Translations under genes and position numbers: made by a program
Part shown: positions 1-64,000 of the stretch, in pieces
Layout of the letters: each line of letters starts with the position of its first letter
Position numbering within the stretch: the stretch's first letter is position 1
Notes under the pieces: model-generated
Seen by the model: only the letters and a program-made list of their open reading frames with translations
What the model was told of the DNA's origin: nothing
Database searches by the model: none
Origin: Paenibacillus amylolyticus
Lineage (GTDB): Bacteria; Bacillota; Bacilli; Paenibacillales; Paenibacillaceae
Assembly: GCF_029689945.1 (NCBI RefSeq)
Contig: NZ_CP121451.1
Location: 6,572,001 to 6,636,000 of the forward strand
Length of the DNA stretch: 64,000 nucleotides
Reading direction: 5' to 3'

Positions 1-186
1 CGAGCCGTAAGCGCGTGCAAAACCATATTCAGCTGCAAACTTCTCCGCGCTTCCCGCCGTCCGTGAACCTACCGCTGCTTTCACCGCGTTCCCGGCATGC
101 TCCAGATCCTTTGCGAACTGGGATGCAATCCAGCCCGTGCCCATAATGCCCCAACGTACTTTGTCCCGTCCCACTACTTCTGTCAT
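1..186 (-). CDS. Gfo/Idh/MocA-family oxidoreductase, N-terminal part (cut by window edge)
   Basis: Only the first 62 codons are inside the window; the gene runs off the left edge. The protein opens with a short lead and then a Rossmann dinucleotide-binding strand with the glycine pattern GIMGTGWIA at about residues 13-21, followed by FAKDLEHAG and VGSRTAGSAEKFA. This is the usual NAD(P)-binding start of Gfo/Idh/MocA sugar or cyclitol dehydrogenases. The ATG at 186 is preceded by AGGGAGG at good spacing. The substrate cannot be inferred from this fragment. Family assignment is fairly secure; the specific function is unknown. Confidence 0.8.
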   Translation of the reverse strand, partial: MTEVVGRDKVRWGIMGTGWIASQFAKDLEHAGNAVKAAVGSRTAGSAEKFAAEYGFARAYGS

Positions 187-840
187 ATCAAAGCCTCCCT
201 ACTGCAAATTTAGTTGAAAAGGTTCATGATTCAGATCAGGCCAACATGATATCCCCTTTATTTTACCAAAAGAAACGCTCGCGTCAGAAAACGTTTTCGA
301 TTATTCACTTCATTTACGTTCATGAGACTTCCACCTCATCAGCACCTCGAACATATTGGTGTACATTTCAATTCTTCATTAGATTTGCTAAGATTATCAG
401 CAGACCAGGGCCAAGAGGTCTTGTCCTGTGCATGCTTGTAACAAGCAATAATTCGGTTAGATCAACCATCACACCTGATCAACCACATCCGATCCCTGTC
501 TTACAGGTATATAAAAATATCGACTATACTGCGAACGGGCCCTGACAGACAACGCAGCCAATAATTATACTTCAGCGTTTCCGAGCTGACGGTAAGCTCT
601 TGGTATAGTTTTCACAAAGCGCGATCCAGAATCTGCACATGTGTCCACACGGCACGATCCGGGTATATGCCCCTGTTCAATCCATACAATTCTTGCCTAA
701 TGCCACGCGTATCAATAGATGTTCAAGAAAAACGTTCAGGTCCACAAAAATATAGCACGTTCCAGCTTCAATCATGACCTAAATAGCTGTTCAATCATGA
801 CCTAAATAACTGTTCAAAAGAAAGGAGGTCGCATCGCAAT
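187..840. other. Intergenic region without a convincing gene
   Basis: About 650 bases separate the divergent oxidoreductase and the Btr-like regulator. An open frame at 246-545 has no ribosome binding site and no recognisable protein composition, so I do not call it. The only structure I see is the 23-bp tandem repeat just before the regulator, listed separately. Confidence 0.6.
767..817 (+). repeat. 23-bp tandem direct repeat upstream of the Btr-like regulator
   Basis: Two copies of a 23-bp unit lie end to end (767-789 and 790-812) and differ at one base. The unit begins TTCAATCATGACC and ends CTG; a third copy starts with TTCAA at 813. The array ends about 10 bases before the AAAGGAGG ribosome binding site of the gene at 841. 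A two-turn direct repeat is a plausible AraC-family binding arrangement, so autoregulation is possible, but replication slippage would look the same. Confidence 0.7.
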
Positions 841-2574
841 ATGACTATCATCCCAGGTACCACCGCCAACAGCAGCATAACATCACACCTGTTGGATCAG
901 CAGACAAGTCCCACATCAGGTAAGGAATCCTCAACCCGTACAGACCTGGATGCATTCCTGAAGGATATCCTGATCGAATTCCGACAGGCAGAACAGATCA
1001 TAACCCGTGGGAAATGGCGCTGGTCCACAACGGAGCTTGCTCATCATACGTTCATATATATGCACAAATTCACGGGCACAATGATCATGAATGGGACTGA
1101 ATCCCACGTGGCTCGCAAATCAGCTTGTCTGTGCACACCCGGCACCGCAATTGAACTGATCGGAGATGAAGACCATGATATTGAACTGTATATCATTCAC
1201 TTCGATCTGTATCGGGCTACGGAGAAGACCAAAGCCAGACGCATCTACGAACGTGAACTCAGTTCACCGATTACAGGCTGGATTCAGGGTCCCTTTTACG
1301 GTATACAGCGCATTGCCGTGCAGCTTACACAACTTAATAACGATAATTCGCAAAAAGACTTGAAAGCACAGCTCTTCCTGACGGAACTGTTGCATATGCT
1401 CTGGCCCCAAGAAGACCCGACTGACGTAGTGGCTGGACAGGAGGAACCCGAACAGTGGCTCAGGTCCACCCTGCAATACATGCGCGAAAACTATATGCAC
1501 GAGATCAAGCTGGAAAAGCTGGCCGAACTGGCTGACATGCATCCGTCCTATTACTCGCAGCTATTCAAGAGCCGCATGCAAAAGAATCCGATTGAATACA
1601 TCACTCATCTGCGTATGAACCGGGCCAAGGAATTGCTGCTCACTTCCGATCTGCGTATCCGTGATGTGGCTCGTGAAGTGGGTTACCGTGACGAATTCTA
1701 TTTCAGCCGACGTTTCCGGAACCATGCTGGCTATGCGCCCACTTCCTATGCGAAGCAGGTCCATCGAAATATCGTGTCGCTCTCCTACCCATACACGGAT
1801 CACCTGATGACACTTGGTATCACGCCATGTGCGGCTCAGATTCAAGGCCATCTGCCTCATATGCCCAAATCGCTGACGCTGCCCTTCCACGCTTATGAAC
1901 CTTGGGAACAGGGGCGTCAGGCTTTCCTGGATGTGAATCCCGAATTGATTCTGACCAAGGACAATGCCACTGCAAAAGCCATGGAGCATATTGGCGATGT
2001 CGCCCCCATCATCACGATTCCCTGGAACCAGACTGACGTCTTCGGTCATCTGCATCAGATCGCATCGATTGTGGATCGTACCCAAGCCGCGACAGATTGG
2101 CTGGATCGACATGAGCGCAAAGCCGAGCGTGCACGCAAAAAAATGAAGGAACTCGTCGGAGATATTACCGTCACTGTTGGCACGTTAACGCCTAAAGGTC
2201 CCCGGATGTATAGCCATCGCAACTTCGGACATGTCTTCTATCGCAGTCTGCAATTGGCCGCTCCGCAGCGGATTCAGCGCGAACTGGCTGGCAAATCACC
2301 CGGCGTCGGATTCAACTGGTTACCCTTCACACCAGGAGAATGGGATGGACTGGAGGCAGATGTGTTGGTACTTGCGATTAATTCCATGCACAAAAAGGCA
2401 ACACTGTTGAAAGAGATGGCATCGAATCCACTATGGAACAGCCATCCTGCGGTAAAAAACGGACGTGTGCATCTCATCGACTGGAACTCATGGGTCGTAT
2501 ATGCTCCATATTCCATCAACATCCAGCTCGATGAAGCGCTCTCTATGTTGACGAACAAACCTTCACTTTTGTAA
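841..2574 (+). CDS. Btr-like AraC regulator fused to a siderophore-binding domain
   Basis: A 577-residue cytoplasmic transcription regulator. Residues about 35-200 form an AraC-type N-terminal sensing region, about 208-305 the double helix-turn-helix (IKLEKLAELADMHPSYYSQLF and IRDVAREVGYRDEFYFSRRF), and about 310-570 a FecB/FeuA-like periplasmic-binding fold without a signal peptide. This three-part layout is that of Bacillus subtilis Btr (YbbB), which senses iron-loaded bacillibactin and activates feu transport genes. The downstream FecCD and FeuA-like genes fit that role. The ATG at 841 follows AAAGGAGG at ideal spacing. Which siderophore is bound cannot be read from sequence. Confidence 0.9.
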   Translation: MTIIPGTTANSSITSHLLDQQTSPTSGKESSTRTDLDAFLKDILIEFRQAEQIITRGKWRWSTTELAHHTFIYMHKFTGTMIMNGTESHVARKSACLCTPGTAIELIGDEDHDIELYIIHFDLYRATEKTKARRIYERELSSPITGWIQGPFYGIQRIAVQLTQLNNDNSQKDLKAQLFLTELLHMLWPQEDPTDVVAGQEEPEQWLRSTLQYMRENYMHEIKLEKLAELADMHPSYYSQLFKSRMQKNPIEYITHLRMNRAKELLLTSDLRIRDVAREVGYRDEFYFSRRFRNHAGYAPTSYAKQVHRNIVSLSYPYTDHLMTLGITPCAAQIQGHLPHMPKSLTLPFHAYEPWEQGRQAFLDVNPELILTKDNATAKAMEHIGDVAPIITIPWNQTDVFGHLHQIASIVDRTQAATDWLDRHERKAERARKKMKELVGDITVTVGTLTPKGPRMYSHRNFGHVFYRSLQLAAPQRIQRELAGKSPGVGFNWLPFTPGEWDGLEADVLVLAINSMHKKATLLKEMASNPLWNSHPAVKNGRVHLIDWNSWVVYAPYSINIQLDEALSMLTNKPSLL

Positions 2575-2596
2575 TCTAAAAAATGTCCATCTCCCA

Positions 2597-2635
2597 AATC
2601 TTAATTTATGCCATGTACGGGCCTGAATTAAGATT
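2597..2635 (+). promoter_or_regulatory. 10-bp inverted repeat between btr-like gene and permease genes
   Basis: AATCTTAATT at 2597-2606 is mirrored exactly by AATTAAGATT at 2626-2635 with a 19-base loop, and TATAAT follows at 2637-2642. It could be a weak terminator for the regulator gene or an activator site placed over a poor -35 region. Confidence 0.45.
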
Positions 2636-2643
2636 CTATAATG

Positions 2644-2672
2644 TTGACTAATTGATAATGATAATCAATAAC
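2644..2672 (+). promoter_or_regulatory. Fur box and promoter of the siderophore transport operon
   Basis: TGATAATGATAATCA at 2653-2667 differs at one base from the 7-1-7 Fur core TGATAATnATTATCA, inside a 19-bp block at 2651-2669. A possible -35 TTGACT lies at 2644-2649 and an alternative -10 TATAAT at 2637-2642. Fur-iron binding here would block transcription when iron is plentiful. The box ends only four bases before the first ATG of the next gene, which bears on that gene's true start. Confidence 0.85.
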
Positions 2673-2673
2673 A

Positions 2674-3747
2674 ATGAAATTCGTTGTTGGTACCAAAGGA
2701 GTGACCCGTATTCAATATCCGGGACTGCCACATCGTCCATCTAATTCAAAAAAGTCTGCGGTAACCGTTGGGCTGACGTTTTTGTCTGCCATAGCCATAC
2801 TGCTGCTAAGTATGTTTGTCGCCATCTCGTTAGGGGCCAAAGGGCTAACGCTGGAAACCGTATGGGGTGCCATATTTCAGTACGACCCGGCTCTGACACC
2901 ACACCAGATTATTCATGAATTGCGGCTGCCTCGTGTGCTTGCAGCAGTTATCATCGGCGCTGCCTTTGCCGTTGCTGGGGCTCTAATGCAAGGCATTACG
3001 CGTAATCCGCTGGCAGACACGGGCATTCTGGGCATTAATGCCGGAGCCACTTTTGTCGTAGCCTTGAGCTTTGCCTTTTGGCCTGGACTATCCTACGGCT
3101 GGATCATGGTTTTGTCATTCCTGGGGGCTGTTCTGGGCACACTGCTCATCTTCCTGCTTGGAATGGCAGCACCTGGTGGTCTGAATTCCATCAGACTGAC
3201 CGTTGCCGGGGCCGTAATTGCAGCCATGTTAACCTCGCTCAGCACAGGCGTTGCCATTTATTTTGACCTGAGTCAGGATCTGGCCTTCTGGTATGCGGGA
3301 GGGTTTGGCGGAATGGAGTGGCGGCATCTGAAGCTGATTCTTCCTGTGCTGCTCGTAACGCTGGTGCTGATTATGCCACTCGCCCGGCGTGTATCCCTTA
3401 TGTCACTTGGTGAGGAAGTGGCGATAAATCTCGGGATCAACCTGCGCTGGACGAGGTTTCTCGCCCTCACAGCAGTTGTTGTGCTGGCTGGTGTGTCCGT
3501 GTCGGCAGTAGGCTCGATTGGATTTGTCGGACTCGTCATCCCCCATATCTCCCGCAAACTGGTGGGTGTGGATTATCGACTTATCATTCCGATGTCTTCT
3601 CTGCTTGGAGCGATATTACTGGTGCTCGCCGATCTGGGCTCACGCATCGTGAATCCGCCGGAGGAACTCGCAGTAGGCATCATGGTCGCTTTTGTAGGTG
3701 TACCGTTCTTCCTCTATCTGGCCCGTAAAGAAAGGAGGGCCTTGTAA
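2674..3747 (+). CDS. FecCD-family iron-siderophore ABC permease (FeuB-like)
   Basis: An integral membrane permease of about 357 residues with the FecCD landmarks: LRLPRVLAAVIIGAAFAVAGALMQG and TRNPLADTGILGINAGA in the first half, and the coupling region GSIGFVGLVIPHISRKLVG near residue 290. It should pair with the next gene to form the membrane channel for the lipoprotein at 4834. The start is uncertain. ATG 2674 has no ribosome binding site and lies almost on the Fur box, whereas AAAGGAGTGA at 2695-2704 is correctly spaced for an in-frame ATT at 2710. An ATT start would give a product 12 residues shorter. No ATPase gene is nearby; B. subtilis Feu uses the unlinked ATPase YusV. Confidence 0.88.
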   Translation: MKFVVGTKGVTRIQYPGLPHRPSNSKKSAVTVGLTFLSAIAILLLSMFVAISLGAKGLTLETVWGAIFQYDPALTPHQIIHELRLPRVLAAVIIGAAFAVAGALMQGITRNPLADTGILGINAGATFVVALSFAFWPGLSYGWIMVLSFLGAVLGTLLIFLLGMAAPGGLNSIRLTVAGAVIAAMLTSLSTGVAIYFDLSQDLAFWYAGGFGGMEWRHLKLILPVLLVTLVLIMPLARRVSLMSLGEEVAINLGINLRWTRFLALTAVVVLAGVSVSAVGSIGFVGLVIPHISRKLVGVDYRLIIPMSSLLGAILLVLADLGSRIVNPPEELAVGIMVAFVGVPFFLYLARKERRAL

Positions 3748-3749
3748 CG

Positions 3750-4772
3750 ATGAACTTCAATACACCTTCACGATCACGGGGTAAACGTTCGATAGTCGTC
3801 AGCATCACACTGCTCTGCATCGCTATTGCCGTTATGGTGATCAGCCTGAACACGGGAACCATTCGCCTCTCCCCGGTAGCTGTGTTGCAGACCTTGCTTG
3901 GTCATGGCAGTTCGGATGATCAGATCGTACTGTTTGATTACCGACTGCCTCGCATCCTGGTCACTGTACTGGCCGGAGCCGGACTGGGCATTGCCGGAGC
4001 GGCCTTGCAAGGAATCACTCGCAACCCTCTGGCGGACCCGGGCATTCTGGGCTTACATGCGGGGCAGCGTTCGGACTCATGGTGTTTGTTAGCCTGTCCT
4101 TTACAATGGATGGCTCTGTAGCCTTATTCATTCCATTGTTTGCTTTTGCAGGCAGTGTTGCCGCCGCCCTGATCATCATGCTGTTATCTTATGATCGCCA
4201 TAACGGCGTATCTCCCATGAAGCTGATTCTGGTGGGAATCGCGGTAGCGGCCGGGTTCCATGCGTTGACCCTCTACTTATCCCTGCGTTTGGATGAAGAC
4301 ACCTATTCCTTTGCCGCTCGCTGGCTGGCGGGTAGCGTCTGGGGCCGGGATTGGATTCATGTGCAAGCGTTGCTTCCCTGGGTGGTGTTATGCATCTCGT
4401 ACATTTGGAGTCGATCCAAAACGCTTGATGCCTTCAATCTTGGAGATGCTGCCGCAACCAGTATCGGGACACCGGTTCGATCCCAGCGTGTGATTTTGCT
4501 GCTCTGCACCGTGGCTTTGTCTGCCGTCAGTGTATCGATGGCCGGGGGAATTGGCTTTATCGGTCTGGCCGCACCACATCTGGCGCGCAGACTTGTCGGT
4601 CCGATGCATCGGCATCTGATCCCTGCCTGCCGGGCTCATCGGCATGGTCATTCTGGTGAGCGCTGATACAATCGGGCGAACGATCTTTCAGCCTAACGCC
4701 ATTCCGGCAGGTGTAGTGGTTGCCGCGATTGGTGCACCTTACTTTTTGTACCTGTTAGTACGAAGCAAGTGA
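3750..4772 (+). CDS. FecCD-family iron-siderophore ABC permease (FeuC-like), two compensating frameshifts
   Basis: Second half of the permease pair, about 340 residues once repaired. It has LPRILVTVLAGAGLGIAGAALQG, TRNPLADPGILGL and, near the end, GGIGFIGLAAPHLARRLVG. The frame is lost at the GGGG run 4061-4064, where one more G restores AGAAFGLMVFV. It returns near 4630, where one fewer C restores PACGLIGMVILVSADTIGR. The original frame then ends at 4772. Two opposite single-base shifts that together rebuild an intact protein look like sequencing error. It starts two bases after the FeuB-like stop, with GGAGG inside the end of that gene, so the two are translationally coupled. Confidence 0.85.
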
Positions 4773-4833
4773 TCTTTTTTTCACAAAAACAATAATTACA
4801 TCCCAGAGATGTTCAAGGAGAATGTGACTACCC

Positions 4834-5781
4834 ATGTTAAAGAAAAACCTTATGCTTGTCATGAGTATCTGTCTGGTGCTTGTGCTCGCTGCCTGTGGAA
4901 CGGCCAATAATTCATCAACTGCTTCCGGTGGTTCATCCACAGATACCTCAACCGAGAATCAAGGCAATAGTTCAAGTTCGGGAGAGCCACGTATTGCCTC
5001 CATGTCGATCCATTTGACCAATGATCTGCTGTCTCTCGGTATTACGCCGGTGGGTTCCGTTATTGGCGGTGAAGCCAAAGGTTTCCTGTCCCATGTTGCG
5101 GATCGCCTTCAAAATACAACGCCACTTGGTCCGGTTAAAGACCCGGATATGGAAGCTTTGCTTGCCCTGAAACCCGATGTAATCTATCTGGATGAAGAAT
5201 TCTCTGGTGATGATATTGCCAAATTCGAGAAAATTGCTCCAGTGCATGTTTTCAACATGGATGACGGTACATGGCGCGACCACCTGAAGGACATTGGCAA
5301 ACTCGTGAATCGCGAGAAGGAAGCCGAGCAATACATTCAGGACTACGCGACCGAAACGGAAGAAGTAAAATCTCTCATTCATGACACGATTGGTGATGGT
5401 ACCGTCATGGCGATTCGTGTTACTGCCAAAGAGTTGCGTGTGTTCAGTACACGCCGTCCCATGGGTCCCATTTTGTATGAGGATCTCGGTCTGACGCCTG
5501 CCAAAGGCATTACGGATATCGATTCAACCAAACCGTACCAGGTCGTCTCTCGTGAAATATTGCCGGACTATAATGCAGATGCGATCTTTGTGGTTGTGAA
5601 TTCGGATGATGAAGCCCAAACCATGTTCAAGGAGCTGCAAAACAATCCGATCTGGCAAGGTCTGAAAGCAGTCAAAGCCGGTCATGTCTACCCGATAGGG
5701 GCACAACCTTGGCTAGATTACTCATCGATTGGTAATAAAATGGCCATGGATGAAGCGAAAGAAATGTTCTCCAAAAAATAA
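4834..5781 (+). CDS. Iron-siderophore-binding lipoprotein (FeuA-like)
   Basis: A 315-residue extracytoplasmic binding protein. The N-terminus is a lipoprotein signal, with a hydrophobic core and the lipobox LAAC (lipidated Cys21), followed by a Ser/Thr/Asn-rich tether to about residue 50. The rest is a class III binding fold: RIASMSIHLTNDLLSLGITPVG, ALKPDVIYLDEE, then NNPIWQGLKAVKAGHVYPIG near the end, as in FeuA/YfiY-type proteins. It delivers ferric siderophore to the two upstream permeases and belongs to the same Fur-controlled operon. Here the binding protein comes last, unlike B. subtilis feuABC. The ribosome binding site AAGGAG is somewhat far (13 bases) from the ATG. Confidence 0.9.
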   Translation: MLKKNLMLVMSICLVLVLAACGTANNSSTASGGSSTDTSTENQGNSSSSGEPRIASMSIHLTNDLLSLGITPVGSVIGGEAKGFLSHVADRLQNTTPLGPVKDPDMEALLALKPDVIYLDEEFSGDDIAKFEKIAPVHVFNMDDGTWRDHLKDIGKLVNREKEAEQYIQDYATETEEVKSLIHDTIGDGTVMAIRVTAKELRVFSTRRPMGPILYEDLGLTPAKGITDIDSTKPYQVVSREILPDYNADAIFVVVNSDDEAQTMFKELQNNPIWQGLKAVKAGHVYPIGAQPWLDYSSIGNKMAMDEAKEMFSKK

Positions 5782-5783
5782 CC

Positions 5784-5863
5784 AAAAAACCTCACTTTGA
5801 GCTCGGAACAACGTTGGTATGAATCATACTGACGCTCTATTCCGGTCAAAGCCGAGGTTTTTT
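5784..5863. terminator. Bidirectional terminator between siderophore operon and macrodomain gene
   Basis: AAAAAACCTC at 5784-5793 pairs with GAGGTTTTTT at 5854-5863, and CTTTGA 5795-5800 pairs with TCAAAG 5846-5851. T runs follow the stem on both strands, so it can serve the plus-strand feu-like operon and the minus-strand ADP-ribose genes, which converge here. Confidence 0.75.
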
Positions 5864-5912
5864 CTTTTGAATCTGTCAGCAAGCTGCAATCTACCTTTTC
5901 CACTCGGTGTAC

Positions 5913-6335
5913 TCACACTGTGCAGACAATAATCTCAATATCCGTATCGGCAAAAGTTTCCTGAATAATTGGGTTGACTTTCTCCCATTTCAGTCTGTCC
6001 AACCCGCATCCAATCCGGGGCATCGCCAGTTTCGTAATCCCTTCCATTACACATACGTCACGCATGGATTCAACCGCATTCGTCAACGATTGGTATGTTG
6101 GCTTGTTGGAGAACTTTGCTTTGGTGACCAGATTGAGCGTCCGCCCTACCGGATAACATCGTCCAATCTCAAGCGGCTCTAGTTTGGCCTGTTCTTGAAG
6201 ATTTTCCAATCCAAAACGCTCCCGGAACTGTACGGCAATACCCTTGCCCATCCTTGCATCGGCTGATATGCAGTGCGCAAGCGAATAATCATCTCCCAGA
6301 TCGAATAAATCCTGTTGTCTCTCATGAAACTGCAT
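5913..6335 (-). CDS. TARG1-like macrodomain ADP-ribosyl hydrolase
   Basis: A 140-residue, single-domain cytoplasmic protein of the ALC1/TARG1 macrodomain branch. Seen in order: LAHCISADARMGKGIAVQF (residues 19-37), LVTKAKFSNKPTY (69-81) and MPRIGCGLDRLKWEKV (from 105). These line up with human TARG1 (OARD1), including the counterparts of its catalytic lysine (here K72) and aspartate (here D113). TARG1-type enzymes hydrolyse ADP-ribose esters and O-acetyl-ADP-ribose, and related DarG domains remove ADP-ribose from thymidine in DNA. The start at 6335 is chosen because AAAGGAGAG lies just upstream; longer in-frame starts lack a site. It is the last gene of a four-gene minus-strand cluster. The precise substrate is inference. 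Confidence 0.88.
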   Translation of the reverse strand: MQFHERQQDLFDLGDDYSLAHCISADARMGKGIAVQFRERFGLENLQEQAKLEPLEIGRCYPVGRTLNLVTKAKFSNKPTYQSLTNAVESMRDVCVMEGITKLAMPRIGCGLDRLKWEKVNPIIQETFADTDIEIIVCTV

Positions 6336-6479
6336 GTCATCTCTCTCCTTTATCATATTTACACAGACATTATCCCTGACAGAATACCCTTCCAAGTCGC
6401 TGTTATCCCCAGGTTTTTCTGTCTTCTCCGTTATCGTGCAATTGATTAGTTCAACATATCGAGATCCTTATTTTATTAA

Positions 6480-7481
6480 TTATGCCTCTGCCAAAATACG
6501 TTGAAATGCCTTCAAAGTTCTCTGACCTGCTGATCGATCATATATGGCAAATACAATGCGTTCAAAGGCGTCCTTACATGCCTCTCCCACTAACACATCA
6601 TGAAAATACTTCGCCACTACTGCCGGTTCATTACGAAATACGCCGCAACCATACGCACCGAGAACAATCGTGCGGTGACTATTCGCAGCAGCCACGTCCA
6701 GAATATAACGGATGCGTTCCTTCATCACCGACTCAATCTGTAGATTATCCGCTTCTCCACGCTCTTTCACCACACCCGCATTCACCGCCGGCGCAGTAAT
6801 GAATGAGGATACATAATATTTGTCCAGTAGCCGGTCTTCATCATCACGGATCACCGGAACATCTGGTGAATAGATCATATAATGCGAATAGAGAGCCGAT
6901 CGCTGTTTGCGATTGTAATCGTACATTTCATTCATTTGTGCGATGCAAGGATATAGGCCTGTCGCTCGGGCCAGACTCTCTTCCTGTGCCTGACTTCCGC
7001 CTAGGAAGCCGCCGCCCGGATTTTTCGCCGATGCAAAGTTTAGACAGACCACATCTTCTCTTCCTTCAGCTACCGTCAAACGTGAAGCAGCTCCAAGTGT
7101 AGTCTCGCCAGTAACTTCAATGCGACCCGGTACAGCCTCAACTTCAGATGATGGGGTCGTAGGTTGGGTTGCAACGTAAGCTTCTGTACGACGCTTTTCT
7201 CTGAGCGCGGACAATGCTGCTGGACGGTATAAGACCGAATTACGGATGGCTTGCTGCACATCGGTACCGATCCCAACCTTGCGATCATACCCGTTTACGT
7301 AATACCCTTCATCCAAAATAGCCAACGTCTGCTGTGCGATATTAGCCCGCTTGGAACGTGAACTGGAGCCGCCATTACCTGTTGATCTATCGAGTTTATT
7401 ATTGTTGTTATACTGCTCACTGTTATCTTTGCTATTTTTGTTATTGCTGCTATTGTTTTTATCCTGTTGTTGATCACTCAT
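6480..7481 (-). CDS. Bacterial-type poly(ADP-ribose) glycohydrolase-like protein (TIGR02452 family)
   Basis: A 333-residue macrodomain-fold protein. The signature NPGGGFLGGSQAQEESLAR (GGG 156-158, QEE 166-168) is the PARG catalytic motif, GGG followed a few residues later by Q-E-E; further on are YGCGVFRNEP and ERIVFAIYD. Such enzymes cleave ADP-ribose-ADP-ribose or protein-ADP-ribose bonds. The first 45 residues are an unusual low-complexity Asn/Ser/Lys segment with no counterpart in the fold. ATG 7481 is chosen because AGGAAG lies eight bases upstream. It overlaps the NADAR stop by eight bases, so the two genes are translationally coupled. Family call is strong; the natural substrate is not known. 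Confidence 0.87.
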   Translation of the reverse strand: MSDQQQDKNNSSNNKNSKDNSEQYNNNNKLDRSTGNGGSSSRSKRANIAQQTLAILDEGYYVNGYDRKVGIGTDVQQAIRNSVLYRPAALSALREKRRTEAYVATQPTTPSSEVEAVPGRIEVTGETTLGAASRLTVAEGREDVVCLNFASAKNPGGGFLGGSQAQEESLARATGLYPCIAQMNEMYDYNRKQRSALYSHYMIYSPDVPVIRDDEDRLLDKYYVSSFITAPAVNAGVVKERGEADNLQIESVMKERIRYILDVAAANSHRTIVLGAYGCGVFRNEPAVVAKYFHDVLVGEACKDAFERIVFAIYDRSAGQRTLKAFQRILAEA

Positions 7482-7958
7482 CTGAATCACTTCCTATATC
7501 TTCTCTTAGACGGGTCAGAATCTCACCCAGCCAGTTGGTTCCCCGCCATGTTCTTCGATTGCGAATGCGCGGGTCTTCCTCCGCCAGTCCAACACCCCAG
7601 ATGCGATCATCCGGACTTGCTTCCACAAGGGTCGTTCCACGAGTGGCGCGCAGCGCGGTTAGCAGTTCTTCGTTTTGTGTGAATTTGGCCAAATTGCCCT
7701 CGTAAACAATGCGCTGGCACTCAGCTTCCCATAACGTCTGGTCGAAACCTACGACCTGTCTGCCCAGCTTTTTTGTACCGAAGCAGAGTTTGTCTTCAGA
7801 ATCTTATCTGCGATGGTCTGATCGCCAAACAGCAGTGCTTTCTGATGCATCATGTATTGCTCCGCACTCGTGTAGTGAACCCCGTTCATGGTAAAATCCG
7901 CCGGGTGCCACTGTGAGAACGGAGATGCAGTCCGCCAGAAAAACGTAAACTTTTCCAT
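7474..7958 (-). CDS. NADAR-family (YbiA-like) N-glycosidase, frameshifted
   Basis: About 161 residues after repair. The first part reads FFWRTASPFSQWHPADF, YTSAEQYMMHQKALLFGD; the second NLAKFTQNEELLTAL, TTLVEASPDDRIWGVGLAEED and NWLGEILTRLR. All are NADAR hallmarks. The frame breaks at a six-T run, 7769-7774; one more base restores KKLGRQVVGFDQTLWEAE between them, so the gene is probably intact in the organism. Family members cleave N-glycosidic bonds in riboflavin-pathway intermediates (YbiA) or remove ADP-ribose from guanine in DNA. The surrounding macrodomain genes favour an ADP-ribose role here, as inference. AGAGGGG precedes the ATG. Confidence 0.85.
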
Positions 7959-8064
7959 CCATATCCCCTCTTTACTTGATCCTCATGTATGCAATTATCC
8001 CGCGAAATTCTTGAATGGCTTCAAATGAATGACTTCATTCGATTTAGTTGATACATGCCATCTT

Positions 8065-9003
8065 CTATATGTTTTGCCTCTCTGGATTCAATCTGTATAA
8101 ACGGGATGGGCGATGACCGGCACTGCTCGCATACTCTCCTGTCTCAATGACCCAATCGGCGATTTTGCGCCGGAAAGCGGCAGCCAGCAGTTTTTTGCCA
8201 CTGATAATCTCATGTACTTTCTGAAGTGAAGTAAGTGTAAACGTCTCCGGCATCAGATTGAATGCAATATCCGTGTATTCGATCTTGGATCGCAGACGTT
8301 CAAGCGCATAATGAATGATTTTGGCATGATCAAATGCAATCCCCTCAACCTCCCCTAACGCCATGCGATGGCTCCGTACTTTTCCTTCTATCGTTTCTCT
8401 CGTCTCAATAATGGCCGACAACTCTTCCGTTTCATTAGTCAAAATCAACTGCAACCTGCGTTCTGTCACACGTCCACGCTCATGGATATGGCGCTTCTCT
8501 TCCAGCAGACGCTGCTCCACCCGAAACCAACTGGCCTCACTGGCATCATCGCCTGCCTGAAGCTCCAGCTCGCTGCTATCCACCAGCGCCATATAGGAAC
8601 AGCTAATGACCCGTGTACGTGGATCTCGCTCCACATCTCCCCAGGTGTACAGTTGCTCCAGATAGATATCATCCAGCCCTGTCTCCGTCAACAATTCCCG
8701 CCGAGCAGCATCTTCCAACGATTCCTGCATGGAGACAAATCCGCCCGGTAACGCCCACTGTCCCAGATAGGGATGGCCGCCCCGCCGAATCAGCAGCAAC
8801 TGGAGTTCGGGCTCCGCCAGCTTGCGATAATTCTCCTGAGCTTCGCTGCGGATTGTAAATACCAACATGTCCACGGTGACGGAAGGACGTTCGTAATCGC
8901 CAGCATCATAACTGTCCAGAAATTGTTCTTCACTGATATGTGCCTGATCCTGATGCTCCCGGTAATCGGGAGCTTCCCCTCCAGAGGAGCCTTCGTAAGT
9001 CAT
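8065..9003 (-). CDS. NrtR-like Nudix protein with C-terminal winged helix
   Basis: A 312-residue cytoplasmic protein. Residues about 40-200 are a Nudix domain: LLLIRRGGHPYLGQWALPGG then the Nudix box GFVSMQESLEDAARRELLTE, in which one of the two adjacent catalytic-type glutamates is threonine. Residues about 205-305 (GIAFDHAKIIHYALERLRSKI, LTSLQKVHEIISG, RLYRLNPE) match the winged-helix end of NrtR regulators, which sense ADP-ribose and control NAD metabolism. It could be a regulator, an ADP-ribose pyrophosphatase or both. ATG 9003 is preferred over TTG 9012 because of GGAG spacing. It leads the four-gene ADP-ribose cluster and is divergent from marR. Confidence 0.82.
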   Translation of the reverse strand: MTYEGSSGGEAPDYREHQDQAHISEEQFLDSYDAGDYERPSVTVDMLVFTIRSEAQENYRKLAEPELQLLLIRRGGHPYLGQWALPGGFVSMQESLEDAARRELLTETGLDDIYLEQLYTWGDVERDPRTRVISCSYMALVDSSELELQAGDDASEASWFRVEQRLLEEKRHIHERGRVTERRLQLILTNETEELSAIIETRETIEGKVRSHRMALGEVEGIAFDHAKIIHYALERLRSKIEYTDIAFNLMPETFTLTSLQKVHEIISGKKLLAAAFRRKIADWVIETGEYASSAGHRPSRLYRLNPERQNI

Positions 9004-9021
9004 ACTATTCAAACTCCATTC

Positions 9022-9067
9022 TGTTATTAACGTTTTGTTATTAACAATTAGATAATATCAATTTATC
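9022..9067 (-). promoter_or_regulatory. Candidate operator region of the Nudix/NADAR operon
   Basis: TGTTATTAAC occurs twice in direct orientation (9022-9031, 9036-9045), 14 bases apart, followed by GATAA-N7-TTATC at 9051-9067. This AT-rich region is immediately upstream of the Nudix gene and is a reasonable place for its promoter and autoregulatory sites. I have no independent evidence for the binding protein. Confidence 0.35.
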
Positions 9068-9123
9068 ACATTATTTTAACCCAGGTCAATCTTTCCAGTC
9101 CAAAATAAATGATCTGTATTCAC

Positions 9124-9174
9124 TTGACGGTATATCAAATCAAACTTAAGATTTAGTTAGTCAACTAACTAAAT
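9124..9174 (+). promoter_or_regulatory. marR promoter with an 11-bp perfect inverted-repeat operator
   Basis: TTGACG (9124-9129) and TAAGAT (9147-9152) are spaced by 17 bases. ATTTAGTTAGT (9151-9161) and ACTAACTAAAT (9164-9174) form a perfect inverted repeat with a two-base centre that begins inside the -10 and covers the expected start site. This is typical of a MarR dimer repressing its own operon. Confidence 0.7.
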
Positions 9175-9242
9175 GATGTGTTCAAAAAGTCTAGTTTTCA
9201 GTATCGAGAAGATGGAATGAAGGTAGAAATGGAGTAGATGAT

Positions 9243-9676
9243 ATGAACCCAATCCAAAATGATCGGTTAACGAGACAGCTAGCCGAGCTCGTGAAACTGA
9301 AACGCTACAAGGTTCATGAGAAACTTGTGAATCACCCCGAGTTATACCCGGGCAGCCGCCTTTGTTGTTCCAGCTTGAACGGGAGGATGGCCAATCCCAG
9401 AAAAATCTGGCTGAACAACTTCAGCGTAGTCCCGCCACCGTAACCGTCATGCTCAAGCGCATGGAATCTTCCGGTTATGTGAGACGCGAAGCAGACCCGA
9501 AGGATCTGCGCAGTCTGCGGGTATACCTGACGGATCAGGGGCGCTCCGCGCTGCAAGAATTGAGACAAGTGATTCAGGAGTTGGAACAGCAAGCCCAGAA
9601 AGATTTTACACCGGAAGAATCCCGGATCATGTCTCTACTTGCACAACGTATGCTCCAAAACCTGCGTGAAGCTTGA
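9243..9676 (+). CDS. MarR-family transcriptional regulator, frameshifted
   Basis: About 144 residues when repaired. The winged-helix core reads QSQKNLAEQLQRSPATVTVMLKRMESSGYVRREADPKDLRSLRVYLTDQG, the usual MarR recognition helix and wing, with flanking dimerisation helices. The frame breaks near 9353; one added C restores YPGQPPLLFQLERED. It precedes a two-gene multidrug-type exporter on the same strand, and a perfect inverted repeat overlaps its promoter. The likely role is a ligand-responsive repressor of itself and the exporter; this is inference from layout. Confidence 0.82.
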
Positions 9677-9855
9677 GTTGATCCAGACTCTCGACATCGC
9701 TAACAACAACTTGTTTCAATTAACTGCATCACTGCCTAAATGGAGTTTGGTAACTGATTATAGACAATTTGAACCGTTTTGATCTATACCTAGCGTTGAT
9801 TGAAACAGAATGAAATGGATTCCATTTATGCATTAAAGATTGAGGTGATTCCCGA

Positions 9856-11638
9856 TTGTGGACGTTAAAACGATTCTTGACCCCGTATAAGTCGGCGGCG
9901 ATCATCGCCCCGCTGCTCATGGTACTTGAGGTAACCATGGACCTGCTCCAGCCCAAGCTGATGTCCAGCATCGTGGATAATGGCGTACTTGCAGGGAACC
10001 TGCCCCATATTGTGACTACAGGTCTGATCATGCTGCTTGTTGCATTAGTCGGCTGGGTTGGCGGCGCAGGCTGCACACTCTATTCAAGCAAAGCTGCCGT
10101 GGGATACGGCACGGATCTGCGTCAGGAACTGTTTGACCATATTCAGACCTTCTCCTTCCGCAACCTGGATACGTTTCAGGAAGGATCTCTGATTACGCGT
10201 CTGACCAGTGATATTACCCAGATGCAAACCTTTGTACAAATGCTGCTGCGGATGTTCATCCGTTCGCCGATGCTGATCATCGGCAGTATCATCATGGCAT
10301 TTACAATTAGTGTGAAGCTGGCTTTGATTCTTATTGCCACTGTGCCCGTACTGTTTATGATTTTATTTATTCTGATAAAAGCTTCCTATCCGCTGTTCGC
10401 CAGTGTTCAGAGCAAGCTTGATCAGGTCAACGCTGTGCTCCAGGAGAATCTTGCCGGCATCCGTGTCGTCAAGGCGTTTGCACGTGCACGTCTGGAGAAA
10501 AAACGGTTCAAGCAATCCAACGAAGATTACACTTCAACCGCCGTCAAAGCCTGGCGTATAGTCACGCTGAATGCACCCGTGCTCAGCCTGATGCCGAACG
10601 CTACCATTGTAGCGGTGCTGTGGTTCGGAGGCTTTCAGGTAGTTGGAGGCGATATTGCTGCCGGAGATCTGATTGCTTTTATCAACTATGTCACGGTTGT
10701 ACTCTCTTCCCTCACGTCGATCGGCATGATGATGATGAGCTCTCTCGCGCCAAGGTGTCTGCTGCCCGGCTCAACGAGGTGTTACATACACAGCCAGATA
10801 TTCAATCGGGAACCGATAACTCCAGGAAAGTACAGCCACTGTCGTCTATCCGGGATCAGAACTCATACCAATCGTCTCCCTTCCCCTCACACACAGGCGG
10901 TCAAGTGGAGTTCCGAGACGTATCCTTCCGTTATGACGGAGAACATGCACTTACCGGTATTAATCTGATCGCCCGTCCGGGGAGAAAGTGGCCCTGATCG
11001 GTTCAACAGGTTCAGGCAAAACCTCGCTGGTGCAGCTTATTCCCCGTCTGTATGATGCTTCCCAAGGTGAGGTGCTTGTGAACGGAGTGAACGTTCGTCG
11101 TTGGGATCTTCAGGATCTTCGCAGCCGTGTGTCCATTGTGCTCCAGGAATCCATTCTGTTCAGCGGCAGCATCCGGGATAACATATGCTTCGGCCGGCCC
11201 GGCGCAACGGATGCTGAATTGCGTGCTGCGGCACAAGCTGCGGCAGCGGATGATTTTATTATGAAATTGAAGGACGGGTATGACACGGAACTGGGTCAGC
11301 GCGGGGTCAATCTGTCCGGTGGGCAGAAACAACGTATATCGATTGCACGCGCCCTGCTTATGCGACCGGAAGTGCTGATTCTGGATGATAGCACCAGTGC
11401 TGTGGATCTGCGCACGGAAGCCAGTATTCAGAAAGCCTTGCAATCCTTGATGAAAGACAGCACGACCTTTTTGATTGCACAGCGGATCTCCTCGGTGAAG
11501 GATGCAGACTGTATCTATGTCATTGATGAAGGACAGATCGTTGCCAGGGGCACACATGATGAGCTTATGGCTGATTCATCCCACTACCAAGCCATCTATT
11601 ATTCGCAGCAACGGAAGGAGGATGTTCAATTTGGCTAA
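9856..11638 (+). CDS. ABC exporter half-transporter, BmrC/YheI-like (degenerate catalytic site), two frameshifts
   Basis: About 594 residues after repair: a six-helix transmembrane domain (about 1-310) and a nucleotide-binding domain with Walker A GSTGSGKTS, signature NLSGGQKQR and Walker B VLILDDSTSAVD. The residue after the Walker B aspartate is D, not the catalytic E. That marks the non-hydrolysing partner of a heterodimeric exporter such as B. subtilis BmrC. Frame is lost near 10740 (one C missing; MMSLSRAKVSAARLNEV is restored) and at GGGG 10979-10982 (one G missing; PGEKVALIG is restored). The start is TTG 9856 after GAGGTGA. It overlaps the next gene by eight bases. Confidence 0.85.
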
Positions 11639-13461
11639 ACCCGCCTCTTCCTCCATGCACCAAACGGTCGTGCCTCCCATCGGAAGACCCGGACCAGCGG
11701 GCAGAGGACCTGTTCCCAAAGTCAGAGCCAAGAATGCTCGCCACGCCCTGATTCGGGTATGGTCATATATGAGACGTCATCGCAAAGGCGTCATTGCTGC
11801 ATTAGTGCTGACCGCTCTCGGAACACTGCTGAACCTGGCAGGACCCTATCTTCTCGGACGCGCCGTTAACGAACATATCGTGCCCAAAGTAACAACGGGG
11901 TTGCTGAAGGAATGTCTCCTCTTGCTGAGTGTTTATGTCCTTGGCTCACTCCTGATGTGGGCTCAATCCTATGTCATGATTGGTGTGTCCCAACTGACCG
12001 TTAAAGATCTGCGACACGCGTTGTTCTCCCGACTGCAAGAGCTTCCCGTCCAGTTTTTTGATAAAAATCAAAGCGGGGATCTGATGAGCCGGGCCACCAA
12101 TGATATTGATAACGTATCTACAACGCTGAATCAAAGCGTAACCCAATTGATGTCCAGCGCCATCCTGCTCGTTGGCTCCTTGTCGATCATGTTTGCACTT
12201 GATGTTCGGCTTACCCTGCTCAGTCTGGTGACCGTACCCTTGATTACCATTGCTACTCGTCTGATCGCTTCAAAAACTCGCAAACACTTCACAGCCCAGC
12301 AGAAGTTACTTGGTGAGCTTAATGGATATGCACAGGAGACCATTGCTGGACAAAAGTCGTAGCGGCTTACAACCGTCAGGATCAGGCACATCAGCATTTC
12401 AAGAACCTGAACGAGAAACTGCGCACCTCCAGCACACAGGCCCAGACGGTATCGGGTTTGGTTGGCCCTACGATGAACGTGATGAACAACATCGGGTTTG
12501 CCATACTGGCTTCCGTAGGTGGATGGATGGCTTATCATGATCTGACATCCATCGGACTCATCGTCAGTTTTCTCGCATACTCCCGTCAGATTGAGCGGCC
12601 GCTCAATGATCTGGCCAATCAGTACAATCTGATTCAGGCGGCCATCGCAGGTGCTGAACGTGTGTTCCAGATCATGGACACGCCTGGTGAATATGTGGAG
12701 GAACAGAAGAAACAACTGGAACAGATTCAAGGTAAAGTTGTATTTGAAGATGTCTCCTTCGGGTACAGTGCGGAGCGAGACATTCTGAAGAAGGTCAATT
12801 TTACTGCCAAACCTGGCGAGATGATTGCACTTGTTGGACCGACTGGCGCAGGTAAAACGACCATTATCAACCTGTTACCCCGTTTCTACGAGATTACAGG
12901 CGGACGGATTACCATTGATGGATGTGATATCTCGGAACTGGAGAAGGATCAACTTCGTCGGCAACTCGGCATTGTACTTCAGGATGCCTACCTGTTCTCG
13001 GGTACCATTCGTGACAATCTCGCCTACGGCAAGCCAGACGCAACCGATGAACAGATCAGGCAAGCGGCTACACTTGCGAATGCACACTCGTTCATCCGCA
13101 AACTGTCGCACGGCTACGATACGCCCATCCTTTCCGGGGAAGCAATCTGAGTCAGGGACAACGACAACTGCTGACCATTGCCCGGGCAATTCTGGCTGAT
13201 CCAGCCATTCTTATTCTGGATGAGGCAACGAGCAGCATCGATACGCGTACCGAGATGCAGATTCAGGAAGCGATGCGCACGTTAATGAAGGACCGTACCA
13301 GCTTTGTCATCGCCCACAGACTGAGCACGATTCGTGAAGCCGATCAGATTCTCGTCATTGATGATGGACAGATCGCTGAACGGGGAAGCCATGATGAGTT
13401 GATGCAGCAACAAGGATTCTACTATCAGTTACATCAGGGACAGCTTAATAAGTCGAACTAA
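11631..13461 (+). CDS. ABC exporter half-transporter, BmrD/YheH-like (canonical catalytic site), two frameshifts
   Basis: About 610 residues after repair. A Pro/Gly-rich N-terminal tail (about 1-35) precedes six membrane helices and a nucleotide-binding domain with Walker [10 protein letters not shown] and Walker [13 protein letters not shown]. The signature is the altered NLSQGQRQL. Canonical Walker B with altered signature is the expected complement of the upstream partner, so the two form one asymmetric drug or lipid exporter. Frame breaks at AAAA 12352-12355 ([11 protein letters not shown] is restored) and GGGG 13136-13139 ([11 protein letters not shown] is restored), both as one missing base. 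TTG 11631 is chosen because AAGGAGG lies nine bases upstream; the nearby ATG 11622 directly abuts that site. Confidence 0.85.
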
Positions 13462-13478
13462 AACGTGTGGGGCGAGCT

Positions 13479-13673
13479 CTAACGAATCTGAGGCGTCTTA
13501 TTCAAGCTTTTGAAGCCCCCTCAGAAATCTAAGGAATCTGAGCCACTTTATATCCGTGTAAACAGCCGTTTTCAGCGTACTTTTCATGTTTTTTTGGGAA
13601 ATAACGTGTCTGAAGTTTCTTACAAATTAAAGTAAGGACCTGAGGGCCAAATAAGACGTCCTCTGTTCCTTAG
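13479..13673. repeat. FFRR intergenic repeat, copy A
   Basis: Four 24-bp units: forward at 13479 and 13529, reverse at 13600 and 13650. All carry the conserved edges CTAA-S-GAAYC at one end and TTATT (or a close variant) at the other, with a variable middle. Offsets 0/50/121/171 equal those of copies B and C. The element lies between convergent genes, after the exporter operon and before the 3' end of the kinase gene. It is the only copy without an adjacent 9-bp tandem repeat. Confidence 0.85.
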
Positions 13674-13837
13674 AAAATTGACCACCCATTTGCCAGAACC
13701 AATCGGCTTGAACTACAGAATTTTTGTATGCTGAGCTCTTATCATCATATCGCTTGCTTGATTTTGAAGACACCACTCTTATATAGCTAAAATGATCTTA
13801 ATCGTTGTGATTTGTTCACATTAGCTTAATCGAAATA

Positions 13838-13878
13838 CGAAACGCCGCACGGGGTTCTTCAGTCCCGATGCGGCGTTT
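13838..13878. terminator. Bidirectional rho-independent terminator
   Basis: AACGCCGCA at 13841-13849 pairs with TGCGGCGTT at 13869-13877, with TTTTTGGTTTTTTTT following on the plus strand and TTTCGTATTTCG on the minus strand. It ends the minus-strand kinase gene and could also stop plus-strand exporter transcripts. Confidence 0.8.
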
Positions 13879-13935
13879 TTGGTTTTTTTTATAAATGAAC
13901 GCATGTTACTACTGTCCCTGAATTGGGTATACGCG

Positions 13936-15507
13936 TTACGTCTCCATTGGCAGATGAAGCGTGAAGGTAGAACCCACCCCCATTTCGCTATGGACCGTAA
14001 TTTTACCATTGTGATCCTGAACGATTTTCTGACAGAGTGCAAGTCCCAGTCCCGTACCTTCTTCTTTGGTTGTATAAAAGGGATTAAAGATTGTGGATAA
14101 CGAATTTTCCGGGATGCCGCTACCTGTATCTGTAATGGAGATGAGTACGGCGTCCCCTTCCTGCAATAGATCCATATGAACCTCACCGGGGTCTGTCATC
14201 GCTTCAAAAGCGTTACGAATCAGATTAATCAATACCTGTACAATCTTATCCCGATCCATGTTGATCACAACTGGCTCATTGGACATTTCAAGCGTAATTC
14301 GATGCCCTCGGGATGCCGCATCCGATTCGGTCAGAGACATCACCCGCTCAAGGCAGTGGCCCAATTGTTCCGGCTTCATATGATTGGCATGTGGTTTGGA
14401 AAACTGTAAAAATTCAGCCGTCAGATCAGTCACTCTCGTGACCTCACCCATAATCACTTCATACCATGGCGCAATATTAAATGCCTGTCCACGTGAAAGC
14501 TGCAGGAACCCCCGAATTGCCGTAAGCGGGTTCCGAATCTCGTGAGCCATACCCGCTGCCAGTTCGCCGACGGCCCTTAGTCTTTCGGAACGAAAGACTT
14601 CCTCTTCATTTTTCAGCCATTTGCTGCGCTGCTGTTGAAGCAGCCTGTCCTCGGCTACCGTCATAAAGTGCTGCAACGAATCCGACGTTTCCGGGTATAG
14701 AGAGATGCTGTAGCTTACCTGGAGTCCTTGAAGCTGAACGGACAGCAATGACGACATTCGTTCGTCCACATCCCGGATCTCCGGCAAAACAACTGCAAAT
14801 CGGTCTCCTGCATATCGTGATATGCCATAGGCCTCGGTGAAATGGTTGCTGATCATCTGGCCCGTACCTGTGATTACCGTACACCAGGGATCATCTGAAT
14901 CTTTTTTAAAGCCGCTATAATTGTTGACATTCAAAAGGACCAGCAGAAAAGAGCGACGCTCTTCCACCGTCTTATGCAACACCTCCATGTAACCTTCGTA
15001 ATTCAACAGTCCGGTAAGCGGATCATGCAGGGTCAGGAACCGATTCTTTTCCCGAAGCCTTCGCTTCTCGACCTCACTATTGATTAAGGTATGATACAAA
15101 AAAATGATAACAACCGAGGTTAACAGGTCAAACAACGAGACGAGCAAAGTATATGTATCTACGGGCACATACGAAAGCCGAATCACCGTATATTGCAGCA
15201 TAAGCAGCAACGAAATCGGCAAGGTCTGCGCCAACCGCTGTTTTTCCTGGATCATTGAAATAATGAGCATATAATACAGCATGTTGCACCAGTTCAGTTG
15301 ACTGAAATAATGGAATATCCCGAGAAGAATCCACTGATACTTCCGCAGCACAGGATATCGTCGCTCCCCATATATGCTTGCTACCAATAATGTCGCTGAA
15401 AGTGACATTATTGCCATATGAGGGGTAAGCCTTAGAACATAAGAGGACAGCATGACAAGCAGACAGCCCAGCGGGAATATCACCATTTTCAACGTGTAAC
15501 TTAGCAA
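13936..15507 (-). CDS. Membrane histidine kinase with an inserted degenerate GGDEF domain
   Basis: A 523-residue kinase. About six membrane helices occupy residues 1-150. A GGDEF-like domain follows (LTLHDPLTGLLNYEGY about 158-173; the active motif is degraded to SRYAGDRFAVVLPE near 235). Then come a dimerisation/phosphoacceptor domain with AAGMAHEIRNPLTAIRGFLQLS and an ATPase domain with DKIVQVLINLIRNAFEAM, DTGSGIPE and TKEEGTGLGLALC. The loss of GGDEF means it is unlikely to make cyclic di-GMP; the domain may be a nucleotide sensor. No response regulator is adjacent, so it is an orphan kinase. The start is TTG 15507 after a purine-rich GGGGGCGAGG. Similar to sporulation-type kinases in the catalytic half. 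Confidence 0.82.
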   Translation of the reverse strand: MLSYTLKMVIFPLGCLLVMLSSYVLRLTPHMAIMSLSATLLVASIYGERRYPVLRKYQWILLGIFHYFSQLNWCNMLYYMLIISMIQEKQRLAQTLPISLLLMLQYTVIRLSYVPVDTYTLLVSLFDLLTSVVIIFLYHTLINSEVEKRRLREKNRFLTLHDPLTGLLNYEGYMEVLHKTVEERRSFLLVLLNVNNYSGFKKDSDDPWCTVITGTGQMISNHFTEAYGISRYAGDRFAVVLPEIRDVDERMSSLLSVQLQGLQVSYSISLYPETSDSLQHFMTVAEDRLLQQQRSKWLKNEEEVFRSERLRAVGELAAGMAHEIRNPLTAIRGFLQLSRGQAFNIAPWYEVIMGEVTRVTDLTAEFLQFSKPHANHMKPEQLGHCLERVMSLTESDAASRGHRITLEMSNEPVVINMDRDKIVQVLINLIRNAFEAMTDPGEVHMDLLQEGDAVLISITDTGSGIPENSLSTIFNPFYTTKEEGTGLGLALCQKIVQDHNGKITVHSEMGVGSTFTLHLPMET

Positions 15508-15751
15508 ACAGCCTCGCCCCCTTTGACATAAAACTCACATCAAACAACTTATGTACATGTATTATATCGATTATGATTAGCTGATGTTGTCGATTAGTGG
15601 AGGCTTGTCAAATTCGCATGAATGTATAAGTTATGAAGGCAATAGGACATATGATGTAATTGTTAATCGACAAAAGCGAAACATTTCCTCGGGAACCCAA
15701 GGACTCTACATTCCTCCGTTATTGATTGGAGGGTCAATGGTTAAACACATA

Positions 15752-15783
15752 AAGCCAGCTCTCTATATCTCGAGGGCTGGCTT
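15752..15783 (+). terminator. Orphan terminator-like hairpin
   Basis: AAGCCAGC at 15752-15759 pairs with GCTGGCTT at 15776-15783, extended by CTC/GAG, followed by CTTTGCTGCTTTTTCC on the plus strand. No plus-strand gene precedes it within 2 kb, so it may end an unannotated short transcript from 15550-15750 or be a relic. Confidence 0.45.
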
Positions 15784-15856
15784 CTTTGCTGCTTTTTCCA
15801 TATAAGATGAACAAATTGTTTACACGATAACGTAGGGGACAGAAATAACCTGAAGA

Positions 15857-15970
15857 AGCGGAGCTAAAAGCTTTCTGAAAGAAAGCTACTTCGGAAGCAT
15901 CCCCTCGCCTTTATCCCCGGATTTTCACTTCTTTAGAAGGGAATCAAAAAATCCGGGGATAACAGCGATC
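15857..15970 (+). repeat. Two-hairpin dispersed repeat, copy 1
   Basis: Hairpin one is AGCTTTCT-GAA-AGAAAGCT (15869-15887). Hairpin two has a 15-bp perfect stem, TTATCCCCGGATTTT (15911-15925) with its complement at 15948-15962. Much of the element, including both stems and the trailing CAGCGATC, recurs inverted at 49610-49725. It sits 3' of the mglC-like gene. Confidence 0.8.
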
Positions 15971-16021
15971 GGAAGGTTGTTCTGTCATCGGAGTGACTGG
16001 TGTAACCTCTTGAGGCTCATC

Positions 16022-17040
16022 TTATTTCTTCGCCATATACTTACGAATATCAAAAGCCACCGCAGCAACGATGATCAATCCTTTGATAATCAACTGCCAG
16101 TATGGACTTACCCCGATAAACGTCAGACCGTAGTTAATGACCCCGAAGATCAGCACCCCGGCCATAACACCAGGCACCGTTCCAATCCCACCCGCCGTGG
16201 ATACACCACCGACCACACACGCGGCTATGGCATCCAGCTCATACATGTTACCGTAATTGTTCGTCGCTCCACCTGTCCGAGCGGCTTCAAGCACACCGCC
16301 CAGACCATACAGCGCACCCGCAATGGCGTACAGGGCAACCAGATTTCGTGCTACATGAATCCCGGATACATGTGCTGCCTGAATGTTGCCACCGATGGCG
16401 TACATGTTTTTGCCGAGCCGGGTTTTGTTAAAGATCACCCAGCAGATTAACGCCACCGCAATGGCAATCAGGACGATATATGGAATGGAGTAACCCCCAC
16501 CCAGATCAATGTATCCAGAACCAATGACCGTGAAATCGGGTCTTAATCCGCCGATAGGCTGTGACTGATTGGGTTCCGTATCAAAATAAATGGAGTTCAG
16601 TCCGTACACGGCAACCATCGTACCCAGCGTTGCGATAAAGGGGGCACGTGTAACTTGGCGATAATGAGTCCATTCACCAAACCCACGAACAGGCCAACCG
16701 TGATTCCAACCAGAATCGGCAATAACACCGGCAATTGTGGCAGATCGGGGAAGAAGCGGTTCGCATACTCGTCAATCTGAAGCATCGATGCGGATACGAC
16801 AGCCGTCAGCCCCACAACCCGACCGGCGGAGAGATCCACCCCTCCTGTAACCAGGATGAAGGCTGCACCGAGTGCAATAATGGCCCTTGTGGAGGACTGC
16901 TGTAATATATCCCGTAGGGTGGAAAAAGCAAGAAAGTTCGGATCAGCGATGGCAATACCAATAATGAGCAGAATCAAAACGATAAAGATGGCGCGTTGTG
17001 TTACATATTGCTTCACTTGATTGATCATCTGTGGGTTCAT
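16022..17040 (-). CDS. mglC: Galactoside ABC permease (MglC-like), frameshifted
   Basis: About 339 residues when repaired, with some eight to ten membrane helices of the RbsC/MglC family. VTGGVDLSAGRVVGLTAVV, GLNSIYFDTEPNQSQPIGGL and CVVGGVSTAGGIGTVPGV are visible; the second is characteristic of MglC rather than RbsC. The frame breaks at the GGGGG run 16640-16644, and one more base restores HVPPFIATLGTMVAVYGLN. It follows the mglA-like gene by 15 bases with AGGAGGG before its ATG. Together with the upstream ATPase and binding protein it would import galactose or methyl-galactosides; the exact sugar is inference. Confidence 0.85.
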
Positions 17041-17055
17041 CGGTTTCCCTCCTGT

Positions 17056-18561
17056 CTAAGCCATCCGCTGCTGCGCGGCCAGCCTCATAATATCCTGCTC
17101 TGTTGCCTCAGCTCCGTCCACGATTCCGGTGAGACGTCCTTCGCTCATCACCATGATGCGATCCGACATGCCCAGAAGCTCAGGCATCTCGGAGCTAATC
17201 ATGATAATGCTTTTGCCCTGACGAGCCAGTTCCGTAATAATGGTGTATATCTCGAACTTGGCCCCTACGTCGATTCCACGTGTGGGTTCATCCAGCAGCA
17301 GAATCTCCGGGTCGGTCAACAACCAGCGGGCCAGCAGAACCTTCTGTTGATTCCCACCCGAAAGATTCCGAATCAGCGTGTTAACCGAAGGCGTTTTGGT
17401 TCTGAATTTCTGCGTCTGCTCCCGTGCTTCCTCGCGGCCTTTTTTCTCATTCAACAAACCGATGCGATTTTGGTAACGACCAAGACTTGCGATGATTGTG
17501 TTCTCATACACCGACAACATGGGAAATATCCCTGTAACTCTTCGTTCTTCCGTAAGCAGCGCAATGTTGTAACGTTTTGCGGCAGCGGGAGAATGAATCT
17601 TTACTTTGCGTCCGTGGATTGAAATCTGACCTGAAGCGAGACCTCGCAGCCCGAACAAGGACTCCATCAATTCTGTCCGCTGTGCGCCAACCAGACCGCC
17701 AATGCCGAGCACCTCACCTTTACGCAGCTCAAAGGATACATCACGAAACGAGTTGGACTGATTCGATGTCAGACCCTCCGCCTTTAAAATGACTTCACCG
17801 GGTACGTTCGTCCGTTCCGGGAATCGTTCGTCCATGTCACGACCCACCATGCGTGTGATAATCAGATCTGTTGTTAAATCAGCAGCATCCCAAGTCCCGA
17901 CAACGAAGCCATCACGCATGATCGTGACTTCATCCGAGATCGTCAGGATCTCCTCCATCTTGTGGGAAATGTAGATGATGGATACCCCGCGACTGCGCAG
18001 TTCATTAATGATGGCGAAGAGCTGCTCCACTTCCTTGCCTGTCAGGGAAGAAGTGGGCTCATCCATGACGATGACTTTGGACTGAAATGAGACTGCCTTC
18101 GCAATTTCCATAGATTGAATCTTGGACACGGACAGTGTCCCGGCCTGAGCCTTCGGATCAATATCCAGATTCAGGTCCTTGAACAGAGCCAGTGTGTCGG
18201 CATACATCCGTTTCTCGTCGACCAGTATTCCCTTCATCGGAAAACGACCCAGCCAGATATTCTCCATCACCGGGCGATGCGGGACCGGATTCAGCTCCTG
18301 ATGAATCATGGATATGCCTTGCTGAAGTGCCGCCTTGGAATTCGGAATATCCACAGCCTTTCCTTCGATGCGTATCGTTCCTTCATCGGGTCGATACATG
18401 CCAAACAGACATTTCATAAGTGTGGATTTGCCCGCTCCATTCTCTCCCATCAAGGCGTGAACCGTTCCCGGCTTCACCTTCAAGGTGACCTGACTTAGTG
18501 CCTGCACACCCGGAAATGCTTTGGAAACTCCATTCATCTCCAGCAGGTAAGATGACTCCAT
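17056..18561 (-). CDS. mglA: Galactoside ABC transporter ATPase (MglA-like)
   Basis: A 501-residue tandem ATPase. The first half has Walker A GENGAGKSTLMKCLFG, signature LSVSKIQSMEIAKAVS and Walker B VIVMDEPTSSLT. The second has a degenerate Walker A region (GIGGLVGAQRTELMESLFG), signature LSGGNQQKVLLARWL and Walker B ILLLDEPTRGIDVG. The asymmetry is standard for RbsA/MglA/AraG proteins. The start at 18561 is chosen because GGGAGG lies upstream; a longer frame upstream lacks a site. It energises the MglC-like permease and is co-transcribed with mglB. Confidence 0.92.
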   Translation of the reverse strand: MESSYLLEMNGVSKAFPGVQALSQVTLKVKPGTVHALMGENGAGKSTLMKCLFGMYRPDEGTIRIEGKAVDIPNSKAALQQGISMIHQELNPVPHRPVMENIWLGRFPMKGILVDEKRMYADTLALFKDLNLDIDPKAQAGTLSVSKIQSMEIAKAVSFQSKVIVMDEPTSSLTGKEVEQLFAIINELRSRGVSIIYISHKMEEILTISDEVTIMRDGFVVGTWDAADLTTDLIITRMVGRDMDERFPERTNVPGEVILKAEGLTSNQSNSFRDVSFELRKGEVLGIGGLVGAQRTELMESLFGLRGLASGQISIHGRKVKIHSPAAAKRYNIALLTEERRVTGIFPMLSVYENTIIASLGRYQNRIGLLNEKKGREEAREQTQKFRTKTPSVNTLIRNLSGGNQQKVLLARWLLTDPEILLLDEPTRGIDVGAKFEIYTIITELARQGKSIIMISSEMPELLGMSDRIMVMSEGRLTGIVDGAEATEQDIMRLAAQQRMA

Positions 18562-18633
18562 CTTGGTTCCTCCCTTCCATATGACTGGCAAAAGGGACGC
18601 TACCCGAATGTCGGACGTCCCTGTCTCGTGCTG

Positions 18634-19695
18634 TTATTGGGCGTCGGCAATGTTGTCTTTTGTAATCTTTTTGTATGCAATCCAGACGTATTTCCCATCT
18701 GTAATATCGTATTGGGTATTTTCCTTCGTTGGTGTCTCACCTTTGGCAAGTACGGAAGCCAAGGCCACCGTAGCTGCACCCTGATTCTTGGCATCATTGA
18801 GCACTGTGCCCAGCATCGTGCCATCCTGTAGAGCCTGAATGGCTGGAGCTGTGGCATCCACACCTACCACCGGCATTGATTTGCCATCCTTGAAGTATCC
18901 GGCTGCTTTCAATGCCTCAATGGCTCCAAGCGCCATGTCATCATTGTTCGCGAGAACCGCTTCAATCTTGTCGCCATGAGAAGCCAGGAACGCTTGCATT
19001 TTCTCCTGACCTTTCACCCGGTCCCACATCGCCGTGTCTTCCGCCAGTGCTTCCACTTCAATACCGGCATCCTGGATCGCCTGAACCGAATATTTGGTCC
19101 GAAGCTCTGCATCCTGGTGACCCGGTTCTCCTTTTAGCATGACGTATTGCAGTTTGCCATCGCCGTTTTTGTCTGCTTCCGGATGTGCTTTCCAGTAATC
19201 CACAATCAGCTGTCCAGAGATCGTACCCGATTCCTCCGCTTTCGCTCCGACGTAGTACACCTTATCCCACTTGTTCATGTCTTCCGCCACGGGCTCACGG
19301 TTGAGAAACACCACTGGAATGTTCGCTGCCTTGGCCTTGTCAATGATGACACCTGCCGCCGTACGGTCTACTGGATTCACAGCCATTGCATTGTATTTCT
19401 TGGACACAAACAGATCGACTTTCTCATTCTGGGTCGGCTGTGCATTTTGGCTATCCACGATATCCAGGGTTGCAACACCTTCCGCTGCTGCGGTCATCGC
19501 ATTACGTACACCCGTCATGAAGGTATCATCGAATTTGTAGATGGCGACACCAATCTTGGGCGTTTCCGTCCCGGCTGCTGTCTGGCCTCCTGTGTCTGTT
19601 CCCGTACTGCCACCTGCGCTGTCTCCGCCGCTGCTACAACCCGCCGCCACAACCATACATGCCGTAATCAACAGTGTCATCCATGTTTTCTTCAT
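18634..19695 (-). CDS. mglB: Galactose/methyl-galactoside-binding lipoprotein (MglB-like)
   Basis: A 353-residue type I periplasmic-binding fold protein anchored by a lipobox (VAAGC, Cys20) and a Gly/Ser/Thr linker to about residue 45. Binding-fold landmarks are GVAIYKFDDTFMTGVRNAM, NPVDRTAAGVIIDKAKAANIPVVFLNREP and NNDDMALGAIEALKAAGY. The loop DKNGDGKLQ matches the calcium loop of the E. coli galactose-binding protein, which supports the MglB assignment over RbsB. GGGGGAGG precedes the ATG. It lies between the sensor genes and mglAC. Confidence 0.9.
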   Translation of the reverse strand: MKKTWMTLLITACMVVAAGCSSGGDSAGGSTGTDTGGQTAAGTETPKIGVAIYKFDDTFMTGVRNAMTAAAEGVATLDIVDSQNAQPTQNEKVDLFVSKKYNAMAVNPVDRTAAGVIIDKAKAANIPVVFLNREPVAEDMNKWDKVYYVGAKAEESGTISGQLIVDYWKAHPEADKNGDGKLQYVMLKGEPGHQDAELRTKYSVQAIQDAGIEVEALAEDTAMWDRVKGQEKMQAFLASHGDKIEAVLANNDDMALGAIEALKAAGYFKDGKSMPVVGVDATAPAIQALQDGTMLGTVLNDAKNQGAATVALASVLAKGETPTKENTQYDITDGKYVWIAYKKITKDNIADAQ

Positions 19696-19842
19696 ATCCT
19701 AATGACCTCCCCCAAGTTCATTCGGCTTTACCGATATCTTTATTATGAAAGGGTTTACATTAAATTCGAATACAATATCTTCACCTGTTCTATCGAAATC
19801 TTCCTCAAGTTACAAAGCGCCTTCATTTCTTCCTTCAGCATT

Positions 19843-21024
19843 TTATTCATTGTACAAAGGAAACAACAACTTCTGGTTATCCATCCAGAACATATTATCG
19901 GTACTGACCAGCTTCGTCTCAAGGAGAACTCTCGCTTGCACCTGTTGATTGTTCAGCCGCGCAACGGCTTGATTCAATCCCAGGTAACCTGCACTGTATC
20001 CATTCAGCACGATGAGATGATCCAAGACCCCTTCCTGCAATTGCTCCAGTTGCTGTTGTTCACTGCCGAATCCAACAATTCTTACCTTGTCCGCAGCGTT
20101 GCGTCGATTCAGTTCATCGGCTGCACCCAGTGAAGCCGGTTCCTGAAGCGCAATGAAGCCGTCAACGTGCACCTCAGGCTGATCCAGCAATTGCTTCGCA
20201 GTCTGCCAGCACCCATCCCGTGTATTACATATCGCTTTGGGTTCCACTTGGATGTCCGGATACTGTTCCATGACTTCCATAACTCCCTGCTCTCTCTGAA
20301 TGAGGCCGGAATTAACGGGGTCTGGACCCAATAAGGCGATATGCCCTTTCCCTTTCAGAAGCTCTGCCATTGCCTGACCCGCCTGTCTCCCCGCCTCCAT
20401 GTTATCCATGGAGATAATGCTGGTGATGCCTTTCACAGAAAATTCATCGTTAAGCACGATGACAGGAACGACGGTCCCATCGGAATGCGTCGTCTGCGCC
20501 TCCTGAATGATATCGCCAAGTGCCTTCTCACTCAGAGGATCGACCAATAGAGCAGATGCTCCCTGCTTCAGAGCCAATGCCCCGGCATCCACCTGAGCCT
20601 GCTCCCGGGCACTGCGAGACATGGTTGGGCGGTCCGCATTGGCCTGCTTCACCTGCAGCTGACTACCCACGGAATCCGGAATGGCAGGCGTGTACACATG
20701 ACCATCGGAAGGATATGCTTCCACGGTCATCAGCTCCGCCCCGCTCTCTTTGGCAGCCGCTTCGGCACCAAGCCGGATGGCTTCCGCAAGCTCCCCCGTA
20801 CCAGCTGGCGTGATCAGCGCAATGCGCGGAGGTACTGGCGTAACATCGGTATTCGATAAGCCGCATGCACTGCATATTAGCAGAAGGCCGATTGCGGCTG
20901 TCCGGGTGACTAACCGACATTTCCAAACCCCCGGGAAACTCGCAACAATCTTTTTCAAAAGCACACGCATGTTCAGTCCTTCAACGCTATGGGCAACGTT
21001 TCTATTGATCTTGTTGTCCGTCAT
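19843..21024 (-). CDS. Sugar-binding lipoprotein partner of the YesM-like kinase
   Basis: About 393 residues. A hydrophobic stretch near residues 42-54 ends in SAC-G, a lipobox, followed by a type I binding fold (PPRIALITPAGTGELAEAIRLGAEAA, VDPLSEKALGDIIQEA, NLLP-free middle, IVLNGYSAGYLGLNQAVARL). It starts inside the end of the kinase gene (23-bp overlap) at ATG 21024, set by AAGGAGG nine bases upstream. Coupling to the kinase rather than to the transporter suggests that it presents the sugar to the kinase sensor domain. That role is inference from order. A shorter start near 20970 is possible. Confidence 0.8.
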   Translation of the reverse strand: MTDNKINRNVAHSVEGLNMRVLLKKIVASFPGVWKCRLVTRTAAIGLLLICSACGLSNTDVTPVPPRIALITPAGTGELAEAIRLGAEAAAKESGAELMTVEAYPSDGHVYTPAIPDSVGSQLQVKQANADRPTMSRSAREQAQVDAGALALKQGASALLVDPLSEKALGDIIQEAQTTHSDGTVVPVIVLNDEFSVKGITSIISMDNMEAGRQAGQAMAELLKGKGHIALLGPDPVNSGLIQREQGVMEVMEQYPDIQVEPKAICNTRDGCWQTAKQLLDQPEVHVDGFIALQEPASLGAADELNRRNAADKVRIVGFGSEQQQLEQLQEGVLDHLIVLNGYSAGYLGLNQAVARLNNQQVQARVLLETKLVSTDNMFWMDNQKLLFPLYNE

Positions 21025-22828
21025 CAGGCTCGTCCTCCTTCTGCTCCGTTTGAATGGGGATTCGAACCCAGACCGTGGTGCCTTCTTCCAGCTCACTTGC
21101 AAATTCAAGACCGTAGCCCTCCCCGTAATAGAGCCGAATTCGGTCATGTACATTGCGTACCGCGACACCTGATCCTGCACCGCTTTTCACAACTGGACGG
21201 CCACTTAACAATCCAGACATCTGTTCTTCCGTCATGCCGACCCCGTTATCTGTAATGCGAAACACCAATTTGTTGCCCTCACGATATACATCGACTTCAA
21301 TGCTTCCTTCGTCCATATGGTACTCGATGCCATGAACAATGGCGTTCTCAATCAGGGGTTGAAGCACCAGCTTTAATGTCAGGCATTCCAGAAGTGTCTC
21401 ATCTGCATGGATGTTAAAGTTGAATTTGCGCTTGAATCTCATCTGCTGAATCGTCAAATAATGCTGCGCATGCTCCAGCTCTTCCCTGATCGTTATGATG
21501 GTTTTGCCTTGACTGAGACTGATGCGGAACAGGCGCGAGAGTGACGTGATCATCGTAATCACTTCTTCATTGCGGCTCATGCCTACCATACGCACCACAG
21601 AATTCAGGGTGTTGTATAGAAAATGCGGATTAATCTGGGCCTGCAAGGCTTCCAGCTCCAGACGCCGCTTCTGTTCCTGTTCATGGATAATCTCATCCAT
21701 CAGAGTTCGGATTTTATTGACCATCAGGTTGAAGCGACGCGATAATCGTTCCACCTCGAGCGGTCCTTCAATAGGCAACTCGACGTTGAAATCCCCGCGC
21801 TCCACGGCCTTCATCTTGCGCTCCATGCGCCGGATTGGACGAGTCAGACTGGATGACAGGAACAGAGATACGAGAATGACCAGTACTAGCACAACCACCA
21901 ATACACGAATGAGATATCCGTTCACTTCCTGACGTGTTGTCATAATCTCATCCAGATAGGCAACACCGACAATTTTCCATCCAATATTGCCAACAGACTT
22001 CACGGTATTCAGCCTTTTCTGTCCATCTGCCTCATCTTCGTAACTGCCGGAAGCCACCAAAGCCTGTTCGATATTCTCGCTTTTGAGTCCCATATACATC
22101 AATTGCTGCTGCGGATGGTACACGATATTGCCCGCACTCTCATCGATAATGTAGACGTATCCCCGTTGCCCCAGACTGACCCGGCGGCTCAGTTCATCCA
22201 TCTGTTTGAAATTGATATCAACCAGCAGGATAACCTGCCGATCCTGACCATTTTGCCGTATCGTTATGCCTTTGCTCATGGAAACGACCCATTTGTATGG
22301 GCCTGTGTACATGTTCTGAATATGAGGCAGCGAGAAACTCAGGTGATCCGGCACACGAAGCGCAGACTGAAACCACCCTTGCTGCGTCACATGGGCACTC
22401 GGTTTTAATTCGGCTGTAGGTCGGTTTTTGAGCAATTGCCCCGTGGAATCAAGCAGGGTAATGGAGATGATATCTTCACGACTGCTGAGCAATGTGTCGA
22501 GCTGTTTGTCCACCAATTCCCCTTCCCATGTCCCGTCACGCAGCATGTGCTCCTCAATGGCACGGTAGAGATGAGACATACTGCGGACGTAATCCTCCAG
22601 GTTATAACTGACCTGATCCACAATCTGTCTCGTCGTCAATTCCGCACTGCGCTCGGCAGCCTGTGTGAACTTGTCATGCAGAAGCATCGCCATGATGGTC
22701 AGCACCAGAACGATGAAGACGGAGAAGGACCACGTAATAATAAACCGGATACTGCTGACTCTGGACGAACGCAGCCTGGAGCGTAATTGAAGTCCCATGG
22801 ACTTCACCCACCTGGACAAGAGCTTCAT
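21002..22828 (-). CDS. YesM-type sensor histidine kinase
   Basis: A 608-residue kinase with membrane helices at about 30-52 and 300-322. Between them is an extracellular double-Cache type sensor (about 55-295). Then come HAMP (SLTRPIRRMERKMKAVERGDFNV), the His_kinase motif LQAQINPHFLYNTLNSVVRM with the phosphoacceptor histidine, and an ATPase domain (LVLQPLIENAIVHGIEYH, DNGVGMTEEQ). It pairs with the response regulator upstream (ATGA overlap) and a binding lipoprotein downstream, heading the mgl-like genes. It most likely senses extracellular sugar. Confidence 0.92.
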   Translation of the reverse strand: MKLLSRWVKSMGLQLRSRLRSSRVSSIRFIITWSFSVFIVLVLTIMAMLLHDKFTQAAERSAELTTRQIVDQVSYNLEDYVRSMSHLYRAIEEHMLRDGTWEGELVDKQLDTLLSSREDIISITLLDSTGQLLKNRPTAELKPSAHVTQQGWFQSALRVPDHLSFSLPHIQNMYTGPYKWVVSMSKGITIRQNGQDRQVILLVDINFKQMDELSRRVSLGQRGYVYIIDESAGNIVYHPQQQLMYMGLKSENIEQALVASGSYEDEADGQKRLNTVKSVGNIGWKIVGVAYLDEIMTTRQEVNGYLIRVLVVVLVLVILVSLFLSSSLTRPIRRMERKMKAVERGDFNVELPIEGPLEVERLSRRFNLMVNKIRTLMDEIIHEQEQKRRLELEALQAQINPHFLYNTLNSVVRMVGMSRNEEVITMITSLSRLFRISLSQGKTIITIREELEHAQHYLTIQQMRFKRKFNFNIHADETLLECLTLKLVLQPLIENAIVHGIEYHMDEGSIEVDVYREGNKLVFRITDNGVGMTEEQMSGLLSGRPVVKSGAGSGVAVRNVHDRIRLYYGEGYGLEFASELEEGTTVWVRIPIQTEQKEDEPDDGQQDQ

Positions 22829-24558
22829 CGAATTGAACCTTCATGTGCCGCCTGGGAAGCCTGTTTACGATATTCTTTGGGCGAGACGCCAATATGTTTT
22901 TTGAAACAAAAACTGAAGTAGTTCGGTTCAGCGAAACCAACCTGCTCCGCAATCTCAAATGACTTCAGCTCTGTCGAGCGAAGCAGTTCACGGGCTGCCT
23001 CCATCCGGATCTGCATCAGGTATTGCAGGAAGGTGAGCTGCACTTCTTTTTTGAAAATGCCGCAAAAATAACCGGAGCTGATATGCAAATGTCCGCACAC
23101 CTTCTGAATGGACAGATCAGGGTCGGCATAATGCTCTTTGGTAAAGACCAGTGCCTGCTCAACAATATCCTTGTATACATGCTGGCGACCACTGGCAATG
23201 CGATGTTGTACGAGCAGACAGACCTCCCGTACCTTCTTCTGCGCCTCAGCAAGACCCGGCAGTCGAAACAGATCCGCATACAATTGGAACCCTGCACCAA
23301 AGATGTCTTCCATCGCTTCTCCTGATGCCTGTGCGGCCTTCCATACGGTGGTTAACATTTCAATGAGATAAAGCTGTATATCACTTCGCCCATGTTCCAC
23401 TGTAATTTCCCGAAAAATAAGCGCAAGTGCCTCCTCCAGCTCCACTTGTGTACCCGCCTTCAGACAACGCGTCAGCGTCTGCTGCTTCAACTCGTCGAAT
23501 CGCAGCTTGCCCGCCGTCTGTCGCTCCACGTCTGCAATGTATATGATGGAATCCGTCCCGGGCACAAGTCGATAATCCAAGGCGAGCAGGGCATCTTCAT
23601 AGGCCTGATTCACATCCGCAAGTGTATCTACAATCTGACCAGATCCCACCGTAGCCGGGATACGCAAGTAGTGATTGATGCTGCGCATCACATTTTCCAA
23701 GGCTTTCTGTTGCCGCTTCGCTCCATTCGTACCGCCCGAACGATCGATATAGAGCAGGACAATCGTCTCCTGATGCATAAAGGCATGGCCAGCTCCATGC
23801 TCCGACCAGACCTCTGCCGCAATGTTAAATGCAGCAAACCGCTTCAGTTCAGCATCCTCCGATTGTCGCAAGGAACCTCCAGGAACCAATATCTCGGACT
23901 GATCCGCTTCCCCAGATGTTGCTTGATTATTTCGCTGCGAAGAATGATTGAATGCTCCCTCAGGATTCTCCTTCTGCACATCTCCCTCCATATGCAGTGT
24001 CAATACGGATACCCCATAGCGTTCTCCTGTCAGATCCAATCCGCATTGTCTGGCTTTACTATGAATATATGTCGCGGATTTCTGCCGATGGAGCAGGGTC
24101 GCCATCAGATCTGCCTGTAATAAAGGCAAACTGGTATGATAGTGTTGACGGAGTTGCTGTACATCTTCACGCTCGGCCACTTCAGCTGCCATCTGGGCAC
24201 GCAATCTGGCGAGCAGTTCAGTAAGATGCGCTGCAGAGAACGGCTTCAACAGATATTCATCCACACTTAGCGAGATGGCCTGTCTCGCATAATCAAATTC
24301 ATCATATCCAGTCAAAATGACCACCTTCACAAGTGGATTACGCTTCCTCAATCTTTGCGCGAGTTCCAGACCGTTCATAAATGGCATACTGATATCGGTT
24401 ACCACAATATCCGGCTCTACCCGCTCCGCCATCTCCAATGCTTCCCGTCCATTCTCAGCCAAACCGACAATCCGCAGATCGAGCGCTTCCCAATCAACCT
24501 CGACAACGAGTCCTTCACGTACATCTTCTTCATCATCCACCAGCAGTACCCGGTACAC
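22825..24558 (-). CDS. YesN-type response regulator, AraC family
   Basis: About 577 residues. The receiver domain is at the N-terminus (YRVLLVDDEEDVREGL; phosphoacceptor in DIVVTDISMPFMNG; conserved lysine in DEYLLKPF), followed by a long central region and a C-terminal AraC double helix-turn-helix (LSIQKVCGHLHISSGYFCGIFKK; FEIAEQVGFAEPNYFSFCFKKHIG). GTG 24558 is chosen because AGGAGG lies nine bases upstream. The gene heads a six-gene operon: regulator, kinase, binding protein, mglB, mglA, mglC. It probably activates this operon in response to sugar. Confidence 0.9.
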   Translation of the reverse strand: MYRVLLVDDEEDVREGLVVEVDWEALDLRIVGLAENGREALEMAERVEPDIVVTDISMPFMNGLELAQRLRKRNPLVKVVILTGYDEFDYARQAISLSVDEYLLKPFSAAHLTELLARLRAQMAAEVAEREDVQQLRQHYHTSLPLLQADLMATLLHRQKSATYIHSKARQCGLDLTGERYGVSVLTLHMEGDVQKENPEGAFNHSSQRNNQATSGEADQSEILVPGGSLRQSEDAELKRFAAFNIAAEVWSEHGAGHAFMHQETIVLLYIDRSGGTNGAKRQQKALENVMRSINHYLRIPATVGSGQIVDTLADVNQAYEDALLALDYRLVPGTDSIIYIADVERQTAGKLRFDELKQQTLTRCLKAGTQVELEEALALIFREITVEHGRSDIQLYLIEMLTTVWKAAQASGEAMEDIFGAGFQLYADLFRLPGLAEAQKKVREVCLLVQHRIASGRQHVYKDIVEQALVFTKEHYADPDLSIQKVCGHLHISSGYFCGIFKKEVQLTFLQYLMQIRMEAARELLRSTELKSFEIAEQVGFAEPNYFSFCFKKHIGVSPKEYRKQASQAAHEGSIR

Positions 24559-24726
24559 GTTCGGATTCCTCCTTTTATGACGGGCCTTATGCCCTAAAAA
24601 CGAATATATATGTGCCAATGTGAATCATCTGATTTCGAATGCTCACCGAATTCATGCCCCCATGCTAAGGGTACATGTTCGTCAATTCCAAGGTTGCCAT
24701 CATAATATACAATATTATCAGGGATA

Positions 24727-24740
24727 TGTAATCGCTTTCT
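24727..24740. promoter_or_regulatory. Candidate CcpA cre site
   Basis: TGTAATCGCTTTCT matches the cre consensus TGWAANCGNTNWCA at 13 of 14 positions. It is about 170 bases upstream of the response regulator start, consistent with catabolite repression of the galactoside operon. The rest of 24559-24905 shows no gene. Confidence 0.55.
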
Positions 24741-24905
24741 TTATTGGAGGTAAGGCAACCCTGTCGGGCAGTGCCTAAATAAAATGGGAAGGATAGTATA
24801 TGAATGCTACGGGTATGTTAAAGTAATAAAATACGGGAAATTTCGAAGCGCTCTTAATCGGAGATATTTTGATACTAACTATGATTCCAAACCTTCATTC
24901 TTGAT

Positions 24906-25802
24906 TCATGGATGTGTCGTATTCGTATTTAATGCTTTGACATAAATCATTGTTGTATCCGGATTGGTGTGTCCCATCATCTCCGCCAAACGGTGCAGTG
25001 GCGTATGCTCTGCCATGGCATAGCCAAAACGATGACGCAGGTCGTGTGAACTCAGCCCTTCCAGCCCTGCTGCTATCATTACTTTTTTGATCAGGTGGCG
25101 CAGTGCTCTCTCCGTTAAACGATCGTTTGTTTTTTCAGAAGGAAAAAGGTACGCACTTTCGGTATCAAGATTAGATAAGTACTGATTCAACATCACAATA
25201 CACTGCATATTCAAAGGGATCTTACGCTGCACATTGCGTTTATCGGCTCTAACTGTCAGGTGACCACTTCGTCTGCCCAGTTCAATATCATGAGGCATGA
25301 GGTTGCATACCTCCATCGTACGCAAGCCGGTGTGGTACATAAGGGTCAGGATCGTCTGATCACGAAGGGAGTTACCCAGCTCCACTGCTGCAAGGAATGC
25401 CTGCTCTTCTTCGGATGTCATTCGGCGTGGACTGACTTTGTCTTCCGGAATGAATTTCAATGCTTTGGAAGGGTCATGACTGAGCCTGGATTCCAGAACA
25501 ACCCATTTGAAAAAACGCTTCAGCGTAATCAATCTCCGATTAATGGTTGCTGGCTTCAATCCCATAACCTTATGTGAATCTTCACGATAATAGACTAAAG
25601 TGGATGTATCGATGTCTTCGATTCGCAATGCAATCCTTCCGCCGAGCATGGCACTTTCCTTGTACCATTCGATAAAGTGCTTCAGATCACTTGCATATTC
25701 CTTCACGGTTTTGGGATGCAACTCTTCCTCATTGGCAAGCATATGAATGAATTCTTCTATCGTTGGTTCCCGCTGCACCGAAGTCCCTGATGACTGATTC
25801 AT
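24906..25802 (-). CDS. Tyrosine recombinase, possibly TnpI-like
   Basis: A 298-residue integrase. The N-terminal SAM-like core-binding domain spans about 15-110. The catalytic domain has arginine I in HTGLRTMEVCNL, the lysine in ADKRN, the HDLRHRF box, GHTNPDTTMIYVKA with the second histidine and the tyrosine nucleophile, so all catalytic residues are present. The start follows TTGGAGG. Two copies of a 12-bp motif lie just upstream; their sequence agrees with the binding motif I recall for TnpI of Tn5401. No transposase, prophage or plasmid genes adjoin it. It could be a resident recombinase, a transposon remnant, or a XerCD-like housekeeping enzyme. Its cognate target is unknown. Confidence 0.88.
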   Translation of the reverse strand: MNQSSGTSVQREPTIEEFIHMLANEEELHPKTVKEYASDLKHFIEWYKESAMLGGRIALRIEDIDTSTLVYYREDSHKVMGLKPATINRRLITLKRFFKWVVLESRLSHDPSKALKFIPEDKVSPRRMTSEEEQAFLAAVELGNSLRDQTILTLMYHTGLRTMEVCNLMPHDIELGRRSGHLTVRADKRNVQRKIPLNMQCIVMLNQYLSNLDTESAYLFPSEKTNDRLTERALRHLIKKVMIAAGLEGLSSHDLRHRFGYAMAEHTPLHRLAEMMGHTNPDTTMIYVKALNTNTTHP

Positions 25803-25830
25803 TAGAAAATACCTCCAATTCTTGACTTAT

Positions 25831-25877
25831 ATTAGCGGACATGGTATTATCATATTAATCGATACATTAGCGGACAT
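25831..25877 (-). promoter_or_regulatory. Paired 12-bp recombinase-type sites upstream of the integrase
   Basis: ATTAGCGGACAT occurs at 25831-25842 and 25866-25877, same orientation, start to start 35 bases. On the gene's strand it reads ATGTCCGCTAAT. The two copies bracket a possible promoter (TTGATG, 17 bases, TAATAT), so binding could both repress the gene and form a recombination site. Confidence 0.6.
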
Positions 25878-25969
25878 CAAGTCTGTGGTTTAAATGCACC
25901 AGGTGAGTGTCAATTTTAGATTATACTCGTCATAATGATCGGCTAAAACTTATTTTTTGGAGGAATCAC

Positions 25970-26170
25970 ATGCAAACAGGTACAGTGAAATGGTTCAACG
26001 CGGATAAAGGATTCGGCTTTATTGAAACTGAAGAAGGAACAGACGTATTCGTTCACTTCAGCGCCATTCAAGGTGAAGGTTACAAAACGTTGGACGAAGG
26101 TCAACGTGTAGAGTTCGAAGTAACTCAAGGTAACCGTGGTCCACAAGCGGAGAACGTTACTAAACTGTAA
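25970..26170 (+). CDS. Cold-shock protein, CspA/CspB family
   Basis: A 66-residue single OB-fold protein. RNP1 (KGFGFIE) and RNP2 (VFVHFSAI) motifs are intact, and the protein ends [10 protein letters not shown] as in CspA-type chaperones that bind single-stranded RNA and DNA. ATG 25970 is preceded by TTGGAGGAATCAC; a longer in-frame start exists but has no site. The 90-base untranslated leader fits thermal or post-transcriptional control of csp genes. A terminator follows at once, so it is monocistronic. Confidence 0.95.
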
Positions 26171-26178
26171 TTGATACA

Positions 26179-26204
26179 AGGGCTGCCTTCGGCAGCTCTT
26201 TATT
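26179..26204 (+). terminator. cspA terminator
   Basis: GGCTGCC-TTC-GGCAGCT hairpin followed by CTTTATTTATG, nine bases after the stop codon. Confidence 0.8.
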
Positions 26205-26339
26205 TATGCCCACTGACGATTACTTTTGTTATTTTATCCACATCAACTACTTTATTCTGTCATCGGAGTATCCGTATAACACCTTCCTTACACTTATATC
26301 CACTACAGAAAACTACAGAAAAACAGAAAAGAGGTTTTT

Positions 26340-26510
26340 ATTCCAACAGATCATTATAAATCCAGTGAACACGTTGTATTTTCCACGGTTGACGACATCA
26401 TTAACTTCTACTCACCTCAGCAAACGAGCACTGAACGTACTGAAGCTCACTCACTTCCTGTGCACGCGGCTGATCCATCCAAACATACGGATTACAAGGC
26501 CGAACGTTAA
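26340..26510 (+). CDS. Possible small hydrophilic protein with non-ATG start
   Basis: An open frame of 56 codons after the cspA terminator reads like a real soluble protein: PTDHYKSSEHVVFSTV, DDIINFYSPQ, and the end HTDYKAER. There is no ATG, GTG or TTG at its head. An ATT at 26340 lies five bases after AAAGAGG. Either it uses ATT, the start base is mis-sequenced, or the frame is fortuitous. I do not recognise a family. Competing frames here run through terminator hairpins and look worse. Confidence 0.3.
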   Translation: MPTDHYKSSEHVVFSTVDDIINFYSPQQTSTERTEAHSLPVHAADPSKHTDYKAER

Positions 26511-26546
26511 CCACGAAAAGACAGCAACCTATCCGATAAAAGCAGA

Positions 26547-26578
26547 AGGCCCTGGACCGCTTGAACGGTACAGGGCCT
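26547..26578 (-). terminator. Terminator of the NarL-type two-component operon
   Basis: AGGCCCTG at 26547-26554 pairs with CAGGGCCT at 26571-26578, with CCG/CGG strengthening the stem. It is 37 bases past the minus-strand response-regulator stop; a T-rich stretch follows on both sides. Confidence 0.65.
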
Positions 26579-26614
26579 ATTTCATATTCTAACTGTAGCC
26601 ATACATCTGTATGC

Positions 26615-27333
26615 TCATTTTACATAACCGTTTCGAATTGCAAAAACCACTGCCTGCGTTCGATCCTCCACCTGAATCTTCTGCAGAATGCGATGCACAT
26701 GCGTCTTTACGGTGCTCTCTCCGATGAACAACTTTCGGGCAATCTCTTCATTTCTTAGCCCATAAGCCATTTGTTGCAACACTTCAAGTTCACGTCCCGT
26801 GAAGGCATCTGCGATCGATACGAACTCTCTCGTTTCCTGTCCGAAGGTTGAACTTTCAGCTTCTCTGGCTTTTTTTTCGTTCTGGGCTGATGTTTCGGGC
26901 GATCGTACTGCAATACCAATCACCTTCGCAGCAACAGCGGTTCTGTAGATCGCTTCACCTCGATAAGCCGCTCTGACCGCATCAATTAGTTCTTCCGGTG
27001 CGGCGTCCTTCAGTAGATAACCTACTGCCCCGGCACGTATTCCCTGATATACATAATCTTCTTGATCAAACGTCGTTAAAATGACAACCTTGCATTCAGG
27101 CTGCAAATCCAGTAAAGCCTGTGTGGCCTTCAGTCCGTCACCGTCCTCCATCTGCACATCCATAAACACGACGTGGGGGTTAACTCTGCCGCGAGCCTCA
27201 CCGCCTCATGTCCGCTCCCTGCCTCACCAACCACTTCCATATCTTGCTGGGCATTAATAATAAAACGCAACCCATGCCTGACCAGATGCTGGTCATCCAC
27301 CAGAAGCACACGAATCATTGGTTGCTCTGTCAT
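26615..27333 (-). CDS. NarL/LuxR-family response regulator, frameshifted
   Basis: About 239 residues when repaired. The receiver begins IRVLLVDDQHLVRHGLRFII, has its phosphoacceptor in VVFMDVQMEDGDG and the lysine in VGYLLKDAAPEEL. The C-terminal helix-turn-helix reads LTGRELEVLQQMAYGLRNEEIARKLFIGESTVKTHVHRIL-type sequence. The frame breaks at GGGGG 27174-27178; one more base restores ELTPHVVFMDVQ. The ATG overlaps the kinase stop (ATGA), so the pair is coupled. The LiaR/DesR-like group often responds to membrane or envelope state; the signal here is unknown. Confidence 0.87.
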
Positions 27334-28574
27334 GGCTCATCACCTCCTGCTGCCAATTTTATGCCGCCATGTGGAATGCGGGCAGTCAGCTTCATCCCGT
27401 GCGGATGGATCGCTTGGATGGTCATTGATCCTCCGACCCTCTCACACCTTGCCTTCATACTGGATAAGCCAAAACCCGGTACAAGCGGTTGTTGCTGGAT
27501 GAATACGCCGTTATCCTCTACCTGCATGAATAGATTCTCTTCCTGTTTTTTGATATGTACGCTTACTTGGGTAGCCTGGGCATGACGAATAATATTCGAT
27601 AAGGCCTCCTGTAGAATCCGGTACAGAAGTTCGGACGTTTCCTGCGTCCATGCTTCCTTTGGACCAGCATAGCGCAGATCAATGGAACAACCGGTTAACT
27701 TCTGTACTTCACTGACCAGACTGTTTAGCGCAACCAGTCCAATCCCAGCTTCACTGCTCCCCATCTGATGAGCCACCGTCCGCAGTTCCTGCAAGCTATG
27801 CCGAACCACATCCAGCACGGTGCCAATGGCTTTATCCGCTTCAGCCGGGTCCACCTTCATCATATAAGGAATAGCTTGAAGTTGAACAATAGCCGATGTC
27901 AGACGATTCCCGATACTATCATGCAAATCCATCGATATTCGTCCCCGCTCTTCAAGCACCGCATAGTGCATTAAACGCACGGTTGCCCGTTCCAATTCTT
28001 CATGCGTATGCTGAAGCTCATCATGTGCCTGGCTCAATTCGACATGTACAGCCTGTAATTCGGCATAATGACGCTCGCTCTCTCGCCTGCTCTCCCGTTT
28101 GATCCGTGCTCCCCAGCAGAAAATGTACGTGACAATATAAGCCATCGTATATAACCAAATCTGATGTAATTCCACTCCGGCGGCATACAATAATAGCCCG
28201 TTACCTACTAGAATGATTAAACCCAGCCACCAGGAACGGAATACGGGCAGATTCAACGCAGCATATCCGATGAGATAAAAGGTAAGCTCAAAAATACGAT
28301 ACTCTGCATGGAACAATACCGCATAGAGAAGCGTAGCCGCCCAGGTTAAACCAATCATGATCGTACGAATTCGATCTTTTTTTAGCCAGTTCGGTGTCCA
28401 GACCAGTACAAAGTAAGGTAAACGGATAACGAGACCTGCACACAAACCGAGCCAGGTGAATGGTTCCATTGGGCTGACCAGATTATACAACAGCAACAGA
28501 CTAAGAATCATATCCCCTGTGTGATCAGCCATAAATTTTCGTATGTTATCCAACGCGACAAGTTGATTCCTCAT
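27330..28574 (-). CDS. NarL-type (HisKA_3) sensor histidine kinase
   Basis: A 414-residue kinase. Residues about 20-165 carry five to six membrane helices with very short outside loops, as in intramembrane-sensing kinases. A coiled coil (about 165-210, ELQAVHVELSQAHDELQHTHEEL) leads to HisKA_3 with EERGRISMDLHDSIGNRLTSA, phosphoacceptor H in DLHD. The ATPase part has LQEALSNIIRHAQATQ, EDNGVF and GFGLSSMKAR. Lack of an extracellular domain suggests sensing of the membrane itself. It forms an operon with the response regulator at 27333. Confidence 0.88.
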   Translation of the reverse strand: MRNQLVALDNIRKFMADHTGDMILSLLLLYNLVSPMEPFTWLGLCAGLVIRLPYFVLVWTPNWLKKDRIRTIMIGLTWAATLLYAVLFHAEYRIFELTFYLIGYAALNLPVFRSWWLGLIILVGNGLLLYAAGVELHQIWLYTMAYIVTYIFCWGARIKRESRRESERHYAELQAVHVELSQAHDELQHTHEELERATVRLMHYAVLEERGRISMDLHDSIGNRLTSAIVQLQAIPYMMKVDPAEADKAIGTVLDVVRHSLQELRTVAHQMGSSEAGIGLVALNSLVSEVQKLTGCSIDLRYAGPKEAWTQETSELLYRILQEALSNIIRHAQATQVSVHIKKQEENLFMQVEDNGVFIQQQPLVPGFGLSSMKARCERVGGSMTIQAIHPHGMKLTARIPHGGIKLAAGGDEP

Positions 28575-28667
28575 AAGTATCCTTTCGCATCACCTTGAAT
28601 CCACCGAGCCTGACCGGATGACTTCTCGTAAGGATTCCAGTGTAATTTGGGCTATACGTTGAACTAA

Positions 28668-29113
28668 CTATACCTTGGCATGCTGCATGTGACGAACCCG
28701 ATAATAAATGATAAACCGACGTGCGGCAATACTTCCAAGCGGTATAAATAACAATGCACTGCTCAGAGCAACAACGCTGTGATGTACATCCATTGTGCTA
28801 ATGTAATGTTTAACCAACATGATGATGATAAGTACAATAGCTGTGCCCATGGAACCTTTAGACATCACTTTGCCAGTCACCGCATCCACCGCAGCCGTTC
28901 CATCCAGGCACGCCACAGACCTATCCCGCAACCAATGACCAGAAACATAATATATAAGAGCAACGTCAATCCTGTAAGAGGTACTTGGGATATATTGAAA
29001 AAGATTGCGACCGCAACAATCACAGGCAGCATCCACATGCGATCAAGCTTAACTTCTTTTTCCCTCATCGATAACAATACAATAATCAAACCTGTAATCA
29101 CCATATTCAACAT
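28668..29113 (-). CDS. Small CcdC/DUF1453-like membrane protein, frameshifted
   Basis: About 148 residues when repaired, with four hydrophobic segments. The first half reads MLNMVITGLIIVLLSMREKEVK, ISQVPLTGLTLLLYIMFLVIGCGIGLWRAWMER; the second DAVTGKVMSKGSMGTAIVLIIIM and ALLFIPLGSIAARR. That pattern, with a GK-V-TG-like cytoplasmic loop, resembles the CcdC-like DUF1453 family, whose function is unclear. The frame shifts near 28900, where one base seems missing. It sits upstream of the kinase in the same direction, 93 bases away. Family call is moderate. Confidence 0.6.
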
Positions 29114-29195
29114 TTAACATTCCTCGCTTTCTTTCATTTTATCGTCTCTTCTTACCGTTCCATCTAGGAACAGTATAACCAGCCCGAAGTAAATA

Positions 29196-29219
29196 AAAGT
29201 CCACCCGCAGGTGGACTTT
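29196..29219 (-). terminator. Terminator after the chemoreceptor gene
   Basis: AAAGTCCACC-CGCA-GGTGGACTTT, a perfect 10-bp stem. On the minus strand it is followed by TATTTACTTC; it lies 60 bases past the chemoreceptor stop. Confidence 0.75.
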
Positions 29220-29281
29220 ATGCATTTTCACTTCCATCTGTAGGTGGATCGTGTTGAAAGACCAAGAAGTTCAGGTGCATG

Positions 29282-30969
29282 TTATATCTTGAAAGGTTTC
29301 AGGGATGCTTGCAGCTCTGCCGAAACGTCAGACAAAATAGCCGCAGATGCCTTGATCTGCTCTACCGACTTGAGCTGTTCATGAACCGATCCGGCAGCCT
29401 GTTGTGAATTGGTACTGGCCGTCTGCGCATGACGAGCAATCTCATGTACGGAAGCCACAATCTGCTCCACGCCTGCGGACATCTCTTCACTCGTCGCAGC
29501 CATATCCTCAATCTCTGTTGCCATACGCAAGTTTGTATCCCGGATCAGGCTGAAGTTTTGTTCCGTCTCCCGGGTCAAGCGCAGACCTTCTTGCACTTCC
29601 TCCTTCACTCTCGACATGGCCGATAACGATTGCTGCATATCTTGTTCCATCGCTTGGACGAGATCTTCAATACGATCTGAAGAGTCTCCAGCTTGTTCAG
29701 CCAGTTTACGAACCTCGGTAGATACCACGGCAAATCCTCTGCCATGTTCCCCGGCTCTTGCCGCTTCAATGGATGCATTGAGGGCGAGCAGATTCGTTTG
29801 ATTCGCAATCTCATGAATGGTGGAAACCATCTGGCTAATCTGTGCCGACTTGCCTTCCAGCATGCGAATGACTTCATCCGTTCTGGTAACGGAGGATTCA
29901 ATCGTGGACATCTGCTGAACGGTAAGTTGCACCGCTACACCTCCCGTTTCTGCCTGGTTGCGTGAGTATATAGCAGAGTCCGAGATGCTGGAGGCCTTGT
30001 CTGCCATGCGTTGTACGCCTATAGCCACTTCTTCCATGGCCTGAAGATTCTCTTCTGTACTGATCGTCTGGCTCTCGGCTCCCTGTGCCACTTGTTCAAC
30101 GGAGGACGCAATCTGCGCCGATCCTTTGGCCGTTTGATCCGCAATCTTCAGCAGCAGCCCGGTCGAATGCCCCGCTTTCTCCGCAGCCTGAAGTCCCCCT
30201 GAATGATGACCTGCAGATTGCTTCTCATCTCATTGTATCCCGTGCCCAACATGCCAATTTCATCTTGAACATGGTCTACAACCGGTTGTGTAAAATCACC
30301 CGTACCCGCACGCTTAATCGCCACGGATACCCGTTCGATGCGTACTTTTACTCTGCGAACGTACCACAGGATCAAGATGATTGCGACCAACATCGCAAGC
30401 AGGAATACGATGAGGAATGTCTTGAGGAACGAGGAGATAATCACATCAATTAATGATTGGGAAGCACCAACATAGAAAATTCCGATAATCTCTTCGGATG
30501 CGTTCTTGATTGGTTCATAGGCCGTTTGATATTTCTGACCCACCACCACGGCTTCACCGAAGTATTTTTCCCCTTGCTGCAAAACGGTCTGGGCGACCTC
30601 GTCTGATACCTTCGTGCCTACAGCACGCTCCCCGTCTACCATGACGTTAGTAGCGACACGTTCATCACCTCGGAAGATGGTCACCGTGTCGCCAGATGCT
30701 TGTCCAATCTCATCCACCAGTTCAAAGTTGCCTTCCAATGCAGTATCTCCCTTGAATAACTGACCGTCTTTGATAGCCCAATCGCCTGGATGCTTATATG
30801 TAATGATATGATTCGCCATCTCCAGATCTCGCTTCGCCTTCTCTGTAGCAAATGTCGTAATTCCCTGTCTCATCTCCAGGATTACACTTACCGCCACGGC
30901 TGAAGAGAAGACGATAAATATACTGATAACGATCAAACTGATTTTGGTACCGATGCTCATGCTTCGCAT
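29282..30969 (-). CDS. Methyl-accepting chemotaxis protein with Cache sensor, frameshifted
   Basis: About 562 residues when repaired. TM1 is near residues 8-30; the extracellular single-Cache-like sensor spans about 35-190 ([45 protein letters not shown]); TM2 is near 200-222. HAMP and the long signalling coiled coil follow, with the hairpin tip [32 protein letters not shown]. The frame breaks at CCCCC 30195-30199, where one more base restores [16 protein letters not shown]. It relays an extracellular chemical signal to CheA; the ligand is unknown. A sigma-D-like promoter lies upstream, as expected for chemotaxis genes. Confidence 0.88.
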
Positions 30970-31050
30970 GTGTGTGAGCCACCCTTTTCCCTATGTAATT
31001 GTGGGGATATTCAAGCCGATTTCAATTCCGTTTCGAATATCACTATAGTC

Positions 31051-31078
31051 TTATCGGTAGGAGTGTTCACAATATTTA
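31051..31078 (-). promoter_or_regulatory. Candidate sigma-D (motility) promoter
   Basis: On the minus strand TAAA (31078-31075), 16 bases, then ACCGATAA (31058-31051). The sigma-D consensus is TAAA, about 15 bases, GCCGATAA. It is about 80 bases upstream of the chemoreceptor start. Confidence 0.55.
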
Positions 31079-31241
31079 TAATATTTCAGTGACATTTATC
31101 ACAGTTGCCAAAAATAAAAATCACATTTTTTCCGCTTTCTCCGTAATTATGTGAGAACAATCTGCTGGTTGGAAATTAAATATCAATCTGGAACGATAAA
31201 TTGGATATGTCTTCGCTCCTTCCAATCTACAAAAGCAGCAC

Positions 31242-31275
31242 AAAAGGGATTCGATCTGACCATCGAATCCCTTTT
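31242..31275 (-). terminator. Terminator after the cotH-like gene
   Basis: AAAAGGGATTCGAT at 31242-31255 and its exact complement at 31262-31275 make a 14-bp stem with a six-base loop, 43 bases past the minus-strand stop. The rest of 30970-31317 holds only the sigma-D-like promoter. Confidence 0.85.
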
Positions 31276-31317
31276 CTCGATCTCCGTACAACAAAGCTGC
31301 TCTTCAGGAGATCTTGC

Positions 31318-33303
31318 TTATTTGGATGTAAGGCTTACTTGTGCAGTAGTTTGATCCCAATCCACGCTCAGTCCCAGTCCTTCGGAGATGAAGCGAACCG
31401 GCACGAGTGTACGACTGTTTTGAATGATCGCTGGCGCATCAATTTCGAATGTTTCCCCATTCACGGTTGCAGTGCTGCTTCCGATCTTGAGCACAAGAGT
31501 CTGGTCATTCAGAACGGTAGTTACGGTTTTCGCTGTTTTGTCCCAAGTCACTTCTGCACCAAGGGCTTCAAGGATTGCATTGACAGGTACCATTACTCTT
31601 CCGCTTTGCTGCAAGGGGTCCTGATCCGGGAAGGTGATTGATTTACCATCAAGTGTTACGGTAATGGTTTTGTCGGTTGTTCCGGATGAAGTATTCGAAC
31701 CCGTCTCTTCCGCAGTCTCAGGCAGCGGCGTTACTTCACGCCCAAGTTGCTCTTGCAGATTCGCAAGGCGGTTCAGTGCAAATGTTGTTAGCGATCCAGC
31801 CGCCATGGAGCCCATACCTCCGCCTCCACCACCAAAGTTACCACCAGGACGTGTCTGCGTATTGCCTGTGCTATTTGTTGTTGCTGTTCCCGTTGTGCCA
31901 TCAGGAGCTGTTGCTCCATCTGGAGGTGTCATTCCTTCGAAACCTTCAGGCGGCGTCATGCCTTCCATGCCCTCAGGTGGTGTCATTCCCTCAAACCCTG
32001 CTGGTGGTGTACCGCCCATACCACCCGCTGCTGCATCTGCATTTGCAGAATAAGCAATGTTGGATTCAAACTGTTCGATCGTATAGAATTTCGTTGGATC
32101 GGCTTCTACATAAGGACGAATCTCATCAGCAAGGTCCGTAATGCGATCCTGAATGCCTTCCATGTAGTCCGTCAGTTCGTTGACGTAGCTCATATATTTT
32201 TCTTTATACTCCGGCACAGCAAGCAGGTTATTAATCATTGGTACATTTTCCATGCTTATGCCCAGTACAGGCTCATCCACAGATACGTTTGTTGCGTTGG
32301 TGTTGGTCGTGGTTGATCCAGTTGTTGTGCCACGTCCGCCTCCACCCGAGTATCCGTTGAAGGACATGTTAAAGTCCCAAGGTACAACGGTGAACTTGCC
32401 GTCAGCATCACTATAGAGCATGTAGTTGTGCCCTTTGTCGCCGTTATAGCTGTCATAGTTGCCAAGCACCATGTTGCCTGCAATATATTGAAGCGCCGAA
32501 TCCACGTCGAGCACACTTTCAATATCGCCTTTCTCACCTTCTGGCATCTCGTTCAGCGTTTGGATGAAGGTTTTTAATTTGGCTTTGTCCTTATCCGTAC
32601 CCAGGTCTTTGGTAATTGTGCTGTAGTCGCTGCCCTCTTCATATTGAAGATAACTCTTCTCATCCGTATCATAGAGGACGCCTTCTTCGTAATCTTCACC
32701 GTAGTTGCGCTCCAGATAGCTGTCATCCACCGCTTCAACACCAGTATAGAAGCCAACCAGCTCGCCGTTAACATACAGATTGACATAGTTGGTCATCGGC
32801 ACATCCATGCCAATACTGCGAAGCGCTTCATAGTGGAGAACTTCACGCATGTATGATGGATCCGCGTAATTGTTGTTCAGAACCATTTTATCCAGTCCAA
32901 GCAAGGTTTGTGTTTTGTCGTATTTGTCAAACTTCAGTCTGAAGCTGTAACGGTCCGAATCTTCCATTGAAGATACGGCTTTCAGGGTCAGATTGCCCTT
33001 GGTCGAGAAACCAACGTTGTCCAGCTTGTTGCCATCCACTTCCACACTCACATTCTTGTAATCCTTATCCAGCGGACTTTCGAGCATGCTATTCCAATCT
33101 GCTTCATCAATCGTTACATTCACGTCAATGACGTTATCCGTCTGGAACAATGATTCATACGCTTGCGTCACGCCTGCACTTGTCGTTGTCGCTGTACTTT
33201 CTGCAGCATATACCGCATTCGGACTGGCAAGGAGACCAAAAGATGACGTTACCATGGTGACGGATAATGCCGTTACTGCTGCTTTTCGTAATAAATTATT
33301 CAA
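31318..33303 (-). CDS. Secreted CotH-type kinase with Met/Pro-rich repeats and a stalk domain
   Basis: About 661 residues. A signal peptide ends near AVYAAES. A CotH domain follows (about 45-370): VNVTIDEADWNSML, the metal/ATP region NYDSYNGDKGHNYMLY and VVPWDFNMSFNGYSGG. Next is a low-complexity stretch repeating MTPPEGMEG/FEG about four times (about 435-480). Residues about 545-661 are two halves of a copper-amine-oxidase N-terminal-like stalk domain (GRVMVPVNAILEALGAEVTWD, RTLVPVRFISEGLGLSVDWD). CotH proteins phosphorylate spore-coat or other secreted proteins; a secreted, wall-associated form is inferred. TTG 33303 is preferred, with AAGGAGG ten bases upstream. Confidence 0.83.
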   Translation of the reverse strand: MNNLLRKAAVTALSVTMVTSSFGLLASPNAVYAAESTATTTSAGVTQAYESLFQTDNVIDVNVTIDEADWNSMLESPLDKDYKNVSVEVDGNKLDNVGFSTKGNLTLKAVSSMEDSDRYSFRLKFDKYDKTQTLLGLDKMVLNNNYADPSYMREVLHYEALRSIGMDVPMTNYVNLYVNGELVGFYTGVEAVDDSYLERNYGEDYEEGVLYDTDEKSYLQYEEGSDYSTITKDLGTDKDKAKLKTFIQTLNEMPEGEKGDIESVLDVDSALQYIAGNMVLGNYDSYNGDKGHNYMLYSDADGKFTVVPWDFNMSFNGYSGGGGRGTTTGSTTTNTNATNVSVDEPVLGISMENVPMINNLLAVPEYKEKYMSYVNELTDYMEGIQDRITDLADEIRPYVEADPTKFYTIEQFESNIAYSANADAAAGGMGGTPPAGFEGMTPPEGMEGMTPPEGFEGMTPPDGATAPDGTTGTATTNSTGNTQTRPGGNFGGGGGGMGSMAAGSLTTFALNRLANLQEQLGREVTPLPETAEETGSNTSSGTTDKTITVTLDGKSITFPDQDPLQQSGRVMVPVNAILEALGAEVTWDKTAKTVTTVLNDQTLVLKIGSSTATVNGETFEIDAPAIIQNSRTLVPVRFISEGLGLSVDWDQTTAQVSLTSK

Positions 33304-33716
33304 AATGATAAATCCTCCTTCTTGGTTTCTGTTAAGCAACTGAGGCTTATGTAACCATGGTAGAGGACGAACCTTTAGTGAATCTTAAATGAATGGTTAC
33401 CATCAAAACACACCTGTGATTCATGGTCCAAAAGAAGAATTCGTCGACATACATGAAGTCATGCAAAAGCGCAATTTAATTCTATGGAACCGGTTCATAA
33501 GACCTATTTTACTTGAAATATCTAACATTAGTATGTCGAAATAACGATATAAAAGAGGAGTAGAACTTACCTGGAGTTCGTATACGTGAATATTAAAATA
33601 CAGTACGAAAACTTTTACAGAAGTACAAAAAAAGCATTTAATAGATCCAAAATTACATAGCGTCTACAACGTCCAGGATAAGTCCTTCGTCACAATCATA
33701 GAAGGAGTGAACAACC
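33304..33716. other. Divergent intergenic region, cotH-like to chemoreceptor
   Basis: No gene. GTAACCAT (33351-33358) and ATGGTTAC (33393-33400) form an inverted repeat upstream of the cotH-like gene. TAAC-N16-AACGATAT at 33523-33550 is a weak sigma-D-like promoter on the plus strand, facing the second chemoreceptor. Confidence 0.4.
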
Positions 33717-35480
33717 TTGTTTAAAAAGCTTCGCTGGAGTACCATGCCTTTCTTCATCAAAAATTTGGTCATCTCATTCGGTAGTATCACTTTGATTGGT
33801 GTAATCCTGATTACTGCCGCGTATCAATTACAAAAAAACATCTTGGTTGAACAGTTGCACGACCAGGCCACCGTCATCACCCAGAAATGGTACGACGATC
33901 TCGACACTGCCAAAGTGGCAGAAGCAGCTAAGGAAAAAAGCTACACCGGTCCTGCACAGCAGGAAATGAAAACGTATCTTGATTCCATCCATGAATTCTA
34001 TCCAAACATCGCACAGGCGTACATTTTCGGTTCAGAACTTGAAGAAGGCAACGGAACGTCCATCATCGCCATTCCAACGAACCTGTTGCAACCCTTCGAG
34101 GAAAGTAATCTGCCCGCAGGTGCCATGTATCCGCTCCCCCAAAATAACGTCGTAGTGCTGGAACAGATGAAAAAGGACGGGAAGCCTGCATTCAGTGATT
34201 TCTACACGGATGAGTACGGAACCTGGACCACCCTGATCTACCCTATCAATAACGCAGATGGCTCCATGTATGCTGCTCTTTACTTCGATGTGGATGCGAG
34301 CGCCGTTCCGAAGGGACTTAATGAATTGCTCACATACGGATTGATGTTCCTTGTCGGATTCCTGATCCTGTTCATGGTGCTGCAATTTATTTTGCTGAAG
34401 AGAACATTGCTTCCAATTCGCAACCTGATGAAAGGGATTGAAGAGGTCAGCACGGGTAATCTGGACGTAACCATTGATACCGGGCGAGATGATCTCGGTG
34501 TGATCAACGAGAAGTTCAATGCGATGATTCATCGCTTCAATACAACGATCTACAAAGTGCAGAATACTTCACATCACCTCTCGGAGTCTTCCAAACAGCT
34601 GCTGGGCATTTCCGAGAAAAATAATGCGAACATTCAATCCATCAGCCACAACATCCGGGAGATATCCACCGGACTGGTGTCTCAGGACAAAGCAACAGTG
34701 GAGAATGCACGTGCCATGACAGAGATGTCAACGGTCGTACAGACCATCGCCAGCAGTTCAGCTGATGTGGCAGACGAAGCACTCAGCATGGAGCAGCGCT
34801 CCAGTACGGGTAATGTGGTGATGCAGCAAGTTATTGAGCAGATGCGTCTGATCTCCGGTGCAGTGCAAAATACGTCAAACTCGATTCAGTCGTTGGAAAA
34901 TAACTCGAATGAGATTAGCAACATCGTTAATCTGATTACGGAGATCGCCGGGCAAACCAACTTGCTGGCCCTCAATGCTTCCATTGAGGCAGCACGGGCA
35001 GGTGAAGAAGGACGAGGTTTTGCCGTCGTTGCAGGCGAGGTGCGTAATCTGGCAGAACAATCTCAGGAATCAGCCAAGCAGATTCGACAGTTAATTGAGG
35101 AGATCCAGCGGGATATCACTCAGTCTGCCGCGGCGATGCAGTTGGGTTCCAAGGAAGTAATGAAAGGCTTGGAAGTTACGCAAGAGACAGGCGTATTCTT
35201 CGAAGATATTCTGACTGCCACGAACAAAGTTGCAAACCAGATTCAGGATATCTCCAGTTCCACCGAAGAGATCTCGGCAGGCACACAGGAAATGTCCGCC
35301 ACGGCGGATGAACTCTCTGCCAATGTCAGCAAGGCAGCAAGCAGCAGTAAACAAATTGAGCAGTCCATTGAAGAGCAGGAAGCCTCCATGGCTGCCATTG
35401 TAAGTGCCTCCGATGAACTCTCGGTTGTATCCGAGCAACTGCAAGAACTGATTTCATTCTTTAAAGTACGAGCAGATTAG
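33717..35480 (+). CDS. Methyl-accepting chemotaxis protein
   Basis: A 587-residue chemoreceptor. TM1 about 14-36, extracellular sensor about 38-205 ([54 protein letters not shown] region), TM2 about 208-230. HAMP follows ([20 protein letters not shown]), then the signalling domain with [23 protein letters not shown] and the following [16 protein letters not shown] tip. It starts with TTG 33717, supported by AAGGAG nine bases upstream. It is a single gene ending at a strong terminator. The sensor differs from the other chemoreceptor in this window, so it probably detects another ligand. Confidence 0.92.
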
Positions 35481-35537
35481 AATTAAGTAAGATACAGATA
35501 CAGGGATAGATACGGATAAAAATAATAAGAAACAGTA

Positions 35538-35583
35538 AAAACCAAGGCTCACGAGGGGACTGACTCGAAGCCTTGGTTTTTTT
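35538..35583 (+). terminator. Terminator of the chemoreceptor gene
   Basis: AAAACCAAGGCT at 35538-35549 pairs with AGCCTTGGTTTT at 35569-35580, followed by a T run. Confidence 0.85.
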
Positions 35584-35694
35584 GTTGTTACCCGATCTTT
35601 TACCTGGAAATATTGTTTTCAATTTTCACACTCACATTATGACAATGATCACATCCTCCTTCCCAGTTCAAGTGCTACATTTGTTAACGACCAA

Positions 35695-35720
35695 TTGACC
35701 AAAATAGTAAAATGGTCATT
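35695..35720 (+). promoter_or_regulatory. Candidate TetR operator
   Basis: TGACCA at 35696-35701 and TGGTCA at 35713-35718 form an inverted repeat with an 11-base AT-rich centre, about 55 bases upstream of the TetR start. It may serve autoregulation of the tetR-pip operon. Confidence 0.45.
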
Positions 35721-35772
35721 CAATAAGTTGCCCTACCATTATCCTTTCAACCTACAAGGAGGTGTATATGCG

Positions 35773-36381
35773 ATGAAAACGATAGATCGAAGGCAACAGG
35801 TGATGGACTCTGCCGAGAAATCCTTTGCCCTGTTTGGCTACAAGGCCACAACGATGGAACAGGTGGCGAGACTTGCCAATGTGGGCAAGGGAACGATCTA
35901 TACTTTTTTCGAAAATAAAGAAGAACTGTTCAGCGAGATTCTGCGGTCGATCATTGCGGATATGAGACAGATTACAGAGCGGACCGTGAAGGAAGAGAAC
36001 GCCTTTCTGGATAACGTGCATATGAGCATGGATTCTTTGCTGGAGTACCGGGAGGAACATGAGCTGTTGATCAAGCTTTTTCAGGAGGTCAACGAATTCG
36101 GTACACCGCAGGCCAAGGAAGGTCTGCAAACAGTGGAAACTGCCATACTCGAATATCTGGAGCGTCAGGTCAGCCGTGCCATGGAGTTGGAGCAGATTCG
36201 CAGGGATGATCCCAAGCTGGTTTCATTTGTCCTGCTGAAGCTGTATGTCACCTTAACCTCGGATTGGAACAAAGCGCATCCTACACTGCATAAGGATCAG
36301 ATCAAGGATTTTGTGGGCCTCTTTCTCAAGAGCGGCTTATCCCCACCTAGAGAAAGGCATGCCACCAGATTCAACACATAA
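35773..36381 (+). CDS. TetR-family transcriptional regulator
   Basis: About 202 residues. The N-terminal helix-turn-helix reads RQQVMDSAEKSFALFGYKATTMEQVARLANVGKGTIYTFFENKEELF, textbook TetR; the remainder is a helical ligand-binding and dimer domain. ATG 35773 follows AAGGAGG at ten bases; a longer in-frame start has no site. It lies 43 bases upstream of the YhgE/Pip gene, as B. subtilis yhgD lies beside yhgE, so it probably controls that gene. The ligand is unknown. Confidence 0.92.
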   Translation: MKTIDRRQQVMDSAEKSFALFGYKATTMEQVARLANVGKGTIYTFFENKEELFSEILRSIIADMRQITERTVKEENAFLDNVHMSMDSLLEYREEHELLIKLFQEVNEFGTPQAKEGLQTVETAILEYLERQVSRAMELEQIRRDDPKLVSFVLLKLYVTLTSDWNKAHPTLHKDQIKDFVGLFLKSGLSPPRERHATRFNT

Positions 36382-36424
36382 TAGAGATAGAACAAATGGA
36401 TGAGCGTAAGGATAGGGAGAGAAC

Positions 36425-38620
36425 ATGATGAAATCATTCCACGTATTTGGGCAGGATCTGAAATCCGCCTTCAAGAAACCAAAAGTATGTATTCCGATTC
36501 TCGTTGTACTGTTCATTCCGGTATTGTATAGCGGTCTGTTCCTGAACGCATTCTGGGACCCCTACGGCAAAATGAATGAGTTACCTGTGGCCGTGGTGAA
36601 CACCGATCAGGGTGCGGTCTACAACGACAAATCACTGGAGGTTGGTCAGAATCTGGTCGATGAATTGAAAAAAAGCGATGATTTCAACTGGCAATTCGTC
36701 ACGCGTGAACAAGCAGAACAAGGTATGCATGACAACACGTATTATATGACGATTGTGATTCCAGAGGACTTTTCAAGCAAAGCAACAACCTTGATGGATG
36801 AACACCCTGAGCCGGCAGAACTAATCTATGAACCCAATGAAGGATACAACTTCCTCGCGGGTCAGATCGGCGGTACGGCTGTGAAACAAATCCGCTCCAA
36901 AGTTGCTGCCAAAGTCACCGAATCGTATACCGAAACGCTATTGGAGCAGGTCGAAAAAATCTCTGACGGTTTGGCGGATGCCGGAGATGGCGCAGGTCAG
37001 ATTCATGATGGAGCGATCAAGCTGGATGAGGGTGCTGCGGCATTAAAAGAGAACCTGTCCAAACTGGCCGCTGGCACCGACAAGCTGGAAACGGGCGTCG
37101 TTCCGTTAAAAGAAGGCACGACTACACTCGCCCAAGGTATTAGTGATCTTCATACAGGTGCGAGTGCCCTGTCCAATGGGCTGTCCCAATTGGCAGCAGC
37201 AGGCACGAAGCTGAGTGATGGAGCCACCCAGGCTGAAGCTGGCGGTAAACAACTACAGGCTGGCATTCAATCTGCGCAAGAAGGTGCAGCTAAGCTAGAT
37301 GCTGGATTGGTGGCTTCCGAGGAAGGTACTGCGAAGCTGACTGCCGGGCTGCAAAGTTCTGTCGACGGTAGTGGCAAAGTCAGCGAAGGTGCCAAAGCGG
37401 TTGCCCAAGGCCTTGCCCAATTAGCTGAAGCCAGCCCAGAACTGGCCGCAAGTCCTGCTGTCCAGCAGCTCCTGGCAGCCAGTCAAGCCGTAGCTGCTGG
37501 CAGTGAACAGGTGTATCAGGGCGGGCAGCAATTGGTCGCAGGCAGCCAAAGTCTGTACGCTGCACAGCAACAACTGCATCAAGGCAGCAGCCAGCTGGTA
37601 CAGGGTGAACAACAACTGGTACAAGGAGCTACCCAGTTATCCGCCGGACAAGAAAAGCTTGCGACCGGTCTGCAGCAATTCAATTCCAAATTATCCGAAG
37701 CAGCAACTGGAGGAGCCAAACTTGCGGATGGTTCAGGTCAATTGCATGCTGGTGCAGGCAAGTTGGTTGCCGGTGTAAGTCAGCTTACAGATGGTATCTC
37801 CACCCTTTCCGATGGTTCACATAAGCTGGATGACGGTGCTGGTCAGTTGAAAGAAGGAACGCTTAAGCTAACAGACGGCTCTGGCGAACTTGCAACCAAG
37901 CTGAATGAAGCGGCTGAACAGACGGGTAGTGTGAAAAAGACCGATGAGCTGGTAAGCATGTATGCGGAGCCTGTTCAGGTCGATGAGCATAAATATAATG
38001 AGGTGCCCAACTATGGTACAGGATTCTCGCCATACTTCCTGTCCCTCGGGCTGTTTGTCGGAGCCCTGATTGCCACATTGGTTGTGCCAACACGCGGCAG
38101 CACGGTTAGCGAGGCAAGTGGATGGAATCGTTTTGTGAGCAAAACGCTGGCTTTCACGCTCATGAGTGCAGTGCAGTCTTTGCTTGCTTCATGGCTGGTC
38201 TTGTACGGCTTGGGTCTGGATGTACAGAGTGTTCCATTGTTTCTCTTGTTCAGCTTTGTGACCAGTCTAAGCTTCATGTACATCATTCAGGCACTGGTGA
38301 CTTGGTTGGAGAACCCGGGACGATTCCTCGCGATTCTCATGCTGATCTTCCAGCTTACTACCAGTGCGGGCACCTTCCCGCTCGAACTGATTCCTAACTG
38401 GCTGAAAGGTTTCAACCCATGGTTGCCTATGACCTATTCGGTAACAGGTTATAAAGCAGTCATCTCAAGCGGACAGTTCGGCGTGGCTTGGGATCAGATC
38501 GGTATTCTGTGCATCTTCGCCGTGATTGGTCTAGGAGGAACCTTAACGTACTTCCTAACGCACCGCACCATGGAGAACGAAAAGTTAAGTAGTGAAGTTG
38601 AAGTTGCGCTTCACGCATAA
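36425..38620 (+). CDS. YhgE/Pip-family membrane protein (ABC-2-like)
   Basis: A 731-residue membrane protein. TM1 is near residues 20-42. A large extracytoplasmic region contains the Pip N-terminal domain (WDPYGKMNELPVAVVNTDQGA) and, from about 180 to 500, a long run of roughly 7- or 14-residue repeats of the type L-x-x-G-x-x-x-L-x-x-G, likely an extended helical stalk. About five C-terminal helices (from about 540) resemble ABC-2 permeases. Homologues include the Lactococcus phage-infection protein Pip, a receptor for some phages, and type VII-secretion-linked YueB. The native role is unclear. It is preceded by GGGAGA and co-transcribed with tetR. Confidence 0.88.
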   Translation: MMKSFHVFGQDLKSAFKKPKVCIPILVVLFIPVLYSGLFLNAFWDPYGKMNELPVAVVNTDQGAVYNDKSLEVGQNLVDELKKSDDFNWQFVTREQAEQGMHDNTYYMTIVIPEDFSSKATTLMDEHPEPAELIYEPNEGYNFLAGQIGGTAVKQIRSKVAAKVTESYTETLLEQVEKISDGLADAGDGAGQIHDGAIKLDEGAAALKENLSKLAAGTDKLETGVVPLKEGTTTLAQGISDLHTGASALSNGLSQLAAAGTKLSDGATQAEAGGKQLQAGIQSAQEGAAKLDAGLVASEEGTAKLTAGLQSSVDGSGKVSEGAKAVAQGLAQLAEASPELAASPAVQQLLAASQAVAAGSEQVYQGGQQLVAGSQSLYAAQQQLHQGSSQLVQGEQQLVQGATQLSAGQEKLATGLQQFNSKLSEAATGGAKLADGSGQLHAGAGKLVAGVSQLTDGISTLSDGSHKLDDGAGQLKEGTLKLTDGSGELATKLNEAAEQTGSVKKTDELVSMYAEPVQVDEHKYNEVPNYGTGFSPYFLSLGLFVGALIATLVVPTRGSTVSEASGWNRFVSKTLAFTLMSAVQSLLASWLVLYGLGLDVQSVPLFLLFSFVTSLSFMYIIQALVTWLENPGRFLAILMLIFQLTTSAGTFPLELIPNWLKGFNPWLPMTYSVTGYKAVISSGQFGVAWDQIGILCIFAVIGLGGTLTYFLTHRTMENEKLSSEVEVALHA

Positions 38621-38640
38621 AATCGTAAAATAAAAACCAA

Positions 38641-38681
38641 AAAGAACGCAATCCCTCATTACTCATAGGATTGCGTTCTTT
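38641..38681. terminator. Bidirectional terminator
   Basis: AAAGAACGCAATCC and its exact 14-base complement flank a 13-base loop, between the convergent pip and amino-acid ATPase genes. Confidence 0.85.
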
Positions 38682-38705
38682 CCACATTTCTTAGATGCAA
38701 TGTCT

Positions 38706-39461
38706 TTATCCTTCCACTTCCACCCGCTGCAAAAAGGTCCGGGTACGTGCAAGCTTCGGATTGCCGAAGATCTGTTCTGGCGGCCCTGCCTCTGCGATCT
38801 CACCGTTATCCATGAAGAATACGCGATCCGCAACTTCACGAGCGAAGCCCATTTCATGCGTGACGATCATCATGGTCATATTTTCCTGCGCAAGTTGTTT
38901 GATGACACGTAATACCTCTCCCGTCAGCTCTGGATCCAGTGCCGAAGTCGGCTCATCAAACAGCAGAATGTCGGGCTGCATCATAAGCGCGCGGGCAATA
39001 GCTACACGTTGTTTCTGTCCACCGGACAGATTGGCTGGATACGCGTCGGCCTTGTCCGACAGCCCTACTTTGCCGAGTAATTCCAGACTGCGCTTCCTAA
39101 TGACGTTTGAGCTTTCTTTTTTCAAAGTCTTCGGTGCGAGTTCCAGATTAGCCTGTACAGTCAGATGCGGGAACAGGTTGAAATGCTGGAACACCATGCC
39201 CATGCGATCCGTAATTTTGCGTATCTCGCCGCTACCCGCATAGGTTCCGTTCTCAACCAGCTTCTGATCCTGAATTCGAATGCTTCCACCTGTAATATCC
39301 TCCAGATGAATCAGACTGCGCAGCATCGTACTTTTCCCCGAACCCGAAGGCCCGATCACGGCAATTACTTCGCCTGGTTCCACGTTGAAAGATACCTGCT
39401 TCAGCACATCAAGTGCACCGAATGATTTTCTCAACTGATTTACTTCTATTATATGTGTCAT
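38706..39461 (-). CDS. Polar amino-acid ABC transporter ATPase (GlnQ-like)
   Basis: A 251-residue ATPase: Walker [16 protein letters not shown]-loop [13 protein letters not shown], signature [17 protein letters not shown], Walker [15 protein letters not shown] and switch histidine in [13 protein letters not shown]. All catalytic motifs are intact and the length is normal for the polar-amino-acid subfamily. It is the last gene of a binding protein, permease, ATPase operon. The ribosome binding site (AAAGGA) is modest. Confidence 0.92.
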
Positions 39462-39494
39462 ATGCAGACAGTCCTTTGATTAATCAGATTTAAT

Positions 39495-40154
39495 TTATTC
39501 AAATGAAAACCGCTTCTCCAGCGCCTTGAACAGCAAAGTAAGCACGAGAGTCATGAGCAGATACATAATCGCCGCTACGAAGAACGGAATTAACTGCAAA
39601 TCCCGATTCACTGCCGCTTGGGCGTAATACAACAGCTCGGGTACAGCCACGGCATAGAGCAGTGCCGTATCCTTGATGAGCGTAATGGACTCATTGGCCG
39701 TTGCGGGCAGTACCACACGAATCATCTGAGGAATGATGACTTTGGTCATCGTTTGCCATTTCGTTAATCCAAGTACCTTTGCTGCCTCATGTTGTCCTTT
39801 ATCAATGGACAGCAATCCGCCCCTGAAGATTTCAGCGAAGTACGCCGCATAGTTCAGGATGAACGCAATCCCTGCTGCAACAAAACGATCAAACACCAGA
39901 TACTCTCCAATTACCGGAAGCAACGGTAAACCGAAGCAGAAGAATAGAATTTGGAGTAGCAGTGGTGTCCCTCTCATCACATAGACGTAGGTATGAGCAA
40001 TCCACGCCAGCGGTTTAATCTGACTTCTCATCGCGAGCGTGACCGCAAATCCAAGCGGTACAGATAATACAATCGCGAGCAAGAACATGAAAATGGTAGT
40101 CTGCGCACCCTCTAGCATAGGTTTTAAAATGGTCAATATATAATCCCAACTCAT
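39495..40154 (-). CDS. Polar amino-acid ABC transporter permease
   Basis: A 219-residue membrane protein with about five helices. TYVYVMRGTPLLLQILFFCFGLP near residue 52 is the HisM/GlnP family signature, and the EAA coupling loop is GQHEAAKVLGLTKWQTMTKVIIPQMIRVVLP. It probably works as a homodimer with the ATPase at 39461 and the binding protein at 41035. The transported amino acid is not determined. Confidence 0.92.
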   Translation of the reverse strand: MSWDYILTILKPMLEGAQTTIFMFLLAIVLSVPLGFAVTLAMRSQIKPLAWIAHTYVYVMRGTPLLLQILFFCFGLPLLPVIGEYLVFDRFVAAGIAFILNYAAYFAEIFRGGLLSIDKGQHEAAKVLGLTKWQTMTKVIIPQMIRVVLPATANESITLIKDTALLYAVAVPELLYYAQAAVNRDLQLIPFFVAAIMYLLMTLVLTLLFKALEKRFSFE

Positions 40155-40265
40155 TATTTTATCTCCTCTAATCTGTTAACCCCGCATTCCTCTGGGGCAT
40201 GAATCGCTCCAGCGTGGAATACGGGTCCGTTTTGTTTCCAACTATATATCAGGTGTGTACCCTGC

Positions 40266-41035
40266 CTATTTCAGAACCTTGTCTTCACCCAACCATTGGG
40301 TGGAGATTTTAGCTGCTGTTCCATCTGCATTGAGCTCATCAAGCGCTTTTTGCAGCTGATTCAGAAGCTCTTCATTACCTTTTTTGATACCTATTCCGTA
40401 TTGTTCCGGTGCAAGAGATTCATCCAGCAGTTTGAATGTCCCCTCTTCCTTGGACATGTAGTATCTCGCGACCACTTCATCAATGATGACCGCATCCAGA
40501 CGTTTTGTTTTCAAGTCAGTCAGAGCAAGCACGTTATCTTTGAATTCGGAAGCTTTTACTTTATCCTTCAGGGGACTAGCTGCCAGTGCATCTGCCGCTG
40601 AGGACAATGCCTGCAACCCCACATTTTTGCCATCGAGTTCATCCAGCTTCGTAATTGGCGAGTCCGCCAGTGTAATCGCGACCTGACTGTTTTCCAGATA
40701 AGGCTTCGTGAAGAGCACTTTCTCTTTGCGCTCATCCGTAATGGTGTATCCGTTCCAGATCATGTCGATTCGACCACTGTTCAGCTCTGATTCTTTGGAA
40801 GACCAGTCGATCGGCTGGAATGTGATTTCTTTACCCATTTTCTCCGCTGCAGCTCGTGCGTAATCAATATCAAAACCAACAATTTCATTCTGCTCATCCC
40901 GGAAACCCATTGGAGCAAACTTATCGTCAATGCCTACAACAATCGTGTTATCGTCTTTGCTTGCGGAACTGGAACAACCCGCTACAATCAATACACATAT
41001 ACTAATGAATAATAGTAGAATCGCTTTTTTCTCAT
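40266..41035 (-). CDS. Amino-acid-binding lipoprotein, frameshifted in the signal peptide
   Basis: About 256 residues when repaired. A lipoprotein signal (ILLLFISICVLIVAGC) is followed by a class II binding fold: NTIVVGIDDKFAPMGFRDEQNEIVGFDIDYARAAA, IDMIWNGYTITDERKEKVLFT, YGIGIKKGNEELLNQLQKAL. The ATG at 41035, after GGAGGGG, is put out of frame with the rest by a six-T run at 41025-41030; one more base restores a normal signal peptide. Downstream permease and ATPase genes complete the importer. Confidence 0.85.
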
Positions 41036-41166
41036 CTCTTGAACCCCTCCATGTCTATAACCAAAACCAAACGCTTTAGTTCGTTACCACGTTATCAGAG
41101 ATTTATAATAACATAGCATGGAAGAAGAGTCGAGTCTCTTGCCTATTTCCTTCTATTTCATGCAAC

Positions 41167-41724
41167 TTAATTGTCAACAATTTGTGAAAAAGCTGCTTTC
41201 ACTTGTGCCGTTTCCACGAGCTTCTCGCGTACAATCGAATTCCATAGCTCCAGGTTCTGAAGCTTCTCTAATTCTGTACCTGTCCATTGTTGGGCAGATT
41301 CACGACGTAAGGTATAGCTGGTATTCTCTAACTGGTAGACAACCTGCTCCAGATTATCGATCATCACAAAGTTCGCAATCGCATTATATACCAGTATCCG
41401 CTCAAGTTCCTCTGTATCCATCTCGTGCGTATCCAAGCTATAATTCACTTGAGCCGTGAACGTCTCCGGGTACAGTTGGTAACCATCCAATCTTTCTCGT
41501 AAAGGTAAGGCTTGATTCAGATGACTAAGGTTGGAATTATCACCCATGTAGGGACTGCGGTATTTCACTAAAGCGGCAAAATCATGCGTCAGCCGATTCT
41601 GTTGCTCTGCCTCATACCGATCCTGCTGTGCCTCGATCCTCGGATTAACGAAACCCTCAACGTATATAAGGCCAACCACACCCATAACAACAAGGGCAAT
41701 AATCCATATATTCCTGCCTCTCAT
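41167..41724 (-). CDS. DUF4825-like membrane-anchored protein
   Basis: A 185-residue protein: one N-terminal membrane helix (about 5-25) and a soluble region with FAALVKYRSPYMGDNSNLSHLNQALPL, similar to the DUF4825 family of unknown function. It overlaps the preceding gene by ATGA and is third in a padR-led operon. With its neighbours it may act in an envelope response, but this is not established. Confidence 0.65.
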   Translation of the reverse strand: MRGRNIWIIALVVMGVVGLIYVEGFVNPRIEAQQDRYEAEQQNRLTHDFAALVKYRSPYMGDNSNLSHLNQALPLRERLDGYQLYPETFTAQVNYSLDTHEMDTEELERILVYNAIANFVMIDNLEQVVYQLENTSYTLRRESAQQWTGTELEKLQNLELWNSIVREKLVETAQVKAAFSQIVDN

Positions 41725-42416
41725 AACACATCACTCACTTCATACTTGCTAACGATCCGATACGCCCGATGTACTACCAAAGGAATAATAACACTCAGTA
41801 ACGGGACGGCAAAGGCAATGACGATTACAGCAAACTGGTAGGGTCCATCCACCGGAATGGGTCGATTAAACCAAATGTTGCTTCCGAATCGCAACGCTGC
41901 CTGCGTCCCCCATAGGACGAGTATGAATGCCGCCCACAACCACCATATTCTTCGATTCCACTGCACCAAGGCTGGGATTCGAATAACCGTGGTTTTAACA
42001 GAAGTTGCCGGATCATTTGTCCTGTTGGACAAGATATACAACACATACGTTCCACCAACAATGAGACTCACGATCATAAGCAGGTTGTTTATGATGGAGC
42101 CTTGCATCAGCACTCTCATTGGAATGGTAATGATCCAGGCTATGAGGCTATATATCAGAGCAGACTGCAGCAACGCTGTCCAGTAAGGAACACGTTGCAC
42201 CCTCCGATGATCACTCATCACTTCATCCATACCATTGATATGCTGAATGGCGGTTTGAAACGCCTTCTCTTCGCTCATCCCCTGCGACATATAATCGTCA
42301 ATCCGGGCAGCGAGATTACTGTGAATCTCTTCTTGTAATTCTCGATTGTCCAATGTATCCGGTGCATGAGCGAATAGACGATTCACATGACGGGTGATGC
42401 GAGCTTCCAATCTCAT
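41721..42416 (-). CDS. PadR-associated membrane protein with permease-prefix/DUF1700-like domain
   Basis: A 231-residue protein. The first 75 residues are a soluble helical module (LEARITRHVNRLFAHAP, LQEEIHSNLAARIDDYMSQGMSEEKAFQTAI) that often accompanies PadR regulators and FtsX-type permeases. Four hydrophobic segments follow. It overlaps both neighbours by ATGA, so all three genes are translationally coupled. The function is unknown; one possibility is a membrane partner controlling PadR activity. Confidence 0.7.
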   Translation of the reverse strand: MRLEARITRHVNRLFAHAPDTLDNRELQEEIHSNLAARIDDYMSQGMSEEKAFQTAIQHINGMDEVMSDHRRVQRVPYWTALLQSALIYSLIAWIITIPMRVLMQGSIINNLLMIVSLIVGGTYVLYILSNRTNDPATSVKTTVIRIPALVQWNRRIWWLWAAFILVLWGTQAALRFGSNIWFNRPIPVDGPYQFAVIVIAFAVPLLSVIIPLVVHRAYRIVSKYEVSDVL

Positions 42417-42771
42417 AGGTCTTCATCTCCTTTTTCTCCAGTGACAATCATGCAATCAATCAGTGCCTTGGCTGCCTGCCAAGCTTGAACCTGCTCTCGA
42501 TAGGCTTCAAGCCCCTGCACTGTAATTCGGTAATATTTGCGTCGTCCTCCCTGTGTCTCTTCCCCCAGTAGGACTCCACATATCCACTCTTCTCCAACCT
42601 CTTCAAACTGGAATAAAGCGTAGGTTCCTTCAATTCAAACTGCTCTCCGCTCTTGCGATAGATCTCCTTAATAATGCTGTATCCATAGTTATCTGCGGAT
42701 ATAAGTACACTCAGAATGATGGGGTCAATATTGCCCCGAATCAGATCACTGTTAATCACTTGCACATCCAT
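42413..42771 (-). CDS. PadR-family transcriptional regulator, frameshifted
   Basis: About 119 residues when repaired. The PadR winged helix is clear: DLIRGNIDPIILSVLISADNYGYSIIKEI, FELKEPTLYSSLKRLEKSGYVESYW, then GGRRKYYRITVQGLEAY. The frame breaks at CCCCC 42562-42566, where one base is missing; repair gives an end that overlaps the next gene by ATGA. It most likely represses its own operon through the dyad in its promoter. Confidence 0.85.
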
Positions 42772-42807
42772 CTGCGAGTTTCACCGACTTTCTTCCATCC
42801 TGCGTAT

Positions 42808-42836
42808 ACTATAAGACATATTACTATGTCTGTAAA
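42808..42836 (-). promoter_or_regulatory. padR promoter with dyad operator in the spacer
   Basis: On the minus strand, TTTACA (42836-42831) and TATAGT (42813-42808) are separated by 17 bases. GACATA-N4-TATGTC (42815-42830) fills almost the whole spacer. A repressor bound here would exclude RNA polymerase. Confidence 0.75.
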
Positions 42837-43026
42837 GGTAATATGTAAAGCATGGTAAATATACTTCGTACCGAGTAACATTAGCAACATTCCTCTTTTG
42901 CATTTCGTCTGGATACGAATGTACCAACTGACGAGTTCACTCTAGTTGAATATGTGAAGCGGATTTCCTTGGGTGATACTTCTTTTGCCTTTGTTATCCG
43001 TGGTACTGAAAAAAATAAAAACAAAC

Positions 43027-43055
43027 AGAGCCCCTCCATGTGGAGAGGCCCTTAC
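43027..43055 (-). terminator. Terminator of the GH4 gene
   Basis: On the minus strand GCCTCTCC-ACAT-GGAGGGGC, followed by TTTGTTTTTATTTTTTTC. Confidence 0.8.
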
Positions 43056-43065
43056 GCATTTCCAT

Positions 43066-44571
43066 CTATTGCTGCACTTTCTCACGATCTTTGCCTTTAT
43101 CGGATTCACCCGCGTTTTTGTTGGCAGCATCGCGATCCTGTTGCATCTCTTCCACTGTTTTCACCTTGAGACGCGCAGCACCTTCATATTCCTTCGTTGG
43201 AATCAGGTCGCCTCCAGCGAGTCTTGCTTCTGCCGCTGCAATCGCATCTCCATACTGCGGCAGCCACTGAGCCTGTGCCACCAACATTTCGTCGACCATC
43301 TGCCAGATCTCTTTTGGATTACATACGGCACCCACAAGCGGGTCCATCATGAACGCCTGACGAAGTAATTGGTCGTCTCCGTTCACCGCAGCTTCGACCG
43401 CAAGCCGTTGTACGGAAATGCTCACATTACATACCGCGGCTGGTCCCAGTGGCAAATCGCCCACATGCGGCATGGAGATGCCATTGCGATCCACATATCC
43501 CGGTGCTTCAATAATCGCATCATCCGGCAGGTTCGAGATGACTCCATGATTAACGGTATTGAAATGTCCACGATAGACACGTCCCGTCTCCAGCCCTTCA
43601 ATAATGTACGAACCGTGCTCCTCGCCCCGTTTGTCCGGAATGAATTGCATCGGTTCATCCTTCATCCAGTTGGGAAAATCAGTCTCGAACCAGTTGCGCC
43701 CCTCCGTACATACCCGCAGATATCCACCTGTCTCTCCGTTAATCCAGTTGCCCAGATCGATCCATTCGTTGATCTCTTCGGGACGTTTGCGATACCACGG
43801 CACATATTCACTCAGGTGACCATTCGATTCCGTGCTGTAATACCCGAAGCGGCGTAACATATCGATCCGCACTTTCTCGGTACGGCTGTACTCTGGATGT
43901 TTCTCGAAGGCTTCGAGCAGGTCACCTGTAAGGTCTTTCCCTTCATGAGAAGCCTGAATATACCAGGTCTGATGGTTGATGCCGGCACAGATAATATCCA
44001 CTTCACTCTTTTTCAAACCAAAAGCTTCCGCAATCTGATGATGACCATGCTGTACCCCATGACACAGTCCGATTGTCCGCACACCGCCGTACTTATTGCA
44101 AGCCCATGTGAGCATCGCCATCGGATTGGAATAGTTCAAGAGCAGCACGTCCGGTGCGCTTTGTTCACGAATATCTTTACAGATATCCAGCATCTCGGCG
44201 ATTCCGCGTTGTCCATACATAATGCCGCCTGCACACAGCGTATCGCCGACACATTGGTCTACCCCATATTTCAGTGGAATATCCACATCGGTTGCAAATG
44301 CCTCCAGCCCCCCAACACGAATCGTACACAGTACATACTTGGCATCTTTCAATGCTTCTTTCCGATCCGTTGTCGGCTGAATCTGAATATTCAATCCATT
44401 CTCCCGGATATCCCGCTGACACAGCTCAGTCACCATATCCAGATTGTGCTGATTAATATCACAGAATGCAATTTCAAGGTTGTTAAACTCCGGTACCGTG
44501 AGCAAATCCCTCAACAATCCCCGTGTAAATCCGATACTTCCTGCCCCGATAAACGCCACTTTGAACGACAT
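43066..44571 (-). CDS. GH4 alpha-galactosidase/alpha-glucosidase, NAD-dependent
   Basis: About 501 residues, normal for family 4. The NAD-binding start is VAFIGAGSIGFTRGLLRDLL. Further landmarks are DTLCAGGIMYGQRGIAEM, NYSNPMAMLTWACNK, GLCHGVQHGHH (metal-binding Cys/His region) and AGINHQTWYIQ. GH4 enzymes use NAD and a divalent metal in an oxidation-elimination mechanism and hydrolyse alpha-galactosides such as melibiose, or alpha-glucosides. ATG 44571 is chosen because GGGGAGG lies upstream. The C-terminus ends in a charged tail. An AraC regulator lies upstream on the same strand and presumably controls it. Confidence 0.9.
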   Translation of the reverse strand: MSFKVAFIGAGSIGFTRGLLRDLLTVPEFNNLEIAFCDINQHNLDMVTELCQRDIRENGLNIQIQPTTDRKEALKDAKYVLCTIRVGGLEAFATDVDIPLKYGVDQCVGDTLCAGGIMYGQRGIAEMLDICKDIREQSAPDVLLLNYSNPMAMLTWACNKYGGVRTIGLCHGVQHGHHQIAEAFGLKKSEVDIICAGINHQTWYIQASHEGKDLTGDLLEAFEKHPEYSRTEKVRIDMLRRFGYYSTESNGHLSEYVPWYRKRPEEINEWIDLGNWINGETGGYLRVCTEGRNWFETDFPNWMKDEPMQFIPDKRGEEHGSYIIEGLETGRVYRGHFNTVNHGVISNLPDDAIIEAPGYVDRNGISMPHVGDLPLGPAAVCNVSISVQRLAVEAAVNGDDQLLRQAFMMDPLVGAVCNPKEIWQMVDEMLVAQAQWLPQYGDAIAAAEARLAGGDLIPTKEYEGAARLKVKTVEEMQQDRDAANKNAGESDKGKDREKVQQ

Positions 44572-44759
44572 GCATGTATCCTCCCCTGATCCGAATCTTT
44601 CACTTCGGTTAATGACCCTCTTCATGAAATCATTGTACCAACGGCAACCGGGGAAGCGTTATCAAAATCATGACCTGTTCAAGTTCTTGTTGTCAAAAAT
44701 CCTAACTTTTGCTCGCCAACCCACTAATACACTTGTCTGCGAAAGTAAATGCAAACGAC

Positions 44760-45773
44760 TCATTCATCCTTCGGATATTGACTCACATGTCGTTCCATCG
44801 AGGAGCGAAATTTAACGGGCGTACAGCCTGTATATTTTTTGAATAACATATGAAAATACTGACGACTCCCTACTCCAACATAGTCGGAAATCTCCGATAT
44901 TGGAATATTCGTCTGTTGTAACAACATCTTCGCCTTCTCCATGCGAAGCATGGTCAGGTAGTCGGTCGGTGTCCGCTGCGTGTGCTGGCGAAAAATGCGA
45001 TGTAAATAGCCCGGATGCAGATTGACCGCTGCTGCGATATCCTTCATCTGAATATTGCGGTCCATATTATGATGCATGAATTCAATGGTTCTTTTGACAT
45101 ATAACTCCGCCTGATCTGACGCACTCCGGCTCATCTCTCCACGCAGTCGTGCAACACGGACCAACAACTGGATGAATAGCGTTCGCACCAGCATGCCCTG
45201 TTCCAGGGATGAGAGATTCCGGGCTTCGCGATGATGCAACCGTTCCTCTGGTGGAATAATCCTTATCGGCGTAGCCGACCTCTCCTGCTCCAACAGACTG
45301 CGCTGATCCAGTTCCAGCACCAGACTTTTCATAATGTGATACACCTCTTCCGGATCAGGCAGTACCAGATATGGCGAAGCATTAGTGAGCAGCGTATGGA
45401 CTTCTTCCTCTTCCAGCGTGAGTTGACGGATGGATAGCTGTCCCGGAGGCGAGCCGGAGAACCCAAACTCCACATTGAGCATCCGGCAAGGTACCCCATC
45501 TTCTACGAGCAAACGATGTGGGACACCTGCATCGAGCATAATGAACTGTCCCTTTTTCAAAATGGTCTGCTCCGAATTCCCATCCGGCATCTGCACATCC
45601 ACCCGGCACATTCCCGAAATAATATACATGATCTCCGTCGAATCATGATGGTGGTAGGACATACGGTAGTTGTCCCATTGTTTGTAATAGTACGCGTAGA
45701 AACGCGGTCCGCAGTCCTCTGTGCGCAATGCCTCCTGGTACAGGCTTCCTGTCCAGCGCTTCGTGATGCTCAT
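44760..45773 (-). CDS. AraC-family regulator with cupin sensor
   Basis: About 337 residues. The N-terminal cupin spans about 25-110 (YHHHDSTEIMYIISGMCRVDV, LDAGVPHRLLVEDGVPCRML); the double helix-turn-helix occupies the last 100 residues (IQMKDIAAAVNLHPGYLHRIFRQ, ISEISDYVGVGSRQYFHMLFKK). ATG 45773 follows GGAGGGG. It is 188 bases upstream of the GH4 glycosidase in the same direction, so it is probably a sugar-responsive activator of that gene. Confidence 0.9.
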   Translation of the reverse strand: MSITKRWTGSLYQEALRTEDCGPRFYAYYYKQWDNYRMSYHHHDSTEIMYIISGMCRVDVQMPDGNSEQTILKKGQFIMLDAGVPHRLLVEDGVPCRMLNVEFGFSGSPPGQLSIRQLTLEEEEVHTLLTNASPYLVLPDPEEVYHIMKSLVLELDQRSLLEQERSATPIRIIPPEERLHHREARNLSSLEQGMLVRTLFIQLLVRVARLRGEMSRSASDQAELYVKRTIEFMHHNMDRNIQMKDIAAAVNLHPGYLHRIFRQHTQRTPTDYLTMLRMEKAKMLLQQTNIPISEISDYVGVGSRQYFHMLFKKYTGCTPVKFRSSMERHVSQYPKDE

Positions 45774-45868
45774 ATCCACCCCTCCATTCCTGCGACGATC
45801 GATCCTCACTTTTCTCCATTGTAGCAATTCTTCAGGTTGAATATAAACCGTCTTGCTTAAAAGCTTCG

Positions 45869-45914
45869 TTGCATTATTTAATTAGATAAATATATAATTA
45901 GTATATTATCTAAT
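45869..45914 (+). promoter_or_regulatory. Promoter with AT-rich inverted repeat upstream of the histidine phosphatase
   Basis: TTGCAT (45869-45874), 18 bases, TATAAT (45893-45898). ATTAGATAA (45881-45889) and TTATCTAAT (45906-45914) are a perfect inverted repeat enclosing the -10. A repressor site is plausible; the regulator is unknown. Confidence 0.5.
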
Positions 45915-45955
45915 CTTTAATGTAAAAGGTCTATAACTAAAGGAGGTTTTCACGC

Positions 45956-46567
45956 ATGAGTACCACCTTTCATCTGGTAAGACATGGACTCAAAGAACGA
46001 CGGATTGGGGATGTGTCCCTCACGTCCGAAGGGGTTTTGCAAGCCGAAGCCACCGCACTTCATTTCGCCAAAGCTGCTTTTTCCGTTACTAAAATCCTGA
46101 CCAGCCCACTTCGACGTGCCCAAGAAACCGCAAGCATGATTGCCCGCCATACCCATACACACATAACCGAAGATCCTCGCCTGCGCGAACGTGCCAATTG
46201 GGGAGATTGCCCCAATCAGTCTTTCGAAGAATTCATTGCGATGTGGGATCGATGCACATCTGACCCCGATTACATTCCACCCGTGGGAGACTCGGCCAAA
46301 CAGGCTGGTGAACGTCTGGCCTCCCTCTTAATTGAATTGGCTAATGAAGAACCAGAGAACCGTAACATTATTGTGGTTGCACATGGTGGACTCATTACAG
46401 ATTTTCTGGTGCAGACTTTTACCGAGCGCGAGCTTAATGTCTGGCATTCCGACTTTATAGCCATGCAGAATCAATTGATCCCCGAATGCTCCATCACCAC
46501 ACTAATCTATGATCAAGGAAATTACACTATCAAGGCGTTTGCTTCAACCGAGCATCTAAGACTCTAA
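45956..46567 (+). CDS. Histidine-phosphatase superfamily protein
   Basis: A 203-residue cytoplasmic enzyme. The RHG motif with its phosphohistidine is at residues 9-11 (FHLVRHG). Arginines in TSPLRRAQETA, a glutamate-bearing segment and the second catalytic histidine in IIVVAHGGLITDF complete the active site. Members dephosphorylate diverse small phosphates or act as phosphoglycerate mutases; the substrate is unknown. AAAGGAGG precedes the ATG. It stands alone. Confidence 0.9.
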   Translation: MSTTFHLVRHGLKERRIGDVSLTSEGVLQAEATALHFAKAAFSVTKILTSPLRRAQETASMIARHTHTHITEDPRLRERANWGDCPNQSFEEFIAMWDRCTSDPDYIPPVGDSAKQAGERLASLLIELANEEPENRNIIVVAHGGLITDFLVQTFTERELNVWHSDFIAMQNQLIPECSITTLIYDQGNYTIKAFASTEHLRL

Positions 46568-46652
46568 CAAACTATGCACAAGAATGACGTAACACGGACG
46601 GGTTGAGAAACGCCAAGTGATGTCCACAAATCCTCTGATCCTCATGTAAAAA

Positions 46653-46700
46653 AGCTCTCGGATCTCCCCTATGCCGAGACACATGGGAGATCCGAGAGCT
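46653..46700 (-). terminator. Terminator of the rhamnogalacturonan lyase gene
   Basis: AGCTCTCGGATCTCCC at 46653-46668 and its exact 16-base complement at 46685-46700. The T run follows the stem on the minus strand. Confidence 0.85.
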
Positions 46701-46837
46701 ATAAAGCACTTCAAAGGGTTTTGCGGCGCTTCAGAACGCTCAACCCCTGCTCATAACCATTGACGCAGCTTTACGTTTCAAGCTGATCCTGAACACATTT
46801 TGTATGGCTATCGCCAGCTATTACTCATCCGTTCTGC

Positions 46838-49247
46838 TTACTTTCCGCCCTTACCTGGCGTGTAGAACTTGGGCAGCGTTACTTTTGACCAGTCGATATC
46901 CGATGCCATGTAGAAGGACGGATAAGAAGGCTGGTTGTATCCACTGTTCTGTCCTGCAATACCTACACGATACATCGCATCATGCATCAACGTGTACAGC
47001 TTGCGGTCCGTCTTCTCGGTACTCAGATAGATGCGGATCGCTGAGCTGTCGGTGGTTCTCACCAGCATCTCTTCCCGCCAATCCCCGAAAATATCAGCTA
47101 CGAGAGCAGGCGTACCTTTCGTATGATTGTTGGTCAATGTGCCTGTTGCCGTCAGCAACGTGCCACGATTCCAGTCTTTGATGGTAGGCGTGACGTCAAT
47201 GGCACCATCTACAATCTGGGTCGTCATATCGCCAGACCAGCGGATATTCATATTAGTACCAGGAGCCTGATCACTGATTTTCTCTCCCTGTGCTGTCCAC
47301 AGGCCTACTGCCCATGTCTCCAGACCACGACGCGTTGGATCAACATCTCCCACCATGCCCCGTCCGGTATCTTTCCCTGTGTACCCACCATAGATGACTT
47401 CTCCGGTCTTTGCATCACGCAGCGAATAGCCGTATGGCGCCCAAGGACCACCCTCATGAACCATGAAGATCTCCAGTCCCGGACGATCCGGGTCAATATC
47501 TGCCACATGAAGTGCATCTCCATGACCCAGACGGGCAATCGTTCCCGGGCAGCACTCTCCGCAGGCATCAGGTCTGTTGAGCTGTACAGCACGCTGCCGT
47601 CATGATCAATTGTGGCGGAGCCATAGATGATCTCCTGTTTGCCGTCTCCATCCACATCCGCCACACTGAAATAGTGTGCGCCTTGGGTTGTAATCGAGCC
47701 GTACACTGGATCTGTGCCATCCACGCCATGCGGCCCGTCATTGAACGGATTTTTCATCGGTGTCCAGCCGCTGTCCACTTTCCATTCCTTTTTCAGCTTC
47801 TTGCCATCCCAGTTGTAGGCGACCATCGTCGAACGTGTATAGTATCCGCGTGCAAAGATTGCAGACGGTTTCTTGCCGTCCAGATACGCCACCCCTGCCA
47901 GGAAACGGTCTACCCGATTGCCCGGTTCAATCCGTGCCATGGCATAATCGCCCCACATCAGGCCATCATCATGACGCTCGGGTTCATAGGGAATGGTCTC
48001 CAGCTCTTTGCCTGATTTGCCTTCAAATACGGTGACATACTCCGGTCCATCCACAATAAACCCTTCGAACTTGCGCAGCTCATTGCGGTTGCTGCGTTCT
48101 ACGGCGTACACATCAATGAAGTAGTCGGCCAGACTCTCGGCATCCTGTTGGGATAATGGATAGTTATATTTTTTCTCCATTCCAAAAGCCTCTTCCAACG
48201 TTGCAGGCCAATTCCCCTTCACAACCTCTTCGTGCTTGTGCCAGCTTCTGAACATGTCCACCACGTGATCGTAGTACCCATCAGCACTTAAACGATAATC
48301 ATCCTCGTTCTTCACGCCTGCCTTGCGATCTTCCTTCGGTAATGTGATATATTTCTCAGAAGTCACTTTGCCTTTTTTGTTATATTTGATGATCTTTGTT
48401 CCCGGAGCGGTCTTGAACATCATCTCAGCTTTGCCATCCCCGTCAAAATCATAAACGAGCATCTGTGTATAGTGAGCACCTGCACGAATGTTAACCCCGA
48501 GATCGATCCGGTACAACAACTGCCCGTCCAGGGTGTACGCATCAATGTAGGTTTTACCGGTGTATCCTTTTTGCGATACGTCCTTGGCGTTGGAAGGGTC
48601 CCATTTGACGAAAAACTCATACTGGCCATCCCCGTCCACATCACCCACGCTCATGTCATTGGCGGAATACGTATAAGCTTCTCCCGCTGGTGTCACGCCA
48701 TCGGCCGGTTTTTGCAGTGGAATATCCACGTAACCATTCGCCCAAGGTTTGACGGAGACGCTGCGTTTGCTTTCCTTGCCCTTCTTGTTCACCGCTGCCA
48801 CTTCATAACGGGAAGACGACTTGCCTGCGGTATCTACATAGTTCGTGCTGTCGGTGACCGTAGCAATCTTTTTGCCATCACGATAGACGTTAAAGTCCGT
48901 TCCTGTCAGCCCTTTGTCGCTATATCCTGTGGCCTCGTCACCAAGCAATCTCCAACTGAGAAACACCCCTTCAGATGTTGATGCAGCCACCAGTCCCCGA
49001 TCCAGATATTCCAGTTGAATCTCTTTCACATGACTGCCCCCTGATGTGATTGCAGTCCAGCCTCTGTCGTACTATTTCCATTCGAAGCTTCTGCTCCAGT
49101 GATTCCCGCTGTTCCCCCAACAAGCATAGCTACGCTGAGTGCCGAAGAGAGCACCTTGGCTGCAAGCGGCATACGCGCCTTCCTGCGACCGGATTGTTGA
49201 CCTAAAGCCGATCCTTTATGTACCGGCACTGTTGTTTTTGAGTTCAT
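46838..49247 (-). CDS. Secreted rhamnogalacturonan lyase, PL11 (YesW/YesX-like), two frameshifts
   Basis: About 803 residues when repaired. A signal peptide occupies about the first 50 residues (ALSVAMLVGGTAGITGAEA). A beta-sandwich domain (about 75-165, LEYLDRGLVAASTSEGVFLSWRLLG-type) and an eight-bladed propeller with calcium loops (DVDGDGQYE, DFDGDGKAE, DVDGDGKQE) follow, as in YesW/YesX, which cleave the rhamnogalacturonan I backbone of pectin by beta-elimination. Frames change at CCCCC 49037-49041 (HQGGSHVKEIQLEY is restored) and CCCGGG 47544-47549 (RLGHGDALHVADIDPDRPG is restored). Endo or exo action is not resolved. It is monocistronic. Confidence 0.88.
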
Positions 49248-49609
49248 CCACCTTCACGCTCCTTGAGACAGAATGGGTGATGCTTATATACATCGATGAT
49301 GAACAGACGTTTGATTCCCCATAACCAACCTTCTTCAACAGGTAATACCATTCCGTAATGATTGCGCTTACAATTTTAAAAAAGAGAAATCAGCTTGCCC
49401 GACTACCAGCGTGCGGTCCCCCTTCCATTCTCTTTCCAATCCGAGCGAAGCGATCTCGCCCATCGGGTTCTATTATAGACATCCTGCCTGCCAGACCCTA
49501 GGCAAATATCCGTCCAAAACGATCAATAATCAGTGTTATTAGGAGTCATTTTGGAAAAAAGTACTTGCAGCTGTAAGGGATAGCCGCTCCGGTTACGAAT
49601 TGTTCCTAT

Positions 49610-49725
49610 GATCGCTGTTATCCCCGGATTTCTTCTCTCTCTTCCAAGGGAAAAATCCGAGGATAAAGGTGAGTTGATGCTTACGAAGTAGCTTTCTTGC
49701 AGAAAGCTTTCAGCTTCGCTCTCCA
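49610..49725 (-). repeat. Two-hairpin dispersed repeat, copy 2
   Basis: The inverse of the element at 15857-15970. Large hairpin TTATCCCCGGATTT (49618-49631) with AAATCCGAGGATAA (49653-49666), then small hairpin AGCTTTCT-TGC-AGAAAGCT (49690-49708). Stems are nearly identical between copies; the linkers have diverged. Confidence 0.8.
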
Positions 49726-49809
49726 GAATCGATTTCGTCCCCTCCACTACACCTCTCCGTTGGTCAAGAACTTCATTTCAAGAATGTCTCATGCTCACCG
49801 CACCTTTTT

Positions 49810-50004
49810 CTAACAAATCACACACACGCTATTGGGGCGTTAAACTCCAACAAAGAATCCTAACGAATCCCAGTAACCTTATTAGGACCAAAACGGGTCA
49901 GAGTGGATCAAAATCCACCCCATTTAACTGAATAGCGTGTCTACGATTCATTAGAATTTTCAAATGCTTCAATTCAACGAAATAGCGTGTCCTCTGTTCG
50001 TTAG
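49810..50004. repeat. FFRR intergenic repeat, copy B
   Basis: Four 24-bp units: forward at 49810 and 49860, reverse at 49931 and 49981. Three of the four share the ACACGCTATT end. Offsets are 0/50/121/171. It lies 3' of the GH6 gene, in the 990-base gap before the PL11 gene. Confidence 0.85.
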
Positions 50005-50144
50005 AAAAGAAATAGGACCATCCCCTGCTCATTTTCATGACCAGAGGATAGCCCTGCTTAGACATCCGCTCTCACATCCCTAATTTCGGATCCTCAAGCG
50101 ATGCTAAATATATTTTCATGTGAGAACTTCACTTCTCACGCCCT

Positions 50145-50216
50145 TAACGCCCTTACCTACATTTACCTATATTAGTTACGTTAGTTACGTTAGTTACATC
50201 ATTTACGTTAGTTATA
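50145..50216. repeat. 9-bp-period tandem repeat
   Basis: TTAGTTACG occurs three times in a row (50172-50198), with diverged 9-base units on both sides (CCTTAACGC, CCTTACCTA before; TCATTTACG, TTAGTTATA after). It lies 140 bases from FFRR copy B. Confidence 0.7.
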
Positions 50217-50232
50217 ACGTTATAACTAACGT
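50205..50232. repeat. 28-bp perfect palindrome 3' of the cellulase gene
   Basis: ACGTTAGTTATAAC at 50205-50218 is followed directly by its exact reverse complement (50219-50232), without a loop. It is five bases from the minus-strand stop codon. As RNA it would form a hairpin but lacks a T run. Confidence 0.8.
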
Positions 50233-50237
50233 TCCTT

Positions 50238-52693
50238 TTAAGGCTCAATGCCCCATACCAGGTTGCCACCTTGGTAGAGTGTTACCTTGTTCCAATCCTG
50301 ATAGGATGTTTTGGTTGGATCGAAGGAGTAGTCATTCGTCTCGTCAAAGTTGGACCAGTCTGTTTGTACATGCGGAGCTGGATGTCGCCAGTCTGTCCAC
50401 CAGCCTGAATGCTGCCAGCGCCAGATGTGAAGCTCAGCTCAACATACGAGTCTGTGAAGGTACGCTGGATATTGGCTCCGCCAACTTGAGCGTAATCGAT
50501 GGCAGAATCCATCGCAGCCGATCCCTCTTTGGAGAAGTAATAACGAATCTTCAGGTCACTCAGATTTACAGCCGTAGTGCCCAGGTTCTTGATGTTAAAA
50601 TACGGTTTGATCTGGCTATCCAACGCATTGGTGTCTCCAGCGCGATATTGCAGAACCAGATCGCTGGTCGGTACAACGACACTTTGAGGTGTCGCGGAGG
50701 CTACAGCGGAATTGGCACTTTGCCCTGCTGTATTCACCGCACTTACCACATAATGATACGTTGTTCCGTTCGTCAGGGCTGTGTTCGTATAGGATGTACC
50801 GCTCACGTTCGCCGCGATGGTTGTAAATGGACCCGCCGCACTCAGCGCCCGTTTCACATTATAACTTGTCGCGCCTGTAGAGGCGGTCCATGTCAAGCTC
50901 ACCTGAGCATTGCCCGGGGTTGCTGTTAAAGCAGTCGGTGCAGCTGGCGCCGTTACTCCGGCAACCGGTGTAGCTGTAGCTGTGGCAGAGTTCACACTTT
51001 CACCTGCCGCATTGCTTGCCGTGACCACATAATAATAGGTTGTGCCATTGACCAGGCCAGTGTTGCTGTAAGATGTTCCACTCACATTGGCTGCGATCGT
51101 TGTGAATGGCCCTGATGCACTCAGTGCCCGCTTCACGCTATAACTCGTTGCACCTGCAGAAGCAGTCCACGTCAAGGAGACCTGCGCGTTACCGGCAGTA
51201 GCCGTCAATGCTGTAGGTGCTGCCGGAGCTGTATTGCCTCCCGGAGGATTGCCTCCACCGTTACTTGCAGGAAGTACAGGGAATGAGTTTTTCACCAGTT
51301 GTACGAATTGATCATGGAACCAGTGACCGGATACCGGAGCATTAGGCAATGCACCTGTTAATACACCATCCCGAGTAGTGAAGGTCGGATCACACATCTG
51401 GTCGAAACCTTTGCCTTCATTATTCGGAATCTCGGAACTGGAGCCATCGGATTCACCCGGAGGTTTCACCCATACATAAGCATCCAGATGTGCGGGTCCC
51501 GGTGCAGCCTTAGGGACTTCTCCTATGCCAGCTCCACTGGCATTACACCAGTTCCCCCGATGCTCCCGGCGATCTACACGTCCGGAATTCACATAATCGT
51601 TGATGTTGCTGCCTGTAGCCGATGCCGGGCGGTTGACTCCTCCCCAGCCATTCCGGCTGGTATCAATCAGGAAACCTGTGCTGCTTGGCCAACCAGCTTG
51701 TACAAAATCGGTATACAGCGCTGCGGTGAAATCGGTTTCGTCAAAATACGGATTCCACTCATAAAACTTGGCTGATTTAATCGGTTGTCCGCCGATATTG
51801 AGATCCGGGTTGGACAGGTTCGGCTCTCCCAGCGGTGTGGTATTCGCTGTATTGGTAATGAAGCCATCTGCACTGTTCAGACCCGCGGCCGTCCCTTGTA
51901 CAACACTTGTATACAACGCGACTGCTGCAGAACGGTTGTTATCCCATCCAAGCCAGCCGGAGTGGCCGATATCCAGATAGTTGTACACATTCGGAATGGC
52001 GTGCAGCTTCTCCAACGCATACTTCACACCCGCCTCATAGATCCCTGTGGAGCTGGCTTGACCACAAGCTGGTGTACTCAGGTTGGTCACAAGGTTAGGC
52101 AGGCTGTCCGGTTCAATGACAGCAATAATGCGAATATCCTGATACTTCGGATCTGCGAAGATATCTGCAATCACATCAATATAATCCGTTTTATATGTCT
52201 GCAGTGCTGCCTGTGTTAGTGGAAGTTCACCATTCGAAGCAAGGGCATGACAATCCCGACCTGGCAAGTTATAGATAACAAATGAAGCCGTTATTGGTGT
52301 CCCGGGTTGCTTCTGGGCGAGAACTGCATCGAGATGTTCCTCTACACTTTTGCGCCCCGCATTGTCCGTCCCGCCATAGATTGCAGCAATCCGGTCAATC
52401 CATACTGCGGTTGGATACGATTTGACCGACTCCATCTGGGCCTTCAACGATGCATCGTTGGTCAGCGCAATGGAGGTATCCACGAGAGCCGAATAGTCCT
52501 GGTTCAGATATGCCGTGGCTCCCACAAATGGATTATCCACATGTGCTTCAGCCGCCTGAGTCAGGCCTGGAGACATCCCCGGGAATATCCCCGCCGCGAG
52601 CAATGTTGCGGCCAGCATTTGTTTTACACCTTTGCGCAGGATCTTCTTCCCTCTCGATTTGGTTTTTAATTTGGTTTTTAATTTAGTCTTCAT
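50238..52693 (-). CDS. Secreted GH6 cellulase with two FN3 domains and CBM3, frameshifted near the end
   Basis: About 818 residues when repaired. A long basic signal (three tandem KTKL units, then a hydrophobic core) ends at TQAAEA. The GH6 catalytic domain (about 50-480) shows [32 protein letters not shown] and [12 protein letters not shown], the acid/base region and substrate loops of cellobiohydrolases and endoglucanases. Two almost identical FN3 modules (about 490-580, 585-675) lead to a family 3 cellulose-binding module. The frame is lost at TTT 50363-50365; one base restores [20 protein letters not shown] and ends the gene at 50238. It degrades cellulose outside the cell. Confidence 0.9.
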
Positions 52694-52966
52694 AGTTCCA
52701 CCTTTCCTTTAGTTAGATTGGTTGTACTCATGTCTGATCCTCTGTGTCGTTAGGATGCTTAGCACGAAGAGAACGTCCGGATGAGTTGGTTGTATCACCT
52801 CCATAAGGAATGGTTGCATAACTGGAATCTTGAGCACAAAAATGGTGTGTGAGGGCGAATCATATGAATGAGTATAATGGGTGGGTGTGGGTTGAACGTG
52901 TGTTAGACATGAAGAATTGTGAAAAATGGATTATGGGAAATCGGACTAACCATCGTGGTAAGCGCT

Positions 52967-52980
52967 TTCTTTAAAATGAT
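52967..52980. promoter_or_regulatory. cre-like site upstream of the GH6 gene
   Basis: GGTAAGCGCTTTCT matches 12 of 14 positions of the CcpA consensus, about 275 bases before the cellulase start. Carbon catabolite repression of a cellulase is expected. Confidence 0.4.
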
Positions 52981-53164
52981 TTAAAAAAAGGCCTTCGCCT
53001 ACCATCTATAATCTACGATTCATGATGTATGGTGTCACCTCCTTATGTTCTGATTATACGACATGTAAATATTACTGTAAATTGAATTATATAAATTTAA
53101 TTATATTTATTTCCATAAATCAGGCAGGAATTTAAACTTCCCTTGCCCCAACGACATTAAAGAC

Positions 53165-53283
53165 TCATTGTGGCGATATGCCACAATGAACCTCATATTG
53201 ATCAAGGTCTTATCGACTGTTTCTGTCTTCCAAGCGGTCCATCGAATTCGGGCCACAATCATCTCATTAGAGATGGCTTTTTG
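53165..53283 (+). ncRNA. Structured locus: perfect hairpin followed by a terminator, unknown
   Basis: TCATTGTGGC-GATAT-GCCACAATGA (53165-53189) is a perfect 10-bp hairpin. CATCTC-ATTA-GAGATG-GCTTTTTG (53260-53283) is an intrinsic terminator. No gene lies between or just before, and no riboswitch class I know fits. It could be a small RNA or the leader of the secreted protein gene at 53475. The remainder of 52694-53474 shows no gene. Confidence 0.35.
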
Positions 53284-53474
53284 TTTATGCCGAAATCAAG
53301 ATTCGATGGACTATCGAATACATGTTGAAGGACCAAAATACCTATTGATATGTCAAAAGACCCAATTTTACAAATATCGAGTTAATTTTTACAAATTGTT
53401 ATGACTATGTGAGATTTTCATGTGGTAGAATATGGACGAACTCATGAATCAACTAATATTTGGGAGGGATTTGG

Positions 53475-56279
53475 TTGGGTAAATTAACAGGTATGCGAGG
53501 AGTGTTTCTAAAATCTCTCTTGGCATTGTCCATGGCTTTGCCGCTTCAGGTCGGATTATGGAACGGAGATGCATCGGTTCATGCGGAAGGACCGACAGAT
53601 CCGGCACCGTTCATCCAGGCGAAGGTTGTGAACCAAAATGCAGGCAAGAAAGTATTGTTCGACAACTCCCATGGTCAGACGGCTGGAGCCGCAGACTGGG
53701 TCATTGATGGAGGTTTCTCCGACTTCGGGAATGCACTCGCGAACGATGGTTACTATGTCAAAGAACTTCGCAAGACAACTCCATTCACCTATGATGATCT
53801 GAAAGATTACAACGTATTCGTTATTGCAGAGCCTCAAATTCCTTTCAAAACATCCGAACAAGCAGCACTGAAACAATATGTTGAAACAGGCGGCAGCATC
53901 TTCTTCGTTGGAGATCACTATAATGCCGATCGTAACAAAAACCGCTGGGATGGCTCAGAAGTCATCAACGGTTATCGTCGGGGAGCATACGAAGATCCGG
54001 CGAAAGGTATGAGCACAGATGAGCGTAACTCCGAAGCCATGCAAAATGTAACCAGCACAGACTGGTTATCCGATAACTTCGGCGTACGATTCCGCTATAA
54101 CGCACTTGGCGATATTAACGCCAATATCATTGTACCGGCAGATCAAGCCTTCGGCATCACAGAAGGTGTATCGGCTGTAGCCATGCACGCCGGTTCAACC
54201 CTCGCAATCACTGATCCGGAAAAAGCAAAAGGCATCGTGTACCTGCCAAAAACCAACGCCAAATGGAATAACGCGGTGGACCAAGGCGTATATAACGGCG
54301 GCGGGATCGAAGAAGGTCCTTACGTAGCCGTATCCAAGCTGGGCGCAGGTAAGGCTGCCTTCATTGGTGACTCCTCGCCAGTGGAAGATGCATCGCCGAA
54401 ATACTTGCGTGAAGAGACGGGCACACGCAAAACGACTTATGACGGATTCAAAGAAGTCGATGATGCCGTGTTGCTCGTGAACACGGTGAACTGGCTTGCT
54501 ACACAAGAGAACTACACGGACTTCACTCAAGTAAACGGACTTGAACTGGATACAGCTACAGCGCTGTTGCCATTCGAAGAGCCGGCTGCTTCCACAGAAC
54601 CACAGGCTGAACCTTGGGCCGCACCTGCTGCCGGATACAAGTGGTATGATCGTTCCACGTTCAAGGCTGGTTCTTACGGCGGCCCTGCATCCAGTGCAAA
54701 TGCTGCTTACAGCTTCGTGAAACAGGATACGCTTCCGAATGCAGAAGACTTCCAGATTCGTGTCGTTGTGGAGAACATGGCTCCAAACACAACCGTATCC
54801 GGTTATAGTGCAGGTATCTATCTGACTGGTGGAACACAAGTTGCCATGATTCAGAATGAAAGTGGTACTTGGCCGACATCGTACGGTTACAGCTCCACAT
54901 TCAGCGTAACCTCGGACAGCCAAGGTCGCGGGATCAAAGACCTGAACGTTCGCATCAAACCGGGTACAACTGGCGCTGCAAGCCTGCGTCTGCGTCTGAA
55001 CGGTAGTAACCTGATTACCAATGCAGTAACCGTTGGCAATGTGCCAGCTGAACAGCTTCCGGAAGAAGAAGGACCGATTCCAGCAGCAATTACCGTTGCT
55101 GAAGCACGTACCAAAGCTGTTGGTACGACCGTAACGATCGAAGGTGTTGTAACGACAGAGCCAGGTGCATTCGGTGGACAAGCCTTCTATCTTCAGGATG
55201 ACACTGCCGGAATCTACGTGTTCCAGCACACTAGCGGCTTCCATGCTGGTGACAAGGTGAAAGTAACGGCAGCAACAACCATCTATAACAGCGAGTTTGA
55301 GCTTACGGATATCATCGCACTTGAGAAAACGGGTACGGCTTCCGTACCTGCTCCAATCGAAGTTACAGCCATCACAGATGCAAATCAGGGTCAATTGGTT
55401 CAGTTGAAAAATGTAACGATCGAGAATATCATCAGCGCTACTCCTGTTGGATCTTTTGAATTTGACGCAGTGGCAGCGGATGGAACAAGCACACACATTC
55501 GTGTAGACACCCGTACAGGTGTGACGGAGACTTCCTTCCCTTATGCTGCTGGTGACAAAATCGATATCACAGGCGTTTCCGCTATTTTCAAAGATGTATA
55601 TCAATTGAAGCCTAGAAGCTTGAATGATTTTGTACCTGCTGAAGATCAAGGTGGAGGCGAACAGCCTTCCACTCCAGCTGCAGGAGCGCCGGGTAAACCG
55701 GTGCTTTCTTCTGATAATGGATATACGACCGGCCTGTTCGGAGGTTCGTATAACGTAAGCATGAACCTCTGGTGGGGTGAAAATGGTTCAGAGTACAAGC
55801 TGTACGAGAACGGTGTTCTGATCGACACGCAGAAGTTGACTGCGACCACACCTTCTTCACAGTTTGCCAAAACAGCGATTACTGGTAAAGCCAACGGCAC
55901 CTATACCTACGTAGCCGAGCTGACGAATGACAAAGGTACAACACGCAGTGACGTACTGACCGTACAAGTAACGAATGCCTCCCCTGGCAAAGCTACTTTG
56001 TCCCAAAACAACTGGGATGGTGACGGGAACTACAACGTATCCATGAACCTCTGGTGGGGTACGAACGCAACCGAGTACCGTCTCTATGAGAATGATGTAT
56101 TGATCGATACACAAGCATTGAACGCGGCAACACCAGCTTCTCAAAGTGCAGTTACGGAATTGTCCGGTCGTGCCAACGGAACGTATACGTATCGCGCTGA
56201 GCTGATCAACGCCGCAGGTGTAACCAGCACAGAGACGATTACGGTTCAAGTAACCAAAGCATTGCCTTTGGCTAGCTAA
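53475..56279 (+). CDS. Large secreted modular protein (GATase/DUF4350-like, OB-fold, two C-terminal repeats)
   Basis: About 934 residues. The signal peptide ends at SVHAEG. Residues about 40-345 resemble a GATase-like/DUF4350 fold (KKVLFDNSHGQTAGAADWVIDGGF, YNVFVIAEPQIPF, GGSIFFVGDHYN). An Ig-like region (about 370-530) precedes an OB-fold domain (about 540-720, GTTVTIEGVVTTEPGAFGG, FYLQDDTAGIYVF). Two repeats of about 90 residues end the protein, each with YNVSMNLWWGxNxxEYxLYEN, a module found on Paenibacillus glycoside hydrolases. No catalytic domain is recognised with confidence; polysaccharide or extracellular nucleic-acid binding is possible. The start is TTG 53475, six bases after GGAGGG. 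Confidence 0.75.
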   Translation: MGKLTGMRGVFLKSLLALSMALPLQVGLWNGDASVHAEGPTDPAPFIQAKVVNQNAGKKVLFDNSHGQTAGAADWVIDGGFSDFGNALANDGYYVKELRKTTPFTYDDLKDYNVFVIAEPQIPFKTSEQAALKQYVETGGSIFFVGDHYNADRNKNRWDGSEVINGYRRGAYEDPAKGMSTDERNSEAMQNVTSTDWLSDNFGVRFRYNALGDINANIIVPADQAFGITEGVSAVAMHAGSTLAITDPEKAKGIVYLPKTNAKWNNAVDQGVYNGGGIEEGPYVAVSKLGAGKAAFIGDSSPVEDASPKYLREETGTRKTTYDGFKEVDDAVLLVNTVNWLATQENYTDFTQVNGLELDTATALLPFEEPAASTEPQAEPWAAPAAGYKWYDRSTFKAGSYGGPASSANAAYSFVKQDTLPNAEDFQIRVVVENMAPNTTVSGYSAGIYLTGGTQVAMIQNESGTWPTSYGYSSTFSVTSDSQGRGIKDLNVRIKPGTTGAASLRLRLNGSNLITNAVTVGNVPAEQLPEEEGPIPAAITVAEARTKAVGTTVTIEGVVTTEPGAFGGQAFYLQDDTAGIYVFQHTSGFHAGDKVKVTAATTIYNSEFELTDIIALEKTGTASVPAPIEVTAITDANQGQLVQLKNVTIENIISATPVGSFEFDAVAADGTSTHIRVDTRTGVTETSFPYAAGDKIDITGVSAIFKDVYQLKPRSLNDFVPAEDQGGGEQPSTPAAGAPGKPVLSSDNGYTTGLFGGSYNVSMNLWWGENGSEYKLYENGVLIDTQKLTATTPSSQFAKTAITGKANGTYTYVAELTNDKGTTRSDVLTVQVTNASPGKATLSQNNWDGDGNYNVSMNLWWGTNATEYRLYENDVLIDTQALNAATPASQSAVTELSGRANGTYTYRAELINAAGVTSTETITVQVTKALPLAS

Positions 56280-56312
56280 GTCACAGTAACGAAGCCTGAC
56301 GTTTAACCAAGC

Positions 56313-56375
56313 AACTAAAAAACCGAAACCAACATTGCCTGATTCACAGGGCAACCTGGTTTCGGTTTTTTAGTT
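56313..56375 (+). terminator. Terminator of the modular protein gene
   Basis: AACTAAAAAACCGAAACC pairs exactly with the 18 bases at 56358-56375. An inner TTGCCT/AGGGCAA pair extends the stem. T run GGTTTTTTAG. Confidence 0.85.
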
Positions 56376-56455
56376 GGGAGGACACATGTCGGTAAGTCGG
56401 GTGACGTAGTCACGTTTTCTTTGACGGTCGTGCTTGAAGGACCTCTGTCCAGAAA

Positions 56456-56700
56456 GTAGACACTTGTGGCATTTGTGGCACTTAAGACACTTAAGACACT
56501 TAAGACACTTAAGACACTTAAGGAAATTATTGCATTTACGGTGCTTGTGGCACTTATGCACTTATTACACTTGTGGAAATTAATGCATTTACGGTGCTTG
56601 CGGCACTTATTGCACTTATTGCACTTATTGCACTTATTGCACTTATTGCACTTATTGCACTTATTGAAATTATTGCATTTATGACACTAATGGCATGAAT
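56456..56700. repeat. Nested 9-bp-period tandem repeat
   Basis: CACTTAAGA occurs five times (56479-56523) and CACTTATTG seven times (56604-56666). Between and around them a longer unit beginning GAAATTATTGCATTTACGG recurs at 56523, 56576 and, shortened, 56665. Open frames through it are only leucine/histidine artefacts of the 9-base period. It ends about 70 bases before FFRR copy C. Confidence 0.85.
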
Positions 56701-56767
56701 GGTGCTAATTGCACTGATGATAATTCTGCCGGCTTCAACCTTTCCGTACTGCTGCGCTCCCTAGGCG

Positions 56768-56962
56768 CTAACGAATCTGACAGATCTTATTCAGCCATTT
56801 TGACCGAATTCAAGATTCTAACGAACCTCAGCATCGCTATTGAACTACATTTCGGCAACCAAAGGATCAAATCGGACAAAATGCAACATATAGCGTCATT
56901 ACGATTCGTTAGAATTCCAGTAATGCCTTACGAGGCAATATAAGAACTCTCAGGTTCGTTAG
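56768..56962. repeat. FFRR intergenic repeat, copy C
   Basis: Forward units at 56768 and 56818, reverse at 56889 and 56939; offsets 0/50/121/171 as in copies A and B. It lies between the convergent modular-protein and small membrane-protein genes. Confidence 0.85.
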
Positions 56963-57025
56963 CCCAGCTCCCACAAAGCTAAGCTACATTGTTTAAATGC
57001 CTTAGCGAAGATGCAGAGCACTGGT

Positions 57026-57286
57026 TCATTTTAAACGTTCCGGCTCATATCCATTTCTAACAAATAAAATGCTGTTCCATACTGCAATACAAGCAGCCAC
57101 AGCGATCACACTAATCACAAAAATTAAGTTCATCTGTGTAAATGTATAACTGCTGCCCGTGAAAATGATCAGGATTGCGCTGAGTCCCATATTTTCTTTG
57201 TTATGCTTTTTAAACTTCTGAAAGAACATCCTGTAGAGTAATAGGAGCACGATAAACCCAATCCATATATATTGAAATATTTCCAT
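57026..57286 (-). CDS. Small three-helix membrane protein of unknown function
   Basis: An 86-residue protein with hydrophobic segments at about 5-20, 35-50 and 53-75 and a basic loop (FFQKFKKHNKEN). AAAGGAGGTGACC precedes the ATG, strong support that it is real. Base composition is more AT-rich than the neighbouring genes. No family recognised; no operon partner. Confidence 0.65.
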   Translation of the reverse strand: MEIFQYIWIGFIVLLLLYRMFFQKFKKHNKENMGLSAILIIFTGSSYTFTQMNLIFVISVIAVAACIAVWNSILFVRNGYEPERLK

Positions 57287-57492
57287 AGGTCACCTCCTTT
57301 TAGTTATCTCACTTCCTGCATTGGTATTTGTGAATAACATTAATTGCACCCTTAATTTCCTTTATATAGAAACCTATTAATTTTATATGTAATTGGAAAA
57401 TAATTCAACCACTATTATACATATTCTCGAACCCTCTTATTCGTCCATGGTTAGCAGTGCAATAAGAACACTCCATTGTTTATGTGCTGACA

Positions 57493-57535
57493 CAAAAAAA
57501 GACTATCCCTGCCAACATTCTGGCACCGAATAGTC
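57493..57535 (-). terminator. Terminator of the phn-like operon
   Basis: GACTAT (57501) pairs with ATAGTC (57530) and GCCA with TGGC inside. On the minus strand TTTTTTTG follows. Apart from this hairpin, 57287-57627 shows no gene. Confidence 0.75.
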
Positions 57536-57627
57536 CTCTCTTTTTACTCTATCATCTAAGCTCACTTTATTATCTAATATTCTCCTTAGCATCACTATCT
57601 AATATGCTTCATACCTCCACATTAACC

Positions 57628-58433
57628 CTACACCAGCTTCCTACGAATATACCCCGAGATCAAGTCGATAATCGTGATCATCACGATAATACCCAACAGG
57701 ATAATCCCTACTCGCGGCCAGTTCCGAGTACTTAACGCGAAGATCAGCGGTGTACCAATTCCCCTGCGCCAATTACGCCAAGTATGGTCGCAGAGCGTAC
57801 ATTAATCTCGAACCGATACAACGTATAGTTCAGGAATCCAGGCATAACCTGCGGCAGAATGGCGAACCACAACTGCTGCATGCGATTGGCTCCGGAGGCA
57901 AGCAGCGCCTCAGATGGGCCGTAGTCGATATTTTCAACTTCATCGGCGTACAATTTGCCCAACATGCCAATGGAGTGCAATCCGAGGGCGAGTACCCCTG
58001 CGAACGATCCGGGACCCACTGCCTTGATGAATAACAAGGCCATAATAATCTCAGGGAACGTACGGATAAAGCTGAGTACCATTTTACCTGCACCCGAGAT
58101 GGAACGATGTTCACTCATATTGCGAGCAGACCAGAAGGCAAACGGGATACAGAGTACAGCCGAGATCACGGTACCCAACACGGAAATCGCCAGTGTATCG
58201 AGCAGTCCCCGAAGCAGGTCTTCTCCCTCTGGCAAGTATACAAAATCCCAGTCCGGTGAGAAAATACCGGCTACAATAGCCTTCATAATCTGACCAGCGG
58301 TTTCCTTGAAGCCAGTAAACGGTACACCGGCGAGAGCCCAGACATATACAAGGATCAGCAGTAACACTATGACCCAGCGAAGCGGGTTCTTCCGTGGTTT
58401 TGGCCGGATGCGGCTTGTTTCATTTTTCATCAT
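57628..58433 (-). CDS. phnE: Phosphonate/phosphite ABC permease (PhnE-like), frameshifted
   Basis: About 268 residues when repaired, with about six helices. ARNMSEHRSISGAGKMVLSFIRTFPEIIMALLF and the coupling segment DEVENIDYGPSEALLASGANRMQQLWFAILPQVMPGFLNY are typical of PhnE. The frame breaks at CCCC 57761-57764; one more base restores GVIGAGGIGTPLIFALSTRNWPRVG and a normal last helix ending at 57628. It overlaps the previous phnE by ATGA. Two PhnE proteins probably form a heterodimeric channel with PhnC. Confidence 0.87.
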
Positions 58434-59280
58434 AGCAATTTCTCCCGCAGCTTAGTACTTACATAATCAATGATCAGAACGATGACGAGGGTAAATAGAA
58501 TGATTACGCTGGTCTTGTCATATTCCAGGAATCCAAGTGTGGCCTCATAATAGAGTCCAATCCCTCCGGCCCCACCAGTCCAAGAATGGCAGCGGCACGT
58601 ATGTTAATTTCAAAGGCATATAACACATAGGATGTGAACTGGGCGGCCAGTTGCGGCACCACGCCATACACAATGAGCTGAATCCGGTTCATACCCACAG
58701 CCGTCATCGCTTCCAGCGGCCCCTGATCAATCGTCTCCAGCGTCTCATACGTGAGCTTCGCGATCAGACCTACCGAGAACACAGCCAGCGCCAGGATTCC
58801 GGGGATTGGGCCCAGACCAAATACAGCTACAAATAGAGCAGCAAGCAGCAGATCCGGAACGGTCCGAATCAGGTTCAGCAGAAAGCGTGCCGGATAATAG
58901 ATCCAGCGGCTTGGCATCAGGTTACCGGCACAGATGATTGAGATCGGGATCGCAATAATCGCACCAATGGTTGTCCCAATCAGGGCCATTCGGATCGTTT
59001 CCAGCATGCCTTGCACGATATTATCAAAGTAACTCCACCGGGGTGGGAGCATCTCTTTCAGTAGATCCAGCATGTTGGGGAAACCTTCAAACAACTCCGT
59101 GAAGCTGGCATCCGTCTGCTTGGCACTGGCCCACAGAAGGAGCAGAATGATCACTACGGTGAGCAGATGTTTCGTACGCCCAGGCGGTTTCGGACGATTC
59201 ACAACCTGAGCCGGGCTGGAACCAGGTTCCTTCCCCATTCCGCCTGCATTCTGAAGTGGAACGTTGGACTGCCCCTTCAT
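58430..59280 (-). CDS. phnE: Phosphonate/phosphite ABC permease (PhnE-like), frameshifted
   Basis: About 283 residues when repaired. A polar N-terminal tail of 35 residues precedes six helices. [31 protein letters not shown] and the coupling loop [36 protein letters not shown] mark PhnE. The frame breaks at CCCC 58570-58573; one base restores [24 protein letters not shown] and continues to 58430, overlapping the next gene. It also overlaps phnC by ATGA, so the three genes are coupled. Confidence 0.87.
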
Positions 59281-60074
59281 ACCACAACTTCTCCCTGCTC
59301 ATGTACAGCCTGCTTGTCCAGCAATTCGTCAGCGAGAATCGGTCTGCCGTATATTTCTGCAAAGCGCTCATCCGTTGCCTCTTCCACCGGACCGTCGAAT
59401 ACGACTTCGCCTGCTCGCAATCCGACAATACGGGTCGCATACTCTCTCGCCAGATCAATAAAGTGAAGATTGACGATCGTGGTAATCCCAAGCTCCTGAT
59501 TGATGCGTTTCAGGTCATCCATAACCTGCTTCGTTGTAAGCGGGTCGAGTGACGCAACCGGTTCGTCGGCCAGAATGATTTTCGCTTCCTGTGCCAGTAC
59601 ACGGGCAATAGCCACACGCTGTTGCTGTCCACCGGATAGCTGATCTGCACGGGAATAGGCTTTCTCCGAGATATTTACGCGATCCAGCGCCGTAAAGGCA
59701 AGTTCAATATCCTCTTTGGGGAAGCGACCCAAAATGGTACGCATAGTCGAATGGTATCCAACGCGTCCAGCAAGTACATTGCGGAGTACACTGGACCGTT
59801 TCACCAGATTGAAGCTTTGGAAAATCATGCCGATGTCACGTCTGATCATCCGTAGCCTTCTGCCTTGTGCCTTCGTAATGGAACTTCCGTTAATCAGAAT
59901 CTCGCCCTCACTTATGTCGTGCAGTCGGTTAATAGAGCGTAGGAGCGTTGATTTACCTGCCCCGGACAGGCCCACTACAGCAATGAATTCACCCTGCTTA
60001 AATTTCAGATTAATATTATTCAGGCCCTTGGTGCCGTTAGCATAAGTTTTGGTAACGTTATGAAGCTCAATCAT
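59277..60074 (-). CDS. phnC: Phosphonate/phosphite ABC transporter ATPase (PhnC-like)
   Basis: About 265 residues. Walker [16 protein letters not shown]-loop [21 protein letters not shown], signature [17 protein letters not shown], Walker [14 protein letters not shown]. The [14 protein letters not shown] segment is a PhnC family mark. ATG 60074 is used, after GAAGGA; longer starts lack a site. It powers the two PhnE permeases. The substrate could be phosphonate, phosphite or another phosphorus oxyanion; no C-P lyase or phosphite dehydrogenase gene lies in the window. Confidence 0.92.
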
Positions 60075-60252
60075 GGCAATAATCCTTCTTTCATTCATAA
60101 TGATCAACCCTACCTGAGTCCTTGCTATAATGGCACAAGCCAGCGCAGCGTAGATCACGCTGAACTGGCCTGTCCATTGCTGCGATTAAGCTGTTTCCAT
60201 CCAAGAGAGCGATGACAAAGTGAATAGATTCCGAACTACTTTTGGATCAGAG

Positions 60253-61233
60253 TTATTCACCTTTCACTTTTTCGCCATACTGACGAACGATCTCGAACTT
60301 GCTATCATCGGACTCTACATAACCTTCATGCGTATAGATTTCTTTGATGATCTGGTGACCTTCGGTATCTTTGCCGATATCGATGAAGGCTTGTTTGATC
60401 TTCGCAGTCCAATCGGCATTCATGTCTGTACGAACGGCAATGGTATCGTTAGGAATAGGCTCAGTGAACGCCAGTACACGTGTATCTTCAAATACAGTCG
60501 GATAGTCTTTAGCTACCGTGTTGCGGGCATCTTGGAAAATCGCTGCTGCATCAACGTCGCCGTTCAATACAGCGATCACACCCTGGTCATGACCTTTCAA
60601 CGTTACAGGTGTTACATCTTTTAATGGATCAATGCCTCTGTCGAGCAACAGACCTGCTGGCCATACATAACCTGCGGAAGACGTTACGTTTTGGTAAGCG
60701 ACTTTTTTACCTTTAAGGTCTTCAATGGATTGAATCGGTGAATCTTTTTTCACGATAAACATGGATTTATAGGAATCCGCCAACTGTTCGGTTGGAGCAC
60801 CTGTCTCATCATTTACACCAAAACGTTGTGCTTGCAAAATAACCTGTGCAGCGCCTTTTTCTTTTGCCAGTACATAAGCTGTCGGAGGCAAGAAACCTAC
60901 GTCTACTTTGTTGGAAGCCATTGCTTCAATAATCGTGTTGTAGTCCGTGGATACACTGACTTTTACCGGAATGCCCAGTTTGTCACCAAGCAATTTCTCG
61001 AGCGGTTTCGCCTTGGCTTCAAGCGTGTCTGCATTCTGGGAAGGAACAAATTGAACCGTCAGTTCCGTTGGCACATAACCTTCAGCAGGCTTCTCTGTCT
61101 CTGTCGTCGCCGTACCGGATGCATTGGAACTCGCATTCTCCTCGTTAGCCGAACCAGTTGTACTACCAGACCCACAAGCACTCAGAAACAGAACCAAAAT
61201 CAACAATGGTAAAAATAAAGCAGACTTCTTCAA
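60253..61233 (-). CDS. phnD: Phosphonate/phosphite-binding lipoprotein (PhnD-like)
   Basis: About 326 residues. A lipoprotein signal ends at the lipobox FLSAC-G, followed by a Gly/Ser/Thr linker. The binding fold shows LTVQFVPSQNADTLEAKAKPLEKLLGDKLGIPV, VDVGFLPPTAYVLAKEKGA and KVAYQNVTSSAGYVWPAGLLL, standard for PhnD. TTG 61233 is chosen because GGAGGG lies eight bases upstream. It leads the minus-strand operon phnD-phnC-phnE-phnE and is divergent from the phosphatase gene. Confidence 0.9.
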   Translation of the reverse strand: MKKSALFLPLLILVLFLSACGSGSTTGSANEENASSNASGTATTETEKPAEGYVPTELTVQFVPSQNADTLEAKAKPLEKLLGDKLGIPVKVSVSTDYNTIIEAMASNKVDVGFLPPTAYVLAKEKGAAQVILQAQRFGVNDETGAPTEQLADSYKSMFIVKKDSPIQSIEDLKGKKVAYQNVTSSAGYVWPAGLLLDRGIDPLKDVTPVTLKGHDQGVIAVLNGDVDAAAIFQDARNTVAKDYPTVFEDTRVLAFTEPIPNDTIAVRTDMNADWTAKIKQAFIDIGKDTEGHQIIKEIYTHEGYVESDDSKFEIVRQYGEKVKGE

Positions 61234-61427
61234 ACGAACACCCTCCAAAGAGTTTCTATTTTTCAGTACTTGTCTACTATAATTGCCATATATTTGCGCG
61301 ATGTGAAACGAAATTTGGAGTTTTGTAAAGTTTCTTGTCAGGCTGTCAGCGCGTCTTGTATCTGTTAGAATAGGCTCATTATGGTTGAAGATATAGGAAG
61401 AACATATATATTAGAGGAGATTGTAAA

Positions 61428-63077
61428 ATGACATTCATAAACCGTACGGCACACCTCGACATCCTGTTCACCAGTGATCTGCACGGGGCCATCCGACCCA
61501 TTCATTACAATACCAATGCATACCGCCCGGCAGGACTCGCCCTGCTTGCTTCCCTGATTCGTCAGGAACGCGAACGTTCACCTGAACTGATGCTGGTGGA
61601 TAACGGAGATTTATTGCAAGGTTCGCCCTTGGCCTCATACGCCGCTTCACAGATTTCCAACAGCGCGGGACATCCCTTCATCACGGTACTGAATGAACTC
61701 GGCTATGATGCTGCGGTGATGGGTAATCACGAGTTCAACTATGGTCAGGATCTGCTGCGCCAAGCCGTTGAAGCTTCCAACTTCCCATGGCTGTCAGCCA
61801 ACATTGTGAAGAATGAGCACACAAGAACCAATGGATTAGAAGCTTCGACACATCTTCCAACAGGTGCAGCTCTGCCAGCCTTCGGCCCTCCCTATCTAAT
61901 CAAGACTCTTTCCTCCGGTGTGCGAATTGCACTCCTTGGTGCAACCACGCACTACATTCCGCATTGGGAGCATCCCAAAAATATCAAGGGCTTGCAGTTC
62001 CTTGATGCTTTGGAGACCATTCGTACTTGGGTTAACCATATACGTGAGCATGAACAACCTGATGTAATGGTTGTCAGTTATCACGGCGGATTTGAGAGTG
62101 ATCTGGAGACAGGCGAGCCTGCCGAACGATTAACTGGAGAAAATCAAGGCTATGCCATCTGCCGGGACATCGACGGCATCGATGTGCTGCTTACCGGACA
62201 TCAGCATCGTCAGCTTACAGCTACGATTCATGGTGTAACCGTCATTCAGCCAGGATTCAGTGGAAATGGCGCGGGGCACGTCTCCGTTCAGTTGGAACAA
62301 TCCTCGGACGGGAAATGGCAGATTACAGATAAGAAGGCCCAGTTGTTACTTCTGGATGAACAGCATGGGGTTGAACCTGATGCAACCATCATGAAACTTA
62401 CGGATGAGCTGGAAGCTGAAGCACAGGCATGGCTTGATCAACCCATTGGCGAGGTGGCTGGGGATTTATCCATTACGAACGCGACGGCTCTGCGACTCAA
62501 GGCACATCCATTCATTGCTTTTGTACATCAAGTGCAGATGGAAGCGACTGGAGCGCAGCTCTCCAATACTGCCATGCTAAGTGAAGAAGCAAGAGGATTC
62601 GGGAGTCACATCACCGTTCGAGACGTACTATCCAACTTCATCTACCCTAATACACTGACCGTATTGGAACTGAGTGGACAGGATATCCGGGATGCATTGG
62701 AACAAACGGCACGTTACTTTGAAGTGAATGCTTCTGGCGAGGTGGCCGTTAATCCAGCTTATATGGAACCCAAACCTCAGCATTATAATTACGATATGTG
62801 GGCTGGCATTGAATACGAGCTGGATGTTTCCCAGCCTGTGGGCAGTCGAGTTGTGAAGTTGCAACGTGAGGGCAAACCAGTAGACATGGATGGCATGTAC
62901 TCTGTAGTCATGAATAGCTACCGCGCTGCTGGCGGCGGGGATTATGCGATGTATCCAGGTAAAAAAGTACTGCACGAAGGCGCAACGGATATGGCCGCAC
63001 TCGTAGAGGATTACATCCGCAGACATCAACCGTTAACGGTGGAGCAGGCGAATAACTGGCGGGTTGTTGGATCGTAA
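61428..63077 (+). CDS. Cytoplasmic 5'-nucleotidase-family metallophosphatase
   Basis: A 549-residue protein without signal peptide. The N-terminal calcineurin-like domain has DILFTSDLHGA, LMLVDNGDLLQGSPL, AVMGNHEFNYG, VVSYHGGFE and LLTGHQHRQL, the full two-metal site. The C-terminal domain (from about 345) matches the 5'-nucleotidase C-domain and has the substrate region GIEYELDVSQPVG and NSYRAAGGGDYAM. UshA/YfkN relatives hydrolyse nucleotides, cyclic nucleotides or UDP-sugars, usually outside the cell; this one appears intracellular. GAGGAG precedes the ATG. Divergence from phnD suggests a link to phosphorus supply. Confidence 0.88.
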   Translation: MTFINRTAHLDILFTSDLHGAIRPIHYNTNAYRPAGLALLASLIRQERERSPELMLVDNGDLLQGSPLASYAASQISNSAGHPFITVLNELGYDAAVMGNHEFNYGQDLLRQAVEASNFPWLSANIVKNEHTRTNGLEASTHLPTGAALPAFGPPYLIKTLSSGVRIALLGATTHYIPHWEHPKNIKGLQFLDALETIRTWVNHIREHEQPDVMVVSYHGGFESDLETGEPAERLTGENQGYAICRDIDGIDVLLTGHQHRQLTATIHGVTVIQPGFSGNGAGHVSVQLEQSSDGKWQITDKKAQLLLLDEQHGVEPDATIMKLTDELEAEAQAWLDQPIGEVAGDLSITNATALRLKAHPFIAFVHQVQMEATGAQLSNTAMLSEEARGFGSHITVRDVLSNFIYPNTLTVLELSGQDIRDALEQTARYFEVNASGEVAVNPAYMEPKPQHYNYDMWAGIEYELDVSQPVGSRVVKLQREGKPVDMDGMYSVVMNSYRAAGGGDYAMYPGKKVLHEGATDMAALVEDYIRRHQPLTVEQANNWRVVGS

Positions 63078-63206
63078 GGGGTAATGACAGCTTATGTCGA
63101 TGGACTTGGGCAAGTAATTTCGGAATATTTAGTATGATTTAGGTGGGTTTAGGCGGCTTTAAAAGGATTTGATTTGGCATACAAGTTAGCGTGTGAGCTG
63201 CCTATA

Positions 63207-63318
63207 GGCTTGTGGTCTTGCGGGCTTGCGGGCTTGTGGGCTTGTGGGCTTGTGGGCTTGTGGGCTTGTGGGCTTGTGGGCTTTTGCGCTTGCAGAGCTT
63301 GTGGGATTGTGGGCTGTT
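63207..63318. repeat. 9-bp-period tandem repeat
   Basis: About nine copies of GGGCTTGTG, the first ones with GCG variants, decaying at the right end. It lies about 40 bases before FFRR copy D. The reading frames are artefacts of the period. Confidence 0.85.
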
Positions 63319-63355
63319 TCTTGTTCTAAGGCTGCTTGCACTCTTGTTGCTTATT

Positions 63356-63547
63356 CTAAGGAATCGAGGGAGTCTTATTTTGCCCCTCCCCTCATTTTTA
63401 ATTGTAAGGAACACCAGACACCCTATTTCCTAAAAATGTAATGATTAACGCCAGATATGGCTCAAAATCTTAAAGTAGCGTGTCTCAGGTTCCTTAGATA
63501 TCCGTAATTGCTTTAAACTCCTGAATAACGTGTCTCCGATTCGTTAG
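63356..63547. repeat. FFRR intergenic repeat, copy D
   Basis: Forward units at 63356 and 63404, reverse at 63474 and 63524; offsets 0/48/118/168, slightly shorter than the other copies. It lies between the convergent phosphatase and oxidoreductase genes. Confidence 0.82.
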
Positions 63548-63623
63548 TGCTCATCCCTCTGCGCCTCCTCTGCTCACACCGTAATTGTAAGCGAGTGGAA
63601 CGAGCCACCCCCTCGATGATTGA

Positions 63624-63663
63624 AAGGGGCGTCCCGTCATATTCATGACAGGGACAGCCCCTT
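63624..63663. terminator. Bidirectional terminator-like hairpin
   Basis: AAGGGGC at 63624-63630 pairs with GCCCCTT at 63657-63663; TCCCGTCAT/ATGACAGGGA extends it. It is 46 bases beyond the minus-strand oxidoreductase stop, with TTCTTCATTTTT following on the plus strand. Confidence 0.7.
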
Positions 63664-63708
63664 CTTCATTTTTACGATATTCAAGCTGTATCACTTCTCA
63701 ATCCGCTC

Positions 63709-64000
63709 CTACTTTACTGTAACCAATGTGCCGCGCTCATCTGCTGAACGTATCTCGGCTTCAATTAACTCAAGCGTGCCTGTTGCACTCTCTGGTGTAC
63801 ATACAGATACAGGCGTGCCCGCAAAAACAGACTGGATAAAATATTTGAGTTGGTGATAATATCCCGAGTCGGGTGACAGCTCCGCGACGAAACCGGGAGC
63901 ATTATTCGGATTCACTTTTAGCTCTCCATTCTCAAAGACCAGATTTCCCTGTTCCAAATTCACCCGATACGTCATCGAGAAACCGTAGTCTCCCCCAGCG
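63709..64000 (-). CDS. Gfo/Idh/MocA-family oxidoreductase, C-terminal part (cut by window edge)
   Basis: Only the last 96 codons are present; the 5' part lies beyond the window. The visible part is the end of the substrate-binding alpha/beta domain: GDYGFSMTYRVNLEQGNLVFE, APGFVAELSPDSGYYHQLKYFI, VCTPESATGTLELIEAEIRSA. The order Y-x-x-Q/L-F-x-x-x-x-x-G-x-P and SA-x-x-x-L-x-L-I-x-A-E matches Gfo/Idh/MocA C-termini. Substrate unknown. It is a different gene from the fragment at position 1. Confidence 0.75.
   Translation of the reverse strand, partial: AGGDYGFSMTYRVNLEQGNLVFENGELKVNPNNAPGFVAELSPDSGYYHQLKYFIQSVFAGTPVSVCTPESATGTLELIEAEIRSADERGTLVTVK

Follow-up and report, generated by a model that had tools for sequence, protein, structure and literature searches.

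Four elements in the Paenibacillus amylolyticus window

The window (the whole stretch of 64,000 nucleotides analysed, from the 6.83-Mb Paenibacillus amylolyticus genome, G000) contains four complete elements, each made of four 24-bp units, two forward and two reversed (F-F-R-R). The element at 49810..50004 comprises the forward units F1 (49810..49833, plus strand; CTAAcAAATC...CTATT, one mismatch to the consensus, profile score 25.9 bits) and F2 (49860..49883, plus; no mismatches, 30.1 bits) and the reversed units R3 (49931..49954, minus; one mismatch, 29.7 bits) and R4 (49981..50004, minus; one mismatch, 28.5 bits). These are separated by an F1-F2 spacer of 26 bp (49834..49859), a centre spacer of 47 bp (49884..49930) and an R3-R4 spacer of 26 bp (49955..49980), all with helically phased A/T (phase z of 2.82 for the three spacers pooled). 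The other complete elements are found at 13479..13673 (units at 13479+, 13529+, 13600- and 13650-; phase z of 2.7), which resembles the subfamily A described below, at 56768..56962 (units at 56768+, 56818+, 56889- and 56939-; phase z of 3.61) and at 63356..63547 (units at 63356+, 63404+, 63474- and 63524-), whose spacing of 48/70/50 places it outside a phase test that covered 50/71/50 copies only. All 16 units lie where the original prediction had placed them, with offsets of 0/50/121/171 at 13479, 49810 and 56768 and of 0/48/118/168 at 63356. The prediction that three of the four copies stand between convergent genes also holds for 13479, 56768 and 63356, the 49810 copy being flanked by two minus-strand genes, according to our own ORF calls rather than annotation.

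Other features were observed in the window. Hairpins with a TCAT-NTTC-ATGA core, beside two of the elements (50015-50053 and 63626-63661), are similar to the hairpin at the end of the subfamily B shell. A second dispersed repeat (49583-49750) adjoins the 49810 element; it is absent from the orthologous place in the relatives G016, G002, G011 and G008, occurs elsewhere in G008 at 86% and 81%, and is similar to the flanks of the elements at loci L073, L087 and L088. To the left of the 63356 element (approximately 63215-63315), a GGGCTTGTGG-like unit forms a tandem array that is mostly missing in G016. Finally, an ABC transporter gene at 11502-13199 is seemingly split across reading frames, which may reflect a frameshift or an assembly error.

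A genome-wide and order-wide family with nearly rigid geometry

The exact unit pattern CTAASGAAYC-N10-TATT has 58+54 matches in G000, compared with 0+0 for the reversed pattern used as a control. A profile of the 24-bp unit (cut-off of 9 bits) returned 302 matches in 820,060 bases, made up of the window and 60 regions fetched around listed exact units (112 exact units in all), against 7 in the reversed sequence, bearing out the claim of a regularity beyond chance. In this 0.82 Mb, 71 complete F-F-R-R elements were identified; three listed places (6472395, 6479688 and 6570205) fall outside that count, so the genome has more than 71 copies. The four copies reported in 50 kb are all present in the window, and the genome total is at least 71 rather than four.

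Spacing among the 71 elements was 50/71/50 in 57, 50/70/50 in seven, 50/71/51 in three, 49/71/50 in three and 48/70/50 in one. The 14 elements that deviate from 50/71/50 do so by 1-3 bp in total, and the geometry is fixed within 3 bp in total in all 71, with F-F and R-R distances nearly rigid at 50 (range 48-51). Even though the F-F-R-R order was part of the definition used for these complete elements, no alternating unit order was seen in the partial loci of the same regions either (L059, L085, the second of L091 and the first of L113). Two or three F-F-R-R elements also occur in tandem, with a period of approximately 260-375 bp, at L080 and L110 in G000 and at L045, L046, L048 and L049 in G036.

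Information per column was 1.28 bits in units versus 0.22 bits in non-unit columns (spacers and 30-bp flanks), as computed on 26 copies less than 62% alike drawn from the 57 with standard spacing. Within the unit, TAA, GAA and the terminal TA scarcely vary, and positions 9-20 are variable yet biased. The shared edges of the original prediction are near-invariant as described; the middle ten bases, said to vary, do so, though not freely.

Of 246 genomes sampled in the order, 116 (31 of 46 genera) carry the family according to a sequence-only profile of its F-F half built from 54 sequences. Presence is patchy, with no profile match in the other 130, and copy numbers in this sample are floors, since approximately 19 candidates were scored per genome. 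In a sample of the phylum, 4 of 249 genomes matched; three of these belong to the window's lineage (the genome itself, a congener and a further member of the family), and the sole match outside the order was marginal (E 4.4e-4). The named records read from the pattern scan (80 of at least 120 stretches) came from Paenibacillus, Cohnella, Saccharibacillus and a Paenibacillaceae MAG. Carriage by phages or plasmids was rejected on searches in which diverged copies would be missed: one strict exact pattern had no match in viral contigs, and a single blastn query each had none in phages or plasmids. Within the open-licence PMC literature we found no paper describing the repeat, and papers containing a 10-base piece of the unit, among the matches listed, seemed to be primer or chance matches judging by title. 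The search for unit pairs proposed in the original prediction thus uncovered a family that is both genome-wide and order-wide, with units elsewhere in the genome, conserved spacing and no counterpart in a catalogued family within the collections searched.

Elements are intergenic and favour convergent gene ends

None of the 71 elements overlaps an ORF of at least 130 aa by more than 60 bp, in agreement with the intergenic location claimed for the window copies; at L065 and L071 the element overlaps an ORF end by about 50 bp. As the original prediction had suggested, we mapped copies relative to gene orientation, using our own calls of ORFs of at least 130 aa instead of annotation and intergenic stretches of at least 300 bp in the same regions. 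Stretches with an element comprise 28 convergent, 34 tandem and 3 divergent cases, compared to 25 convergent, 116 tandem and 35 divergent among those without, indicating that convergent pairs are favoured and divergent pairs avoided (p 1.8e-6).

The loci are also unevenly distributed along the chromosome. In G016, 39 of 45 lie in the origin-proximal half (p 5e-7). The corresponding values in G000, with subfamilies A and B assigned by hand, are 33 of 37 for elements outside these subfamilies, 11 of 20 for A and 8 of 14 for B; the G000 origin (approximately 1.06 Mb) was placed by matching G016, whose start was taken as dnaA from ORF order by eye. We read this bias as the survival of old copies in the conserved part of the chromosome, and a role near the origin could also be its cause.

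Old copies are constrained in place

Orthologues of the window elements were located through homologous flanks, chosen regardless of the presence of units in the relatives. G016, G002 and G011 each have an intact 49810 element, which is missing from G008. For 56768, intact copies occur in G016 and G002, and G011 and G008 lack it; all four units of the 63356 element are present in G016. The inspection of orthologous loci for empty sites, advised in the original prediction, returned occupied and empty sites alike. In five comparisons of two window loci (49810 and 56768) with G016, G002 and G011, which share ancestry, changes affected 4 of 160 positions in unit edges (2.5%), 35 of 320 in unit middles, 42 of 260 in the 26-bp F-F and R-R spacers and 56 of 235 in the centre (24%), and identity in the 60-bp right flanks ranged from 63 to 85%, four of the five comparisons having gaps there.

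The same order of rates was obtained for 17 of the 28 G000/G016 pairs, with 1.5% of edge, 11% of middle, 12.7% of spacer and 16.6% of centre positions changed, and approximately 25% of flank positions changed with 1.9 gaps per 60 bp. The window copies were left out of this set and its G016 loci were picked because they contain one or more exact units, a choice biased towards conserved edges; the flank-chosen window comparison avoids this bias. Furthermore, in G020, a more distant relative, an element shares 66% identity with the 56768 element, compared to a maximum of 59% among 56 other G000 elements. As 56768 is thus closer to it than every other G000 element compared, the G020 copy is probably the same old copy and the orthologue of 56768, which an element in G013, at 51%, is not. 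Judged by these substitution patterns, old copies are under constraint in place.

Spacers carry a helical A/T phase

The 26/47/26-bp spacers consist of near-random letters whose A/T fraction swings from approximately 0.2 to 0.98 with the helix. When fitted to spacers alone, the best A/T period was 10.14 bp (bootstrap 10.12-10.16), with a power of 136 against a maximum of 9.6 among 200 shuffles preserving the letters of each spacer, and this period continues through the centre of the element. Copies with the 61 geometry presented below yielded 10.14 independently (8 non-redundant of 43, from named genomes). The peaks of the phase correspond to AA/TT and the troughs to GC, GG and CC.

The phase is also detectable copy by copy: all 57 standard copies presented z above 1.64, compared to 5 of 114 flank controls. 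The template was derived from the same 57 copies, and the effect far exceeds what a shared template would give. Outside the element, the flanks showed almost no pooled phase signal (24 copies, with window copies left out). We conclude that the repeat is a genuine and old DNA element, present across the order, whose wrapping signature is unusual.

Centre spacing falls into classes about one helical turn apart

The centre distance (F2-R3) is 70/71 in the genus of the window and 59-61 in G036, which belongs to another family; match coordinates give values of 60 or 61 for G111, G119, G122, G234 and G244, all outside the genus. These six genomes from outside the genus thus have a centre one helical turn shorter. 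When the centre was allowed any length from 51 to 81, the 84 matches among those listed comprise 59 at 60/61, 22 at 70/71 and one each at 63, 64 and 81. At 10.14 bp per turn, 61, 71 and 81 amount to 6, 7 and 8 turns, and these classes, spaced by approximately one turn, agree with the near-integral helical geometry of the original prediction. The 61-to-71 shift was probably one event at the base of the genus, with one additional 81 copy, and few independent changes, not 84, therefore underlie the quantisation.

A comparison of the W-fraction profiles of the 71 and 61 centres shows that, with respect to the A/T phase, the dyad lies half a turn apart in the two. Since a 10-bp change in the centre displaces the dyad this far, no contact can be fixed there, and what is conserved is how the two F-F modules are phased with each other. 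Small slips in spacing occur: in 9 of the 28 orthologous G000/G016 pairs a single spacing is off by 1 bp, and for the 63356 element the F1-F2 distance is 48 in the window versus 51 in G016 (51/70/50 there).

Inverted symmetry without maintained pairing

The inverted symmetry of the element would also suit a structured RNA or a cruciform, with F1 pairing to R4 and F2 to R3. Consistent with this explanation, RNA folding energy is below that of shuffles (mean z of -4.5 over 26 copies), and changes are less frequent at sites that pair in G000 than at non-pairing sites, both in unit middles (0.160 versus 0.295) and in spacers (0.204 versus 0.309). Double changes at paired unit-middle sites both preserve a pair, but they are rare (2 of 307). 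In contrast, when the complementarity of partners was compared within and between the 26 copies, own-copy values did not exceed those of other copies for the outer unit middles (0.490 own versus 0.485 other, z -0.11), the inner unit middles (0.545 versus 0.573, z -1.43), the 26-bp spacers (0.388 versus 0.380, z -0.20) or the centre (0.263 versus 0.310, z -2.22). Since own-copy pairing is no better than pairing between copies, an RNA stem is not maintained, and the observation that paired units differ in the middle about as much as unpaired ones is upheld. A small 14-element set is ambiguous, its raised F2-R3 similarity (z 2.4) being matched by an equal rise in the non-partner units R3 and R4 (z 2.4).

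We attribute the low folding energy and the fewer changes at paired sites to the inverted-repeat symmetry of the consensus, though both carry some weight. Moreover, pairing predicts neither the 10.14-bp A/T phase nor the fixed spacer lengths, and Rfam presented no match at gathering threshold in the window and none at E<=1 in 49700-50150, in keeping with the original remark that no named family was known. A stem or cruciform was accordingly rejected on the own-versus-other pairing test, with folding energy and paired-site rates leaning the opposite way, and we consider it highly improbable; the preference for protein contacts over an RNA stem is in turn supported. The CTAAC/GTTAG of the units presumably resembles an integron attC site; with regard to the foldable imperfect hairpin of such sites, the strand folds better than shuffles and its pairing is not kept copy by copy.

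Some copies have spread inside larger shells

Two subfamilies in G000 are mobile. The subfamily B element, of approximately 297 bp, has a left hairpin and the ends GAGGATGTCCC and GAGACAGCCCC; it matches 17 places in its own genome with 76-100% identity over 227-361 bp, 13 of them reaching nearly to the far end, in addition to one split copy. Subfamily A has the ends TGTCTTCAAAC and GTTTGAAGACA and flank clusters of 7 and 4. In both cases the copy boundary lies at outer shells with different ends and not at the units.

These copies bring into consideration a miniature transposon in which F1-F2 and R3-R4 would be two-site ends bound by a transposase (IR/DR-like), with phased spacers aiding looping and end pairing. 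F1 and R4 are imperfect 24-bp inverted repeats, i.e. terminal inverted repeats as in a MITE, with an inner repeat; the near-identical dispersed copies of subfamilies A and B, together with the occupied and empty orthologous sites, point in the same direction, and helical phase would matter for end pairing too. However, the A and B boundaries fall in the outer shells, 96 of 142 flanks in G000 are unique, and copies remain constrained in place. Target-site duplications at unit ends were found in none of the 71 G000 elements at k>=4 and in 1 of 89 elements of other genomes at k=4, against 2.2 expected. No autonomous partner was seen either, the three distant F..R pairs examined holding IS insertions instead. 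We therefore regard the miniature transposon as unlikely: with mobile shells and no duplication at the units, the element can ride in transposon-like shells and is not itself shown to be a transposon. The alternative of protein contacts or element ends put forward in the original prediction is thereby resolved in part, with contacts supported and element ends the weaker half, even though two subfamilies have been copied inside larger, MITE-like shells.

An autonomous transposon form was rejected upon examination of these long distances. At L045 in G036, the 1868-bp F2-R3 distance holds an IS110-family ORF of 426 aa (DEDD_Tnp_IS110 and Transposase_20 in a domain scan). Insertions in the centre spacer of G036 elements (3599-5442 in L045 and 4211-6054 in L046, domains having been scanned in L045) leave the same F2-R3 distance of 1868 bp, suggesting that an IS110-family element targets the repeat or was copied with it. 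In G000, an IS with two transposase-like ORFs (IS3 family by eye) interrupts unit R3 at L085 (approximately 5776-7080), giving a distance of 1410 bp. According to a published account (PMC10969869), MITEs with IR/DR ends and Correia elements with an IHF site are likewise short, with inverted ends, no ORF and possible bend sites; the present element differs from them in its unit ends devoid of target-site duplication, in the location of its mobile-copy boundary and in its constraint in place.

Spread by a RAYT (Y1) transposase, as in REPIN/BIME-type repeats, was considered as well. RIP/BIME-1 elements are bound with IHF, and the element shares with BIME and REP sequences its nature as a dispersed intergenic repeat of oriented units, which in those systems are bound by an architectural protein or gyrase. 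Its multi-copy, palindrome-like units avoid promoters, and a Y1_Tnp gene is present in the copy-rich genomes G002, G011, G013, G024, G025 and G027. Nevertheless, no PF01797 match was obtained in the copy-rich genomes G000, G008, G016, G023, G034 and G036, and the hypothesis was rejected on the missing transposase in these six. The units, moreover, are not maintained hairpins, and a direct pair of units faces an inverted pair at rigid distances, with a 10.14-bp phase in the spacers, whereas the regularly spaced REPs of BIMEs alternate in orientation (PMC2817692). This explanation is extremely unlikely.

A putative wrapped nucleoprotein site

We infer DNA wrapping at the element from the period of its sequence alone. 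Nucleosomal DNA has a period of roughly 10.2 bp, and AA/TT and GC steps alternate in the nucleosome positioning sequences of eukaryotes and archaea. The period of 10.14 bp is below 10.5, near the nucleosomal value and below the 10.75 bp of gyrase, suggesting a left-handed wrap. The rigid geometry, the turn-spaced centre classes, the A/T code, the constraint in place and the lack of maintained pairing are what a wrap of approximately 190 bp would demand.

The 195-bp element is therefore best described, on these sequence features, as probably a double-stranded DNA site for a nucleoprotein complex in which a putative multi-site protein wraps the DNA. In the proposed mechanism, an oligomeric protein with four protomers or dimers, one per unit, would read the units directly and bend the phased spacer DNA around itself into a wrapped particle of roughly 190 bp. 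In the sequence itself, A/T-rich steps recur every 10.14 bp along the element on a single helix face, and the site consists of a rigid 74-bp F-F module and its inverted copy, joined by a centre spacer whose lengths group roughly one turn from each other. As a host chromosomal element at gene ends and away from promoters it might, by a weaker inference, act as a point of local architecture, topology or insulation, and new copies may arise when a MITE-like shell carries the element along.

A strong site for DNA gyrase (or topoisomerase IV), like the Mu SGS or BIME-2, would also present phased G/C and A/T across a wrapped length and an intergenic location near gene ends and between convergent genes, and BIME-2 elements, as intergenic gyrase sites, provide a precedent (PMC6379681). 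The same paper describes an E. coli gyrase motif that, like the element, is two-fold symmetric, exceeds 100 bp and shows an A/T-G/C wrapping periodicity, but with a period of 10.75 bp and a distinct 36-bp centre around the cut (PMC6379681). The element is longer, has four conserved units and maintains 10.14 bp through its centre; a centre of 61 instead of 71 displaces the dyad half a turn against the A/T phase, so that nothing is fixed at the dyad, and the four 24-bp units and the near-restriction to one order would be left unexplained. The gyrase site was rejected on the misfit of period and centre, and we deem it very unlikely.

More speculatively, the element could be a bacterial counterpart of a nucleosome positioning element: order-wide, with a dedicated four-site candidate protein, a left-handed wrap of approximately 190 bp, a 10.14-bp A/T code and a centre lengthened by exactly one turn in the genus. 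This fuller reading is possible yet tentative. The alternation of AA/TT and GC near 10.2 bp is common to nucleosome positioning sequences and the element, which differs in being bacterial, in its sequence-specific units and in having no fixed dyad. The usual explanation of dispersed repeats in bacteria is a dead transposon or a folded RNA, whereas this one shows a strong copy-by-copy wrapping signature, and more than 150 natural variants separate the features that are kept (unit edges, helical phase and spacing) from those that drift. Should a bound protein be found, it would be one that wraps DNA sequence-specifically at defined addresses of a Gram-positive chromosome, and how wrapped sites relate to gene ends and supercoiling could then be tested directly.

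With regard to candidate proteins, nine low-copy loci revealed no consistent neighbouring regulator gene; by eye, only the G111 element is near an Lrp/AsnC-like ORF, and no regulator was seen beside the other eight. RemA-like proteins are present in all 59 relatives, with or without the element, so neither their presence nor RemA copy number is informative as a clue to the bound protein. RemA rings and the Lrp/LrpC octamers of Bacillus comprise four DNA-binding dimers and have been proposed to wrap DNA (PMC8481266). RemA rings and Lrp octamers are attractive for the protein of the element, but as models only. Wrapping by LrpC is reportedly right-handed, going by a paper title, and would fit a period above 10.5 bp rather than the 10.14 bp observed here.
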